Origin: Verrucomicrobiota bacterium
Lineage (GTDB): Bacteria > Verrucomicrobiota > Verrucomicrobiia > Chthoniobacterales > UBA10450
DNA: 49,553 nt
Direction of reading: 5' to 3'
Assembly: GCA_003218135.1 (NCBI GenBank)
Contig: QHNQ01000014.1
Coordinates: 1 to 49,553 of the forward strand
Positions 1 through 49,553 of this stretch are shown one piece after another. The notes beneath the pieces are model-generated. The model did not search any database. It was not told the DNA's origin and worked only from the letters and a program-made list of their open reading frames with translations. The position numbers and the translations under genes were made by a program. Positions within the stretch are counted from its first letter, which is position 1; each line of letters opens with the position of its first letter.

Positions 1-863
1 TTGATCCGCCGATTCGGCTAGGCGTTTTTGGCGATCCGGTCGCGCATTCGCTTTCGCCGCAAATGCAGAACGCGGCGCTCGGTGCGTCCGATATCCAGAT
101 GCAGTACGCACGTTTTCACATCCGCGCCAACGAACTGCGATCAGCGTTGCTGTTTTTGAGCAGACTCGACTTCGTTGGAATTAATCTCACCGTCCCGCAC
201 AAGATCGCGGCGTTCACACAAATCGATGAGGCGGATGAATCCGCAACTCGCGCCGGCGCAGTAAACACGATTCGCGTTCGCGATGGAAAACTGATTGGCT
301 CAAATACGGATGGCGAAGGATTTCTGCGGTCGATTCGCACTCAATTCTCGATCGATCTACGCGATCTGCGCGTCATGATCATTGGCGCCGGCGGCGGAAC
401 TGGGCATGCCGTTGCGTGGCAATGCGCGCTGGAAAATTGTGAGCGTCTTGTTCTGGTGAATCGAACTCTGGAAAAGGCAAACGCACTCGCAGAGCAATTG
501 CGGCCGTTTTTTTCCGGGCCGAGAGTGTTAGGCCCGACCGCGCGGATTGAAGCGGTAGCCTGGGATGAGTGGGCAATGCGGATGCAACTTGCCGATATCG
601 ATCTCATCGTTAATGCGACCCCGCTTGGAATGAATCCGAGCGATCCCGCACCCATTCCGGCGCGGTTGCTTGCGCCGCATCACATCGTCTTCGATTGCGT
701 TTACGGCTCGTCGAAAACGGCATTGCTTCGCGCAGCAGAGGAGGCCGGCGCGCGCGGCGCGAACGGTTTGTCGATGCTGCTGTACCAAGGCGCGCTTTCA
801 TTCTCGCTCTGGTTCAATCGCGAAGCGCCGATTGAAGCGATGCGCGCGGCGGTCGTATTGTAG
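1..863 (+). CDS. aroE: Shikimate dehydrogenase, 5'-truncated by the window edge
   Basis: NADP-dependent reduction of 3-dehydroshikimate to shikimate in chorismate synthesis. The reading frame is open from base 3, ahead of the first ATG at 63. Those 20 codons include GDPVAHSLSP, the shikimate-binding SxS motif, so the true start lies outside the window. Counting visible residues, VPHK carries the catalytic Lys at about 67, NTDG the paired Asp at about 103, and GAGGGTG at about 128-134 is the NADP loop, followed by the NRT motif typical of NADP preference. 286 residues are visible, close to the normal family length, so only a few residues are missing. No other aro gene is adjacent. A double hairpin follows the stop directly. 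Confidence 0.95.
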   Translation, partial: DPPIRLGVFGDPVAHSLSPQMQNAALGASDIQMQYARFHIRANELRSALLFLSRLDFVGINLTVPHKIAAFTQIDEADESATRAGAVNTIRVRDGKLIGSNTDGEGFLRSIRTQFSIDLRDLRVMIIGAGGGTGHAVAWQCALENCERLVLVNRTLEKANALAEQLRPFFSGPRVLGPTARIEAVAWDEWAMRMQLADIDLIVNATPLGMNPSDPAPIPARLLAPHHIVFDCVYGSSKTALLRAAEEAGARGANGLSMLLYQGALSFSLWFNREAPIEAMRAAVVL

Positions 864-905
864 CGGCGGCTGTGTCAGCCGCCGAAGGCGCTTGAGACAA
901 GCGCC
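864..905. repeat. Tandem double hairpin after aroE
   Basis: Two perfect hairpins sit back to back directly after the aroE stop. The first is a 9-bp stem, 864-872 with 876-884, with a 3-base loop. The second is a 7-bp stem, 887-893 with 899-905, with a 5-base loop. There is no T-run, so it is not a classical intrinsic terminator. It looks like one of the interspersed palindromic repeats of this genome. It could still block 3' exonucleases or act in Rho-assisted termination. Confidence 0.6.
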
Positions 906-961
906 TCCACAACGATGACTACCAGCGTTGTAAAAAGACCAAAAAACCGCCATATTAGCCG

Positions 962-1942
962 ATGGTAAGTGCCGGCATAAACTTTGACAGCTTGTCGCGC
1001 CCAGCAGTTGATCTTGCAGAAGAGCTGCTAGAACTAAAGCGTGATCGAAACGCTGTCATTCTCGCGCATAACTATCAGGTGCCCGAGTTGCAGGATGTCG
1101 CCGACTTCGTCGGGGATTCGTTAGGCCTGAGTTATCAGGCTGCGAAAACAGACGCCGACGTGATCTTATTTTGCGGCGTCCATTTCATGGCAGAAACAGC
1201 CAAGATTATTAATCCCACCAAGCGCGTGATTTTGCCGGACCTCGACGCTGGCTGCTCGCTCTCCGAATCGTGTCCGCCGGAAAAGTTAGCGCAGTTCCTG
1301 GAAGAACACGCCGATAAAAATTATTACGTCATCGCCTATATCAATTGTAGTGCCGGAGTGAAAGCGCTGGCTGACGTGATTTGCACCAGCGGCAATGCCG
1401 ACAAGATTGTGCGCGCCGCGCCCGCCCATCGAAATATTCTTTTTGTCCCCGACCAAAATCTCGGGGCCTGGGTAATGGAACGAACCGGTCGTAAAATGGA
1501 TCTATGGCGAGGTACCTGTTACGTGCACGTTGAGTTCACCGCCCGCAGCATCAACAGAATCCGCCAGGAATATCCTGATGCGCCTGTGGTTGCGCATCCG
1601 GAATGCACTTATGCCGTGCGCATGCTGGCCGATGAAGTTTGTTCCACTGAAAAAATGGTCACCTTTTGCAAGGAATCCCCTGCGCCCGAAATCATTGTCG
1701 TGACTGAAGCCGGACTGTTGCATCGGCTCCGCAAAGAGATTCCCCACAAGACGTTCATTCCCGGGCCAACAGATAATTGTTTTTGCGGCGAATGCCGATT
1801 CATGAAGATGAACACGTTGGAGAAGGCGTACGACGCGCTGTCAAACATGGAACCGGAAATCACTTTGCCGGAATCAGTGCGCAAGCGCGCAGAGATACCC
1901 ATCCTGCGCATGCTCGAACTGAGTAAACAATCATCCTCCTGA
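962..1942 (+). CDS. nadA: Quinolinate synthase A
   Basis: Condenses iminoaspartate (made by NadB) with dihydroxyacetone phosphate to give quinolinate, the precursor of NAD. The 326 residues match the family length. HNYQVPELQDVADFVGDSL at about 36-54 is the family signature. Cys98 (AGCSL), Cys215 (HPECT) and one of the C-terminal cysteines at 273/275/278 (NCFCGEC) are the expected ligands of the [4Fe-4S] cluster. FMAET at about 75 and MNTLEK at about 283 are further conserved blocks. The ATG at 962 has no strong Shine-Dalgarno, but no better start fits the conserved N-terminus. nadB and nadC are not in the window. The extra C-terminal cysteines are usual in the longer, E. coli-like subfamily. 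Confidence 0.96.
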   Translation: MVSAGINFDSLSRPAVDLAEELLELKRDRNAVILAHNYQVPELQDVADFVGDSLGLSYQAAKTDADVILFCGVHFMAETAKIINPTKRVILPDLDAGCSLSESCPPEKLAQFLEEHADKNYYVIAYINCSAGVKALADVICTSGNADKIVRAAPAHRNILFVPDQNLGAWVMERTGRKMDLWRGTCYVHVEFTARSINRIRQEYPDAPVVAHPECTYAVRMLADEVCSTEKMVTFCKESPAPEIIVVTEAGLLHRLRKEIPHKTFIPGPTDNCFCGECRFMKMNTLEKAYDALSNMEPEITLPESVRKRAEIPILRMLELSKQSSS

Positions 1943-1949
1943 AGCATTC

Positions 1950-1975
1950 TCGCGGACACGGCTTTCAGTCCGCGA
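1950..1975. other. Hairpin after nadA
   Basis: A perfect 8-bp inverted repeat (TCGCGGAC at 1950-1957, GTCCGCGA at 1968-1975) encloses a 10-base loop, 8 bases after the nadA stop and 32 bases before the dipeptidase start. It lacks a T-run, so termination is only a possibility. Confidence 0.45.
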
Positions 1976-2007
1976 CGGCGACACCTAGACCGCCACCAAG
2001 GAATCGT

Positions 2008-3042
2008 ATGACCAAATCCATGGCAGAACGAGCAAACCGGCTCCACGCCGGTGGGATCATCGACCTGCATTTCGATCTGCCGATGGACTTGTATGAAAAA
2101 CGCGACCGCAAAAATGTTCTCGAAACAGAGTTCTTGCGGGAATTCGAGGAGGGGAACGTCGGCGTGGCAGGCGTAGCCATTTACATTGAGGATCGTTACC
2201 TTCCGGAAACAGGTCTGCGCGTGGCCCTCGATCAAATCGCGCGGTTGTACGCTGAGACTGAGCAATGCGGCCGCTTCGCGATCTGCAAAAGCTATCGCGA
2301 AATTCAGAAAGCGCGCGGAGCAGACAAGATCGCGCTGCTCATCACGATGGAGGGAATAGAGCCGCTTGGGACAGATTTGGACTTATTGCGCGCCTTTTAC
2401 GAACTGGGTGTGCGTTCAATTGGGCTTACACACGCGCGAAGCAACGCAGCGGGACATGGCGGGGTCTTCGGAGCGAGTGGCTCGTCGTCGGCGGGTCTAA
2501 CGAGCTTCGGGCAGGACGTAGTACGGGAATGCGAAAGGCTCGGAGTGATCATTGATCTTGCGCACATCAACCCAGCCGGGTTTGACGAAATTTTGTCGAT
2601 TACAACACAGCCGCCTATCGTGTCGCACACAAATGTCCGCCGCTACTACGACATCGAGCGCAACATTAGCGATGAGCAGATCGAGATGATCGGCGAACGC
2701 GGCGGCGTAATCGGCATAAATTCCGTGCTGGTGAGCCCCAGGGAAGAAGAGAGCACCATGGATCGTTACATCGATCACATCCAGCATGTCGCCGATCTGA
2801 TCGGCATTGACTGCGTCGGAATCGGCTTTGATTTTTTCGAATTCATCTATCGCCAGTGGCCTGAGCCGAGACAACAAGAACTCGCTGCAAAATTCACCAC
2901 ACCGCGTTTTATTCCCGATCTAAGGAACCATTCTCACGCGCGCAATCTCACCCGGAGATTAATCGAGCGCGGATTTACCGACGAGCAGATCGAAAAAATC
3001 TTGCGCGGAAACTGGCTGCGCATTTTTCAGCAAGTGCTCTAA
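2008..3042 (+). CDS. Membrane-dipeptidase-like hydrolase (peptidase family M19)
   Basis: A renal-dipeptidase-type zinc enzyme that cleaves dipeptides, some members acting on D-residues. It has the amidohydrolase-like barrel signatures: DLHFD at about 19-23 (HxD zinc ligands), the bridging Glu in ITMEGIEPLG, DLAH in the middle and VSHTN shortly after as the later histidine ligands, and GVGIGFDFF near the C-terminus. The 344 residues fit the family. No signal peptide is visible, so a cytoplasmic location is likely. The substrate cannot be read from sequence; a role in recycling peptides or cell-wall dipeptides is inference. Confidence 0.88.
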   Translation: MTKSMAERANRLHAGGIIDLHFDLPMDLYEKRDRKNVLETEFLREFEEGNVGVAGVAIYIEDRYLPETGLRVALDQIARLYAETEQCGRFAICKSYREIQKARGADKIALLITMEGIEPLGTDLDLLRAFYELGVRSIGLTHARSNAAGHGGVFGASGSSSAGLTSFGQDVVRECERLGVIIDLAHINPAGFDEILSITTQPPIVSHTNVRRYYDIERNISDEQIEMIGERGGVIGINSVLVSPREEESTMDRYIDHIQHVADLIGIDCVGIGFDFFEFIYRQWPEPRQQELAAKFTTPRFIPDLRNHSHARNLTRRLIERGFTDEQIEKILRGNWLRIFQQVL

Positions 3043-3078
3043 CGGCGACGAGGGCGATGCGTGTGGCACAGCGACCGC

Positions 3079-4407
3079 CTACAGGATCGCCAGCCAGGGA
3101 AATTTTCTCCCGAGCACGATTTGGCTTGGAGTATTCAGCCAACTATCCAGCACCGTGCCATAAACACTGCGAAAGTCCGTATTGAATTTCAGATCGCCGT
3201 GATCGAGATCAGTCAAGCTTGGATGCTCGCCGAATAATCCTGGCTTGACCCTGCCACCAAGCACAAACATTGGCGCAGCCGTTCCGTGATCGGTACCGCC
3301 GTTCGCGTTTTCCGCCACGCGCCGACCGAATTCGCTAAAGGTGATCAACAAAACGCGCTCGAAATTTCCCTGCTGTTTCAAATCCGCGACGAACGCGGCG
3401 ATCGTGTCGTTGAGCTCGGTCATTAAACGTTCGTGCGTGTTAAATTGTCCGGCGTGCGTGTCGAATCCACCGTGGCTCGCATAGTAAACCCGAGTTGTTA
3501 AGCCTCCAGCAATCATGCGCGCGATAATATTCAAACTGGCGGCGAGCCGGCCCTGTGGATATGGAACGGTCGATTTGTATTTGCGCGCGATCGCCAGAAT
3601 TTTGTCAGAGCTCAATTGGGCATCGAGGGCGGTGCGTTGCAAAAAATCCAGCGTGCTCAAGTCGCTCTTGGATGTTCCCGGCAGCGTTCCAATTGAAGCG
3701 CCATCAGTTGCGGCCGGTGTGTTTTCTTCGTCGAAGCCGTTGAGTTGGCGAAAGAAAATTTCCTCCGTGCTCATGTGGCCGGTATTAGACGCGGACGCGC
3801 GCCAGCGAAATTGCTCCGGACGCGAAAACGTAATGCCTGTGGGATTTTTTGCCGCGAACGCCTGCGGCATTTCTTCGCCGATCGCCACGCCGATGGTCGG
3901 ATCGGTGCCAGAGCAACAATTGTCGAAGTAACGGCCCAACCAACCGTGCGTTTCATTTCGGTCCGCGTCGGATGCCGTTTGCCAGATTTCCGTCGAGCGA
4001 AAATGTGAGCGATTCGGATTCGGATAACCGACGCCCTGTACGATGGCGAGATGTCCTTCCTCGTAGAGTGATTTCAGCCCTGCGAGTTTTGGATTCAGAC
4101 CGACATGATGGTCGATCGTAAGAATTTGCTCGTCAGGCAACGCAAGGCGCGGCCGCGCGCGATGATAGGCATCGTCTGCGTACGGCACGACGGTGTTAAG
4201 GCCATCATTTCCACCGGCCAGCTGCAGAACAACGAGAATCGTCCCGTCCTTTCCGGTGGCCGTTTGCGTCACCGCATTTACTGCCATCGCATCCAGCGCA
4301 AAAAACGTTTTCTCAAGAAAAACCGGCAGCGTCCATGTCGCAGCCACACCGAGCATCGAGGTGCGCAAAAATTCGCGGCGAGTCTGCAATGTATTTTTCG
4401 TTTTCAT
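3079..4407 (-). CDS. DUF1501 family protein with Tat signal
   Basis: The N-terminus carries a twin-arginine signal (TRREFLRTSML followed by a hydrophobic stretch), so export in folded form by Tat is predicted. The mature part has the DUF1501 hallmarks: QLAGGNDGLNTVVPY near residue 65, HFRSTEIWQTA near 140, and FSEFGRRV followed by GGTDHGTA near 355-375, the last two resembling the metal-binding region of alkaline-phosphatase-fold proteins. It is the downstream gene of a two-gene operon, starting 3 bases after the stop of the DUF1800 gene. The pair is widespread in Planctomycetes and Verrucomicrobia. No biochemical role is established, so none is assigned. Confidence 0.92.
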   Translation of the reverse strand: MKTKNTLQTRREFLRTSMLGVAATWTLPVFLEKTFFALDAMAVNAVTQTATGKDGTILVVLQLAGGNDGLNTVVPYADDAYHRARPRLALPDEQILTIDHHVGLNPKLAGLKSLYEEGHLAIVQGVGYPNPNRSHFRSTEIWQTASDADRNETHGWLGRYFDNCCSGTDPTIGVAIGEEMPQAFAAKNPTGITFSRPEQFRWRASASNTGHMSTEEIFFRQLNGFDEENTPAATDGASIGTLPGTSKSDLSTLDFLQRTALDAQLSSDKILAIARKYKSTVPYPQGRLAASLNIIARMIAGGLTTRVYYASHGGFDTHAGQFNTHERLMTELNDTIAAFVADLKQQGNFERVLLITFSEFGRRVAENANGGTDHGTAAPMFVLGGRVKPGLFGEHPSLTDLDHGDLKFNTDFRSVYGTVLDSWLNTPSQIVLGRKFPWLAIL

Positions 4408-4410
4408 TCG

Positions 4411-5913
4411 TCAGGCGAGCTGAAATTGCGGAGTGCTCATCATCAGGTGCACCAGCTCGCGCATGGTTGCGTCGCTCGTGTCAGGTTTCCGCGACTCAAG
4501 GAATTGCACGAACGTGTTGGTTTCCTTTTCCGCCAGACGGGTCCGGAAAAAGCGACCGCTCAAGAGATCGACAAGCTGGCGCGGCTTGTCGCGCAATTGG
4601 TCGGGCACGAATTTACTGACGTCGATGGGGTCGCGTTTAATCTGCGCGGCGAGTTGCCGCCGTTGCACCGATCGACGGAAGCCGGCGTCCTGCGGCTTCG
4701 CGCGCGCCGCCTGGCCTGCGGGCAGCATCGCGTCGCCGCTGATCAGATAATTCGCGAAATTGTAGCGGAATAACAATGTTGAGGTTGTGATCCAGGCTTT
4801 GCCTCCGTCCCAGCCTTTCACGTTGGGCGGCGCAAACAGAATCTGGCCCATCTGCCGCATTGCGTTTTGCACGACAATCGGCGAGGCCAGCTGCGTTTCG
4901 AGTAGCTTCGATGTTTGCACGATATATTGCACCGGGCTTTTGATCTGCGTCCCCATCGCGCGATCGGAATAAAATTCGGCCGAGCTGAAAATCTCGCGTA
5001 GCACCGGGCGCATCTCGAAATTGTGCGCGCGAATGCGGCTGGCGATAGCGTCGACAATTTCCTGCGAGGGTTCATCTTCGACAAAAAATCGCCACAATTT
5101 TCGACCGATGAACCTCGAGCATGCTGGTTGCCTGACAAGAATGTCGATGACGTTATCGCCATTAAGGGGGCCGGTGTGGCCCATGAACTTCTTCGTTCCG
5201 AGATCCTGCTCCATCCGTGCAAAACGAAATTGCTGCGTGGTCATGTCGATCCGGTAGCCGGTGAACGCACGTGCCGCTGCGCGAATGTCATCCTCGGTGT
5301 AATTGCCAATTCCGACGGTGAAAAGCTCCATCAACTCGCGCGCCCAATTCTCGTTCGGGCGCGCTTCGCGGTTCTGCTGAAGATCGAGATAAATCATCAT
5401 CGCCGGGTCGCGCGAAATCGCTTTGACCAGTGTGGCAAAATTCCCAAGCGCGTTTCGACGGAGCGTGTCGTTTTGCAGCCACATCCAGTAACCGTCTTTG
5501 ACTTTCTGAACGCTTGTAGCGAAATGACCGTGCCAGAAAAGAGTCATCTTCTCCAGAAGCGGCGCCGGGCTATTCATCATTCTCTCGAGCCACCAGCGGC
5601 GGAGATCGAGAATCTCATCTCCCTCCATCATGCGGAATTGCCGTGCCGTTTCGCGAAAATTTTCGCCGCGCTCCTTTGCGGCTTTGAGCGCCATCCGCGC
5701 TGCGCGAATGTTACGCGGCTTCGCCCAGGCGGGCGGCGGAACATTTCCCGCATCGGCGCGCACATCGACAAGTTCTCGCACCATGGGGACGAGACCCTTC
5801 TTTCGCGCGCTCTCGATTTCAGCTGGCGTGGCACCAAACCTCGCCCGGTTCAAAAGATGGGCCGCAGTCTCATCGTTCCATAGCGACGCAGGCAACTGAG
5901 CCAACATGTTCAT
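4411..5913 (-). CDS. DUF1800 family protein
   Basis: 500 residues of the DUF1800 family, the regular genomic partner of DUF1501. Recognised by AAHLLNRARFGATP near the N-terminus, WWLERMMNSPAPLLEKMTLF and FWHGHFATS near 110-140, ENWARELMELFTVGIGNY around 205-225, and PNVKGWDGGKAW near 370. No clear signal peptide is seen, although some homologues are exported. It is first in the operon with the Tat-exported DUF1501 gene and is divergent from the metallo-hydrolase at 6034. Function is unknown; the strict pairing suggests that the two act together. Confidence 0.92.
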   Translation of the reverse strand: MNMLAQLPASLWNDETAAHLLNRARFGATPAEIESARKKGLVPMVRELVDVRADAGNVPPPAWAKPRNIRAARMALKAAKERGENFRETARQFRMMEGDEILDLRRWWLERMMNSPAPLLEKMTLFWHGHFATSVQKVKDGYWMWLQNDTLRRNALGNFATLVKAISRDPAMMIYLDLQQNREARPNENWARELMELFTVGIGNYTEDDIRAAARAFTGYRIDMTTQQFRFARMEQDLGTKKFMGHTGPLNGDNVIDILVRQPACSRFIGRKLWRFFVEDEPSQEIVDAIASRIRAHNFEMRPVLREIFSSAEFYSDRAMGTQIKSPVQYIVQTSKLLETQLASPIVVQNAMRQMGQILFAPPNVKGWDGGKAWITTSTLLFRYNFANYLISGDAMLPAGQAARAKPQDAGFRRSVQRRQLAAQIKRDPIDVSKFVPDQLRDKPRQLVDLLSGRFFRTRLAEKETNTFVQFLESRKPDTSDATMRELVHLMMSTPQFQLA

Positions 5914-5929
5914 TGAACCAAGTTCCCAA

Positions 5930-5947
5930 GATAGAGTTGCCTCTATC
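5930..5947. promoter_or_regulatory. Short palindrome in a divergent promoter region
   Basis: GATAGAG (5930-5936) and CTCTATC (5941-5947) form a perfect 7-bp inverted repeat with a 4-base centre. It lies in the 120-base spacer between the divergent DUF1800 and metallo-hydrolase genes. It could be an operator or a leader hairpin of the DUF1800 mRNA. No regulator gene is adjacent. Confidence 0.35.
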
Positions 5948-6033
5948 GCAAATTCTTCTTACCCCTCTTGTTTAGACCAGGCGGGTGAGATTCTGGTTAC
6001 ACTGAACTGAGTGAACAACAGGAGAAGCGGCCC

Positions 6034-7419
6034 TTGAAATTCATTAATCTCACTCGTCGCACGGAGATTGGCGCGAACTCGTACTACCTTGAGATTGGCC
6101 GCCACCGGCTACTGCTCGACTGTGGAATGCATCCAAAGAATACTGGGGAGGACGCATTGCCTCAGTTGAAGGCAATCGCGGATCGCGGGATTGAAGCGAT
6201 CCTCATTTCGCACGCGCATCAAGATCATATCGGCACGTTGCCGGTGGCGATGCGGCGCTTTCCACGCGCGCGCGTGTTCATGACGGAGGCCACGGCAGAG
6301 ATCGGCAGTGTGCTTTTGCACAACTCGGTCAACGTGATGACGCGCCAACGCGAAGAGATCGGAGAAATGTCGTATCCACTTTTCACGCATCGTGAAACGG
6401 ACAGGGCATCGGAGCGTTGGCGCTGGTGCCCGTTGCGCCAGCGGGTCTCCATTGCCGGCGAGCGGGCACCACAGCGCGAAAGAGACGCGCTGACGTTCGA
6501 GTTTTTCGACGCAGGACACGTCCTTGGCTCGTCTGGAATTTTTCTTCGCGCCGAAGGCCGAACCGTCTTTTACACGGGCGACGTGAATTTCGACGATCAA
6601 ACAATTATGCAGGCGGCGCCTTTCCCGGAAGAAAACGTCGACATCTTGATCATGGAATGCACGCGAGGCGATCATGCAAAGCTGCCGGGCTGGACGCGAG
6701 CCGGTGAAGAGCGACGCTTGGCGGAGGCGCTCGAGCGCGCTTTCGAGCGCGGCTCAGGCGTGCTCATACCAGTATTCGCGTTAGGCAAGACACAGGAGAT
6801 CCTGGCGATGTTATACAAGTTTCGTCGTGAATCCCGAATGTATTCGGGACCTGAATTTCCGATCTACATCGGCGGTCTGAGCTCAAAAATGACTGACATT
6901 TACGACCGCCGCGCGCAGATGACGCGCCGGCAATTGCCGCGTCTGCAACTGATGAGAGAAGTCGCGCCGTTTATTTTGAACGATGAAACAGTACGCGATG
7001 CACCGCTGCGCGCGCGACACGTGTATGTCCTTTCCAGCGGGATGATGATTCCCAAAACGCTCTCCAATGTTTTTGCCCGCCGACTAATCGAAAACCCACA
7101 GCACTCGATTTTTTTTGTCGGCTACGCCAATCCCGAATCGCCCGCCGGTCTTCTGCGCGACGCCGGCACGGGCGGCGAAGTTGCTCTTGATCCTGAAAAA
7201 CCGCCGCAACGTGTCCGCTGCAACATCGAACAATTCCAGTTCAGCGCACACGCAACGCGTGAGGCGCTCGTTGAGTACGCAAAAAAATTCGCCGCGAAAA
7301 AAATTGTGCTTGTGCACGGCGATCCCCCGGCAGTGGAGTGGATGCGAGCGACTTTGTCCGCCGAGCTTCCCGCCTCGGAGATAATTGTACCACTACCGGG
7401 GGTGGAGCTGGATTTGTGA
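6034..7419 (+). CDS. MBL-fold beta-CASP hydrolase, probable RNA-processing exonuclease
   Basis: Metallo-beta-lactamase fold with the zinc motif HAHQDH (His60, His62, Asp64, His65), GHVLGSSGI at about 165 and YTGD near 180, followed by a beta-CASP domain (PVFALGKTQEIL, YIGGLS) and the C-terminal QFSAHATREAL and VHGD motifs. This layout is that of CPSF/YSH1-like bacterial RNA hydrolases. At 461 residues it matches the single-chain form without KH domains. The start is TTG at 6034, preceded by GGAG at 6021-6024; no ATG fits the conserved N-terminus. A palindrome sits in frame at 6420-6477 in the variable region before the GHVLGS block. RNA as the substrate is inferred from the family. Confidence 0.88.
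   Translation: MKFINLTRRTEIGANSYYLEIGRHRLLLDCGMHPKNTGEDALPQLKAIADRGIEAILISHAHQDHIGTLPVAMRRFPRARVFMTEATAEIGSVLLHNSVNVMTRQREEIGEMSYPLFTHRETDRASERWRWCPLRQRVSIAGERAPQRERDALTFEFFDAGHVLGSSGIFLRAEGRTVFYTGDVNFDDQTIMQAAPFPEENVDILIMECTRGDHAKLPGWTRAGEERRLAEALERAFERGSGVLIPVFALGKTQEILAMLYKFRRESRMYSGPEFPIYIGGLSSKMTDIYDRRAQMTRRQLPRLQLMREVAPFILNDETVRDAPLRARHVYVLSSGMMIPKTLSNVFARRLIENPQHSIFFVGYANPESPAGLLRDAGTGGEVALDPEKPPQRVRCNIEQFQFSAHATREALVEYAKKFAAKKIVLVHGDPPAVEWMRATLSAELPASEIIVPLPGVELDL
6420..6477. repeat. In-frame palindrome inside the beta-CASP gene
   Basis: The left arm GCGCTGGTGCCCG (6420-6432) is mirrored by CGGGCACCACAGCGC (6463-6477), with two extra bases in the right arm. It encodes an Arg-rich segment between the zinc site and the GHVLGS motif, a variable part of the family. 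It may be a repeat insertion tolerated in frame, or simply chance. Confidence 0.4.
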
Positions 7420-7498
7420 GAAGTGATTGGTGAGAGGTGGCAGACCGAGCGCAAATTCAAAACGATTACTTCTCACATCTCGCTTCTCACGTCTCACT
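7416..7498. repeat. Inverted repeat, 'GTGAGAAGTG' family, copy 1
   Basis: The left arm (7416-7440) is built of GTGAGAAGTG/GTGAGAGGTG units. The right arm (7468-7498) contains the complements TTCTCAC, CTTCTCAC and GTCTCAC. The repeat fills the whole space between the beta-CASP gene and xthA and starts inside the former's stop codon. A second copy lies just after xthA. Confidence 0.75.
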
Positions 7499-7500
7499 GA

Positions 7501-8268
7501 ATGAAAATCGTTTCGTGGAACATCAACTCGCTGCGCAAACGACAGGATCGCTTGTTTGCCTGGCTGGAGGCGGCGAAGCCCGACGTAGTTTGCTTACAGG
7601 AGACAAAATGCCCGGACGGCCAATTTCCAGCGCTCGCTTTGCGAGCGGTTGGTTATTACTCCGCTTGTCACGGGGAGAAATCGTACAACGGCGTGGCGAT
7701 TCTTGCGAAGGCCGAGCTGCGTAAGGTCCGCCCGTCGCTTTGTGACGAAGTCGTCGACCCGCAGGCGCGGGTGATCGCCGCGACGATTGGCGACACGCGC
7801 GTGTTCTCGATTTATGCACCGAATGGTCAGGCAGTCGGCTCGACGGCTTATGAATACAAACTTCTTTGGTATCGCCGGCTCCGTGATTGCGTCGCGAAAG
7901 AAAAATCCCGTGATCTCGTCGTGTGCGGCGATTTCAACGTCGCCCCGGAAGACACCGATGTTTACGATCCAGACCTCTGGCATGGGGCCATCATGGCTTC
8001 GGAGGGCGAACGCGCTGCGTTTAGAGAACTATGCGAAATCGGGTTGCGCGATACGCTTCGAATCCATCACAAGGAAGGCGAACTTTACAGCTGGTGGGAT
8101 TATCAGATGCGCGCATTTGAAAAAAATCGCGGCCTTCGCATCGACGCGGTTCTGGCGAGCGATGCATTGGCGAAAAGATGCAGCGCAGCCGGAATCGATA
8201 TTGAAATGCGCAAAGGCAAGGAACCGTCCGATCACGCGCCGGTGTGGGCTGAGTTTCTAGATGAGTGA
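7501..8268 (+). CDS. xthA: Exodeoxyribonuclease III
   Basis: AP endonuclease/3'-5' exonuclease of base excision repair, EEP fold. Motifs in order: MKIVSWNINSLRKR at the N-terminus (metal-site Asn), VVCLQETKC with the metal-binding Glu at about 34, FSIYAPNG near 102, CGDFNVAPEDTDVYDP near 141 (catalytic Asp/Asn), and the C-terminal SDHAPVWAEF with the catalytic His. The 255 residues equal the normal length. No Shine-Dalgarno is visible because the upstream spacer is entirely repeat. The stop codon lies inside the next copy of the same repeat, so the gene is bracketed by two related palindromes. Confidence 0.95.
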   Translation: MKIVSWNINSLRKRQDRLFAWLEAAKPDVVCLQETKCPDGQFPALALRAVGYYSACHGEKSYNGVAILAKAELRKVRPSLCDEVVDPQARVIAATIGDTRVFSIYAPNGQAVGSTAYEYKLLWYRRLRDCVAKEKSRDLVVCGDFNVAPEDTDVYDPDLWHGAIMASEGERAAFRELCEIGLRDTLRIHHKEGELYSWWDYQMRAFEKNRGLRIDAVLASDALAKRCSAAGIDIEMRKGKEPSDHAPVWAEFLDE

Positions 8269-8342
8269 GAAGTGACTAGTGAGAAGTAAGAGGTGAACGG
8301 AAACGCAAAGCAACTTCTCACTTCTCACATCTCACCTCTCAC
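8261..8342. repeat. Inverted repeat, 'GTGAGAAGTG' family, copy 2
   Basis: Same composition and polarity as the copy before xthA. Left-arm GTGAGAAGTGA units span 8265-8295, with complementary CTTCTCAC/CATCTCAC/CCTCTCAC units at 8311-8342. It overlaps the last codons and stop of xthA and ends 15 bases before the next gene. Confidence 0.75.
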
Positions 8343-8357
8343 GTTCTACTACTCTGA

Positions 8358-10298
8358 ATGCAGCTCCGCGTTACCAATCCGCCGTTCAAACCGCTGCTGA
8401 TCTGGGACGGAGAATGCGATTTTTGTCGATTGTGGATTGAACGCTGGCGTTTTATCACTGCGGAGGAAGTCGATTACGCTACTTACCAGGAAGTCGCCGA
8501 CCGATTCCCAGAAATCCCGCGCGATGAGTTCAAGCACTCGATGGTCTTTATCGAACCAGATGGCACGGCATTCTTCGCAGCAGAAGCGGTCTATCGCTCA
8601 TTAGCATATCGACCTTCGAAGAGGTGGCTGGCGTGGAGTTACGATCACGTTCCGGGATTCGCGGCAATTTCCGAAGCCGTTTACAAGTTCGTCGCTCGTC
8701 ATCGCGGTCTCGGCTCGACCATTACCCGGTTGCTCCGGGGAAAAGACGTGCGGCCCCAGACTTACTTTTGGGCGCGCCGCTGGTTTTTGCGCGCGCTTGG
8801 GGTGATCTACTTAATCGCGTTCGTGTCGCTCTGGGTACAAGTGGATGGATTGATCGGCAGCGATGGGATGTCGCCCCTGAATCAATTCCTACCCGCGGTC
8901 CGGGCACAACTTGGACCGAACGCGTACACTCTCTTGCCAACGCTTTGCTGGCTTGATTCGAGCAATGCCTTTCTTCACTTGCTTTGCGGCGGCGGCGTTG
9001 CTCTTTCGTTGCTTCTGATTTTCGGAATTGCCCCGGCGCTCTCGCTCGTCGCGCTTTTCGTTTTTTACCTGTCGCTTACCATTGCCGGACAAACATTTCT
9101 TAGCTTTCAATGGGACATCCTGCTGCTTGAGACCGGCTTTTTATCGATCTTCCTTGCGCCGTGGCAGCTCTGGCCACGGGAGCTCTTGTTGTGGCCGAGA
9201 TCGGCGATCCCGGATACAACGTCTCTGGTTTCACACGCCAGTTTGTTTTTGCTCAAAGTTCTTCTGTTCAAATTGATGCTGATGTCGGGTGTCGTGAAGC
9301 TCACCAGCGGCGATGACTCCTGGGGTTTGGTGAATCACTCTTTGCATTGGAGGTTGCTCACGGCACTTGATTATCATTACTGGTCACAACCGCTGCCGAC
9401 CGTGTTCGCGTGGTGGGCGGACAAAAGCTCCGAATGGTTCAAGCACTTTTCAGTCGCTTTTTGTCTCGTGGGCGAAATCGTCGTGCCCTTTTTTATCTGG
9501 GCGCCGCGACATCCACGGCTGATCGCTGCTGGATTGTTGATTTTTCTCCAACTCGTGATCGCTATCACCGGCAACTACTGCTTCTTCAATCTGCTAACGA
9601 TTGCGCTGTGTTTGTTACTGATTGATGACCAGTCGCTCTGTGGGAAAAGCGCTCCGCTCCCCCTCGGGACGCTAGCAGCGTTGCCTGCAGGCCTCCGTAG
9701 CACGAGGGGCGCCCTGCCACAACGACTATGCAGCTACGCGTCCGTCGTTGTAGCCATCGTGACGTTGCCGATCAACGCTTGGTTGATTTTCAGTGCATTT
9801 AAACCGGAAGCCAGGCCACCACGTATGCTGGCAGATATTTACAGAAAACTGGAAGCGTTCCGGATCGTCAATGGCTATGGATTGTTTCGGGTGATGACGA
9901 AGGACCGCTGCGAGATCGTCCTCGAAGGCAGCGACGACGGAATGGACTGGTTGCCGTACGAATTTAAATGGAAACCCGGCGACGTGAAACGCGCACCGGG
10001 TTGGTGCGCGCCGCACCAGCCAAGACTCGACTGGCAGATGTGGTTTGCCGCTTTGGGAACGCCGCAGGAAAATCCGTGGATTGGCGGCCTAATCGTCAGA
10101 CTGCTGCAGGGCTCCCACGACGTCGACCGATTGCTCGCACACAACCCGTTTCCAGATAAGCCGCCCCGGTATGTTCGCGCGATGTATTATCGTTATCGTT
10201 TTACGACGCCGAGCGAACGACGGCAAACCGGCGCGTGGTGGAAACGTCAGGAGCTTCGGGAATATCTGCCAACGGTTTCGCTGGATCAGCTGCGGTAA
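8358..10298 (+). CDS. DCC-family thioredoxin-like domain fused to a lipase-maturation-factor-1-like membrane protein
   Basis: Two-domain protein of 646 residues. Residues 1-120 form a DCC/DUF393 domain with WDGECDFC (Cys20, Cys23), as in thiol-disulfide oxidoreductases. From about residue 140 it resembles lipase maturation factor 1: multiple hydrophobic helices, SFQWDILLLETGFLSIFLAPW, LMLMSGVVKLTSGDDSW, and C-terminal PRLDWQMWFAALG and NPFPDKPPRYVRAMYYRYRFT. In animals LMF1 folds lipases in the ER; the bacterial role is unknown. The fusion suggests redox-assisted folding or modification at the membrane (inference). An Ala/Leu/Arg-rich stretch near residues 432-464 coincides with repeat-like DNA. 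Confidence 0.88.
   Translation: MQLRVTNPPFKPLLIWDGECDFCRLWIERWRFITAEEVDYATYQEVADRFPEIPRDEFKHSMVFIEPDGTAFFAAEAVYRSLAYRPSKRWLAWSYDHVPGFAAISEAVYKFVARHRGLGSTITRLLRGKDVRPQTYFWARRWFLRALGVIYLIAFVSLWVQVDGLIGSDGMSPLNQFLPAVRAQLGPNAYTLLPTLCWLDSSNAFLHLLCGGGVALSLLLIFGIAPALSLVALFVFYLSLTIAGQTFLSFQWDILLLETGFLSIFLAPWQLWPRELLLWPRSAIPDTTSLVSHASLFLLKVLLFKLMLMSGVVKLTSGDDSWGLVNHSLHWRLLTALDYHYWSQPLPTVFAWWADKSSEWFKHFSVAFCLVGEIVVPFFIWAPRHPRLIAAGLLIFLQLVIAITGNYCFFNLLTIALCLLLIDDQSLCGKSAPLPLGTLAALPAGLRSTRGALPQRLCSYASVVVAIVTLPINAWLIFSAFKPEARPPRMLADIYRKLEAFRIVNGYGLFRVMTKDRCEIVLEGSDDGMDWLPYEFKWKPGDVKRAPGWCAPHQPRLDWQMWFAALGTPQENPWIGGLIVRLLQGSHDVDRLLAHNPFPDKPPRYVRAMYYRYRFTTPSERRQTGAWWKRQELREYLPTVSLDQLR
9661..9751. repeat. 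Repeat-like palindromes inside the LMF1-like gene
   Basis: Two nested inverted pairs lie within the reading frame: CCCTCG (9661-9666) with CGAGGG (9703-9708), and ACAACGAC (9719-9726) with GTCGTTGT (9744-9751). The 'CCACAACGA...CGTTGTA' context is also seen in the intergenic DNA after aroE (about 906-933). It encodes a low-complexity linker between two membrane segments. Confidence 0.4.
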
Positions 10299-10364
10299 CT
10301 ATCGAGAATCAAGACATATGCCGCGCGGTTGAGACACACGCGCTCGGGGGTATATTCGCCCGCC

Positions 10365-10583
10365 ATGGCGAAGGAAGGACCAATCGTGACCGAAGGCACC
10401 GTGACCCAGGTTTTGCCGGGAACGATGTTTCGCGTCGATCTTCCCGGCCAACGCAATGTGCTTGCACATATCTCGGGCAAAATGCGCAAGCATTTCATCC
10501 GCATTGTGCCCCGTGATAAAGTCTCCGTCGAGCTTTGGCCTTACGATCTAACAAAAGCCCGCATTATTTTTCGCGAACAATGA
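10365..10583 (+). CDS. infA: Translation initiation factor IF-1
   Basis: 72-residue OB-fold protein that occupies the ribosomal A site during initiation. The whole sequence fits the family: [41 protein letters not shown] with the conserved basic face, GDK replaced by RDK, and the C-terminal [15 protein letters not shown] 10365 is chosen because upstream in-frame codons are unlike IF-1. The gene stands alone, outside the ribosomal-protein cluster where infA often lies. A repeat fills the following 200 bases. Confidence 0.96.
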
Positions 10584-10599
10584 TGCGGCCAACGCGCAT

Positions 10600-10690
10600 C
10601 GTTAAACCGTTAAATCGTTGAAGGATTGAAGCGGTTCCCAACGCCTTTTGTTTGAACGCTTCAACAGTTTAACGCTTTAGCGCTTCAACG
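10600..10690. repeat. Inverted repeat, 'GTTAAACCGTT' family
   Basis: The left arm at 10600-10633 (GTTAAACCGTT, CGTTGAAG, TTGAAGCG) is mirrored by 10657-10690 (CGCTTCAACAGTTTAACG, CGCTTCAACG). It lies in the infA-DUF883 spacer. A partial unit with the same words (CGTTAAACTGTTGAAGCG) occurs at 41578-41595. Confidence 0.65.
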
Positions 10691-10748
10691 AAGAACTCAG
10701 TGTTTGCCCATTTAGCGAAGAACGCGGATAGTCGCAGCGAACAAACCG

Positions 10749-10768
10749 ACCCCGAACGGTTTCGGGGT
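10749..10768 (+). promoter_or_regulatory. Leader hairpin before the DUF883 gene
   Basis: ACCCCGAA (10749-10756) pairs perfectly with TTCGGGGT (10761-10768) around a CGGT tetraloop. It ends 5 bases before the GGAG Shine-Dalgarno at 10773-10776. A near-identical hairpin precedes the next gene (11109-11126). A possible translational control element; this is inference from position. Confidence 0.5.
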
Positions 10769-10784
10769 TAACTGGAGATTACCA

Positions 10785-11108
10785 ATGGCAGAAGAAAATA
10801 AATCAGAACAGAAAACGCCGGCTAGTGCGGAGGCGCAGGATAAATTACAAAGCAGTAAAGAACATGCGCGTAGAGCAGCGGAAGATTTGAAATCAGCCGC
10901 AGGCGCTTTGGCGGGAGAGTACCGTGGGAAGGCAGAGCAGGCTTGGGGTGAGGCACGCGGCAAAGCAGAACAAGCATTCGGGGATGCCAAGGATCGGGTC
11001 CGGACGTTTCAGGAAGACGCAGAGCAATACGTGCGTGAAAATCCAACAAAAGCGGTTTTCACAGCGCTTGGAATTGGGTTCGTATTGGGTCTGATCTTCC
11101 GGCGCTAA
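10785..11108 (+). CDS. DUF883 (ElaB/YqjD-like) inner-membrane protein
   Basis: 107 residues. A long amphipathic, Ala/Glu/Lys-rich helical region (about 1-80) with heptad-like AEQAWGEARGKAEQAFGDAKDRV is followed by the family's C-terminal signature VRENPTKAVFTALGIGFVLG and a short RR end, forming a single tail-anchored membrane helix. E. coli YqjD binds ribosomes at the membrane in stationary phase; whether this homologue does so is unknown. It is the first of three genes in the same order and type as E. coli yqjD-yqjE-yqjK. The Shine-Dalgarno GGAG sits at 10773-10776. Confidence 0.82.
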   Translation: MAEENKSEQKTPASAEAQDKLQSSKEHARRAAEDLKSAAGALAGEYRGKAEQAWGEARGKAEQAFGDAKDRVRTFQEDAEQYVRENPTKAVFTALGIGFVLGLIFRR

Positions 11109-11126
11109 CTCCGAACCGCTTCGGAG
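11109..11126 (+). promoter_or_regulatory. Hairpin abutting the YqjE-like start codon
   Basis: CTCCGAA (11109-11115) pairs with TTCGGAG (11120-11126) around CCGC. The 3' arm ends at the base before ATG 11127 and contains the only GGAG-like sequence, so folding would hide both. It resembles the hairpin at 10749-10768 in stem core and loop size. Confidence 0.5.
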
Positions 11127-11558
11127 ATGATCAGCGAGAGCCCTCGGTCCCGAAATCCCGCGGGGCATGCCGGTTTGCTCGAGAATCTGCTGGCCCTCGT
11201 AAGCGCGCTTGTGGAGTTTTTTGAGAGCCGCTTTGCTCTTCTTGCCCAGGAATCGAAAGTGGCCGCGGTGCAACTGCTCATATTGGTCGGTTGCCTCATT
11301 CTGGCGCTGGCGCTCTGCATGATGGGCTATATCTTTCTCATCACTGGCGCCGTTGTCGGAGTGGCCCATCTGGCCGGGGTTTCATGGCCATGGATAGCGC
11401 TGGGCGCTGCCGCAGTGCATTTCATTATTGCGATGGTTTTACTCCTCGTCGCGTACAGCCGCATCACCAAGCCGCTTTTTCGCGCGACGCTAGCTGAATT
11501 AAAGAAGGATCGCGAATGGCTGAAAAATCTGGACGCAACAAATCAATCGACGAGCTGA
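11127..11558 (+). CDS. Phage-holin-superfamily membrane protein (YqjE-like, DUF1469)
   Basis: 143 residues. A short polar N-terminus is followed by an amphipathic helix (LLENLLALVSALVEFFESRFALLAQE) and two strong membrane segments at about 50-75 and 82-110, then a basic C-terminus. This is the arrangement of the holin-like YqjE/PF07332 group. It sits between the DUF883 gene and a DUF3618-like gene. Despite the family name there is no phage context. The ATG at 11127 directly touches a hairpin; a later start at a GTG/TTG would still keep both membrane helices, so the start is uncertain. Confidence 0.75.
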   Translation: MISESPRSRNPAGHAGLLENLLALVSALVEFFESRFALLAQESKVAAVQLLILVGCLILALALCMMGYIFLITGAVVGVAHLAGVSWPWIALGAAAVHFIIAMVLLLVAYSRITKPLFRATLAELKKDREWLKNLDATNQSTS

Positions 11559-11902
11559 CAGCGGAAATCGCTCAGTCGCGGGAACGCGTAACGCGCGATC
11601 TGCGTGGCCTGCGATACGAAGTGGATTTCGCGGCCAAATTCCGCAGGTCGTTCCGCGAACAAACCATTTCCTGGCTTACAACCGCAGCCGCTGTCGGCGC
11701 GCTGGTCGCACTGGCACCGATGCGGAAGAAAAAGATTTATGTCGATGCGAAGAACAACCGAAAATCAAAGAAGAAGCTTGTCGAAGCCGGCTTCGCCGTG
11801 GCGGTACTAAAAATCGTTGCAAGGCTGGCCCGACCGGTGATTGTGGAGTTCGTGAAAAATCGACTCACTGATTTTGGAGGGCAATCGCGCCGCAAAACAT
11901 GA
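11516..11902 (+). CDS. DUF3618-like / YqjK-position membrane-associated protein
   Basis: 128 residues. The N-terminal SIDELTAEIAQSRERVTRDLRGLRYEVDF resembles the 'xIxxTRxxLxxxxxxL' helix of DUF3618 proteins. A hydrophobic patch (ISWLTTAAAVGALVALAP) at about 55-72 is followed by a very basic stretch and a second weak hydrophobic helix near 95-110. It overlaps the preceding holin-like gene by 43 bases in another frame, an unusually long overlap; ATG 11516 is the only start that keeps the DUF3618-like helix. Third member of the membrane triad. Family assignment is tentative. Confidence 0.6.
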   Translation: MAEKSGRNKSIDELTAEIAQSRERVTRDLRGLRYEVDFAAKFRRSFREQTISWLTTAAAVGALVALAPMRKKKIYVDAKNNRKSKKKLVEAGFAVAVLKIVARLARPVIVEFVKNRLTDFGGQSRRKT

Positions 11903-11987
11903 GTCCCATGCGCGTAATGTGTCGCATCGGGTGCGGCGCGCTTTAGCATTTACGCGCTCGGGGGGGTAATCATTCCGGCAGTTCGCA

Positions 11988-13091
11988 ATGGCCTCAAAGA
12001 ATTCAGCTCCTCTAGTCGCGTCGCATCCGCTCACGCACGTGGATGACTACCTCGAGATCGGACAAAAAGCCGGTGCGTCCGACGTCCATCTGGCCGCAAA
12101 CGCGCGGCCAAAATGGCGTTTGCATGGACGCTTGGAGCCAATCTGGCCAGACGCGCCGCGGCTCACTGCCGAGCACACCGCGGCACTGGCCGAAGCCTTT
12201 GTGCCCGACGTCTATAAAAGTGAACTCAAAATGCGCGGCGATTCGGATTTTGGGTACGCAAACGAGTTCGCCCGCTACCGCACCAGCGTGGTTCGGCAAC
12301 GGCTTGGGATCGAAATTGTCTTTCGCGTGATCAACGCCAACGTCCGAACCATGGATGAGCTGGAGTTGCCCGAGCATCTCAAGGTTCTCACCCGTTATCA
12401 GAACGGACTGATCCTGGCAACAGGTTCGGTAGGAACGGGCAAATCGACTACACTGGCGGCGATGGTCGAGCAAATAAACATGGAACGGCACGATCACATC
12501 ATTACACTCGAGGACCCGATCGAATACGTTCTGAAATCGAAAAGTTGTCACGTTACCCAACGGGAAATTTTCACCCACACCGAATCTTTCGCCTCTGCGC
12601 TGCGCGCTGCGCTGCGGGAGGATCCAGATGTGATCATGGTTGGAGAAATGCGCGATCTGGAAACGATTTCCCTCGCCATCACCGCGTCCGAGACTGGCCA
12701 CCTTGTTTTGGCAACGCTGCACACGAGCAATGCCTCCCGGACGCTGGATCGATTGCTCGATGTCTTTCCGACCGAGCAACAGGAACAAGTTCGAGTAATG
12801 GTGAGTGAATCCTTGCGGGGAGTTATTAGTCATCAGCTGATACCCCGGGCGGATGGCACGGGGCGCGTGCTGGCACTGGAGATTCTTACCAACACGCCGG
12901 CGGTGGCCAACGTGATTCGCGAAGCAAAGACATATATGCTGCCGGGCATTATTCAGACCGGCAAAAAACAAGGCATGCGTCTGATGGACGATGCGCTGAT
13001 CGATCTTTATGAACGCCGCCTGATCAGCGCCGAGGAGGCTTACGCGCGCGCCGAGCAAAAGCTAATGATGCGTCAGTATCTCGAAAAATAA
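11988..13091 (+). CDS. PilT-type twitching-motility ATPase, copy 1
   Basis: Type IV pilus retraction ATPase of the secretion-ATPase superfamily, hexameric at the inner-membrane base. N-terminal PAS-like domain (ASDVHLAANARPKWRLHG, about 30-47), Walker A GSVGTGKST at 146-154 (a variant of the usual GPTGSGKST), Asp box LEDPIEYV, Walker B DVIMVGEMRDLETI, His box HLVLATLHTSNA, and near the end VANVIRE plus GKKQGMRLMDDAL. 367 residues, normal length. It is followed after a 107-base repeat spacer by a second PilT. No pilB, pilC or pilin gene is visible in the window. Confidence 0.93.
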   Translation: MASKNSAPLVASHPLTHVDDYLEIGQKAGASDVHLAANARPKWRLHGRLEPIWPDAPRLTAEHTAALAEAFVPDVYKSELKMRGDSDFGYANEFARYRTSVVRQRLGIEIVFRVINANVRTMDELELPEHLKVLTRYQNGLILATGSVGTGKSTTLAAMVEQINMERHDHIITLEDPIEYVLKSKSCHVTQREIFTHTESFASALRAALREDPDVIMVGEMRDLETISLAITASETGHLVLATLHTSNASRTLDRLLDVFPTEQQEQVRVMVSESLRGVISHQLIPRADGTGRVLALEILTNTPAVANVIREAKTYMLPGIIQTGKKQGMRLMDDALIDLYERRLISAEEAYARAEQKLMMRQYLEK

Positions 13092-13192
13092 CGAAGCACG
13101 AATGACGAAATCCAAAACAAAATCCAAATCTCAAAATCCGAAACCGAGCGGCCACACGAGCGTTGTCACTGTGGTCATTCGTTATTCGTCGT
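13091..13192. repeat. Inverted repeat, 'ACGAATGACGAA' family
   Basis: The left arm ACGAAGCACGAATGACGAAA (13091-13110) is mirrored by TCATTCGTTATTCGTCGTT (13174-13192). It fills the gap between the two pilT genes and starts at the last base of the stop codon of copy 1. Related words recur at 28347-28385. Confidence 0.65.
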
Positions 13193-13198
13193 TAAACC

Positions 13199-14365
13199 AT
13201 GGCTGAGCTGGATCGATTTCTTAGCGTGATTGTCAAACACGGCGGGTCCGACCTGCATATTGGTGAGGAACAGCCGCCTAAAATGCGCGTGCATGGCGAC
13301 ATCATACCCGTTCGCGACGAGCCGATTTCGCACGAGGAGGCCACGCGCATGTTGAGCGAAGTTTGCGGACCGCGTAACTGGCAAATCTTCGAGCAGCTCG
13401 GCGATCTGGATTTTGCCTATGAGATGGATGAAGCCTCTCGATTCCGCAGCAATTACTTCAAGCAGTCTAATGGTTACGGCGCGACTTTTCGGCTCATTCC
13501 TACGAAAATTGCCACGCTCGAGCAACTCGGGATTCCGCTGGTGGTAAAAGAATTTGCCAATGTACGCGGTGGCCTTGTTCTGGTGACCGGCCCGACTGGC
13601 TCAGGCAAAACGACGACGCAGGCTGCGCTGGTCGACTATATCAATCAAAATTTTGCGAAACATGTCGTGACGATCGAGGAACCAATCGAATTCGTGCATT
13701 ACAATAAGCAAAGTACAATCACCCAGCGGGAAGTTCCGGGGAATTCGAGTTCGTTTGCCGCTGGCCTCAAAGCGTCGCTGCGCGAGGACACTGACATTGT
13801 GCTGGTGGGAGAGATGCGCGACTTGGAAACAGTTTCGCTCGCCCTTACGGCGGCTGAGACCGGCCTTCTCGTATTCGGCACGCTGCACACAAATAATGCG
13901 CGCAAGACGGTTGACCGGATGGTGGATGTTTTTCCGGCGGATCGCCAATCGCAGGCGCGCGCGATGCTTGCGAACTCACTGCGCGGAGTGGTTGCTCAAC
14001 TCCTTTTGAAAAGAGCAGATCGGCCGGGGCGAATCGCAGTAAACGAAATTTTAATCGCTAATGCAGCTGTCGCGGCAATTATTCGTGAAGGCGCAACCCA
14101 AAAACTGCAGGATGTAATCATATCGGGCAAGGCACAAGGGATGCAGTTTATGGACGACGCCATTTGGGAGCTGCTCGAAAAAGGCATTGTCTCCCCGCAC
14201 GAAGCGTTCATGAAAGCCATCGACAAAAACCGCTTTAAACCGTTCCTCGCGCCAGAAGAAGAAGCGCTCGCTCACGCAGCCGGTTCTGTCCGGGACGACG
14301 AAAAGCGGCTTCCGGGCGATTTTGTGAAACCGATCGGCGCCCACGCGCGCACGGGAACGCGCTAA
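13199..14365 (+). CDS. PilT/PilU-type twitching-motility ATPase, copy 2
   Basis: 388-residue retraction ATPase paralogue. GSDLHIGEEQPPKMRVHG opens the N-terminal domain. Walker A is the canonical GPTGSGKTT at 131-139. IEEPIEFVH is the Asp box, DIVLVGEMRDLETV Walker B, LLVFGTLHTNNA the His box, and VAAIIREGATQKLQDVI the C-terminal segment. A charged tail of about 35 residues follows the usual end. Tandem PilT paralogues with divergent Walker A loops are typical of PilT-PilU pairs, in which one subunit drives retraction and the other assists; which is which cannot be decided here. Confidence 0.92.
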   Translation: MAELDRFLSVIVKHGGSDLHIGEEQPPKMRVHGDIIPVRDEPISHEEATRMLSEVCGPRNWQIFEQLGDLDFAYEMDEASRFRSNYFKQSNGYGATFRLIPTKIATLEQLGIPLVVKEFANVRGGLVLVTGPTGSGKTTTQAALVDYINQNFAKHVVTIEEPIEFVHYNKQSTITQREVPGNSSSFAAGLKASLREDTDIVLVGEMRDLETVSLALTAAETGLLVFGTLHTNNARKTVDRMVDVFPADRQSQARAMLANSLRGVVAQLLLKRADRPGRIAVNEILIANAAVAAIIREGATQKLQDVIISGKAQGMQFMDDAIWELLEKGIVSPHEAFMKAIDKNRFKPFLAPEEEALAHAAGSVRDDEKRLPGDFVKPIGAHARTGTR

Positions 14366-14380
14366 AGTCTGAGCCAAGAC

Positions 14381-14399
14381 GGCGTTTCACAGAGACGCC
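14381..14399. terminator. Hairpin between convergent genes
   Basis: GGCGTTTC (14381-14388) pairs with GAGACGCC (14392-14399), 8 bp with one G-T wobble, around ACA. It lies in the 53-base gap between the convergent pilT copy 2 and alcohol dehydrogenase genes. No T-run follows on either strand, so it is a weak terminator candidate at best. Confidence 0.4.
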
Positions 14400-14418
14400 C
14401 TACGGTTACAGGCATTTG

Positions 14419-15456
14419 TCAATTCGGATTAACAAGTAGTACTGCTGTGGCCTTGAGTTTGCCGGCGCGAAATCGGTCCAGTGCGACGTTGGCTTCTTCC
14501 AAGGGGAAGGTTTCTGTGTGCGTTCGAACTGGCACACGTGGTGCGATTTCAAAAAATTCCTCGCCGTCGCGCCGGGTCAGATTTGCAACTGAAGTTATCA
14601 CGCGTTCCTCCCAAAGATCGACATAAGGAAATGACGGGATGTCGGTCATATGAATCCCGCCGCAAACCACAATGCCGCCTTTGGCAAGCGCGCGCAGTGC
14701 CGCAGGCACGAGCGGACCGACTGAGGCGAAGATAATTGCAGCATCAAGTTTTTCCGGCGGCATCTCGTCCGAGCCTCCAGCCCACTTTGCGCCTAGCGCT
14801 TTAGCGCTTTGTTGTGTCTTGACGTCGCCCGGCCGGGTGAACACGAACAGGTCGCGTCCCTCATAGAGAGCAATCTGGGCTATCAAATGCGCTGCATTGC
14901 CAAATCCATACATGCCAAAGCATCGCGCATTGCCTGTTTTGCGATAGGATCGATAACCGATCAGCCCAGCACAAAGCAGCGGAGCAGCCTCCACATCGTT
15001 GTAATGCTCGGGCAGATGAAAACAGAATCGTGCATCGGCGACGGTGAATTCGGCGTAACCGCCGTCGATGGTATAGCCGGTGAAGCGCGCGCGATCGCAG
15101 AGATTCTCCCGGCCCGACCGGCAAAAAGCGCATTCGCCATCTGTCCAGCCGAGCCACGGAATGCCAACGCGATCTCCGATCGCGAATGTGGGAGCGACCT
15201 TAGTGCCGCGACTGTCGGGATGCTCAGGTCCCTCCCACATTTCCGCGCCTACTTCTTCCACGCGCCCGACAATCTGATGTCCTAGAATCAGCGGCAGCTT
15301 CGGATTGGGTAACTCGCTATCAACTACGTGAAGGTCAGTGCGGCAAACCGCGCACGTGTTAATGCGGACGAGCAATTGCCCCCTACCCGGCCTTGGCTTT
15401 GCTACATCGCGCAACTGAAGTGGCTGCCCTGGCTTGTCGAGAACCATCGCACGCAT
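14419..15456 (-). CDS. Zinc-dependent alcohol dehydrogenase family protein
   Basis: Medium-chain dehydrogenase/reductase of 345 residues. Catalytic zinc region TCAVCRTDLHVVD at about 34-46 and LGHQIVGRVEEVG at about 58-70; structural zinc loop CAFCRSGRENLCDRARFTGY at about 104-123 with the four-Cys spacing; Rossmann loop GMYGFGNAAHLIAQIA at about 175-190. The closest type is the AdhP/propanol-preferring group, which oxidises primary alcohols or reduces aldehydes with NAD(H). The exact substrate is not readable. Monocistronic, convergent with pilT. Confidence 0.9.
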   Translation of the reverse strand: MRAMVLDKPGQPLQLRDVAKPRPGRGQLLVRINTCAVCRTDLHVVDSELPNPKLPLILGHQIVGRVEEVGAEMWEGPEHPDSRGTKVAPTFAIGDRVGIPWLGWTDGECAFCRSGRENLCDRARFTGYTIDGGYAEFTVADARFCFHLPEHYNDVEAAPLLCAGLIGYRSYRKTGNARCFGMYGFGNAAHLIAQIALYEGRDLFVFTRPGDVKTQQSAKALGAKWAGGSDEMPPEKLDAAIIFASVGPLVPAALRALAKGGIVVCGGIHMTDIPSFPYVDLWEERVITSVANLTRRDGEEFFEIAPRVPVRTHTETFPLEEANVALDRFRAGKLKATAVLLVNPN

Positions 15457-15512
15457 GGCTTAACATATATCATGAATCACTACTGACGAAGCTCGCATCA
15501 ACGCGAATCCGA

Positions 15513-15592
15513 TGCGGTAGTTTCCGCTGTCCTCAGGGGATCATCGTACAAAGTTGGACGTTTTTGTGCTGAGGACAGCGCATGCTACCGCA
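15513..15592. repeat. Long imperfect palindrome, 'TGCGGTAG...CGCTGTCCTCAG'
   Basis: 24-base arms at 15513-15536 and 15569-15592 match at 20 of 24 positions when inverted; the four mismatches are grouped in the middle. The 32-base centre is unpaired. It occupies most of the gap upstream of the alcohol dehydrogenase gene and downstream of the RND gene, and may serve as a transcriptional barrier. No T-run suited to termination is seen. Confidence 0.7.
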
Positions 15593-15601
15593 CCCAAGAA
15601 G

Positions 15602-18600
15602 TCAACGGACAGCTGCCGGCTCGGGTCGCAACTGCCCCCTCCCCGCTTCGGCCTCGTGATAATGGGCGCTGCGGAGGAACGGCACCTTGTCAAGCACGTG
15701 CTCCTGGAACCATTCCAGCCACAAATAGATGACTGGTGTGACGAATAACGTCACCATCTGCGAGAAAATCAGACCGCCCACGATCACCAAGCCTAGCGGG
15801 CGCCGCGATGCGGCATCCTGGCCGAATCCCAGAGCTATCGGCACTGCGCCCATGAGGGCGGCGAGTGTGGTCATCATAATGGGCCGGAACCGTTCCATGC
15901 TGGCTTCGTGAATGGCCGAGCGAAGGTCCCAGCCTTCGTCGATTCGTTGCAACGCAAAATCGACGACCATGATTCCGTTCTTCTTGACGATGCCTAACAA
16001 GAGGAACAGTCCGATCACGCTGTAAAGTGAAAGCACTGAATGAAAGAGATACAACGTGGCCAACCCGCCGACGACCGCGGGCACAATGGCCGGGAACAAA
16101 ACCGTGAACGGGTGCACATAGCTCTCGTAAAGAATTCCGAGGATCACATACATGACGAAGATTGCAGCAAGCAGCAGCAGGGGCAGCGATTGGAACAGCT
16201 GCCTGAACACGAGCGTTTCGCCCTGGAACATCCCCTGCACAGTTGGGTAATGTGGCTGGAGTTGCGCGAAGGCGTCCTCGATATACTTGGTAGCATCGCC
16301 GATGGCGACGTTTGGCAACAGGTTGAAGTTGAACGTGACGCTGGTGAACTGGTTTAAATGGTTGACCGCCTGCGGACCGATAACTTCCTTTGTTGATGTT
16401 ACAACACGCAATGGAACGAGGCTCGCCATGTTGCCTGTGGTCGTTGCGATCGTTCCTCCGCCCGAGCCGCTCGCGCTGAAATTGCCGCTCGTGCTGCTAC
16501 GGACGTAGAGATCGTCCAAGTCCCCAGGGTGCGCGCGCTCCTTATCCTTCACTTCAAGAATAACCTGGTATTGGTCGTCCGGCTCCTTGATGAGATAGAT
16601 GTAGTTTTGTGAGTAGGCGTTGCGCATCAGGCTTTGGATTGCTGAAGTAGAAACGCCGTAAGTCGCGGCGCGATCGCGGTTGATATCGATCCTGAGGTTA
16701 GGCGTGTTGTGGTAGTAGTCGGAGCGGACACTGGCGAAACCCTTGAACTGTCGCAGCTTTTTCAATAACTCGTCGGCCACTGTGTAAACGTCCTGTGGTA
16801 CAATGCCGCTAATGGTATATGCGTACTGACCCTGGGTTTGGCTCGTCGCGCCCACGCTGATTTGCAGCACTGGTGTAGGCGTTAACACCGCGGCGAGGCC
16901 GGGAATCGTGCCGATCGATTTTTGCAGTCGCAAAATGACTTGATCGATGGGCGGACGCTCACCGCGCGGCTTTAGAAAAAGAAACATAAGTCCCTGCGAC
17001 AATGCACTGCGCGAGGAAAAACCGGCCAGCGTGAAAAACTGCCCGACGGCTGGATCGTCCTGAAGTTTTTGGTTCACCTGCGCTTGAAACGCGCGCATCT
17101 GCGCCGGCGACGAGCCTTCCTGCGCGATAAAGATGCCGCGAACGAAACCGCTGTCGCCTGGGGGTATCAAAGTGAAAGGCAGGTGTGTGAAGAAGAACCA
17201 GAGACCAAGAATGCAAGCGATAAGGACCGGCACAGTAAGCCACGCGCGATCGAGAAACCAGTCGAGCGCACGGCCGTAGGCAGCGATGACGCGTTTGATG
17301 AAATTGCTGGTGTGCCGTTCCATCCACGCGCGTTTGTGACCGGCCCTGCGCTCCCTCAGAATGCGCGCGCACATCAATGGCGTAAGCGTCAGCGACACGA
17401 GACCCGAGGCGAGAATGGCTACGATGATTGTGACAGAAAATTCGCGAAAAATGCGGCCGAGCAGTCCGGGGATGAAAACCAGCGGGATGAAAACCGCGGC
17501 GAGTGACAACGTCATCGACAGAATGGTGAAGGAAATTTCGCCGGCGCTGTTGAATGTCGCTTTCAGGATCGACTCGCCGTGCTCCGCGCGGCGTACCACG
17601 TTTTCCAAAAACACGATGGCGTCATCGACAAGGAAACCAATGGCCAGGGTCAGCGCCATCAGCGTGAGATTGTTGATGGAGAAATTGAGCATGTACATCA
17701 CGGCCACCGTGAGCAGTAATGACATCGGCAAAGCCACAGCCGGGATTAGCGTGTCGGTAGCGCGGCCGAGGAAGACATAGATGACCATCACCACGAGGAC
17801 GAACGCGATGATCAGCGTCCATTTCACCTCGTTGGCGGAATTCACAATTGTTTGTGACCGGTCGAAAATTGGCGTGAACATGATCGAGCCTGGCAAACTC
17901 GCACGGAGCTCAGGGAACAGCGCTTTGACTGAGTTAGCCACTTCCACTGCGTTTGCGCCTGCCTGCCGCGAAACCGCAAGCACTACTACGGAACCGGGGG
18001 GATTAAAGCCGCGCATCCAGAAAAAACGTGAGAGGCGCTCGTCCTGCACGCCTTGCTTGACGTCGGAAACGTCGCGCAGGTAAACGGGCGAACCGTTTGG
18101 ATTGCGCGCGACGATCAGGTTGCGGTAACCATCGGCCTGATCAATCTGTCCATTGGGTTGCAGGACAAAAGTGCGATGCGCCCCGTCGAATTGCCCCGCG
18201 CCGGAGTAGACGGTCCCGGCTTTAATCGCGCTGGCGAGGTCATCTATAGTGAGCCCACGCGCAGCAAGGGCCGACGGGTCGGCTTTGATTCGAATCGCGC
18301 CTTGTACGCCGTAGATGTTTACCTGCGAAACACCGGGCAGGATGTTGATGCGCTGGGCCACGACGGTGGATGCATATTTGTAAAGGTCCCAGTCCGTCAG
18401 CGTGTCTGAGAGCAGGCCCAACAAGTAAACGGCCTGGTCGTTCGGATTTGTTTTGGTGAACGTCGGTGGACTCGGTAGATCGATCGGCAATTTCCCCGTC
18501 GCGCGCTGAATAGCAGCCTGCACGTCGGTCGCGGCATCGGTGATACTTTTGCTCAAAACAAATTGCAGCGTGAACTGCGTGTTGCTCTGCGTGCTTGTGC

Positions 18601-18955
18601 TGGTGATGATGTCGAGCCCGGGGATCTGCAAAAATTGTTTCTCCAGCGGCGTGGCGATGTTGTTTGCCATCGTCGTCGGGTCCGCGCCGGGGTACGAGCA
18701 GCTAACTTGAATGACGGGATAATCGACTGCGGGGAGGTCGTTCACGGCGAGTTTGCCGTAAGTCGCGAGACCAGCGACGATGACCGATAACGTCAGCAAC
18801 ACGGTCATTACCGGCCGACGAATAAATGGCCCGGAGAGCCCCGAGCCTTCGACTGCAATCAACTTTGCAGTCTGCTCAGGCGCGTCCGATTTCGACCTGC
18901 GGCGATCATGATCTTTTACTTCGCGTTCGCCATCATGTTGCTCTGCGTCATTCAT
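15602..18955 (-). CDS. RND multidrug efflux permease (HAE1, MdtB/MdtC-like)
   Basis: Inner-membrane proton/drug antiporter of 1117 residues with the 12-helix, two-lobe RND plan. GPFIRRPVMTVLLTLSVIV starts TM1. The proton relay is present: Asp-Asp in GFLVDDAIVFLENV (TM4) and Lys in LLGIVKKNGIMVVDFA (TM10). The porter segment PPTFTKTNPNDQAVYLLGL resembles MdtB/C/MuxB rather than AcrB. A polar N-terminal extension of about 40 residues precedes TM1; a later start may be the true one, but ATG 18955 overlaps the adaptor gene end by 8 bases, as in coupled genes. Third gene of marR-adaptor-permease. No outer-membrane channel gene follows. Confidence 0.94.
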   Translation of the reverse strand: MNDAEQHDGEREVKDHDRRRSKSDAPEQTAKLIAVEGSGLSGPFIRRPVMTVLLTLSVIVAGLATYGKLAVNDLPAVDYPVIQVSCSYPGADPTTMANNIATPLEKQFLQIPGLDIITSTSTQSNTQFTLQFVLSKSITDAATDVQAAIQRATGKLPIDLPSPPTFTKTNPNDQAVYLLGLLSDTLTDWDLYKYASTVVAQRINILPGVSQVNIYGVQGAIRIKADPSALAARGLTIDDLASAIKAGTVYSGAGQFDGAHRTFVLQPNGQIDQADGYRNLIVARNPNGSPVYLRDVSDVKQGVQDERLSRFFWMRGFNPPGSVVVLAVSRQAGANAVEVANSVKALFPELRASLPGSIMFTPIFDRSQTIVNSANEVKWTLIIAFVLVVMVIYVFLGRATDTLIPAVALPMSLLLTVAVMYMLNFSINNLTLMALTLAIGFLVDDAIVFLENVVRRAEHGESILKATFNSAGEISFTILSMTLSLAAVFIPLVFIPGLLGRIFREFSVTIIVAILASGLVSLTLTPLMCARILRERRAGHKRAWMERHTSNFIKRVIAAYGRALDWFLDRAWLTVPVLIACILGLWFFFTHLPFTLIPPGDSGFVRGIFIAQEGSSPAQMRAFQAQVNQKLQDDPAVGQFFTLAGFSSRSALSQGLMFLFLKPRGERPPIDQVILRLQKSIGTIPGLAAVLTPTPVLQISVGATSQTQGQYAYTISGIVPQDVYTVADELLKKLRQFKGFASVRSDYYHNTPNLRIDINRDRAATYGVSTSAIQSLMRNAYSQNYIYLIKEPDDQYQVILEVKDKERAHPGDLDDLYVRSSTSGNFSASGSGGGTIATTTGNMASLVPLRVVTSTKEVIGPQAVNHLNQFTSVTFNFNLLPNVAIGDATKYIEDAFAQLQPHYPTVQGMFQGETLVFRQLFQSLPLLLLAAIFVMYVILGILYESYVHPFTVLFPAIVPAVVGGLATLYLFHSVLSLYSVIGLFLLLGIVKKNGIMVVDFALQRIDEGWDLRSAIHEASMERFRPIMMTTLAALMGAVPIALGFGQDAASRRPLGLVIVGGLIFSQMVTLFVTPVIYLWLEWFQEHVLDKVPFLRSAHYHEAEAGRGQLRPEPAAVR

Positions 18956-20180
18956 ATGACATTGCGCTTTTTGCAGCGGCAGAGCCCTCAGGCGTAGCAG
19001 GAGGTTGAGCTGCGTATGGTTGCGGCGCTACTTTCGCTCCCGGCGAAAGCGCAAGCTGGCCAGTAACAACCACGGTCTCGTCCGGTTTCACACCGCTCTC
19101 GATTACGGTGAGATCGCCCTGCTGGCGTTGCCCAGGTGTTACGGGACGTAGCTCGACAGTGTTGTCCGATTTCACGACGAAAACGAATGGCCCGCTCTGG
19201 CTAACCTGCACGGCCTGCGTTGGCACAAGCGTAGCGTCCTTGAGAATGTCCAAAATGAAACGGACACGGACAAATTCCGAAGGCCATAGCGCGCGATCAG
19301 GATTAGGCGTAACCCCGCGTGCCCTGACGGTTCCAGAGCCGGGCTGGACTGCGTTGTCGATGAAATACAAATCGCCCGTGCGCGGCGTAATCGAGCCATC
19401 GGCGAGATAGGTTTCCACTTTCACGTTCGAGCCACCAAGATATTTTCGCACAAGCGGCAGATCGTTCTCGGCCACGGTGAAATCGGTGTAAATCGGGTCC
19501 AACCCCTGGATCGTCACGAGCGGTGGACTGGAGGGTCCAACCAGATTGCCTACGTCGACATTGCGCAGGCCGACTCGTCCGTTGATCGGCGATTTGATGT
19601 AGCAATAATCGAGGTTGACCTGGGCAGCCTCCGTGGCTGCCTGAGACTTCTGTGCATTCGCCACAGCGATGTCGTAGTCTTGCTGCGATATGACCTTTCT
19701 CGCGCGCAGGTCCTCTTGTCGTTTCAGCGTCACCTGATCTAACGCGGCTTGCGCCTTCGCCTGGTCGACAGCGGCCTGATACGGACGCGGGTCGATTGTA
19801 AAAAGCGGATCGCCTTTCTTCACGTCCGAGCCATCTTGAAACTGGCGAGCCATAATTACGCCGCTAACCTGCGCCTGCACCTGCACCGTCTCGTAAGCGG
19901 CACATGTGCCGATCTCATCAAGGTAGACCGGCACGTCCTTTGTGGCGGCTTTGGCTACAGCCACTGGACGCGTCGGTGGCTGAGTAGCTCTTCCCTCGCT
20001 GGCGCTGTGTTGAAGAATCCGGTAAGTGACAACCGCTGCCAGAATGATGAAAAGCAAGTACGCCCACTTGGGAATCCTCTGATTCGCGGTGCGGGTGCGT
20101 CTCATTGGAGAGCTCGACGAGAGCGGCGATGCGCCATGATCCAATGTCTTAAAATCGCTTAACTCCGTCTTAACTTTCAT
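18948..20180 (-). CDS. RND efflux periplasmic adaptor (membrane fusion protein)
   Basis: 410 residues. One N-terminal membrane anchor (YLLFIILAAVVTYRIL at about 42-57) with no lipobox, so it is inner-membrane anchored. Then the lipoyl half GTCAAYETVQVQAQVSGVI with FQDGSDVKKGDPLFTIDPRPYQ, a helical hairpin rich in Ala/Gln, and the second lipoyl half VNLDYCYIKSPINGRVGLRNVDVGNLV, followed by the beta-barrel and membrane-proximal domains. This is the MdtA/AcrA layout. It links the permease to a TolC-type channel. It overlaps marR by 4 bases and the permease by 8, implying translational coupling in one operon. The Pro/Ala-rich C-terminus is variable in the family. Confidence 0.93.
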   Translation of the reverse strand: MKVKTELSDFKTLDHGASPLSSSSPMRRTRTANQRIPKWAYLLFIILAAVVTYRILQHSASEGRATQPPTRPVAVAKAATKDVPVYLDEIGTCAAYETVQVQAQVSGVIMARQFQDGSDVKKGDPLFTIDPRPYQAAVDQAKAQAALDQVTLKRQEDLRARKVISQQDYDIAVANAQKSQAATEAAQVNLDYCYIKSPINGRVGLRNVDVGNLVGPSSPPLVTIQGLDPIYTDFTVAENDLPLVRKYLGGSNVKVETYLADGSITPRTGDLYFIDNAVQPGSGTVRARGVTPNPDRALWPSEFVRVRFILDILKDATLVPTQAVQVSQSGPFVFVVKSDNTVELRPVTPGQRQQGDLTVIESGVKPDETVVVTGQLALSPGAKVAPQPYAAQPPATPEGSAAAKSAMSYE

Positions 20181-20740
20181 TTGCAGCCCCCGGTGACACC
20201 ACGAAATGTCCTCTTTCTTGGAATCGAATGTCCCTGTTTGGTCTGGCCGTTATGCTCAGCTAAAACGCGAGCTGAAGGCTGGCGCGCGCTGGACTCGCGT
20301 CTCTCGTCTTTTTCCGCTCGGTCTCGAATGCGCGCGAGCACTCTCATGCAAGTTTGGAGATCGGAGTCTGGGATACCAGCCAACAGTTCGTGCCGAAGTT
20401 TGTCAGCTGTGGCCTTGATCTGCGCAATCACGCGCTGGGCGCGCCGGCCGAGCAAAACCATTTTGCAGCGCCGATCGTGTGGAGAATTTGTGCGCGTAAT
20501 CCAAGCTTCACGCTCCAGCCGATGCAATAAGGTCACGACGGTTGGTTCCTCCACGCCCAGACGCCCTGCAATCTCAGCCTGCGTGAGTGCGTCTTCGGCA
20601 ATAGAAAGATGCATCAGCGTGCGCCATTTGGCCTGGCTCAGCCCCATTGGTTTGAGACGTTGGTCGAGCTTTTGCCGCCATGCACGAGCTGTGCCGTGCA
20701 GCAACTGACCCAGCGTTTCAGCCGTTTCGCCGTCGGACAT
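20177..20740 (-). CDS. MarR/SlyA-family transcriptional regulator of the efflux operon
   Basis: 187 residues with a winged helix-turn-helix: LGLSQAKW-like entry, ALTQAEIAGRLGVEEPTVVTLLHRLE (recognition helix near 60-80) and the wing TRTNSPHDRRCKMVLL near 88-103. It would bind as a dimer, and its first gene position and the perfect palindrome 14 bases upstream of its start suggest autorepression released by a drug-like ligand. The C-terminal 40 residues are basic and unlike typical MarR, extending over the adaptor start. ATG 20740 has no clear Shine-Dalgarno. Confidence 0.9.
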   Translation of the reverse strand: MSDGETAETLGQLLHGTARAWRQKLDQRLKPMGLSQAKWRTLMHLSIAEDALTQAEIAGRLGVEEPTVVTLLHRLEREAWITRTNSPHDRRCKMVLLGRRAQRVIAQIKATADKLRHELLAGIPDSDLQTCMRVLARIRDRAEKDERRESSARQPSARVLAEHNGQTKQGHSIPRKRTFRGVTGGCK

Positions 20741-20753
20741 ATTGTTGCGCCAA

Positions 20754-20777
20754 AATTGGTTAGTATGCTAACCAATT
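20754..20777 (-). promoter_or_regulatory. MarR operator palindrome
   Basis: A perfect 10-bp inverted repeat, AATTGGTTAG (20754-20763) and CTAACCAATT (20768-20777), around a 4-base centre. Its size and AT-rich TTGGTTAG...CTAACCAA form match MarR-type operators. It ends 14 bases before the marR start. A TTGACA box on the minus strand lies at 20793-20798, so the palindrome covers the place expected for the -10 element. Occupancy would block the promoter. Confidence 0.75.
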
Positions 20778-20805
20778 CCCGATCTGGCAGCCTGTCAATG
20801 GTCGG

Positions 20806-22254
20806 TCAGGGCGCCACTTTGAAAAGGATCATCTCGCGTTTGCTGTAATCCTTTACCCGCGCAATTGCATACGCGCGGAGTGGCGCCCATTTCCGCGCGG
20901 CTAATGCCTCCTCTTCTTTCCCGCCCCGAACGAGAAAGTAGCGCGTGTCTATCGGCAGATGCTTCACGTAGCTCACGTACTCCACGTGCGGTTTCACATA
21001 AAAGAAGACCGGCTGATAATCCGGGTTCACCGCATAAAGCGTTTCAGTCGCGGGGACGAGCGAATTAATTTCTGCGGCGGCTTTTTTCACCTGCTGTCTG
21101 TTTTTCAAAAGGACTGCAGTGAGTGGATAACCGATTATCCCAATGGCAAGCCCAACCGTGACGAAAGCTCCCACGACTTTGGTCCAGTCTCGATCGTTCC
21201 TCATCCAACTTCGCGGCCACTGCAACGCATTGCCAGTACAGATCATCGCCAGCAACCACGAGCCTGGAACGATCGCCGGCATGCTATATCGGGCGACCGC
21301 GCCGGGAACCAGGTTGACCGCAACGAATGGCACCGCAATTCCCCACCCCATGGCGCGCGCGAGCCGCCGCTGCGATTCGTCCGGAAACTTTGAAAACCGT
21401 GCGAATGGAAACAAGAGAACCCAGGGAACAAAATAGATGAGACTGCGCGGGATGTTTTGAATCCAACTAAAGAATTTGAAATCGACGCCTTTCAATCGTC
21501 CGGTGTACTGAGCCGACCACTTATCCATGGCAACCTGTGTTGTCGTGCTGTGGATGAACGGAATGGCCCACGCGGCCGGCATGGCGAACATCACGGCAAG
21601 CGCAGCAAAATGCGCAGGATGAACAAGAAGCCGCCAACCTTTCGAACAGGCAAGAACGGCCACCACAATCCCGTAGAAAAATACCAGGTGCGTGGGGCCC
21701 TTTGCCAACAGATCAAGACCGAGAAAAACGGCTGCCGGAAGCCAAATAAGCCATGGAGATTTATTTTGAAGAAAAAAGCTCAGCCAAAAAATAATCGCGA
21801 GGCCGCAAAGCGAGACATAGAGCGCTTCGATTTCAATTAATCGCCCTTTTTCGATCATTCCGATGTTGGTCATCCAAATCAGCGCTGCGATCATCGATCT
21901 TCTCGAGCCGAGACTGGTGCGCGCCACCGTGACAAAAGCAACCGCGACTGCAAGCACGGAAAGCGCCGACGGCAGGCGTGCCGTCCATTCGTTATGCATA
22001 CCGAAAACTCTGAAAGAGGCGGCCACAACCCAGTTCACCAAAGGCGGCTTGCGGTAATAAGGATAACTGCCTACTTGCGGAACGATATAGTTGCCGGTCT
22101 CGAGCATCCGAATCGCCGGTAAGATTCGGCGGCCCTCTTCACCTTTGATCGCAATCGAGCCGAGCGCCGGCAGATAAATCACCGCCCAGACCAAAACAAT
22201 AACAGCGACAGCTCGGAAGGGAGATTTAATTAGAAATTCAAAGTTGAATGCCAC
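20806..22254 (-). CDS. Glycosyltransferase family 39-like (ArnT-type) membrane transferase
   Basis: 482 residues with about ten to twelve hydrophobic helices. The first periplasmic loop carries the family signature GEEGRRILPAIRMLETGNYIV followed by YYRKPPLVNWV, as in ArnT/PMT-like enzymes using lipid-linked sugars, with the acidic pair at about 38-39. The soluble C-terminal part (SLVPATETLYAVNPDYQ) resembles the periplasmic domain of ArnT-like proteins. The acceptor could be lipid A, another glycan or protein; nothing nearby decides it. It ends 28 bases before the marR operator, so read-through into marR is possible. Confidence 0.8.
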   Translation of the reverse strand: MAFNFEFLIKSPFRAVAVIVLVWAVIYLPALGSIAIKGEEGRRILPAIRMLETGNYIVPQVGSYPYYRKPPLVNWVVAASFRVFGMHNEWTARLPSALSVLAVAVAFVTVARTSLGSRRSMIAALIWMTNIGMIEKGRLIEIEALYVSLCGLAIIFWLSFFLQNKSPWLIWLPAAVFLGLDLLAKGPTHLVFFYGIVVAVLACSKGWRLLVHPAHFAALAVMFAMPAAWAIPFIHSTTTQVAMDKWSAQYTGRLKGVDFKFFSWIQNIPRSLIYFVPWVLLFPFARFSKFPDESQRRLARAMGWGIAVPFVAVNLVPGAVARYSMPAIVPGSWLLAMICTGNALQWPRSWMRNDRDWTKVVGAFVTVGLAIGIIGYPLTAVLLKNRQQVKKAAAEINSLVPATETLYAVNPDYQPVFFYVKPHVEYVSYVKHLPIDTRYFLVRGGKEEEALAARKWAPLRAYAIARVKDYSKREMILFKVAP

Positions 22255-22307
22255 GCTCGCGATTTATCGGACGTGAGCATCGAACGTCAAATGAAACCGA
22301 ACGGCGC

Positions 22308-22336
22308 TTGACGAGCGCGTTTGGGGAAAGTAACTT
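22308..22336 (+). promoter_or_regulatory. Candidate sigma-70 promoter for the nusA operon
   Basis: TTGACG at 22308-22313 (5 of 6 to consensus), a 17-base spacer, then TAACTT at 22331-22336 (weak -10, 3 of 6). Transcription would start near 22343, giving a leader of about 69 bases that contains the terminator-like hairpin. Supported by position only. Confidence 0.4.
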
Positions 22337-22360
22337 CGAAATCTAGTCCGCGCGCTGATT

Positions 22361-22389
22361 AGAGTGGGAACTGGCGTCCCACTCTTTTT
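22361..22389 (+). terminator. Intrinsic-terminator-like attenuator in the nusA leader
   Basis: AGAGTGGGA (22361-22369) pairs perfectly with TCCCACTCT (22377-22385) around a 7-base loop, and a T-run (22385-22389) follows at once. On the plus strand this is a textbook intrinsic terminator; on the minus strand no T-run follows. The gene to the left runs away on the minus strand, so no upstream plus-strand gene needs this terminator. It ends 22 bases before the nusA ATG and so most likely attenuates nusA itself. Confidence 0.65.
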
Positions 22390-22411
22390 AGTCTGCGGGC
22401 TGCATGTTTTT

Positions 22412-23662
22412 ATGAACCCGGAATTTATTGCGATGCTCGATTACTTGGAGCGGGAGCGCGGGATCAAGCGCGAAATCCTGCTCGAAGCGGTTTCTGATGC
22501 CCTGCTCTCCGCCTCGAAAAAGAGCGTTGGAGCATCCCGCGATCTGCATATCGACATTAACCGCAAGACCGGCGAAATCCGCGCCCTCGCAAACTTGCTC
22601 GTTGTTGATCACGTGACCAATCCGCAAGATGAGATCGAGCTCTCCAAGGCGCAAAAAATGAAGCCGGAGGCGAATGTCGGCGACACCGTGGAAGTCGAAG
22701 TCACACCGAAGAATTTTGGGCGCATCGCTGCGCAGACCGCAAAGCAAGCCATGATGCAGCGCATTCGCCAGGCCGAGAAGGAAATGATTTACGAGGAGTT
22801 TAAGGACCGCGCGGGTGAGATCGTCAGCGGTACCGTGCGGCGCTTCGACCGTTCCGACGTCATTCTCGACCTTGGAAAATTTGAAGCCGTCATGCCGCAA
22901 CGGGAACGAGTCGTCGTAGAAGATTACAATGTGGGCGACCGACTACGGGCGTACGTCGTTGCGGTCGAAAACGGCGTCCGCGGCCCGGAGATTATCGTTT
23001 CGCGCAGTCATCCCAATTTCGTCCGACGGCTTTTCGAGTTGGAAGTGAGCGAAATTGCCGATGGCACGGTGGAGATTCGCGGCATCGCGCGAGAAGCCGG
23101 TTACCGGACAAAGATCGCGGTATGGAGCGCCAACGAAAAAGTAGATCCAGTAGGCGCGTGTGTGGGCATGCGCGGTTCGCGCGTCAAAAACATCGTGCGC
23201 GAACTCAACAATGAAAAGGTCGATATCATTCGCTGGAGCTCCGACCCCAAGGAATACGTCCTCGAAGCGCTCAAGCCGGCCAAAGTGAAGAATCTGGTCT
23301 TCGATACAGACAAAAAGAGCGTACAGATTTCCGTCGATGAAGACCAGCTTTCGCTCGCGATCGGAAAAAAGGGACAGAATGCGCGATTAACTTCGCGACT
23401 GACAGGGTGGGAAATCAATATCGGCAAGGACACCTCAGCGACTACGGTGGTAGAGCAAAAAGTAGCGCAAGCTGCGCAGACACTTGCCGGCGCACTTCCG
23501 GTGACGGAAGAACAGGCGCTCACACTCGTGAAATCCGGTTTTACTAACTTGGAAGGATTACATGATGCAGACGTGCAGGATTTGGTGGATATTCTGGCAG
23601 TAGATGAAACGAAAGCGCGCGAGATCTACGACGCAGTGCACCGGCAGGAACTCGTGCAATAA
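22412..23662 (+). CDS. nusA: Transcription elongation/termination factor NusA
   Basis: Binds RNA polymerase near the RNA exit channel and modulates pausing, termination and antitermination. Order of domains: N-terminal RNAP-binding domain (MNPEFIAMLDYLERERGI to about 120), S1 domain (GEIVSGTVRRFDRSDVILDLG at about 135-155), KH1 (GYRTKIAV..DPVGACVGMRGSRVKNIVRELNNEKVDII) and KH2 (SLAIGKKGQNARLTSRLTGWEI), and a short C-terminal helix-hairpin region (LVKSGFTNLEGLHDADVQDLV). 416 residues from ATG 22412, chosen because MNPEF is the conserved start; a GTG at 22364 lies within the leader hairpin. rimP, the usual upstream neighbour, is absent. infB follows after 54 bases. Confidence 0.96.
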   Translation: MNPEFIAMLDYLERERGIKREILLEAVSDALLSASKKSVGASRDLHIDINRKTGEIRALANLLVVDHVTNPQDEIELSKAQKMKPEANVGDTVEVEVTPKNFGRIAAQTAKQAMMQRIRQAEKEMIYEEFKDRAGEIVSGTVRRFDRSDVILDLGKFEAVMPQRERVVVEDYNVGDRLRAYVVAVENGVRGPEIIVSRSHPNFVRRLFELEVSEIADGTVEIRGIAREAGYRTKIAVWSANEKVDPVGACVGMRGSRVKNIVRELNNEKVDIIRWSSDPKEYVLEALKPAKVKNLVFDTDKKSVQISVDEDQLSLAIGKKGQNARLTSRLTGWEINIGKDTSATTVVEQKVAQAAQTLAGALPVTEEQALTLVKSGFTNLEGLHDADVQDLVDILAVDETKAREIYDAVHRQELVQ

Positions 23663-23716
23663 CATGGCTCCGGTTTAAAATGCTCGAGCCATGAGCGAAA
23701 TTTTGAACGAACAACG

Positions 23717-25963
23717 ATGGCAACGAAGACGAGCAGCAAAACTGCAACGCGCAGACCCGCCACACCGGCGGGTGCGCGGAAGACTACTGCCGCTCCCAAG
23801 CCAGCCGTCGAGTCTAAATCAAAAGTCCAGAAGAAGAAATTAGCGGAAGAAACCGCTTCTGCCTCGGCAGCAGCTAAATCGCCCACGCCGCCGCCGCAAA
23901 AGAGTGAGGCCCGACGTACTCCGGCGCCTGCTTACGAACACGAGAGCGTCTCGCTGATCGACAAGAAAAAACCACGCAAGAAAGCAGAAGACGGCAAGCC
24001 AAAAACAAATCGCGATATCTTACCTCCGATCTCGCGCATACGCGCGTCATTGGACGCAACTGCGGCCCCCCGGAGAGTTTCAGCACCGGTGGAGCCTGCT
24101 CCTGCGCAATCGCCTGCAATTCAAGAACCGGGCGTCATTGCCGCCGAGACGACAGCGCCGCCTTCTTCGGAACCGGAAGCCCCGCAGCAGAAGGTCATCC
24201 TTATCAAACCTCCCATTGTTGTTAAGCAGCTGGCAACTGAGCTTGGGTTAAAGCCGCATCAACTCATCGCGGAGTTGATGACGTACAACATCTTCGCCAA
24301 CATCAACCAGACAGTTGAACCGGATATTGCGTCGAAAATTGCGGAGAGTCACGGGTTCATTCTGGAAAAGGAGCGGCGTGAAAAAGGGGCCGGCGTTCAC
24401 AAAGTGGAACAGGTCGTTGTCGCGCCACCTCCACCGGTCATCGAAAAGAAAGAGGAACTCAAGCCGCGCGGCCCCATCATCACGTTCATGGGACATGTTG
24501 ATCATGGCAAAACGACGCTCCTGGATGCGATTCGCAAGACGCGTGTTGCAGCTGGTGAAGCCGGTGGCATCACCCAACACATCGGCGCCTACGCTGTAAG
24601 TCACAACAGCGCGACACTCACGTTCATCGACACGCCGGGTCACGCAGCCTTCACCGCCATGCGCGCGCGCGGCGCTAACGTAACCGATATCGTCGTGCTC
24701 GTCGTCGCCGCCAATGACGGCATCATGCCTCAAACAATTGAAGCTATTAATCACGCCAAGGCCGCGCCGCATGTGACAATCATGGTGGCGATCAACAAAA
24801 TCGATCTTCCGTCGGCGAACATCGACGGGGTTAAAAAACAACTCCAAGAGCAGGGGCTTACTCCGGAAGATTGGGGAGGCGAAACGATTGTTTGTCCAGT
24901 CTCAGGTACGAGAGGCACTGGAATTGATCACCTGCTTGAGATGATCACGCTGCAGGCGGAGGTCATGGAGCTAAAGGCATCACCCACGGCCAGACCGCGC
25001 GGCACCGTGATTGAAGCACAGGTGGAAGCGGGGCGTGGCCCTACTGCTACAGTGATCGTGCAGATGGGGACGTTAAAAGTCGGCGACCCGTTTATCTGCG
25101 GCGATTACAGTGGCAAGGTAAAATCGCTGCTCGACGATCGTGGCGAACCGATCAAGGAAGCCGGACCTTCCACGCCAGTGAAGGTGCTTGGGTTTACTGG
25201 CCTGCCGAATGCGGGGGACGAATTGCTTGTCATGGAATCGGAGCGCGCTGCGAAACAATTGAGCGATGAACGACTCGAGGCAAAGCGCGCGAGCAAGCTG
25301 TACGTTCCGCAACGCGCTACGCTGGAAAGCTTGCTTGAAACGGCGGGAGGCCAAAAGGTTCTACGCATCGTGTTGAAATGCGACACGCAAGGCTCGCTCG
25401 AAGCGATCGTCGGCGCGTTGAAGCAAATCGAGACCAAAAAGGTCAATCTCGAAATTATCCACTCCGCTGTAGGGCCAATTTCGGAATCGGACATCCTACT
25501 GGCAAGCGCGTCGGACGCGGTCGTGGTCGGCTTTAACGTGAAGGTCGAGTCGATGGCTGTTTCTGCTGCGAAACGCGAAGGCGTGCAGATCAAGCTTTAC
25601 AGCATCATTTACGAGTTACTCGATCAGATGACGGATGTCATGGCAGGGCTGCTTGAACCCGAGCTCCGTGAGACCGTGATCGGCCACGCCGAGGTCAAAC
25701 AGGTTTTCCAGCTAAGCAAAGGCATTGTTGCGGGCTGCCTGGTCACCAATGGCCGCATCGCCCGCACTGCGCGCGCTCGCGTCCTGCGAAAGCGCCAGCC
25801 GGTTTACGACGGCGGCATTTCGACGCTGCGGCGGTTCCAGGACGACGTGAAAGAAGTGCGCTCCGGTCTGGAATGCGGGATTAAACTGGGCGACTTCAGC
25901 GAATACCAGGTGGGCGACGTGATCGAGTGTTATCAACTCGAACAGATAGCGCAGAAACTGTAG
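23717..25963 (+). CDS. infB: Translation initiation factor IF-2
   Basis: GTPase that brings fMet-tRNA to the 30S subunit. 748 residues: a variable Lys/Ala/Pro-rich N-terminus of about 160, IF2-N (IVVKQLATELGLKPHQLIAELM), then the G domain with GHVDHGKTT (about 257-265), DTPGHAAFT (G3), NKID (G4), and C-terminal domains II to IV ending near GDFSEYQVGDVIECY. Shorter at the N-terminus than E. coli IF-2. Second gene of nusA-infB-rbfA, co-transcribed on spacing. Confidence 0.97.
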   Translation: MATKTSSKTATRRPATPAGARKTTAAPKPAVESKSKVQKKKLAEETASASAAAKSPTPPPQKSEARRTPAPAYEHESVSLIDKKKPRKKAEDGKPKTNRDILPPISRIRASLDATAAPRRVSAPVEPAPAQSPAIQEPGVIAAETTAPPSSEPEAPQQKVILIKPPIVVKQLATELGLKPHQLIAELMTYNIFANINQTVEPDIASKIAESHGFILEKERREKGAGVHKVEQVVVAPPPPVIEKKEELKPRGPIITFMGHVDHGKTTLLDAIRKTRVAAGEAGGITQHIGAYAVSHNSATLTFIDTPGHAAFTAMRARGANVTDIVVLVVAANDGIMPQTIEAINHAKAAPHVTIMVAINKIDLPSANIDGVKKQLQEQGLTPEDWGGETIVCPVSGTRGTGIDHLLEMITLQAEVMELKASPTARPRGTVIEAQVEAGRGPTATVIVQMGTLKVGDPFICGDYSGKVKSLLDDRGEPIKEAGPSTPVKVLGFTGLPNAGDELLVMESERAAKQLSDERLEAKRASKLYVPQRATLESLLETAGGQKVLRIVLKCDTQGSLEAIVGALKQIETKKVNLEIIHSAVGPISESDILLASASDAVVVGFNVKVESMAVSAAKREGVQIKLYSIIYELLDQMTDVMAGLLEPELRETVIGHAEVKQVFQLSKGIVAGCLVTNGRIARTARARVLRKRQPVYDGGISTLRRFQDDVKEVRSGLECGIKLGDFSEYQVGDVIECYQLEQIAQKL

Positions 25964-25977
25964 GGCGTCCGCGTCAG

Positions 25978-26343
25978 ATGCCGGCGCTTGTTATGAAACA
26001 CCGACAACTTCGGGTAAACGAACTCGTCAAACGTGAGCTGAGCGCTAGCATTGCGCGCCAAATAAACTTCGAAGATGTCCTTGTCAGTATAAACGCTGTC
26101 GATGTCACGCCCGACCTGAAGAGCGCGCATGTGTTCGTAAGCATTCTCGGCCAAGCAACCGGCGCGAGCGTACTCGATAAACTGGAGGCGCATCGTCCCG
26201 CGCTGCAAGCTGAACTTTCCCGTCACGTTGTTCTCAAATACACTCCGCATTTGGTTTTTCATCTTGACGATTCGATCGAGCGCGGCGCACGTGTCCTCGA
26301 GATTTTGCAGGACCTTGAAAAACGCAGTGGCCAAGACCAGTGA
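25978..26343 (+). CDS. rbfA: Ribosome-binding factor A
   Basis: KH-fold 16S rRNA maturation and cold-adaptation factor. Recognised by RQLRVNELVKRELSASIAR near the start, VLVSINAVDVTPDLKSAHVFVSILG in the middle, and LRxxLxxxxxL-type and TPHLVFHLDDSIERGARVLEIL at the end. The start may be ATG 25978 or ATG 25993; the second begins MKHRQLRV and is closer to typical starts, but both lie after the infB stop, with 14 or 29 bases between. 122 or 117 residues. Confidence 0.92.
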   Translation: MPALVMKHRQLRVNELVKRELSASIARQINFEDVLVSINAVDVTPDLKSAHVFVSILGQATGASVLDKLEAHRPALQAELSRHVVLKYTPHLVFHLDDSIERGARVLEILQDLEKRSGQDQ

Positions 26344-26352
26344 ATGCTGTAG

Positions 26353-26380
26353 CCACGGCCCTGCGGGCCGTCTATCGTGG
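26353..26380. repeat. GC-rich hairpin between rbfA and nrnA
   Basis: ACGGCCC (26355-26361) pairs with GGGCCGT (26365-26371), flanked by CCACG and CGTGG. The rest of the 117-base spacer holds two GGCTACGGCG-like words, one more relic of interspersed repeats. No T-run. Confidence 0.5.
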
Positions 26381-26460
26381 AGCTTTTGGAACTGGTTGAG
26401 GACCGCTCATCCGGCTACGGCGAAAGGCTACGGCGGGATAAACAGGGCGGTGGCTACAAG

Positions 26461-27456
26461 ATGACCGCTTCAACATTTGACGAAATCGGCCGGGTTCTGC
26501 GCGAGCATCAGCACTTCGCGATCCTAGGTCATGTGCGGCCTGACGGTGACGCGCTGGGAAGTCAGCTCGCGCTCGCATTGTCGCTTCAGCAGCTCGGCAA
26601 AGATGTCCGCGTCTGGAATGAAGACGGTATGCTGGAAAAATATTCATTTTTGCCGCGCGCCGAATTGCTGACCAAACCGCCTGCGACAGCCATCGATGTC
26701 GATGTCGCAATCGCGCTCGACACTGCAATTCAAAATCGGCTTGGAACCGCGCTGGCGGCTGTCGGGTCGGCAAAAATCTGGGTCAACATCGATCATCACA
26801 GCAGCAACCCAGGATATGGCGATTTGGTGATTGTCGATGTAAGCGCGCCGGCCACCGGCGAAATCATTTTTAGATTGATCAGGAACCAGGGCCTGCCTCT
26901 CGACCACGATATAGCAGAGAATCTTTACGCCGCGATTTCCACTGACACCGGTTCATTTCAATATCCAAAAACCAGCGCCCGCACGTTCGAGATCGCCACG
27001 GAACTCGTGCGCGCTGGCGGCCTCAACGTTGGCAAAATCAGCCAACAATTATACGAGAATTACCCGCGACGCCGTTTGGAACTGCTGCGAGAGCTTCTCC
27101 GGACGATGCGCTTTAGCGAGGGCGGTCGAGTCGCAAGTTTTAGCCTCACCTTACGGACGGCCGCAGATTTGGGTGTCCTTCCCGAGGACAATGAAGGATT
27201 AATCGATCATCTCCGGGCAGTTCGCGGCGTGATCGTCGCCGTCTTTTTTGAGGAACTTGCCGACGGCAAAGCGCGCGTAAGCATGCGCTCAAAAGACGAA
27301 GCCGTGGATGTCTGCGCGATTTGCCAGAAATTCGGCGGCGGCGGGCATACGCTGGCTGCCGGCGCGCGCATTCGCGGAAATCTTGTCGAAGTCGAAGAGC
27401 GCGTTTTGAAAGAAGTCGGCGATAAACTTGAAGTCTATCAACGGCCGTCATCCTGA
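26461..27456 (+). CDS. nrnA: Bifunctional oligoribonuclease / pAp phosphatase (DHH-DHHA1)
   Basis: 331 residues. DHH domain: ILGHVRPDGDALGSQLAL (metal-binding Asp residues near 24-28), VAIALDTAI, NIDHHSSN (the DHH motif near 110-117) and ISTDTGSFQYPKTS. DHHA1 domain: FGGGGHTLAAGARI at about 299-312 binds the RNA end. NrnA degrades nanoRNAs and dephosphorylates pAp. ATG 26461 is used; the open frame to 26377 is repeat-derived. Its position between rbfA and truB is a conserved gene order. The last codons and stop lie inside a downstream repeat arm. Confidence 0.93.
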   Translation: MTASTFDEIGRVLREHQHFAILGHVRPDGDALGSQLALALSLQQLGKDVRVWNEDGMLEKYSFLPRAELLTKPPATAIDVDVAIALDTAIQNRLGTALAAVGSAKIWVNIDHHSSNPGYGDLVIVDVSAPATGEIIFRLIRNQGLPLDHDIAENLYAAISTDTGSFQYPKTSARTFEIATELVRAGGLNVGKISQQLYENYPRRRLELLRELLRTMRFSEGGRVASFSLTLRTAADLGVLPEDNEGLIDHLRAVRGVIVAVFFEELADGKARVSMRSKDEAVDVCAICQKFGGGGHTLAAGARIRGNLVEVEERVLKEVGDKLEVYQRPSS

Positions 27457-27539
27457 GCGTAGCGAAGCGGAGTCGGAGGATCCCGCGGAATTACCTTTGC
27501 GATTTCGCCACGGATTCCTCGACTCCGCCCGGAATGACG
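27447..27539. repeat. Inverted repeat, 'GTCATCCTGAGCG' family, copy 1
   Basis: The left arm (27447-27482: GTCATCCTGAGCG, GCGGAGTCG, AGGATCC) is mirrored by 27513-27539 (GGATTCCTCGACTCCGCC, GGAATGAC). The left arm supplies the final Ser-Ser codons and TGA stop of nrnA. Related copies occur at 33553-33705, 46839-46926 and 48298-48394. Confidence 0.75.
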
Positions 27540-27552
27540 GAAACTTGTGATC

Positions 27553-28275
27553 ATGTCTCCTTCTCCAACGATTGACGGTGTCATCCTGGTGGATAAAGCC
27601 GAAGGGATGACATCGCACGACGTTGTTGCGCTGGCGCGGCGAAAACTCGGCACCAAAAAAATCGGCCATTGCGGCACGTTAGATCCGATCGCCACCGGTT
27701 TACTGTTGCTCACGGTTGGACGTGGCACAAAAGTTCAGGATTTGCTGATGAGCGAAGATAAAGAATACGCTGGTACATTCGTGCTTGGCGTGACCACCGA
27801 CACGCAGGATCGACAAGGCGAAGTGATTCAGCAGCGGCCGGTCCCCGCGCTGGATGATAATCAAATTCGCGCCGTATTTGAAAAGTTCCGCGGCGATTTT
27901 TATCAACTGCCACCGATGGTCTCTGCGAAAAAGCATGGCGGCGTTCCGCTTTACAAGCTCGCGCGCCAGGGGAAAACGGTCGAGCGCGAGCCGCGGTTGG
28001 TGCATGTCTATCGCTACAGCATTGACAGGATCGCCTTGCCGGAAATCGACTTCAGCGTGTTGTGCAGCAAGGGATTTTATGTCCGCACCTACGTACATGA
28101 CATTGGAGAGGCCCTCGGCTGCGGCGCGCATTTGAAATCGCTGCGCCGGACGAAATCCGGCCGGTTCGATGTGGCGAACGCGATCACAGTCGACGAAATC
28201 AAAAATTCTTCGCGCGAAGAAATTCTCGAACGGATGCTGAGTCTTCCTGAAGTGTCGAGAATGCGCGGCGCGTGA
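27553..28275 (+). CDS. truB: tRNA pseudouridine(55) synthase TruB
   Basis: Converts U55 in the T loop of tRNAs to pseudouridine. 240 residues: GVILVDKAEGMTSHDVV, then GHCGTLDPIATGLLLLTVG with the catalytic Asp near 46, YAGTFVLGVTTDTQDRQG near 72, QLPPMVSAKKHGGVPLYKLAR near 116, and CSKGFYVRTYVHDIGEALG near 174. ATG 27553 is chosen over GTG 27547. It lies downstream of nrnA after a repeat. The short C-terminus matches the type without a PUA domain. Confidence 0.95.
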   Translation: MSPSPTIDGVILVDKAEGMTSHDVVALARRKLGTKKIGHCGTLDPIATGLLLLTVGRGTKVQDLLMSEDKEYAGTFVLGVTTDTQDRQGEVIQQRPVPALDDNQIRAVFEKFRGDFYQLPPMVSAKKHGGVPLYKLARQGKTVEREPRLVHVYRYSIDRIALPEIDFSVLCSKGFYVRTYVHDIGEALGCGAHLKSLRRTKSGRFDVANAITVDEIKNSSREEILERMLSLPEVSRMRGA

Positions 28276-28432
28276 GGAAAATGCCGAAATCCGAAGCAAA
28301 TCCGAATATCGACGCCCGAATGATTTCACGCGCACCGCGTCTTGTTTATTCGTGCTTCGTCATTATTTCGTCATTCGTCATTCGCCTGCCACGCCGTAGC
28401 CTTGCGGAGGCGGGTCATTCGTCATTTCCATA
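28276..28432. repeat. Repeat-derived spacer between truB and ribF
   Basis: No gene is seen. The right half (28347-28385) is a string of ATTCGT/TTCGTCATT words like those between the two pilT genes, followed by a GCCACGCCGTAGCC...GGCGGG segment. The left half has weaker complementary words (CCGAAATCCGAAGC). Inverted symmetry is poor, so this is probably a decayed copy. Confidence 0.4.
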
Positions 28433-29359
28433 ATGGAAACGGTTCGATCCATCTCCGAGTTGTCGAAATTACGTGGCCCGCTCTTTCTCGCCATCGGCGT
28501 ATTCGATGGCATGCATCTCGGCCATCAGGCAGTCATCTCCACCTCCGCTGAACATGCGCGATCAGTCAATGGAACACCTGTCGTGGTCACATTTGATCCG
28601 CATCCGGAAAAGGTATTGCGTCCGCAAGCCGCGCCTCATTTGCTTACCGCTACCCAACACAAGATCGGCTTAATTCGCGATCTCGGCGTCGGTCATCTTC
28701 TGATCATTGCATTCGACAAGCAATTTGCTGCCACCGAACCCGAAGACTTTGTGCAGCAATTAGTGAAGCACTCGAAACCGCTGCGGGAAATTTGCGTTGG
28801 ACACGAATGGGCGTTTGGAAAAAATCGACGTGGCAATCTCGAACTGCTCAAGAAACTCGGCGCACGATTTGATTTCGGCGTAGTGGGAATTCCGCCGGTC
28901 ACCGTCAATGGCGAAATCGTCAGCAGCACTACGATACGACAGGCCGTAGAAGCGGGCGATCTGCGAAAGGCGGCAGCGATGCTTGGCCGCGAATACACGA
29001 TCCTGGGAACTGTTGTGCGCGGCGATGATTTGGGAAAGAAAATCGGATTTCCAACAGCAAATCTGAGCGCGCACAATGAGCAGTTCCCGCCAAATGGAGT
29101 GTATTTCGCCCAAGCCATCCTCAATGGGGTCATCTATCCGGGCGTGGTGAATCTAGGCTATCGCCCAACCGTGAGCAGCGAGAAAGACCGCGTGCTGGAA
29201 ATTCACCTGTTCGACTTCGACCGCGACATCTATGGCAGCGATTTAGAAGTGCGCTTTGTCCGCTATCTCAGGCCGGAAAAGAAATTTGAAAGTGTCGAGG
29301 CGCTGGCTCGCCAGATCGCGCTCGACGTAAAACAAGCGCGCGAGTTAGCCGCGGCATAA
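28433..29359 (+). CDS. ribF: Bifunctional riboflavin kinase / FAD synthetase
   Basis: 308 residues. N-terminal FMN adenylyltransferase domain: LAIGVFDGMHLGHQAVI at about 19-35 (nucleotide-binding HxGH type), VVTFDPHPEKVLRP, CVGHEWAFGKNRRGNLELL, and SSTTIRQAVEAGDL. C-terminal riboflavin kinase domain: VVRGDDLGKKIGFPTANL, PPNGVYFAQAILNG, VVNLGYRPTV, EIHLFDFDRDIYG. It ends the nusA-ribF operon and is convergent, with a 4-base gap, to the anti-sigma gene. Normal length. Confidence 0.96.
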   Translation: METVRSISELSKLRGPLFLAIGVFDGMHLGHQAVISTSAEHARSVNGTPVVVTFDPHPEKVLRPQAAPHLLTATQHKIGLIRDLGVGHLLIIAFDKQFAATEPEDFVQQLVKHSKPLREICVGHEWAFGKNRRGNLELLKKLGARFDFGVVGIPPVTVNGEIVSSTTIRQAVEAGDLRKAAAMLGREYTILGTVVRGDDLGKKIGFPTANLSAHNEQFPPNGVYFAQAILNGVIYPGVVNLGYRPTVSSEKDRVLEIHLFDFDRDIYGSDLEVRFVRYLRPEKKFESVEALARQIALDVKQARELAAA

Positions 29360-29363
29360 TATT

Positions 29364-29723
29364 TCAAAACCGCAGCCGGGCGAGATCGCGCACCTCTGGC
29401 GTTTTGCGAATCGCGAGGATAACGGCGAACGCGCCGACTACAAGACCGCAGCCAAACGCGAATATCAGCAACAGCCACACCGGGAAGTCCGATAACTGGA
29501 TCACGCCTTCGCGGACGAACCGACCGCCACCGGAAAGCAAATAGACAACTCCGCTTCCGAGCAGCGTCATCCCCATCAGAATCATTGCGCGCAGCCATCG
29601 TGGTTCGCGGCGCGCTGCGGGCAACCTGGCCATGACGCGCGCGGTGAAGCCATCGTCGTCGATATACGGCGCGGCTTCGCGCAATTGGCGATCTAGCGTT
29701 TCGTCGTCGATCATTGCATTCAT
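29364..29723 (-). CDS. Short membrane protein, probable anti-sigma factor
   Basis: 119 residues. The cytoplasmic N-terminus IDDETLDRQLREAAPYIDDDGFTARVMARLP resembles the sigma-binding tip of small anti-sigma factors. Two membrane helices follow, at about 45-65 (AMILMGMTLLGSGVVYLL) and 80-105 (FPVWLLLIFAFGCGLVVGAF). It starts 4 bases after the ECF sigma gene, the standard position. There is no zinc-binding HxxxCxxC motif, so it would not be a redox ZAS protein. The function rests on the operon position and shape. Confidence 0.65.
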   Translation of the reverse strand: MNAMIDDETLDRQLREAAPYIDDDGFTARVMARLPAARREPRWLRAMILMGMTLLGSGVVYLLSGGGRFVREGVIQLSDFPVWLLLIFAFGCGLVVGAFAVILAIRKTPEVRDLARLRF

Positions 29724-29727
29724 TATA

Positions 29728-30264
29728 TCAATTCGGCCCCCACGCTGCCAGTGTCCGCTTCAGTTTCTCGCGGCCGCGCAACACATTAGTCTTCACGGTG
29801 CCGAGCGGGATGTCGAGAACGCGTGCAGCTTCGTCATGCGACAGGCCGTTTTGGCAGCAGAGCACAACAGCTGTGCGCTCGTGCAACGGAAGCAAATTCA
29901 GGGCATGCATAAGATCGTGTCTCAAACCAGGATCGACAGTCTGCGGATCCTGCTCCCCTTGCCACTGCTCCTCATCCACACCGACGAGTTCCTTGCGACG
30001 ACGCGCATCCTCGCGAAAACAGTTGTACGCGATTCGGTAAAGCCATGTTGAAAATCGCGCTTCACCGCGAAAGCCGCGAATATTCTTGTAAGCGCGAATA
30101 AAGGTTTCCTGTGCGAGATCGTCCGCCAGGGCAATATCTGTGCGGGTAAGCTGTCGAAGAATACCGCGCACCGTGGATTGATGCCGGCGCACGAGTTCGC
30201 CGAACGCGTGCTGATCGTCATCGGCAAGAACTCGTGCGACGAGGTCCGCATCAGTAAGCTCCAC
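29728..30264 (-). CDS. ECF RNA polymerase sigma factor
   Basis: 178 residues from GTG 30264. Region 2: HAFGELVRRHQSTVRGIL, DLAQETFIRAYKNIRGFRGEARFSTWLYRIAYNCFREDARRR. Region 4: LPLHERTAVVLCCQNGLSHDEAARVLDIPLGTVKTNVLRGREKL. This is the RpoE/SigW-like layout. An open frame reaches TTG 30330, but that overlaps the upstream gene by 56 bases; GTG 30264 sits 10 bases after its stop and matches usual N-termini. Followed immediately by the anti-sigma gene. The inducing signal is unknown. Confidence 0.9.
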   Translation of the reverse strand: MELTDADLVARVLADDDQHAFGELVRRHQSTVRGILRQLTRTDIALADDLAQETFIRAYKNIRGFRGEARFSTWLYRIAYNCFREDARRRKELVGVDEEQWQGEQDPQTVDPGLRHDLMHALNLLPLHERTAVVLCCQNGLSHDEAARVLDIPLGTVKTNVLRGREKLKRTLAAWGPN

Positions 30265-30274
30265 GACCGCAATA

Positions 30275-30934
30275 CTAGGGTGCCGGTGGCGGAGGAGGAA
30301 TGTCCTTTTTGCCTTCCAATTTCCATACAATCAAATAGCCAAGCCCGATCAAAAATGGGATTAGCCCGAACGACCACGCGCCGCCTTCCCAGTCATTGAC
30401 GGCAGCAAGCCAAATCATCAGTCCAAGGCCTACCATGGTCCATACAACACCACGCCGCACGTCTGAGCGACGTCGCACATGCCGCACCTCGGGTGCCAGC
30501 AGTTCGGCGGGAACCGGCTGACCTTTCTCCACCATCATCCTGATCGTGCGCTGCCGCATGCGGCTTCCCATGAGGGCGAATATCCCTATCATGATCACGA
30601 TCAGCACAGGCGCGCCAAATATGGATAGAAACACGATCGCCACGATTGGGATCGCCACGAACTCGCGCATCTTTCGGAGATCGGCATCATCCTCTTTATC
30701 GCCTGTATCGATAGTGATTCCGTGGTGGCCGCGAAATTTCTTCTCCAGTTTCTGGTGAATTCTGTCGGACAGATCCGATGAACCGCCACTGGCGGTTGCT
30801 GTTGGCGTCGATGTTGTTGTTGTTGTCGCTGCTGCTGTTGGCGGGCTCGCGATCGGGGATGCTGTCGGAGTCTGCGCAAGCAAGCTTATCGCGAAGCCAA
30901 TGAAGCAAATACAGAGGAGGATTGATTTTTTCAT
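30275..30934 (-). CDS. DUF6249-type membrane protein preceding the ECF sigma gene
   Basis: 219 residues from ATG 30934, chosen because MKKSILLCICFIGFAISLLAQ is a clear signal peptide; the longer frame upstream is unlikely. A Thr/Ala/Pro low-complexity linker (about 22-55), a charged segment, a hydrophobic helix pair (VAIPIVAIVFLSIFGAPVLIVIMIGIFALM at about 92-121), then RTIRMMVEKGQPVPAELL, the DUF6249 signature, and two more C-terminal membrane segments. It is first of three genes with sigma and anti-sigma, so it may sense or transmit the stress signal (inference). The Pro-rich C-terminus PPPPPAP is odd but real in frame. Confidence 0.7.
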   Translation of the reverse strand: MKKSILLCICFIGFAISLLAQTPTASPIASPPTAAATTTTTSTPTATASGGSSDLSDRIHQKLEKKFRGHHGITIDTGDKEDDADLRKMREFVAIPIVAIVFLSIFGAPVLIVIMIGIFALMGSRMRQRTIRMMVEKGQPVPAELLAPEVRHVRRRSDVRRGVVWTMVGLGLMIWLAAVNDWEGGAWSFGLIPFLIGLGYLIVWKLEGKKDIPPPPPAP

Positions 30935-31013
30935 ACTAGTCTTTTGATCATAGGATGCGCTGAAGACCCTATTTGGATTCAACGATTTTCCATCTACGCG
31001 AGCAACTAAAAGG

Positions 31014-31041
31014 TTGCGTTTGGAAGGTCGCTCGCCATTAT
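31014..31041 (+). promoter_or_regulatory. Weak promoter candidate for tRNA-Gly
   Basis: TTGCGT (31014-31019), 16-base spacer, CATTAT (31036-31041), 17 bases before the tRNA. Both boxes are weak. Given only because the tRNA is divergent from its left neighbour and must have its own promoter. Confidence 0.25.
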
Positions 31042-31058
31042 TGTTCCCTCTCAAAACT

Positions 31059-31131
<73 letters not shown>

Positions 31132-31139
31132 GATTGTTT

Positions 31140-31192
31140 GTAGCCGGTGCACAAGGCAACACGCGGCTTGGCGACCACATGGCGACGGCTAC
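31140..31192. repeat. GTAGCCG...CGGCTAC inverted repeat after the tRNA
   Basis: 7-bp arms at 31140-31146 and 31186-31192 with a GC-rich centre, 8 bases after tRNA-Gly. Similar GGCTAC/GTAGCC words occur before nrnA. The remaining 84 bases before the next gene hold only its Shine-Dalgarno (AGAGGAA at 31270-31276). Confidence 0.4.
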
Positions 31193-31276
31193 AGCTTCGC
31201 GCGTCGCCGACTTTCTCCGCAGTAGCTGGGAGAAGAATTTTGCGGCACTGATAGACCGCCACTAAGGTAAGAGGAA

Positions 31277-32353
31277 ATGCAAACTGAAGAGCTCGCCTAC
31301 GTGATAGTCACGCCGTACTCGATGCGGAAATCGCGTACCGGCGGCATTGTTGGCCGGCTGATTTCTCGCACGGGACTCGATGTCGTCGGAGGACGCATGT
31401 TTGCGCCGAGCTCAGAATTGGCGAAGCGCTATGCAGACACAATTGTGACGGAAACCGATTCGCGCCATCGCGCGACGCAGGAGTTGATTCGCGAGTACGC
31501 CCTGAAAAATTTCACCGGTGAAAAGAACGGCCAGCACGCGCGTGTGTTGTTCCTCATCTTTCGCGGACCAGACGCCGTGGAAAGGATTCATCGGACCGTT
31601 GGCCACATCGTGCACGAACGCACCAGCGGTGAAACAATCCGAGACACTTACGGCGATTACATCACCGATGATTCAGACGAAGTAACGTACTTCGAGCCCG
31701 GGGTGCTGGCGGCTTTCGATCCAAAAGCAGTCGAGAGCGACTTGAAACTCTGGGCGAAGTTTTCAGATTCCGACGGCGGCATTCTCGATCGCACCGTCAG
31801 GTTTCCTGCCAACGCGCAGGTTGAAAAGACCCTCGTCCTGATTAAACCAGACAATTTTAAGTTCCCAAATTTACGGCCGGGCGGCGTGATCGAAGTCTTT
31901 TCCAAGTCCGGTCTGAGCATCATCGGTTTCAAGGTGCACTGCATGAGCGTCGCCCAGGCGGAGGAGTTTTACGGCCCCGTGCTGCCAATCCTCGAAAACA
32001 AACTTGGCGCAAAAAGTGGCCGCGAGAACTGGGAAAGCATCATCGAATTTATGGCTGGCCGAAAGCCGAGCGAATGTCCGCCGGACGAGCGCGATTCTTG
32101 TGGAACGGAAAAATCTATCGCAATTGTTTACCAAGGTGTCGATGCCGTGCGCAAGATCCGCGACGTGCTTGGCCCCACCGATCCGGCCAAAGCGCCACCG
32201 GGATCAATCAGGCGAGAATTTGGACAGACGATCATGATCAACGCCGCGCATGCGTCGGATTCTCTCGAGAACGCGAAACGCGAAATGGGGATCATTCAAA
32301 TTGACGAGAATAATTTCAAACCTCTGATTGAAAACTTCTATCGCCGCCAATAG
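31277..32353 (+). CDS. Two-lobed nucleoside-diphosphate-kinase-like protein
   Basis: 358 residues, more than twice a normal NDK. The C-lobe (about 183-340) keeps the NDK features: KTLVLIKPD with Lys190, a Gly-containing GLSIIGFKV strand, and INAAHASDS with the phospho-acceptor His325. It has an insertion of about 30 residues before the RREFG segment. The N-lobe (about 5-145) has the same strand pattern (AYVIVTPYS, GLDVVGG, GETIRDTYGDYI) but lacks the Lys and has TYFEPG where NxxHxSDS is expected, so it looks inactive. It would transfer phosphate between nucleoside tri- and diphosphates, with the N-lobe structural or regulatory (inference). Strong Shine-Dalgarno AGAGGAA directly upstream. Confidence 0.82.
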   Translation: MQTEELAYVIVTPYSMRKSRTGGIVGRLISRTGLDVVGGRMFAPSSELAKRYADTIVTETDSRHRATQELIREYALKNFTGEKNGQHARVLFLIFRGPDAVERIHRTVGHIVHERTSGETIRDTYGDYITDDSDEVTYFEPGVLAAFDPKAVESDLKLWAKFSDSDGGILDRTVRFPANAQVEKTLVLIKPDNFKFPNLRPGGVIEVFSKSGLSIIGFKVHCMSVAQAEEFYGPVLPILENKLGAKSGRENWESIIEFMAGRKPSECPPDERDSCGTEKSIAIVYQGVDAVRKIRDVLGPTDPAKAPPGSIRREFGQTIMINAAHASDSLENAKREMGIIQIDENNFKPLIENFYRRQ

Positions 32354-32385
32354 TTTGGGCTCCCATTTTGAATAAGCTTACCGCC

Positions 32386-33549
32386 ATGGAAATTTCTGAA
32401 CGCTCCGCTCAACTGACTCCTTCGCTCACTCTCTCGATCGATAGCAAAGCCAAAGCCATGAAGGCTGAAGGTATTGATGTGTGCGGCTTCGGCGCAGGCG
32501 AACCCGATTTCGACACGCCCGAACACATAAAAAAAGCCGCCATCGACGCGCTCGAGGCCGGATTTACCAAATACACACCCAGCGCAGGCATCCCGGAGTT
32601 GCGCCAAGCCATCGCGGAAAAATTAGCGAATGATAACGGGCTCAGTTATCGCGCCGCGCAAGTCCTTGTAAGCAACGGCGCCAAACATTCTTGCTACAAC
32701 GCAATCCTGGCAACATGCCAGCCCGGCGACGAAGTCATTATCCCAGCGCCATATTGGGTGAGTTACCCGGACATGGTCAGACTCGCCGGCGCTGAGCCAG
32801 TGTTTGTGCCCACGAGCGAGCGCAACTTGTGGAAAATGCGTGCGGAAGACTTTGAAAATGCAATGACGCCCCGCACTAAAATGTTAATCATGAACAGCCC
32901 GTGCAACCCGACCGGCTCAGTTTATACGCGTGAGGAATTGCAGGCAATTGTTGATGTTGCTGCCGAGGAAGACATTTACATTTTGTCCGACGAGATCTAC
33001 GAAAAACTCGTTTACGACGACGCCAAACATGTGAGCATCGCGTCGCTGTCGAAAGAAGCTTACGACCTCACGATCACCGTTAACGGATTTAGTAAATCCT
33101 ACGCAATGACAGGTTGGCGGCTCGGTTATCTGGCCGCGCCGGAAGCCGTGGCAAGAGCGGTCGATTCCATCCAGAGCCATACCACCTCCAATCCGTCTTC
33201 CTTTTCGCAGTACGGCGCGCTTGCCGCATTGAGAGGCGATCAACAACCGCTCGCCGATATGCGTGAAGAATTCGATATGCGGCGCAATTACATGTTCGAC
33301 CGCATCTCGAAGATTTCGAATGTCACTGCGGTCAAACCGCAGGGCGCATTTTACGTGCTGGTGAACATCAGCCAGCTGGGGCTGACTTCACAAAATTTCG
33401 CCGACCGTTTACTGAGCAAAGCGAGCGTCGCCGTTGTTCCGGGAGCTGCATTTGGTGACGACCGCACGATCCGGCTGAGTTACGCCACTAGCCTCGACGT
33501 AATTAAAAAAGGTCTGGACCGCTTCCAAGACTTTTGCCGCACATTGTAA
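32386..33549 (+). CDS. Class I PLP-dependent aminotransferase (aspartate-aminotransferase-like)
   Basis: 387 residues from ATG 32386 (a TTG at 32368 is possible). Fold type I: FGAGEPDFDTPEHI near 35-48, SAGIPELRQAIAEK, SNGAKHSCYNAIL, PAPYWVSYPD, NSPCNPTGSVY near 170-180, and the PLP site NGFSKSYAMTGWRLGY with Lys237. The Gly/Ala and Trp-containing blocks match the AspC/PatA group of bacterial aspartate or prephenate aminotransferases. The ORF starts 32 bases after the NDK-like gene, so they may be co-transcribed. Substrate choice between aspartate, aromatic and prephenate cannot be read. Confidence 0.93.
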   Translation: MEISERSAQLTPSLTLSIDSKAKAMKAEGIDVCGFGAGEPDFDTPEHIKKAAIDALEAGFTKYTPSAGIPELRQAIAEKLANDNGLSYRAAQVLVSNGAKHSCYNAILATCQPGDEVIIPAPYWVSYPDMVRLAGAEPVFVPTSERNLWKMRAEDFENAMTPRTKMLIMNSPCNPTGSVYTREELQAIVDVAAEEDIYILSDEIYEKLVYDDAKHVSIASLSKEAYDLTITVNGFSKSYAMTGWRLGYLAAPEAVARAVDSIQSHTTSNPSSFSQYGALAALRGDQQPLADMREEFDMRRNYMFDRISKISNVTAVKPQGAFYVLVNISQLGLTSQNFADRLLSKASVAVVPGAAFGDDRTIRLSYATSLDVIKKGLDRFQDFCRTL

Positions 33550-33552
33550 TCT

Positions 33553-33705
33553 GTCATCCCGAGTCGGGCAGACGACGAGGGATCTCGCAATCGAGCTTGG
33601 GGCGCACCTGGATCGGAAGCGGCGGCGCGCTTGATGAGGCTACGCGCATCGTGAATTGTGTACTGAAGGAGCTTTGAGAGGTTCCTCGCTTCGCTCGGAA
33701 TGGCA
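33553..33705. repeat. Inverted repeat, 'GTCATCCTGAGCG' family, copy 2
   Basis: The left arm GTCATCCCGAGTCGGG with GAGGGATCTC (33553-33586) and the right arm GAGAGGTTCCTCGCTTCGCTC with GGAATGGC (33675-33704) point at each other. It fills the gap between the aminotransferase and GH57 genes. Confidence 0.7.
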
Positions 33706-33721
33706 CCGTAAACATTTTTCA

Positions 33722-35293
33722 ATGCCCGGTTACCTCGCCCTCATTCTCCACGCGCATCTTCCGTTCGTTCGGCATCCGGAGCATGAACACTTCCTCGAGG
33801 AAGACTGGCTCTTCGAGGCAATAACGGAAAGTTACATCCCGCTGTTGCGAATGATGCAGCGGTTACTGGACGACCAAATGCCGTTCAAAATCACAATGTC
33901 CCTCACACCGACGCTATGCGCCATGCTTCAGGATCAGCTTTTGCGCGAGCGTTACGTGTGGCATCTCGATAATTTGATCGATCTCACTGCGCGCGAACAA
34001 AGGCGGAATCGCAAACATCCGCAGCTTCGCGAGCTTGCAGACTTCTATTTCGACATGTTCTCGGAGGATCGTCGCTTCTTTGTAGACGAATGGAAATGTG
34101 ATCTGCTCTCTGCGTTTCGCGAACTACGGAGCAGCGGCCGGCTCCAAATCATCGCCTCCGCTGCCACGCACGGATTGCTCCCAATTCTTCAGCAACAAAC
34201 GCTTCAAGCAGCGCGTGCGCAGGTTTTGGTCGGCCGCGATGTGTATGTCGAGCTTTTCGGAGAAGAGCCAAACGGTTTTTGGCTACCCGAATGCGCGTAC
34301 GTTCCCGGTTTGGAAACGCTGCTGCAAGAAGCGAATGTTCGCTGGTTCGTTCTCGACGCACACGGCTTGTTGTTTGGAAAACCGCGCCCGTGCCGCTCGA
34401 TCTACGCGCCCTGTTACACGCCATCGGGACCGGCGGCCTTTGCGCGCGACCGGGATTCAAGCCGGCAAGTCTGGAGCGCGCACGAAGGCTATCCGGGAGA
34501 TCCAGCTTATCGGGAATTTTATCGTGATGTTGGTTTTGATCTTCCCATGCAACACCTGGGACCAGTCGCGCGCGGAACACGAAAATTTTCCGGTGTGAAA
34601 TATCACCGGATCACCGGACGTGGGAACGAGAAACAGTTGTATGATCGCGCGGCGGCCAAAAACGCGGCCGCGAAACATGCGACGCACTTCCTGGAACAGC
34701 GCTGGCAACAAATCCGCGAAATTAGCGAATTTGGTTTCGATCCGATTATTGTCGCTCCATTTGATGCGGAATTATTTGGGCATTGGTGGTTCGAAGGACC
34801 CGTTTTCCTTGAAGAGTTCATTCGCCGGACGGCAAACGAACGGAAGTTTTCGCTAACCACGCCGAGTGAATATTTGGCGGCGCACCCGACAGAGCAGATC
34901 ATCGAGCCTGCCGCTTCGACATGGGGCGAGAACGGCCACCTAGCAGTCTGGCTCGATCAGAGCAACGCCTGGGTTTATTCGCATCTGCAGATGGCAGTCC
35001 AGCGAATGAGTGCAGCTGCGCGCACGCATGCGCAAAGCTGCAGTGCTATCACCGCCCGCGTCTTAAAACAGCTCGCCCGAGAACTTTTGCTCGCCCAGGC
35101 GAGTGATTGGGCATTTTTGATGAAAGCCCATACTGCGCGCGAGTACGCGACCAAACGCATGATGGACCATCTTGCTCGGTTCACCCGTCTGCACGATCAG
35201 TTCGTCGCAAATGCTATTGATGAAGAATTCCTGCGCGACTGCGAATGGCGCGACAATATTTTTCCAAACCTGAGCTGGCGCTACTATGTTTAA
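33722..35293 (+). CDS. GH57 1,4-alpha-glucan branching enzyme-like protein
   Basis: 523 residues from ATG 33722, where MPGYLALILHAHLPFVRHP is the classical GH57 start (zinc- or substrate-site His residues). The nucleophile is Glu190 in GFWLPECAYVPGLE and the acid/base is Asp348 in VAPFDAELFGHWWFEG, both at positions like those of characterised archaeal GH57 branching enzymes. ASAATHGLLPIL near 147-157 is another family block. A C-terminal helical domain of about 100 residues (ASDWAFLMKAHTAREYATKRM) is typical. It would introduce alpha-1,6 branches into glycogen. It overlaps the next gene by 8 bases. Confidence 0.9.
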   Translation: MPGYLALILHAHLPFVRHPEHEHFLEEDWLFEAITESYIPLLRMMQRLLDDQMPFKITMSLTPTLCAMLQDQLLRERYVWHLDNLIDLTAREQRRNRKHPQLRELADFYFDMFSEDRRFFVDEWKCDLLSAFRELRSSGRLQIIASAATHGLLPILQQQTLQAARAQVLVGRDVYVELFGEEPNGFWLPECAYVPGLETLLQEANVRWFVLDAHGLLFGKPRPCRSIYAPCYTPSGPAAFARDRDSSRQVWSAHEGYPGDPAYREFYRDVGFDLPMQHLGPVARGTRKFSGVKYHRITGRGNEKQLYDRAAAKNAAAKHATHFLEQRWQQIREISEFGFDPIIVAPFDAELFGHWWFEGPVFLEEFIRRTANERKFSLTTPSEYLAAHPTEQIIEPAASTWGENGHLAVWLDQSNAWVYSHLQMAVQRMSAAARTHAQSCSAITARVLKQLARELLLAQASDWAFLMKAHTAREYATKRMMDHLARFTRLHDQFVANAIDEEFLRDCEWRDNIFPNLSWRYYV

Positions 35294-36035
35294 ATTGCAG
35301 ATCGTCACTTTCGTCGCTTTGGTCGTTCAAATCGCCTTCGCGCAAGAATCGCCGACTCCGATTCCTTCGCCGACGGTGGAAGAATCTCTCTCCCCTTCGA
35401 TCTCACCGGAAGAGCCCCCCACGCCAGCGCCCGTTCCAGCGCAAACGCCTTCAGCTTCACCCGCGAGAAGCTTTCGGATTAGTTTCGTTCCGCCGCCATT
35501 GGAAGGAACGATCAGCCTCGGTATCTATGACAAAAGCGGCAAACTGGTGCGCGTTCTGCATCAGGAAGCGCAACTGAACGAGTTCGCCATTGGCGCGGAC
35601 GGGCTCGTGACGCAATGGAATGGGCGAAATGGTGAGGAGCAAGACTCGCCCGCTGGACGATATCAAGCGCGCGGCTATGTCATGGGCCCCCTCAAGGTCG
35701 AAGATCTCGGCGAAAGTTCCGCACCCTCGATGGAAAGCAAGGCGAACGCCAAGGTCAAAGTGAAACTTGTCCGTAACCCGTTGCGGAAAGAGAAAAGGCC
35801 GTTTGTCGAACTTGGCATCGGATTCGACAGTGATGGAAGCTACCTGAAAACGAGCGACGACCTGCCGCTGCTCACGATCAGTGAGACACCGAATTTGAGT
35901 CGCGTCTGGATCACAAAGAAAAATGAAGACGCAGTCGATGTCTGGCAGGATGATGGAAACAAAGTCTATCAATTCCGCATCTCGAACCTGGACCAGATGA
36001 TGGCCTTCGATTGCGGCGAATTTGAATTGAAATGA
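35286..36035 (+). CDS. Exported protein with Pro-rich linker and FlgD-like Ig domain
   Basis: 249 residues. A signal peptide (MFKLQIVTFVALVVQIAFAQ) is followed by a Pro/Ser/Thr linker at about 22-60. Then GTISLGIYDKSGKLVRVLHQEA with LVTQWNGRNGEEQDSPAGRYQARGYV resembles the FlgD-type/Ig-like repeat found in many exported proteins. The C-terminal half is beta-rich with no recognised motif. It overlaps GH57 by 8 bases, implying translational coupling, but a link to glycogen is not evident since this protein is exported. Confidence 0.6.
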   Translation: MFKLQIVTFVALVVQIAFAQESPTPIPSPTVEESLSPSISPEEPPTPAPVPAQTPSASPARSFRISFVPPPLEGTISLGIYDKSGKLVRVLHQEAQLNEFAIGADGLVTQWNGRNGEEQDSPAGRYQARGYVMGPLKVEDLGESSAPSMESKANAKVKVKLVRNPLRKEKRPFVELGIGFDSDGSYLKTSDDLPLLTISETPNLSRVWITKKNEDAVDVWQDDGNKVYQFRISNLDQMMAFDCGEFELK

Positions 36036-36068
36036 ACAATGCTGGCCGAAATGCTTCTGTTGAATCCG

Positions 36069-36174
36069 CCTCTCCTGTTTCGCAGAAGGGGAGAGGATTG
36101 AGGTGAGGAGTTTCTTTGATGACGTCCTACAAACCAGAGCCCTCACCCTACCCTCTCCCTTGAGAAGGGAGAGG
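36069..36174. repeat. Inverted pair, 'CCTCTCC...GGTGAGG' family, pair 1
   Basis: A unit of about 40 bases on the plus strand (36069-36108: CCTCTCC, GGGGAGAGG, GAGGTGAGG) is followed by the inverted unit (36140-36174: CCCTCACCC, CCCTCTCCC, GGGAGAGG). Each unit is itself a hairpin. Upstream of lpxC/fabZ; pairs 2 and 3 are at 37585-37715 and 41613-41728. Confidence 0.8.
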
Positions 36175-36253
36175 CAAATCTGCCCGGTCGGTAGACTTCG
36201 AGGAGTGCGACAACCGCTGGTCACTGGATAAATTCTCTGCTACTTAACCGTCC

Positions 36254-37576
36254 ATGGCCTCGACGCCAGAGCTTCAACATACAGTCGGCAAAAGCGCCGG
36301 CTTTACAGGCACCGCGCTGCACACGGGTGAAAGGGTCACGCTGAGACTTCATCCCGCGCCGGTCGACTCTGGAATCAAATTTAAACGTAAAGATTTGCAG
36401 GACGAGCCGACCATTGACGCCAAAATCGAAAATCTGAAAACCGTCGAGCGCGCCACGACCATCGGTGAAGGCCCGGTACGCGTACACACAGTCGAGCACG
36501 TGCTGGCAGCGCTCTGGGCGATGGGTGTGGACAACGCTGTTGTAGAAATGGACGCAAACGAGCCGCCGATCGGCGACGGCAGCGCGCAATCTTACGTCGA
36601 TCTAATCAGGAAAGCTGGCGTCACTGCGCAGGAAGAACCGCGAAAATTCTTCGACGTCCGCGACACCATGCACGTGGAATCCAAAACGGGCACTCTGATC
36701 ATATTGCTGCCCGACGAGAAATTTCGCATTTCATGTACGCAGGCCGGACCAAATAATCAGTTCTCGCAGTTTTTCTCGATGGAGGTCACGCCGGCGGTGT
36801 TCGAACGCGAAATCGCTCCGGCACGGACGTTCGTTTACTACGAGGACGTTAAGCCGCTCATGGACAAAAATCTCATCAAGGGCGGCAGTCTCGAAAACGC
36901 AATCGTTGTGCGCGGCGAAGCGGTGTTGAGCAAGGAGCCGTTGCGGTTTTCCGACGAATTCGTGCGCCACAAAATCCTCGATGTGATCGGGGACCTCGCT
37001 CTGGTCGGACGGCGTATTCGCGGCCATGTCGTGGCTGTGAAACCAGGTCACGCCACAAATGCGGAGCTGGCTCGCGCAATTGCGCGCGAGCAGACGCGCA
37101 GAAGCGCCCTGGCAACGCCGCGCACGATGCCCAGCGGCGATGGAGGACTCGATACCGATCAGGTGATGCAGATCCTGCCGCATCGTTTCCCATTTCTCAT
37201 GGTCGATCGCATTATCAGCTTCGAAACGGAAACCAAATGTGTCGGCGTGAAAACGGTCACGATCAACGAGCCGTTTTTTCAGGGACATTTCCCCGGTCAT
37301 CCGGTAATGCCGGGCGTGATGCAGGTGGAAGCCATGGCACAGGTCGCCAGCATTCTGTTGTTCAAACTGGCGAAAACAACCAGTCGCATCGGCTATTTCA
37401 TGAGCGCGGACGAAGTGAAATTTCGCAAACCGGTTTTGCCTGGAGACACCATCTTTATTCATGCCGAGCTGACGAAATCGCGCGGCGAGCGACTGGCAAA
37501 AGCGAAATGCCATTGCGTAGTAAACGACGCCATTGTCTCCGAAGCCGAACTGATGTTCACGTTCTTGGATAAATGA
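36254..37576 (+). CDS. lpxC/fabZ: Bifunctional UDP-3-O-acyl-GlcNAc deacetylase / 3-hydroxyacyl-ACP dehydratase (LpxC-FabZ fusion)
   Basis: 440 residues joining two enzymes that share the beta-hydroxyacyl-ACP pool. LpxC domain, 1-285: GTALHTGE, VRVHTVEHVLAAL with zinc ligand His82 and catalytic Glu81, NNQFSQFFSMEVTP, RHKILDVIGDLALVG with His239 and Asp243, and GHATNAEL with His266. FabZ domain, 300-440: ILPHRFPFLMVDRI, GHFPGHPVMPGVMQVEAMAQ with His345 and Glu359. All key residues are present, so both activities are expected: the committed deacetylation in lipid A synthesis and fatty-acid chain elongation. The fusion followed by lpxA is known from Bacteroidetes and is also found in Verrucomicrobia. 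Confidence 0.96.
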   Translation: MASTPELQHTVGKSAGFTGTALHTGERVTLRLHPAPVDSGIKFKRKDLQDEPTIDAKIENLKTVERATTIGEGPVRVHTVEHVLAALWAMGVDNAVVEMDANEPPIGDGSAQSYVDLIRKAGVTAQEEPRKFFDVRDTMHVESKTGTLIILLPDEKFRISCTQAGPNNQFSQFFSMEVTPAVFEREIAPARTFVYYEDVKPLMDKNLIKGGSLENAIVVRGEAVLSKEPLRFSDEFVRHKILDVIGDLALVGRRIRGHVVAVKPGHATNAELARAIAREQTRRSALATPRTMPSGDGGLDTDQVMQILPHRFPFLMVDRIISFETETKCVGVKTVTINEPFFQGHFPGHPVMPGVMQVEAMAQVASILLFKLAKTTSRIGYFMSADEVKFRKPVLPGDTIFIHAELTKSRGERLAKAKCHCVVNDAIVSEAELMFTFLDK

Positions 37577-37584
37577 AGAAATGA

Positions 37585-37715
37585 ACCCTCACCCTCCCCT
37601 CTCCCTTACAAAGGGCGAGGCGTCTCAGATTGCCGGGTACAAGCGAACGTCGCAGGCAACAGCGACGCTTTTTCCGCCTCTCCCATTAAACGAAGGGGAG
37701 AGGATCGAGGTGAGG
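37585..37715. repeat. Inverted pair, 'CCTCTCC...GGTGAGG' family, pair 2
   Basis: Here the order is opposite to pair 1: the inverted unit first (37585-37620: CCCTCACCC, CCCTCTCCC, GGGCGAGG), then the plus unit (37677-37715: CCTCTCCC, GGGGAGAGG, GAGGTGAGG). It ends 11 bases before the lpxA start. Pairs 1 and 2 bracket lpxC/fabZ. Confidence 0.8.
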
Positions 37716-37726
37716 TGTTGGCAAGC

Positions 37727-38524
37727 ATGAGCGACGCGCAGATTCATCCGACCGCGATCGTTGATCCCGGTGCGGAAATCGGTGTGGGCACGGTCGTCGG
37801 GCCGTATTGCGTAATCGGACCCGACGTCGTGCTCGGCCCAAACTGCTGGCTCCAACATCACGTCACGCTGTGCGGACCGATGAAGGCCGGCGCCAAGAAT
37901 AGATTTTACGCCTACTGCTCCATCGGGCAGCAAACGCAGGATTTAAAATATCGCGGCGAACCTACGTATCTGGAAATCGGCGACGAAAACACGTTCCGTG
38001 AGTTTGTCACGATAAGTCGCAGCACAAGCAGCCAGGGAAAAACGCGGATTGGCCACCGTGGTACCTTTCTCGCCTACAGCCATATCGCGCATGACTGCAT
38101 CGTCGGAGACGCCGTTGTTTTTTCCAACAACGGCACGCTCGCTGGCCACGTGCAGGTGGGAGATCACACCGTCATCGGCGGGCTCACGGCCGTGCATCAG
38201 TTTTGCCGGCTCGGACGGTTCGCCATCACTGGCGGCTGCTCGAAAATTGTCCAGGACGTTCCGCCGTTCATGATTGCCGATGGCAATCCGGCCGAAATTC
38301 GGGGCATTAATCTGATCGGCTTGGAACGCAAAAATTTCCCGCCCGAAAGCGTGAAGCTAATCAAAGAAGCATTTCGCCTGATTTACCGTTCGAAATACAA
38401 CCGACGACAGGCAATCGAAGCGATGCGGAAAGAATTGCCCCAAACCGAGGAGATCAACGAACTCATCCAATTCATCGAACAAAGCGAGCGCGGAATTATT
38501 CGGTCAGGTTTAACTGCGAATTAG
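37727..38524 (+). CDS. lpxA: Acyl-ACP-UDP-N-acetylglucosamine O-acyltransferase
   Basis: First step of lipid A synthesis: transfer of a 3-hydroxyacyl chain from ACP to UDP-GlcNAc. 265 residues. Left-handed beta-helix hexapeptides (IHPTAIVDPGAEIGVGTVVGP), FYAYCSIGQQTQDLKYRGE, AYSHIAHDC with the catalytic His near 122, GHVQVGDHTVIGGLTAVHQFCRLG, and the C-terminal helical domain (LERKNFPPESVKLIKEAFRLIYRS). ATG 37727 is chosen over TTG 37715, which lies in the repeat. Directly downstream of the lpxC/fabZ fusion. Confidence 0.96.
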   Translation: MSDAQIHPTAIVDPGAEIGVGTVVGPYCVIGPDVVLGPNCWLQHHVTLCGPMKAGAKNRFYAYCSIGQQTQDLKYRGEPTYLEIGDENTFREFVTISRSTSSQGKTRIGHRGTFLAYSHIAHDCIVGDAVVFSNNGTLAGHVQVGDHTVIGGLTAVHQFCRLGRFAITGGCSKIVQDVPPFMIADGNPAEIRGINLIGLERKNFPPESVKLIKEAFRLIYRSKYNRRQAIEAMRKELPQTEEINELIQFIEQSERGIIRSGLTAN

Positions 38525-38624
38525 CCAGACAACGCTGCTAATGCTTAAGCGAGTCTTTCGGCTTGGCAGAGCGAACTGTCCCTTTAATCTTGCTTTCACT
38601 CTACGCTAACAGCGGAGCGATAAA

Positions 38625-39116
38625 TTGAAGAGCTTTGTTGCTACACTTTTCGCCATCCTCGCGGCTGCTGCTGTGATAGCGGCGTTTCTCGCAGCAAAGT
38701 CGCGCGTAGATAAATGGACTGATGCCAAAAATCAATATGTAGCGGAGATCAGTTCGCTGTACGCGACCGCAAAGGACATCTCTGCGCAGCCATTATTCCC
38801 GCTCAGCGAGCGTAGCAGAAATATTCGCAGGATGTCCGATACGATGATTCGAATCTCGCGAGTCGAACTCGACCTGCGATCGCTGCTTGAAAACAGGCTG
38901 TTTCGGCTTCCTCTGAGCAAGAGCGAGAGGAAGGTCCTGGACGATACCAGAGCGGACATTGAGGAGCTAAACAGGACCTTGTCGCCACCAGATGCGACGT
39001 TATCGCCTGAGCACGATAAGGCCGACGAAAAGAAGTCGATAACTTGCTGCAAAATATTCATAAAACCGCGGCGCTGCCCTGGCATCGGCGATTCGGAGTT
39101 GAAAGTTAAATCTTGA
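38625..39116 (+). CDS. Hypothetical small membrane-anchored coiled-coil protein
   Basis: 163 residues from TTG 38625, with GGAG 12 bases upstream. One N-terminal hydrophobic helix (FVATLFAILAAAAVIAAFLAA) is followed by a polar helical region with Leu-rich heptads (LRSLLENRLFRLPLSKSERKVLDDTRADIEEL). No family recognised. The C-terminal 25 residues (ITCCKIFIKPRRC) look unlike the rest, and a -1 shift near 39032 would instead give EVDNLLQNIHKTAALPWH, in better keeping with the coiled coil. A sequencing error or recent frameshift is possible. Confidence 0.5.
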   Translation: MKSFVATLFAILAAAAVIAAFLAAKSRVDKWTDAKNQYVAEISSLYATAKDISAQPLFPLSERSRNIRRMSDTMIRISRVELDLRSLLENRLFRLPLSKSERKVLDDTRADIEELNRTLSPPDATLSPEHDKADEKKSITCCKIFIKPRRCPGIGDSELKVKS

Positions 39117-39174
39117 AAGGTTTGAAATCTGGAGAATCCGGACTCTCAACTCTCAACCATCAACTTTTTCACGA

Positions 39175-40839
39175 ATGCCAGCGGTTCTGACCCTACTGCG
39201 AATCAAGAATCTCGCGCTCGTGGAAGAGCTCGAGTGGCAGATGGGACCGGAGTTTATCGCTGTCACGGGAGAAACAGGCGCGGGCAAATCAATCATCATC
39301 GGCGCCCTGCAATTATTATTGGGTGAACGCGCGGACAAATCGCTGATTCGCACTGGTGCTGATCTTTGCACGGTCGAAGCGGTTTTTAGCGGAAATGATC
39401 TGCAAAAATTAAATCCACAGCTTAATGAAGCGGGGATCGAACCGTGCGAGAACGATCTCATCCTGAAACGCACTCTCTCCTCAAGTGGAACCAATCGTCA
39501 GTTCATCAACGGCTCGACGACGACGTTGTCGGTCCTGAAGAATATCGGCGATGAACTGGTCGATCTTCACGGGCCGCACGATCACCAATCTTTGCTCTCG
39601 CCCGAGACGCAATTGAGTTTGCTCGATTCGTTCGCGCGCGCGGAAGAGCAGCTCGAGGAATATCGAAAGCATTACCAGCAATTGCAGACGCTGCTGGCGG
39701 AACATGCCGCGCTCAACACAGCGGAAACAGCGCGCGGACAGGAGCTCGATTTGCTTCGTCATCAGGTTGCCGAGATCAAGTCGGCGAACCTGGTTGCGGG
39801 CGAAGAAGAAGAAATTGAGAAACGCTACAAACTGGCGAGTAACAGCAAACGGTTGATCGAGCTGGCCAGCGCAATCGCCAACAAACTCTCTGAAGCAGAT
39901 GATTCCGTTCTCTCGCAGCTTGCAGAAACACAACGTCTGCTGCGTGACCTGGAAAAGATCGACAATTCCATCGCACAGTACTCGTCGGCACATGCTGCCA
40001 GCGTGGTTGAGCTTGCGGACATTGCTCGCGCGCTTTCCGCTTACGCCGAAAAGCTCGATCTCGACCCGGAACAACTCGCTGCCCTTGAGCAACGCGTTTC
40101 GCTCTTCGAAACTTTGAAACGGAAATACGGCGGTTCAATCGGAGAAGTCATTGCGTTCGGCGAACGCGCGGCGGAACGAATGCAGAAGATTGAAGGACGG
40201 GACGCGGAGCTGGAGCGTCTCGCAAAAGAGATCACGAATCTCCGCGCAAAAATGAATCGTGCAGGCGAAGCGCTACGCAAACTGCGTACGAAAGCTGCGC
40301 CGAAGCTTTCCGAAAACATCCGGCGCAACTTGCGCGATCTCGGGTTTCGCCAATCGGAATTCAAAACAAAACTCAGCGCACTCGACGAACCTCGCCCGAA
40401 CGGATTTGATTCCGTGGAATTACTTTTCTCGCCGAATCCCGGCGAGCCGCTCAAGCCCTTGCGCGCTATTGCGTCCAGCGGCGAAATCTCGCGTTTGATG
40501 CTGGCGATCAAATCGGCGCTGGCCGCGCACGATGCAATCCCGTTGCTCGTATTCGACGAGATCGATACGAATGTCGGCGGCGAAATCGCGCATGCAGTTG
40601 GCGCAAAAATGCAAACGTTGGGGCGCGATCATCAGGTGATTTGCATCACGCACCTGCCGCAAGTCGCTGCCAATGCGTCTTCACATTTCGTGGTGACAAA
40701 GGACGTCGCGCGTGGCCGCACGTTTTCCAATCTGCATGAGATCAGCGGCAAAGCACGCCAGGAAGAGATCGCGCGTATGCTCGGCGGCAAAAGCGAATCG
40801 GCGCTGAAGCTGGCGGCGAGCCTCTTGAAACAAGATTAG
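39175..40839 (+). CDS. recN: DNA repair protein RecN
   Basis: SMC-like ATPase acting early in double-strand-break repair. 554 residues. N-terminal LLRIKNLALVEELEW, Walker A TGETGAGKSIIIGALQLLLG at 31-50, IDFxxPHDHQSLL-type LHGPHDHQSLLSPETQL near 125, a long coiled-coil middle (about 155-350), signature SSGEISRLMLAIKSAL near 435, Walker B LLVFDEIDTNVGGEIAHAVG near 458, and CITHLPQVAANASSHFVV. All motifs are intact. Monocistronic, followed by a repeat. Confidence 0.96.
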   Translation: MPAVLTLLRIKNLALVEELEWQMGPEFIAVTGETGAGKSIIIGALQLLLGERADKSLIRTGADLCTVEAVFSGNDLQKLNPQLNEAGIEPCENDLILKRTLSSSGTNRQFINGSTTTLSVLKNIGDELVDLHGPHDHQSLLSPETQLSLLDSFARAEEQLEEYRKHYQQLQTLLAEHAALNTAETARGQELDLLRHQVAEIKSANLVAGEEEEIEKRYKLASNSKRLIELASAIANKLSEADDSVLSQLAETQRLLRDLEKIDNSIAQYSSAHAASVVELADIARALSAYAEKLDLDPEQLAALEQRVSLFETLKRKYGGSIGEVIAFGERAAERMQKIEGRDAELERLAKEITNLRAKMNRAGEALRKLRTKAAPKLSENIRRNLRDLGFRQSEFKTKLSALDEPRPNGFDSVELLFSPNPGEPLKPLRAIASSGEISRLMLAIKSALAAHDAIPLLVFDEIDTNVGGEIAHAVGAKMQTLGRDHQVICITHLPQVAANASSHFVVTKDVARGRTFSNLHEISGKARQEEIARMLGGKSESALKLAASLLKQD

Positions 40840-40840
40840 C

Positions 40841-40916
40841 TCGCGAATCACACGAATGAACGCGAATGGATTCAGCAGAAATTCTGTTCTTTCGCGTCTA
40901 TTCGCGTGATTGGCAG
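40841..40916. repeat. Inverted repeat, 'CGCGAATCACACGAATG' family
   Basis: The left arm CTCGCGAATCACACGAATGA with ACGCGAATGG (40840-40869) is mirrored by TTCGCGTCTATTCGCGTGATTGGC (40892-40914 region). It fills the gap between the convergent recN and permease genes. Confidence 0.6.
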
Positions 40917-40922
40917 GTGGAA

Positions 40923-41513
40923 TTACTTCGTCACAGAACCGAGGGGCAGGACGACTTTGCCGAAGATTTCATTCAGCACCTGCGCCAGGCCAGCGTAGAT
41001 CGCAGAAAACCCGCAGAAGATTCCTTCGTAACCGGTGAAATGTCTGAAGTCCGGACCAGCATTGATAAAATCGCCAATGGCGAGCAGAAAGAAAAGAACG
41101 GTCAGCGACCCGAATACGACCTGCCCGGCGACATGCAGCCGCATCGTGCCGACGAACATGACCGCGGTGAATAAGCCCCACATGAAAAGGTACGCAGCCA
41201 TGGCGGTATCGTTGGTCGGCGTTCCCCATCCTAATTTCGCCAGGATTATGAGCGTCACGAGCGACAGCCAGAACAAGCCGTAGGAAAGAAAGGCGGTCGT
41301 TGCAAAAGTATTCCCTTTCCTCCATTCCATGACGCCGGCAATAATTTGCGCGGCACCGCCGTAGCAAATACCCATCGCCAGAATCATGCTGTTCAGCTCG
41401 TAAAAGCCGGCATTGTGCAGGTTGAGCAAGACAGTTGTCATGCCAAAGCCAAGCAGCCCAAGCGGCGCTGGATTCCCTGTTGTATCTCTGAGTTGAGTAA
41501 CGGATTCGTTCAT
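40923..41513 (-). CDS. Acetate/succinate permease of the SatP/GPR1-FUN34-YaaH family
   Basis: 196 residues from ATG 41513. Six membrane helices. The family signature [23 protein letters not shown] near 13-35 is clear, and [22 protein letters not shown] near the end matches the last helix. Members take up acetate or succinate with protons; the exact substrate is not determinable. The ORF extends upstream to 41552 but that part lacks family resemblance. Faces recN convergently. Confidence 0.93.
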
Positions 41514-41612
41514 GGCGCAGCCAGTCTGCCGAAAAACAGATCGATAACGCAAGGAAGAATGACGACTGGCTAGGCGCCGTTAAACTGTTGAAGCGCAGTT
41601 GTGTCTTCGTGC

Positions 41613-41728
41613 TTTCTCTCGCCTTCGGAAACGGGAGAGGATTGAGGTGAGGGGTCCTGAAACGCCCGACGTATCTGGTTGCCTCTCCGATCGCCCTACC
41701 CTCCCCCGTCCCTCCATAGAGCGAGGCG
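41613..41728. repeat. Inverted pair, 'CCTCTCC...GGTGAGG' family, pair 3
   Basis: The plus unit (41613-41654: TTTCTCTCGCC, GGGAGAGG, GAGGTGAGGGG) and the inverted unit (41694-41728: CCCTACCCTCCCCC, GAGCGAGGCG) show more decay than pairs 1 and 2. It lies in the 337-base gap before the FAD reductase, in which no gene is seen; the remaining 120 bases hold no recognised signal. Confidence 0.65.
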
Positions 41729-41850
41729 ACCCATATGCGGATAGGATATTCAATACCAAGCCGAGGACTGCCGACACTCTGCGCGACAGTACTTTTAACG
41801 ATTTAGCTTGTCGACGTGGCAGCGGTGAAATTATCGTGCGAGTTCCGCAT

Positions 41851-43032
41851 ATGATTCGACGTGATTATCTCATCATTGGTGCCGGCATTGCCGGAGCGAG
41901 CGCGTGCGAAGGAATTCGCAAATATGACAAGCGCGGCTCCGTGACGCTGGTTGGTGCTGAAATTTTCCCACCCTATAAACGGTGGATCCTGTCGAAGAAC
42001 TTTTTGCGCGAAAAGGAAGCTAATCTCAAAAAACTGCAGGAAGTGGACGAGCGGTGGTTTGAAAAGAATAAGATCGAGACCCGCTTTGCGACAGTGGCGA
42101 CCCAGTTCAATATCGAGCGGCGTCTCGCTGTGCTTGCCAACGGCGAAACCATTGAATTCAACAAAGCATGCCTCGCGATGGGCAGCCGCCCCGTGCGCCC
42201 GCCGGTCGCCGGCGTTAATCTTGGCAATGTCATTTATCTCCGCACAGTCCGTGACGCGCTCGCTCTGAGGGAGATGGCAGGCGTAGAACGGGGAATCATG
42301 GTCGTCGGTGGCGGGCTGCTTGCGTGCGAGGCAGCAGCAAGCTTGAGGATAATGAAATTGAAGGTCGGCCTCATGCATCGCGATCCGTATTTGTTGAACC
42401 GCTATCTGGGTCCTGAAACGGGGGCGTGGCTCACCGATTACTTCACAAAACACGGTGTGGTCCTTTCGATGGGTGAAGCTCTCAACGGCTTCGAAGGCAA
42501 AACTGTTTTGCGCAACATCCAGACCAAAAGCGGAAACCGATTCCCAATCGGTCTGGCCGTGGTCGCCTGCGGCGCGGAACCGAATCTCGATCTCGTCCGC
42601 AACACGCCGTTATCAGGGCCTCACGGGTCGCCCGTCACCGAATATCTCGAGACCGAAGAAAAAGGAATTTACGCCGTCGGCGATCTGGCATTTTATCCGG
42701 ACCGCATCATGGGCGGCATGCGGCGTCAGACGCATTGGGAGAATGCGCGCGAACAGGGTCTGGTCGCAGGCGCGAATATGACAGGCAAAAAGCGCATTCG
42801 CTACGAGCAAGTCCCCTACTTCTGGACAGAGATATTTGATTTGCACATGGATTTCGTCGGCGACTTCAGTGTACTGCCAACTCGGGTCGAGCTTGCGGGT
42901 GCCTACTCAAAGAAGAAATTTATCGTCCGCCATTATCAAGGCGACAAACTCCGGGCCATTCTGCTCTGCCAGCAATCGCAACGCGATGTGGATTCAGCCA
43001 AGACGCAGTTGCGACACGCCCTCGGGAAATAG
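41851..43032 (+). CDS. FAD-dependent pyridine-nucleotide oxidoreductase
   Basis: 394 residues from ATG 41851 (an open frame to 41599 is repeat-derived). FAD-binding GAGIAGASACEGIRK near 11, KRWILSKNFL (as in ferredoxin reductases), CLAMGSRPVRPPV near 108, the NAD(P) Rossmann loop VVGGGLLACEAAASL near 150, and GIYAVGDLAFYP with the FAD-binding Asp near 277. C-terminal domain as in rubredoxin/ferredoxin-type reductases. It lacks a redox-active CxxxxC, so it is not a disulfide reductase. Its electron partner is not in the window. Confidence 0.85.
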   Translation: MIRRDYLIIGAGIAGASACEGIRKYDKRGSVTLVGAEIFPPYKRWILSKNFLREKEANLKKLQEVDERWFEKNKIETRFATVATQFNIERRLAVLANGETIEFNKACLAMGSRPVRPPVAGVNLGNVIYLRTVRDALALREMAGVERGIMVVGGGLLACEAAASLRIMKLKVGLMHRDPYLLNRYLGPETGAWLTDYFTKHGVVLSMGEALNGFEGKTVLRNIQTKSGNRFPIGLAVVACGAEPNLDLVRNTPLSGPHGSPVTEYLETEEKGIYAVGDLAFYPDRIMGGMRRQTHWENAREQGLVAGANMTGKKRIRYEQVPYFWTEIFDLHMDFVGDFSVLPTRVELAGAYSKKKFIVRHYQGDKLRAILLCQQSQRDVDSAKTQLRHALGK

Positions 43033-43144
43033 AAAGTGATCTGAAGACGCATCGCACTCCCGCGACATGTTTTTTTTCAGTCTTCGATCACGTATGTGAT
43101 CAAGAGTTGAAATGCACCGATTCCGATTCGCGAAAGATCTCGGA

Positions 43145-43633
43145 TTAATAGAGATCCGCCGGGATTTCAAACGCAGAATTGCTTACTCTGGCGAGCTTCC
43201 AGTCCCACGGTTTCCCTGATAGTTGAATCCACTCCAGCTTGAAGGGCGTGGGCAATTTGTTGACGCGTTCGTCCAGCAACTCCATTACGCCGTCGTCGCT
43301 GCTATAGACTGTGATTCTGCCGATCCACACTCCGCGTCCGGCTTCCATCTGCACGTTCGGATTGGATGCGATGATCCTGGAGCCGCGCACCCAGCGAAAA
43401 CCCTCCCGCATACGTTCGAGAACCCGCGCCCGATCATCGCCCCACTGGTCCTGATAATCGTTGCCGATAAAATCGCCCACAGCGTCCCAGTTTCTATGGT
43501 CGATGGCGTGAAAGAAATTTTCGGCGTGCAGCCGGACCTGATGCTCGGGTCGCCACAGCCAGACGAGATACAGCCCAATGCAAACCGCCAGCACCAACCC
43601 GCCATAGAACCCTCCACGAAACGTAATCGTCAC
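43145..43633 (-). CDS. Membrane-anchored NTF2/SnoaL-like domain protein
   Basis: 162 residues. An N-terminal helix (GGLVLAVCIGLYLVWLW, about 10-26) anchors or exports the protein. The rest resembles an NTF2-like cone: AENFFHAIDHRNWDAVGDFIGNDYQDQWG is the typical first helices, followed by strands RIIASNPNVQME and GVWIGRITVYSS. No catalytic residues can be assigned. It lies 52 bases downstream of the tube-like gene on the same strand and may be in its transcript. Confidence 0.6.
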   Translation of the reverse strand: MTITFRGGFYGGLVLAVCIGLYLVWLWRPEHQVRLHAENFFHAIDHRNWDAVGDFIGNDYQDQWGDDRARVLERMREGFRWVRGSRIIASNPNVQMEAGRGVWIGRITVYSSDDGVMELLDERVNKLPTPFKLEWIQLSGKPWDWKLARVSNSAFEIPADLY

Positions 43634-43685
43634 AGACAGGAGTTCTTTTTTCGCGAGGCTCAGGCGATTTGGCCGCCAGGATCAG

Positions 43686-44201
43686 CTACGTCAAAGATGG
43701 CTCGACCGGTTCCTTTACTTCTACATCCCGTTCCCAGCCTTCATTCTGCAAAGTAATGTGTTCGATAGCGATCGCGTTCGCGTTGGCGTCGAGATCGGGC
43801 AGGATTTGATATTCTGAAACCCAGCAGCGAAAAATTTTGTAGCGAAACACAAGCTGTCCAGCCTCATTATAGAGTTCAATGATAACGTCTTTGCGGAAGT
43901 CCTTCAGCGAAACTTCCGCACCAAGGCCTGCACCGAACTGCCACACCTTATTGGCCCATTTCTCGAATTCGGGGTCGTGAGTAACACCGCGCTCAAGCGT
44001 GATGGGCGCGAATTCGGTAAGTCCCGGAGACTTGCGACTGGTGCTGGGATCGCCGCCTTCGCGATGATGAATGACTTCGGTGGTGCGTTGCAGGCCGCTT
44101 ACTTTGCTGATGCCAGCAACGTACTTGCCGTCCCATTTAACACGGAACTTAAAATTCTTGTAAGGATCAAAACGCTTCGGATTAACAGTAAACTCAGCCA
44201 T
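43686..44201 (-). CDS. T4-gp19-like contractile-tail inner tube protein (orphan)
   Basis: 171 residues. The family layout is visible: FDPYKNFKFRVKWDGKYVAGISKVSGLQRTTEVI, then HREGGDPSTSRKSPGLTEFAPITLERGVTHDPEFEKWANKVW and ILPDLDANANAIAIEHITLQNEGWERD. This is the gp19/Afp1-type protein that forms the inner tube of phage tails and extracellular contractile injection systems. No sheath, baseplate, spike or AAA+ gene lies within about 5 kb on either side, so it stands alone. It may be a remnant, a spare tube subunit, or part of a system elsewhere in the genome. Confidence 0.85.
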   Translation of the reverse strand: MAEFTVNPKRFDPYKNFKFRVKWDGKYVAGISKVSGLQRTTEVIHHREGGDPSTSRKSPGLTEFAPITLERGVTHDPEFEKWANKVWQFGAGLGAEVSLKDFRKDVIIELYNEAGQLVFRYKIFRCWVSEYQILPDLDANANAIAIEHITLQNEGWERDVEVKEPVEPSLT

Positions 44202-44276
44202 GGTCGGAAAGCGCCGTGATACAAAAAGCAGCCCATCCTGTCAACGTTCAAGCAACTCTGCACACGGGGCGATGCC

Positions 44277-45674
44277 TTAGCTCGCGTCGCGCGCGTACCA
44301 ATCCACCTTGCGCGTTACGTACATTACGATTGCCAGCACGATGAAGAGCGCGATCGCGCCCATAAGCAGCGCATAATCCTGTTGCCGCAAGGTGATGTAA
44401 AGAAATGTGTAAACGCCCGTAAGTCCCGCGCCGATCATTAATGTGCGCACGCCGCCACCCAAAAAAAAGCGGCAATACCAGGTGATCAACGCGATCGAGG
44501 CGACTGCCGCGATCAGGTAAGCCCAGCTGAATCCGATAAATTCCGAAATCGATAACAGCAGCAGGTAAAACAAACAGAGCGCGGCACCGACCATCAAATA
44601 TTGAAATGGATGAATCTTTTGGCGCGCTGTCGCTTCGAACAGAAAGAATGCCGTGAAAACAAGCACGAGAAAGAGCACTCCGTATTTGATCGAGCGTTCG
44701 ACATAACGATACGCGTCGAGAATGGACAAGAATTGCGCGCCGAAAAGTGAATTTGAAACGGCTTGGGTCGTGAATCGATCGTTGCCGGTTCGGCTCGTCC
44801 AGGATTGCGGATAATCCCGTCCGTAATATGAGACCTTCCATTTCGCATCGAATCCATCCGCGCGTAGTGACCTTTCAGCCGGAAGAAACGCGCCTCGAAA
44901 GCCCACGTCCGCTGAGTTTGATTTCAACGTTGCTTCGTTTTGCACGCCGAACGGCGCGAAGTAAATCCCTTCGCTGCCGTTGAAATCGAGTGGGATCGAA
45001 AACTGAATCTCACTGGAAATCGGTTGGTCGCTGCCGAGCGATGCAGTTGCGCCCGTTGTGTACCCAAGAACTTGCGACCCGGGCAGCATTGGATGCTTTG
45101 TGCCGCCCCAATCAAGCACAATCGCCTCGCGCGTCCCGCGCAGATCGTTGATTGCGATCGTGACAAACGCGTCCTTCCATTGCACGTCTTTCAGATCGAT
45201 TTTGAGGGGGCCAAAATCCGGCGGCACAAACTTGCCGGAAAGAACAGTCTGCGCACGATAGACGACAGCGTCGTAAATCCCGCGGTGCAACTTTTGCGTC
45301 TGCGCATTGCCGGAAATATTCAGCGTTTCAGGCAGGAAATAGGCGTTTCCCGTGGCAGTTTCCTCCACTTCACGCCGTTCGACTCTTCCATCGGCGAGTG
45401 GAACTTCCTTTACAGTCTTGAACTTGTATTGATACGGAATGCCAAGCACCGGCCCAATCAGGTTTTGTTCCCTTCCCCACGACGAGGTGATATCGGCCAC
45501 GGCTTCATTCCGCCGACGCAACCGTTCATTCAACACGCCGGTAATCATCGCGAGCGGAATCAGCAACACCAAGACCAGCGCGCCGACTCCTAGCAATTTG
45601 AGGATCGTACTATGACGTCGCGCAAAAAACGGCTGCGATTTGGGCAACGGTGGTGGTGCTTGAACGTCAGGCAT
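44277..45674 (-). CDS. creD: Inner-membrane protein CreD family
   Basis: 465 residues from ATG 45674. An N-terminal membrane helix (LLGVGALVLVLLIPLAMITGVLNERLRRR), a long periplasmic domain containing FLPETLNISG, YDAVVYRAQTVLSGKF and SFxxPLDFNGSEGIYFAPFG-like blocks, and five C-terminal membrane segments. This is the CreD layout. In E. coli creD is the main output of the CreBC two-component system; in other bacteria CreD affects envelope integrity. No creB/creC is in the window. Upstream lies a 385-base gene-free spacer holding a large palindromic repeat. Confidence 0.9.
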   Translation of the reverse strand: MPDVQAPPPLPKSQPFFARRHSTILKLLGVGALVLVLLIPLAMITGVLNERLRRRNEAVADITSSWGREQNLIGPVLGIPYQYKFKTVKEVPLADGRVERREVEETATGNAYFLPETLNISGNAQTQKLHRGIYDAVVYRAQTVLSGKFVPPDFGPLKIDLKDVQWKDAFVTIAINDLRGTREAIVLDWGGTKHPMLPGSQVLGYTTGATASLGSDQPISSEIQFSIPLDFNGSEGIYFAPFGVQNEATLKSNSADVGFRGAFLPAERSLRADGFDAKWKVSYYGRDYPQSWTSRTGNDRFTTQAVSNSLFGAQFLSILDAYRYVERSIKYGVLFLVLVFTAFFLFEATARQKIHPFQYLMVGAALCLFYLLLLSISEFIGFSWAYLIAAVASIALITWYCRFFLGGGVRTLMIGAGLTGVYTFLYITLRQQDYALLMGAIALFIVLAIVMYVTRKVDWYARDAS

Positions 45675-45824
45675 GCCGCGATGTTGAATCAACCAAATCG
45701 CTTAGGCAATGAAGTTATGATCAGCTTTGCACGCCGCGATATTGTGTCTCAATTGTCAGTTTCAAAAGGGGGGCTCAACCAACATGTCAGGCGTAAGGGA
45801 CGCCTCCCTTTGCATCTGTGTTTA

Positions 45825-46043
45825 GCGCCAAAGGCGCAGCGGTCAGCGTGAGCCTGGGGCAGCGCCCCAGGATTCGTGCTACCAAGAAGCGTCAGCGCTG
45901 AAAGCGCGACTCACTTCCGGCACGGGATCGTGACAAGTGAGAACGTTCGGCCGGATTAAAACGCGCTTTCAGCGCTCGTCGACATATCGATTTAATTCCT
46001 GGGGCGATGCCCCAGGCTAGCATGAGAGCGCGCCTACGGCGCG
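45825..46043. repeat. Mirror-symmetric composite repeat with five hairpin elements
   Basis: Two inverted copies of a unit of roughly 85 bases. Left: GCGCC-AAA-GGCGC (45825-45837), CCTGGGGC-AGC-GCCCCAGG (45853-45871), then AGCGCTGAAAGCGCG (45894-45908). Right, in reverse: CGCGCTTTCAGCGCT (45962-45976), CCTGGGGC-GAT-GCCCCAGG (45998-46016), CGCGCC-TAC-GGCGCG (46029-46043). The 15-base inner arms are perfectly complementary. No coding potential is seen. It fills most of the space between the creD and methyltransferase genes. Confidence 0.85.
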
Positions 46044-46059
46044 ATCCTTCTGGGACCAG

Positions 46060-46806
46060 TTAGCTGCGCTTTCGCCCTGCCCGCCGAATTCGCGCAGCCT
46101 CGCGCATGAAGCCTGGGTTTCGGATTATCTTCGTACGAGTTTGCTGCGCTGAATCGCTTCGCTCGAATAGCGACAGACAATCGATCAAGCGCCTGCCGCG
46201 CCAGTTAACAAGCTCCTGACTAATGCAATGCAGGCCGTGCTCCGCACACAACGCGCGAAATAACGCGGCCGTCATACCCGGGTTTCGATGATGCGCCCAG
46301 TCGAGAACTTTCGCTTTAATCAATGGCTTTGTGACAAAATCGGGAAGCCGTTCGCGTGGCGAATTCACGTACTCGCCGAAATTGGAATGGTGAATGAAAC
46401 CTTTACCGCCGACTTTCAATTTGCGTCGCAGCTCTTGCAGATACGCTTCTACAATGTCGCGGTTGGGATGCACAAACGAATCAAAACTGAAAACGAAATC
46501 GATTGAATTGTCGGGGACCATCGACAACGAGCGGCCGTCATTAAGGAAACAGTGCACATGCGGCGCCGCGGCAAAACGCTGTATACATGCTTCGATGCAT
46601 TCGCTTGACTTATCAACAGCCCACAATTCGTCGCAGTAGTCCTTCAAATAATGCGTCCACCGTCCAAATCCGGGCGCAATTTCCAAAATCGTGCCGGTCG
46701 GCAGACAATCGCTAATCCGTGGAAGGATGGTGCCGGCCCATTGCGCAGCAGAACTGCCCCAAGGGACAGACCATTCTTCACCCGCCTCTTGCCAATCGTA
46801 TTTCAT
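46060..46806 (-). CDS. Class I SAM-dependent methyltransferase, full copy
   Basis: 248 residues. Rossmann-type motif I ILEIAPGFGRWTHYLKDYC at about 41-59, motif II ELWAVDKSSECIEAC, NDGRSLSMVPDNSIDFVFSFDSFVHPNRDIVEAYLQEL (motifs III-IV) and LKVGGKGFIHHSNFG. The C-terminal part is basic. The substrate is unknown; the resemblance is to the 'methyltransferase domain 11/23' group often found with polysaccharide genes, but no such cluster is here. A second, truncated copy lies 0.95 kb away on the same strand. Confidence 0.85.
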   Translation of the reverse strand: MKYDWQEAGEEWSVPWGSSAAQWAGTILPRISDCLPTGTILEIAPGFGRWTHYLKDYCDELWAVDKSSECIEACIQRFAAAPHVHCFLNDGRSLSMVPDNSIDFVFSFDSFVHPNRDIVEAYLQELRRKLKVGGKGFIHHSNFGEYVNSPRERLPDFVTKPLIKAKVLDWAHHRNPGMTAALFRALCAEHGLHCISQELVNWRGRRLIDCLSLFERSDSAQQTRTKIIRNPGFMREAARIRRAGRKRS

Positions 46807-46838
46807 CTTCCAGGACCGGCTTCACACCATTCATAGTT

Positions 46839-46926
46839 GTCATTCTCAGCGAAGCGACGAATCTCTGATCAATTTACTACAACAGCGCGTCAAACCGAGA
46901 TCCTTCGACTGCGCTCAATCTGACAG
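46839..46926. repeat. Inverted repeat, 'GTCATCCTGAGCG' family, copy 3
   Basis: The left arm GTCATTCTCAGCGAAGCGA with GAATCTC (46839-46865) and the right arm GAGATCCTTCGACTGCGCTC with TCTGACAG (46897-46926) are inverted. It occupies the 226-base gap between the methyltransferase and the next gene; the rest of that gap is GC-rich repeat-like sequence without a gene. Confidence 0.7.
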
Positions 46927-47032
46927 CGTAGTTTGCGACAAATCTGGCACCATGCTGGGGGCGGAAGCGAACCGCCGACGCGGTAGCCGACCATTTCTAA
47001 GCGGCGGCGCAGCGTATTCTTCTTGATCCGTC

Positions 47033-47737
47033 TTATCTTTGGGAACTTTTTTGAATTTCAGCGCGGATTTTGCCGCCCGGATCGAGTTCTTCCAGCGTTC
47101 GTTCATCTCCACTGCTACCAAGGTGCGACTCGCGAACTTGTCGAAAAGCGTTTTCCGCTTGTCGAATGTTGCCGACCGCGTGTCCAACAGCGTGCCGCGT
47201 TTTTAAAAATGTCGAGGTAAGTATGCCAATACAAATGACCCCGAGGACAATCGAGATAATCCAGGCAGGCCGATTGGAAAGCAGGACGGCAAGCGAGGCA
47301 ACAACAATTGCGATTTCGGCAAAAAGCTGAGCGTGGTCGTAACCTTTGGTAGCATCGAAATGCGCTTTGACCGCGGGTTGATACGAGTCAAGCCAATGCC
47401 TGGCAAAGTCGCGCTCACGGCTGTAATCGAGATAGAGTCGCAAAAGCCGCTTCAACTCCGGACCAAATCCAGCATCAATGCTTCCAAGCAACGATTCGTG
47501 GCGAAGTTTTTCCAGTTCGACCATGACCATGCGGAATTTCGTGCTCGAGCCGCTGTAATCAGAATTCGCTTGTGTTTGTTCGGTCATCGTGCGCGTGAGT
47601 TCGTTATGCTCAGAACCGGCCATTGACGCGCACAACGCAATCAAGACGCCGATCAATGCGATGGTAAGACCGACGTGTTTGCTGGAGACGTGGATGGTGG
47701 TTTCCGCTCGCTCTAGTTTCTCCTGCAACGAACTCAC
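47033..47737 (-). CDS. Three-helix membrane protein, possibly DUF4337-like
   Basis: 234 residues. A short cytoplasmic N-terminus, one membrane helix (VGLTIALIGVLIALCASMAG at about 23-42), a long polar helical region of about 100 residues (DYSRERDFARHWLDSYQ), then two helices (AQLFAEIAIVVASLAVLL, WIISIVLGVICIGILTSTF at about 140-180) and a charged tail. The arrangement of one plus two helices with a helical middle resembles DUF4337 proteins, but key residues were not confirmed. It lies between the full and the truncated methyltransferase copies. Confidence 0.55.
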   Translation of the reverse strand: MSSLQEKLERAETTIHVSSKHVGLTIALIGVLIALCASMAGSEHNELTRTMTEQTQANSDYSGSSTKFRMVMVELEKLRHESLLGSIDAGFGPELKRLLRLYLDYSRERDFARHWLDSYQPAVKAHFDATKGYDHAQLFAEIAIVVASLAVLLSNRPAWIISIVLGVICIGILTSTFLKTRHAVGHAVGNIRQAENAFRQVRESHLGSSGDERTLEELDPGGKIRAEIQKSSQR

Positions 47738-47752
47738 ATTACTCTTTAGAAT

Positions 47753-48265
47753 TCAACGGAACAGGGCGCGCAAGAAGAATTGCAGAACGTGTCGCTGATC
47801 CGGAATTCGCTCGCGTGGCGAGTTAACGTATTCCCCAAAATTAGAATGATGGATGAAACCTTTGCCGCCGATTTTCAATTTTGTTCCGAGTTCGGATAGG
47901 TACGCTTCAACGATTTCCCGGTCCGGATGCACGAAGGAATCGAAGCTGAAAACGAAATCGATTGAACCCTCTGGAATCATCGACAACGAGCGACCATCAT
48001 TAACATAACAGCGCACGTGCGAATCAGCCGCAAAACGCTGGCGACACGCTTCGATGCATTCATTTGATTTATCGACAATCCACAGCTCCTCGCAGTAGTC
48101 CTTGAGGTAATGCGTCCATCTTCCAAACCCTGGCGCAATTTCCAAAATCGTGCCCGTTGGAAGACAATCGCGAATGCGCGGAAAGATAGTGCCAGCCCAT
48201 TGGGCAGCGGAACTGCCCCAGGGCGCAGACCATTCCTCGCCCGCCTCTCTCCAGTCGTACTTCAT
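47753..48265 (-). pseudogene. Truncated methyltransferase copy
   Basis: About 155 N-terminal residues align without gaps with the full copy at 46060-46806, with some 20-odd differences (ILEIAPGFGRWTHYLKDYC and SFDSFVHPDREIVEAYLSEL kept). Homology stops after NSPRERIPD, and a foreign tail of 14 residues ending LRALFR closes the frame. The last third, including the substrate region of the full copy, is lost. It is likely non-functional, though the SAM-binding core is complete. It stops 15 bases before the start of the membrane protein gene, so an insertion or rearrangement carrying that gene may have cut it. Confidence 0.8.
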
Positions 48266-48297
48266 GCAATGGAACGAAAACAAACCATCTCATGCAT

Positions 48298-48394
48298 GTC
48301 ATTCTGAGCGAACCGGAGAATAGAGCGAGTGGGGCGAGCGACATCGACTGTCGAGCCGCGCAGCGTAGCGGCGAGTGAGTCGGGAGAAGAATGA
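48298..48394. repeat. Inverted repeat, 'GTCATCCTGAGCG' family, copy 4 (decayed)
   Basis: Begins GTCATTCTGAGCGAA (48298-48312), the canonical family word, and ends GGGAGAAGAATGAG (about 48381-48394), its rough complement. Inside is a hairpin CGACA-TCGAC-TGTCG. It lies upstream of the truncated methyltransferase, matching the place of copy 3 upstream of the full copy. Confidence 0.6.
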
Positions 48395-48457
48395 GTTCAC
48401 AATATCCAGCGTCGCCGTAAGTGTATGCACGGTTGAAATCGGCTCGGACCTCTCGCT

Positions 48458-48679
48458 TCAAGGAAAGAGCATGCTCTCTTTCTCGGGGTTCTCTCGATTA
48501 GGCCACTTCACAAGCGGTGACTGTCGGCCTTCTCGATTAGCAATCCGAAACGTCCCCGCGGGCCCTTTAAGTGAGAACATCACATAAATCTCGCCGTCCG
48601 TTGACTCCGCCCAAACATTCGAGTCGTCAATGTTGTCTATCTTCCAGTGCTTGTGGTAACGCGCTAGAGTTACCTTCAT
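48458..48679 (-). CDS. Small hypothetical protein
   Basis: 73 residues from ATG 48679, with a weak AGGT 8 bases upstream. Balanced composition with several strands (VWAESTDGEIYVMFSLKG, GTFRIANREG), suggesting a small folded beta-rich domain. No family recognised and no signal peptide. The frame may be chance, but it carries no repeat words, and the region has lower GC than the rest of the window. Confidence 0.4.
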   Translation of the reverse strand: MKVTLARYHKHWKIDNIDDSNVWAESTDGEIYVMFSLKGPAGTFRIANREGRQSPLVKWPNRENPEKESMLFP

Positions 48680-48765
48680 CAAGTTTACCTGAACCGGGTT
48701 AGGGCTAACGATGTCTTCGACAATACAGTGTGTTTTTGCCTTGTTAAAGAAAAGGGTTACGTGCT

Positions 48766-48933
48766 CTATCCGCTGGCGACTGCCTGTAGCCCGGGGTAGC
48801 CATTTGTATCACCATGATGCACGGGCTTACCCGTTTTCTCTAGCTGCTTGAGGCAAGTATTATAGTCGTCACCTATTCCAGCATGGAGCGACGTGGTGAA
48901 ACATGTTAGTATGATTACGGCTAGCTTTTTCAT
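48766..48933 (-). CDS. Small secreted protein, 55 residues
   Basis: Below the length of most gene calls but well supported. ATG 48933 is preceded by an AAGGAAAGG Shine-Dalgarno-like run 9-17 bases upstream. Residues 1-18 (MKKLAVIILTCFTTSLHA) form a textbook signal peptide with an AxA-type cleavage region. The mature part, about 37 residues, is polar with one cysteine and ends GYPGLQAVASG. No family recognised. It sits in the low-GC region at the right edge, with no partner visible. Confidence 0.6.
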   Translation of the reverse strand: MKKLAVIILTCFTTSLHAGIGDDYNTCLKQLEKTGKPVHHGDTNGYPGLQAVASG

Positions 48934-49113
48934 TTTGTTTTTTCCTTTCCTTGTATGAATGAGAGCACAGCGAGTCCTACTTCTTGTACTCGGGACACTC
49001 AGCTGACGCGCTCATTGAAAAGATCAACGGAAAAGCCGTGACTCGTTTGCGCGTATTCCTGCATCGAATTTTTGCCTTCTTCTCGGCAATGACAATGTGA
49101 TAATCGAGGTGTT

Positions 49114-49553
49114 ATGAGTCGACAAGTCTTGCTCTCCATCATTGGTTGTCTCGCGATAGCTGGCTGCACTGCGCTCGTGAGTTCAGACTACCAGCATTAC
49201 GAAGGTAAAAATAATGTCCATGAGGGTACCGGCGATACGAAGGTGGTCGTGAACGGTGTTGATTTTTGGGCGAATGGCTCTCCGCCGCGGAAATTTGCCA
49301 TTTTAGGAGTAGTCACCAGCGAGGTTGGAGCAGGCTTCGGAGATCAAGCACTCATCCGATCTTCAGTGGCGAGCCGCGCTAAGCATGTTGGCGGGGATGC
49401 CGCTGTTCAAATCACGAGTTTCGTCGAAGCTCCGAACCACCTCTACGATTCGATTTGCTACATCGAGGCAAGCTTCGTCCTGATTTGCCCATTTTGTGAT
49501 CGGAAGCCCGTCCTTCGGCACCGCTTGAAGGTCTCCGAAAAGCTCTTGCCATG
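49114..49553 (+). CDS. Putative lipoprotein, 3'-truncated by the window edge
   Basis: Open from ATG 49114 to the end of the window (146 codons), preceded by GAGGT. The N-terminus MSRQVLLSIIGCLAIAGC is a lipoprotein signal with lipobox IAGC and modified Cys18. The mature part contains VVVNGVDFWANGSPPRKFAILGVV and RAKHVGGDAAVQITS, a pattern seen in small bacterial lipoproteins with a YbjQ-like fold, though that assignment is weak. A Cys-x-x-Cys (CPFC) occurs near the visible end. The divergent 180-base spacer to the small secreted protein shows no clear promoter. Confidence 0.6.
   Translation, partial: MSRQVLLSIIGCLAIAGCTALVSSDYQHYEGKNNVHEGTGDTKVVVNGVDFWANGSPPRKFAILGVVTSEVGAGFGDQALIRSSVASRAKHVGGDAAVQITSFVEAPNHLYDSICYIEASFVLICPFCDRKPVLRHRLKVSEKLLP

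Follow-up and report, generated by a model that had tools for sequence, protein, structure and literature searches.

Why does a terminator-like hairpin stand between a promoter and the first gene of an operon, at a place where no gene ends? The question is raised by the leader of nusA in the window (the whole stretch of 49,553 nucleotides analysed here), which comes from a Verrucomicrobiota MAG of 2.75 Mb in 214 contigs, estimated to be 86.65% complete. The near relatives of this host are mostly soil MAGs, some of them titled Candidatus Udaeobacter. The original prediction took the hairpin for a self-limiting switch acting on nusA and the genes behind it. In our view the leader is probably a promoter-proximal transcription attenuator of the rimP-leader kind, by which NusA would exert negative feedback on the nusA operon.

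Layout of the leader

The promoter and the hairpin had been placed correctly in the original prediction, as seen by direct reading of the window (Table 1). The hairpin had also been described as a perfect 9-bp stem followed at once by five T. The nine base pairs, which close a 7-nt loop, and the run of five T both stood, but the first T of the run pairs with A22361, so that the element has either a 9-bp stem with four T or an 8-bp stem with five. The left neighbour does lie on the opposite strand, as had been stated, and since it diverges from nusA no gene ends at the hairpin here.

Table 1. Positions in the window of the leader elements and of the genes around them
Feature	Position	Strand	Basis
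Divergent glycosyltransferase-like left gene	20806-22254	minus	ArnT-type match, weak and far under cut-off
Promoter, -35 TTGACG	22308-22313	+	direct reading
Promoter, -10 TAACTT (17-nt spacer)	22331-22336	+	direct reading
Predicted transcription start	22343-22345	+	7 nt past the -10; foot of the outer stem
Outer stem, 5' arm	22344-22358 (22344-22352 and 22354-22358)	+	folds; double changes
Inner hairpin, arms AGAGTGGGA (22361-22369) and TCCCACTCT (22377-22385)	22361-22385	+	direct reading
T-run of the inner hairpin	22385-22389	+	
Outer stem, 3' arm	22388-22402 (22388-22392 pairing with 22354-22358, 22394-22402 pairing with 22344-22352)	+	folds; double changes; 9 nt before the ATG
GUC at fixed spacing past the U-run	22391-22393	+	column conservation among leaders
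nusA, first gene of the operon (ATG at 22412)	22412-23662	+	NCBIfam TIGR01953, 425 bits
infB	23717-25963	+	TIGR00487
rbfA	25993-26343	+	TIGR00082, above cut-off; start picked by eye
nrnA-like DHH phosphoesterase gene	26461-27456	+	NF053633, E 2e-36, under its cut-off; start picked by eye
truB	27553-28275	+	TIGR00431
ribF	28433-29359	+	TIGR00083
tRNA gene	31059-31131		sole Rfam family in the window at gathering threshold

No Shine-Dalgarno sequence is visible upstream of the nusA ATG. The nusA frame is open upstream as far as a GTG within the hairpin (22364-22411), which would add 16 codons.

Within 3.5 kb there are 11 terminator-like sites, compared with a mean of 5.7 in shuffled sequences, and the nusA hairpin has the longest stem of them all. 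The RNA from 22330 to 22430 folds with -37.7 kcal/mol (z -4.80, equalled by none of 200 shuffles) and that from 22344 to 22411 with -36.0 kcal/mol (z -5.45). The part that reaches up to the U-run (22344-22390) reaches by itself no more than z -1.76, and 8 of 200 shuffles fold equally well; the inner hairpin persists in the fold of this truncated transcript. Conservation is stronger evidence for the nusA hairpin than folding energy, and judged from the comparison of sequences the hairpin and its U-run are real and not a product of chance. A search for copies of the leader in the host genome recovered the leader itself alone, so that it is not a repeat there.

Conservation of the inner hairpin before nusA

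Two sets of leaders were compared. The close set was made up of the best 80 among 548 loci that encode NusA relatives, and the phylum set of 80 regions upstream of NusA from the 150 genomes with listed NusA coordinates, 279 of the 288 Verrucomicrobiota genomes sampled having a NusA match. One genome occurs in both sets (L101 = L113, motif absent), and the leaders of L050 and L051 are identical. The original prediction had named covarying stem bases and a retained T-run in relatives as the check on its reading, and both were found. A strict detector of the core (GUGGG...CCCAC type with a U-run) recognised 67 of 79 leaders in the close set and 61 of 80 in the phylum set, while dinucleotide shuffles gave means of 0.3 and 0.5 for the two sets over 20 rounds. 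A looser selection of hairpins with a G[T/C]GG[G/A] core gave 132 of 161 leaders, of which 67 are among the 81 of the close set with the window counted and 65 among the 80 of the phylum set. In this count two leaders are cut by contig ends (L042, L070), one is included despite a broken U-run (L143), and three (L090, L140, L151), for which the automatic choice took a different hairpin, were then assigned by their pattern.

In an alignment of 84 distinct rows (A2), 97.2% of the inner-stem cells are paired, a value favoured by selection since the rows were picked for pairing. The same alignment holds 42 double-change cells compared with 12.4 in shuffles, a number reached by none of 500 shuffles and far above that obtained with the partners slid. 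Five pairs show any double change at all, which was equalled by 51 of 500 shuffles. The 84 rows were taken from 88 references with the exclusion of four GTGGAAAC-type hairpins (L138, L139, L159 and L164). In these four, from families f8 and f11, the stem GTGGAAAC/GTTTCCAC replaces GTGGG/CCCAC and is followed by a U-run, which amounts to a compensated change of the core.

Beyond mere pairing, the core bases themselves (GUGGG/CCCAC) are conserved phylum-wide. After CCCAC, each of the positions +3 to +6 is a T in 96-100% of the 117 distinct leaders; in 34% of the 64 phylum leaders the run is limited to four consecutive U by a G at +7. Being an inverted repeat that lies just 3' of a promoter, the element might also be a DNA operator bound by a dimeric regulator, a reading which we hold to be very improbable and have rejected, on the grounds that the spacing of the arms varies (loops of 3-9 nt among leaders) and that the T-run is one-sided; U-G pairs are in addition frequent at one position of the core (18 of 113 distinct stems, under a selection that permitted them). 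The 3' terminator of a neighbouring gene was likewise rejected: among the 60 motif-bearing close-set leaders with 1.2 kb or more of upstream sequence, the nearest long ORF, found by an ORF heuristic, is divergent in 46 and co-directional in 14.

The element is absent in the close set from L092 and from the sister-lineage loci L094, L096, L099, L101-L103 and L105-L109. In the phylum set 15 of 80 leaders are without it (families f2, f3, f4, f5, f19, f27, f31, f32, f38, f46 and f57), and family f27 also has a member that carries it. Among these 15 are all five leaders from the four sister families of the host's order. This distribution suggests that it was probably lost more than once. One phylum leader (L143, genome G257) retains a GAGTGGG/CCCACTC hairpin with a broken U-run (CTCTGTTGTGC), that is, a stem without a terminator tail. 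In eight of the sister-lineage loci (L094, L096, L102, L103, L105, L106, L108 and L109, at about 2436-2500) the terminator is lacking, and a different conserved stem-loop without a U-run stands before nusA. It consists of CCCGAC...GUCGGG enclosing CUGUC and GGAA, has 88% mean column identity over the eight loci (of which L094, L102 and L105 were folded), and is possibly another nusA leader RNA.

The specificity of the element for nusA was seen with a covariance model (R1) built from alignment A2. In the host genome the leader in the window scored 41.2 bits and the next candidate 20.3 (150 of 436 candidates scored). With E up to 0.05 the model matched in 181 of the 288 phylum genomes, a figure that is partly so by construction because 59 of the 84 rows of R1 stem from those genomes. 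Among the 150 phylum matches listed, 100 sit 6-100 nt before NusA, 17 lie elsewhere and 33 are in genomes without a listed NusA coordinate. For the 58 of these matches with at least 36 bits the corresponding numbers are 54, 0 and 4, and the best match away from nusA among those listed has 35.2 bits. Three genomes of one genus have a second R1 match of about 31 bits away from nusA (G102 C1:2875633, G300 C1:2817380, G328 C21:6557), which might represent a further leader or simply an ordinary terminator.

Outer stem, promoter and predicted start

As far as a conserved, covarying, promoter-proximal and nusA-specific terminator-like hairpin is concerned, the earlier interpretation held; it had overlooked a second stem, a GUC past the U-run and the phylum-wide extent of the absence of rimP. 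In the fold of 22330-22430 the terminator and part of its U-run are enclosed by an outer stem. The conservation of this stem was followed in an alignment of 51 matches, 47 of them distinct, from 79 sources (A7), which was used since the MAFFT alignment A4 had misplaced the gaps of the outer stem. Eight weaker plus-strand matches were left out, minus-strand matches reaching such scores, and 20 sources had no plus-strand match at E 0.01. Double changes occur in 7 of the 14 outer pairs, and over the structure as a whole 26 cells show a double change compared with 5.8 in shuffles (reached in 0 of 500); A7 leans towards the model in these counts because it was fitted to it.

A duplex test gave a similar picture. 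In 30 dereplicated close-set leaders the leader's own arms pair with -17.5 kcal/mol compared with -10.9 kcal/mol for mononucleotide-shuffled 3' arms (26 better, p 1e-7), and in 63 phylum leaders with -11.5 compared with -9.1 (49 better, p 2.4e-6), p values that are too small because related leaders are not independent. As controls, offset arms gave in the close set a null result at the 3' offset (p 0.32) and a weak effect at two 5' offsets (p 0.0074 and 0.015), and all three offsets were unremarkable in the phylum set (p 0.98, 0.71 and 0.08). When arms were swapped between close-set leaders the mean was -13.6 kcal/mol, and only 9 of 30 leaders beat 95% of their swaps, as did 12 of 63 in the phylum set. 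Taken as comparative evidence, these data make the outer stem well supported in the host's family, and are only suggestive of it beyond that family.

A promoter was found in 48 of 53 distinct close-set hairpin leaders, at a near-constant position and in all 48 with TTGACG, a spacer of 16-17 and TAnnnT. The search accepted TTGAC[G/A/C] as well as TTTAC[A/G], with spacers from 15 to 19, and gave a mean of 0.42 in mononucleotide shuffles. It found no promoter in L072, L088, L098, L104 and L110, and a generic promoter scan did not list TTGACG-17-TAACTT. In the 48 promoter-bearing leaders a start placed 7 nt past the -10 would lie 12-18 nt ahead of the inner stem. In the window the outer stem begins at this predicted start, so that a terminated RNA would have about 47 nt. 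Past the U-run, a GUC is found at a fixed distance; its three positions are conserved to 94% (G), 96% (T) and 98% (C) in the close set (n=53), and to 55, 83 and 33% in the phylum set (n=64). Such a fixed distance would suit a pause or stop site of the polymerase.

The 3' arm of the outer stem lies mostly past the U-run. The outer stem should therefore have to await read-through before it can form, and could scarcely decide on termination here. That it covaries and begins at the predicted 5' end, and that the sister group of eight loci has a conserved stem before nusA without a terminator, would also fit a post-transcriptional element, in which the two-stem hairpin caps the 5' end of the mRNA (for stability, RNase III processing or control of translation) and the U-run is incidental. 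A cap would explain neither the conserved U at positions +3 to +6 nor the G(U) that follows at a fixed distance, and we consider this reading quite unlikely.

Absence of rimP and the candidate regulator

The original prediction had noted that rimP, the usual first gene of the operon, is absent here. This is borne out for the host, where RimP_N has no match in the 86.65% complete MAG, and extends to the sample of the phylum: RimP_N was found in none of 288 Verrucomicrobiota genomes, and in 10 of 14 control genomes. RimP_C (DUF150_C) matched in three of the 288 genomes, in two of them above the Pfam cut-off and in none together with RimP_N. One of these matches (G311, L198:977-1147; 34.5 bits, above cut-off) covers the C-terminal SH3 domain only in a 56-aa frame, which may be a lone RimP_C-like domain. 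Another lies in the N-terminal part of a 338-aa protein (G320) and is above the cut-off in one search and below it in another, and the third is in a short secreted-looking protein with a signal peptide (G295). The element persists without rimP in most of the phylum sample, which argues against RimP as its regulator there. The phylum sample may in this sense be regarded as a natural deletion experiment, which points either to NusA or to some other factor that was retained.

Pausing at hairpins and intrinsic termination are both stimulated by NusA. In the mechanism that we propose, RNA polymerase would start near 22344, and the inner hairpin would be complete at about nucleotide 42 and the U-run at nucleotide 46. 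At the U-run transcription would either stop, releasing the RNA of about 47 nt, or read through into nusA-infB-rbfA and probably also nrnA-truB-ribF. Since NusA stimulates termination, a high level of NusA would reduce expression of the operon, which is the negative feedback. After read-through, the downstream strand would pair with the extreme 5' end and form a 5'-terminal compound hairpin that ends 9 nt before the nusA ATG; its outer stem may protect the mRNA, direct its processing or tune the initiation of translation 9 nt downstream.

With only 47 nt transcribed, and no sensor evident besides NusA and RNA polymerase, partial termination might also be constant and unregulated, in which case the terminator sets a low read-through and merely lowers the strength of the promoter, with no feedback by NusA. 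The folds of the 68-nt leader agree with this in so far as they reveal neither an antiterminator nor an aptamer. We nevertheless think it unlikely: a mere terminator could drift, but the core sequence is conserved throughout the phylum, and for other phyla feedback by NusA on its operon has been either stated or put forward in the literature (PMC2965389, PMC12288461, PMC4448216).

In the text of Naville and Gautheret (2010) the rimP-leader is called the most ubiquitous bacterial transcription attenuator, with NusA as the best candidate for its regulator and RimP as a possible one (PMC2965389). Autoregulation by attenuation, with NusA-stimulated termination in the 5' leader of its own operon, is summarised for Bacillus subtilis in PMC12288461, citing Mondal 2016, and for the rimP-nusA operon of Streptococcus agalactiae a short RNA ending 31 nt past the start is described, with the suggestion of NusA feedback (PMC4448216). 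The leader studied here resembles the rimP-leader, as outlined in PMC2965389, in having a hairpin with GGG in the 5' arm and CCC in the 3' arm, followed by a U-stretch a short distance upstream of the gene that opens the nusA-infB operon, and it would share the effector proposed there. It differs in that rimP heads the operon there, whereas the operon here is nusA-infB without rimP, and in its second, covarying stem, no such stem being reported in the 2010 description. The GGG/CCC of the GGGc(...)gCCC stem given there is present, but in the Verrucomicrobiota core GUGGG/CCCAC the following pair is not a fixed C-G: the pair next to the core in 113 distinct stems is A-U in 38 (as in the window), U-A in 23, C-G in 11 and of other kinds in the rest. 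With the B. subtilis ylxS(rimP)-nusA leader it would have in common the termination stimulated by NusA in its own operon, reported as measured there and proposed here, and it is shorter, about 68 nt compared with the length of about 180 nt quoted in PMC2965389. The word 'Verrucomicrobia' does not occur in the main text of that paper, and among the titles and abstracts listed we found no paper on a nusA attenuator or on RimP loss in Verrucomicrobiota. On the evidence of sequence and predicted structure, the element is a rimP-less, two-stem counterpart of the rimP-leader attenuators.

It is tempting to go one step further and to speculate that the leader represents a distinct Verrucomicrobiota RNA family, in which an inner terminator tuned by NusA decides within the initial 47 nt and the outer stem, formed only after read-through, caps the 5' end and sets the stability of the mRNA or the translation of nusA. 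We put this forward tentatively, as possible rather than probable. On such a two-part reading regulation cannot need RimP, since the element has outlived rimP, and if it is true the choice between RimP and another factor such as NusA as the regulator would be settled for this phylum. With its length of about 68 nt and a single predicted promoter, the leader also offers a short system for direct tests of NusA feedback.

The Rfam family RF01770, which concerns the same operon and the same idea of a terminator, had no match in the host genome with E up to 1, in a search that matched 8 of 14 control genomes, one of them above the cut-off (47 bits), and none in the leader with E up to 10. A lax Rfam search gave no RF01770 among 11 related loci; all matches in these loci, and all those in the leader of the window, were far under the gathering scores, as was RF02423, which overlapped the leader of L098 (18.7 bits, gathering score 80). 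In the reverse direction, the best match of R1 in 4.5 kb of Escherichia coli sequence was the rimP leader, with a weak score (13.7 bits, E 0.029) and with a GUCU past the U-run aligned, which hints at a common descent of the Verrucomicrobiota element and the E. coli rimP-leader.
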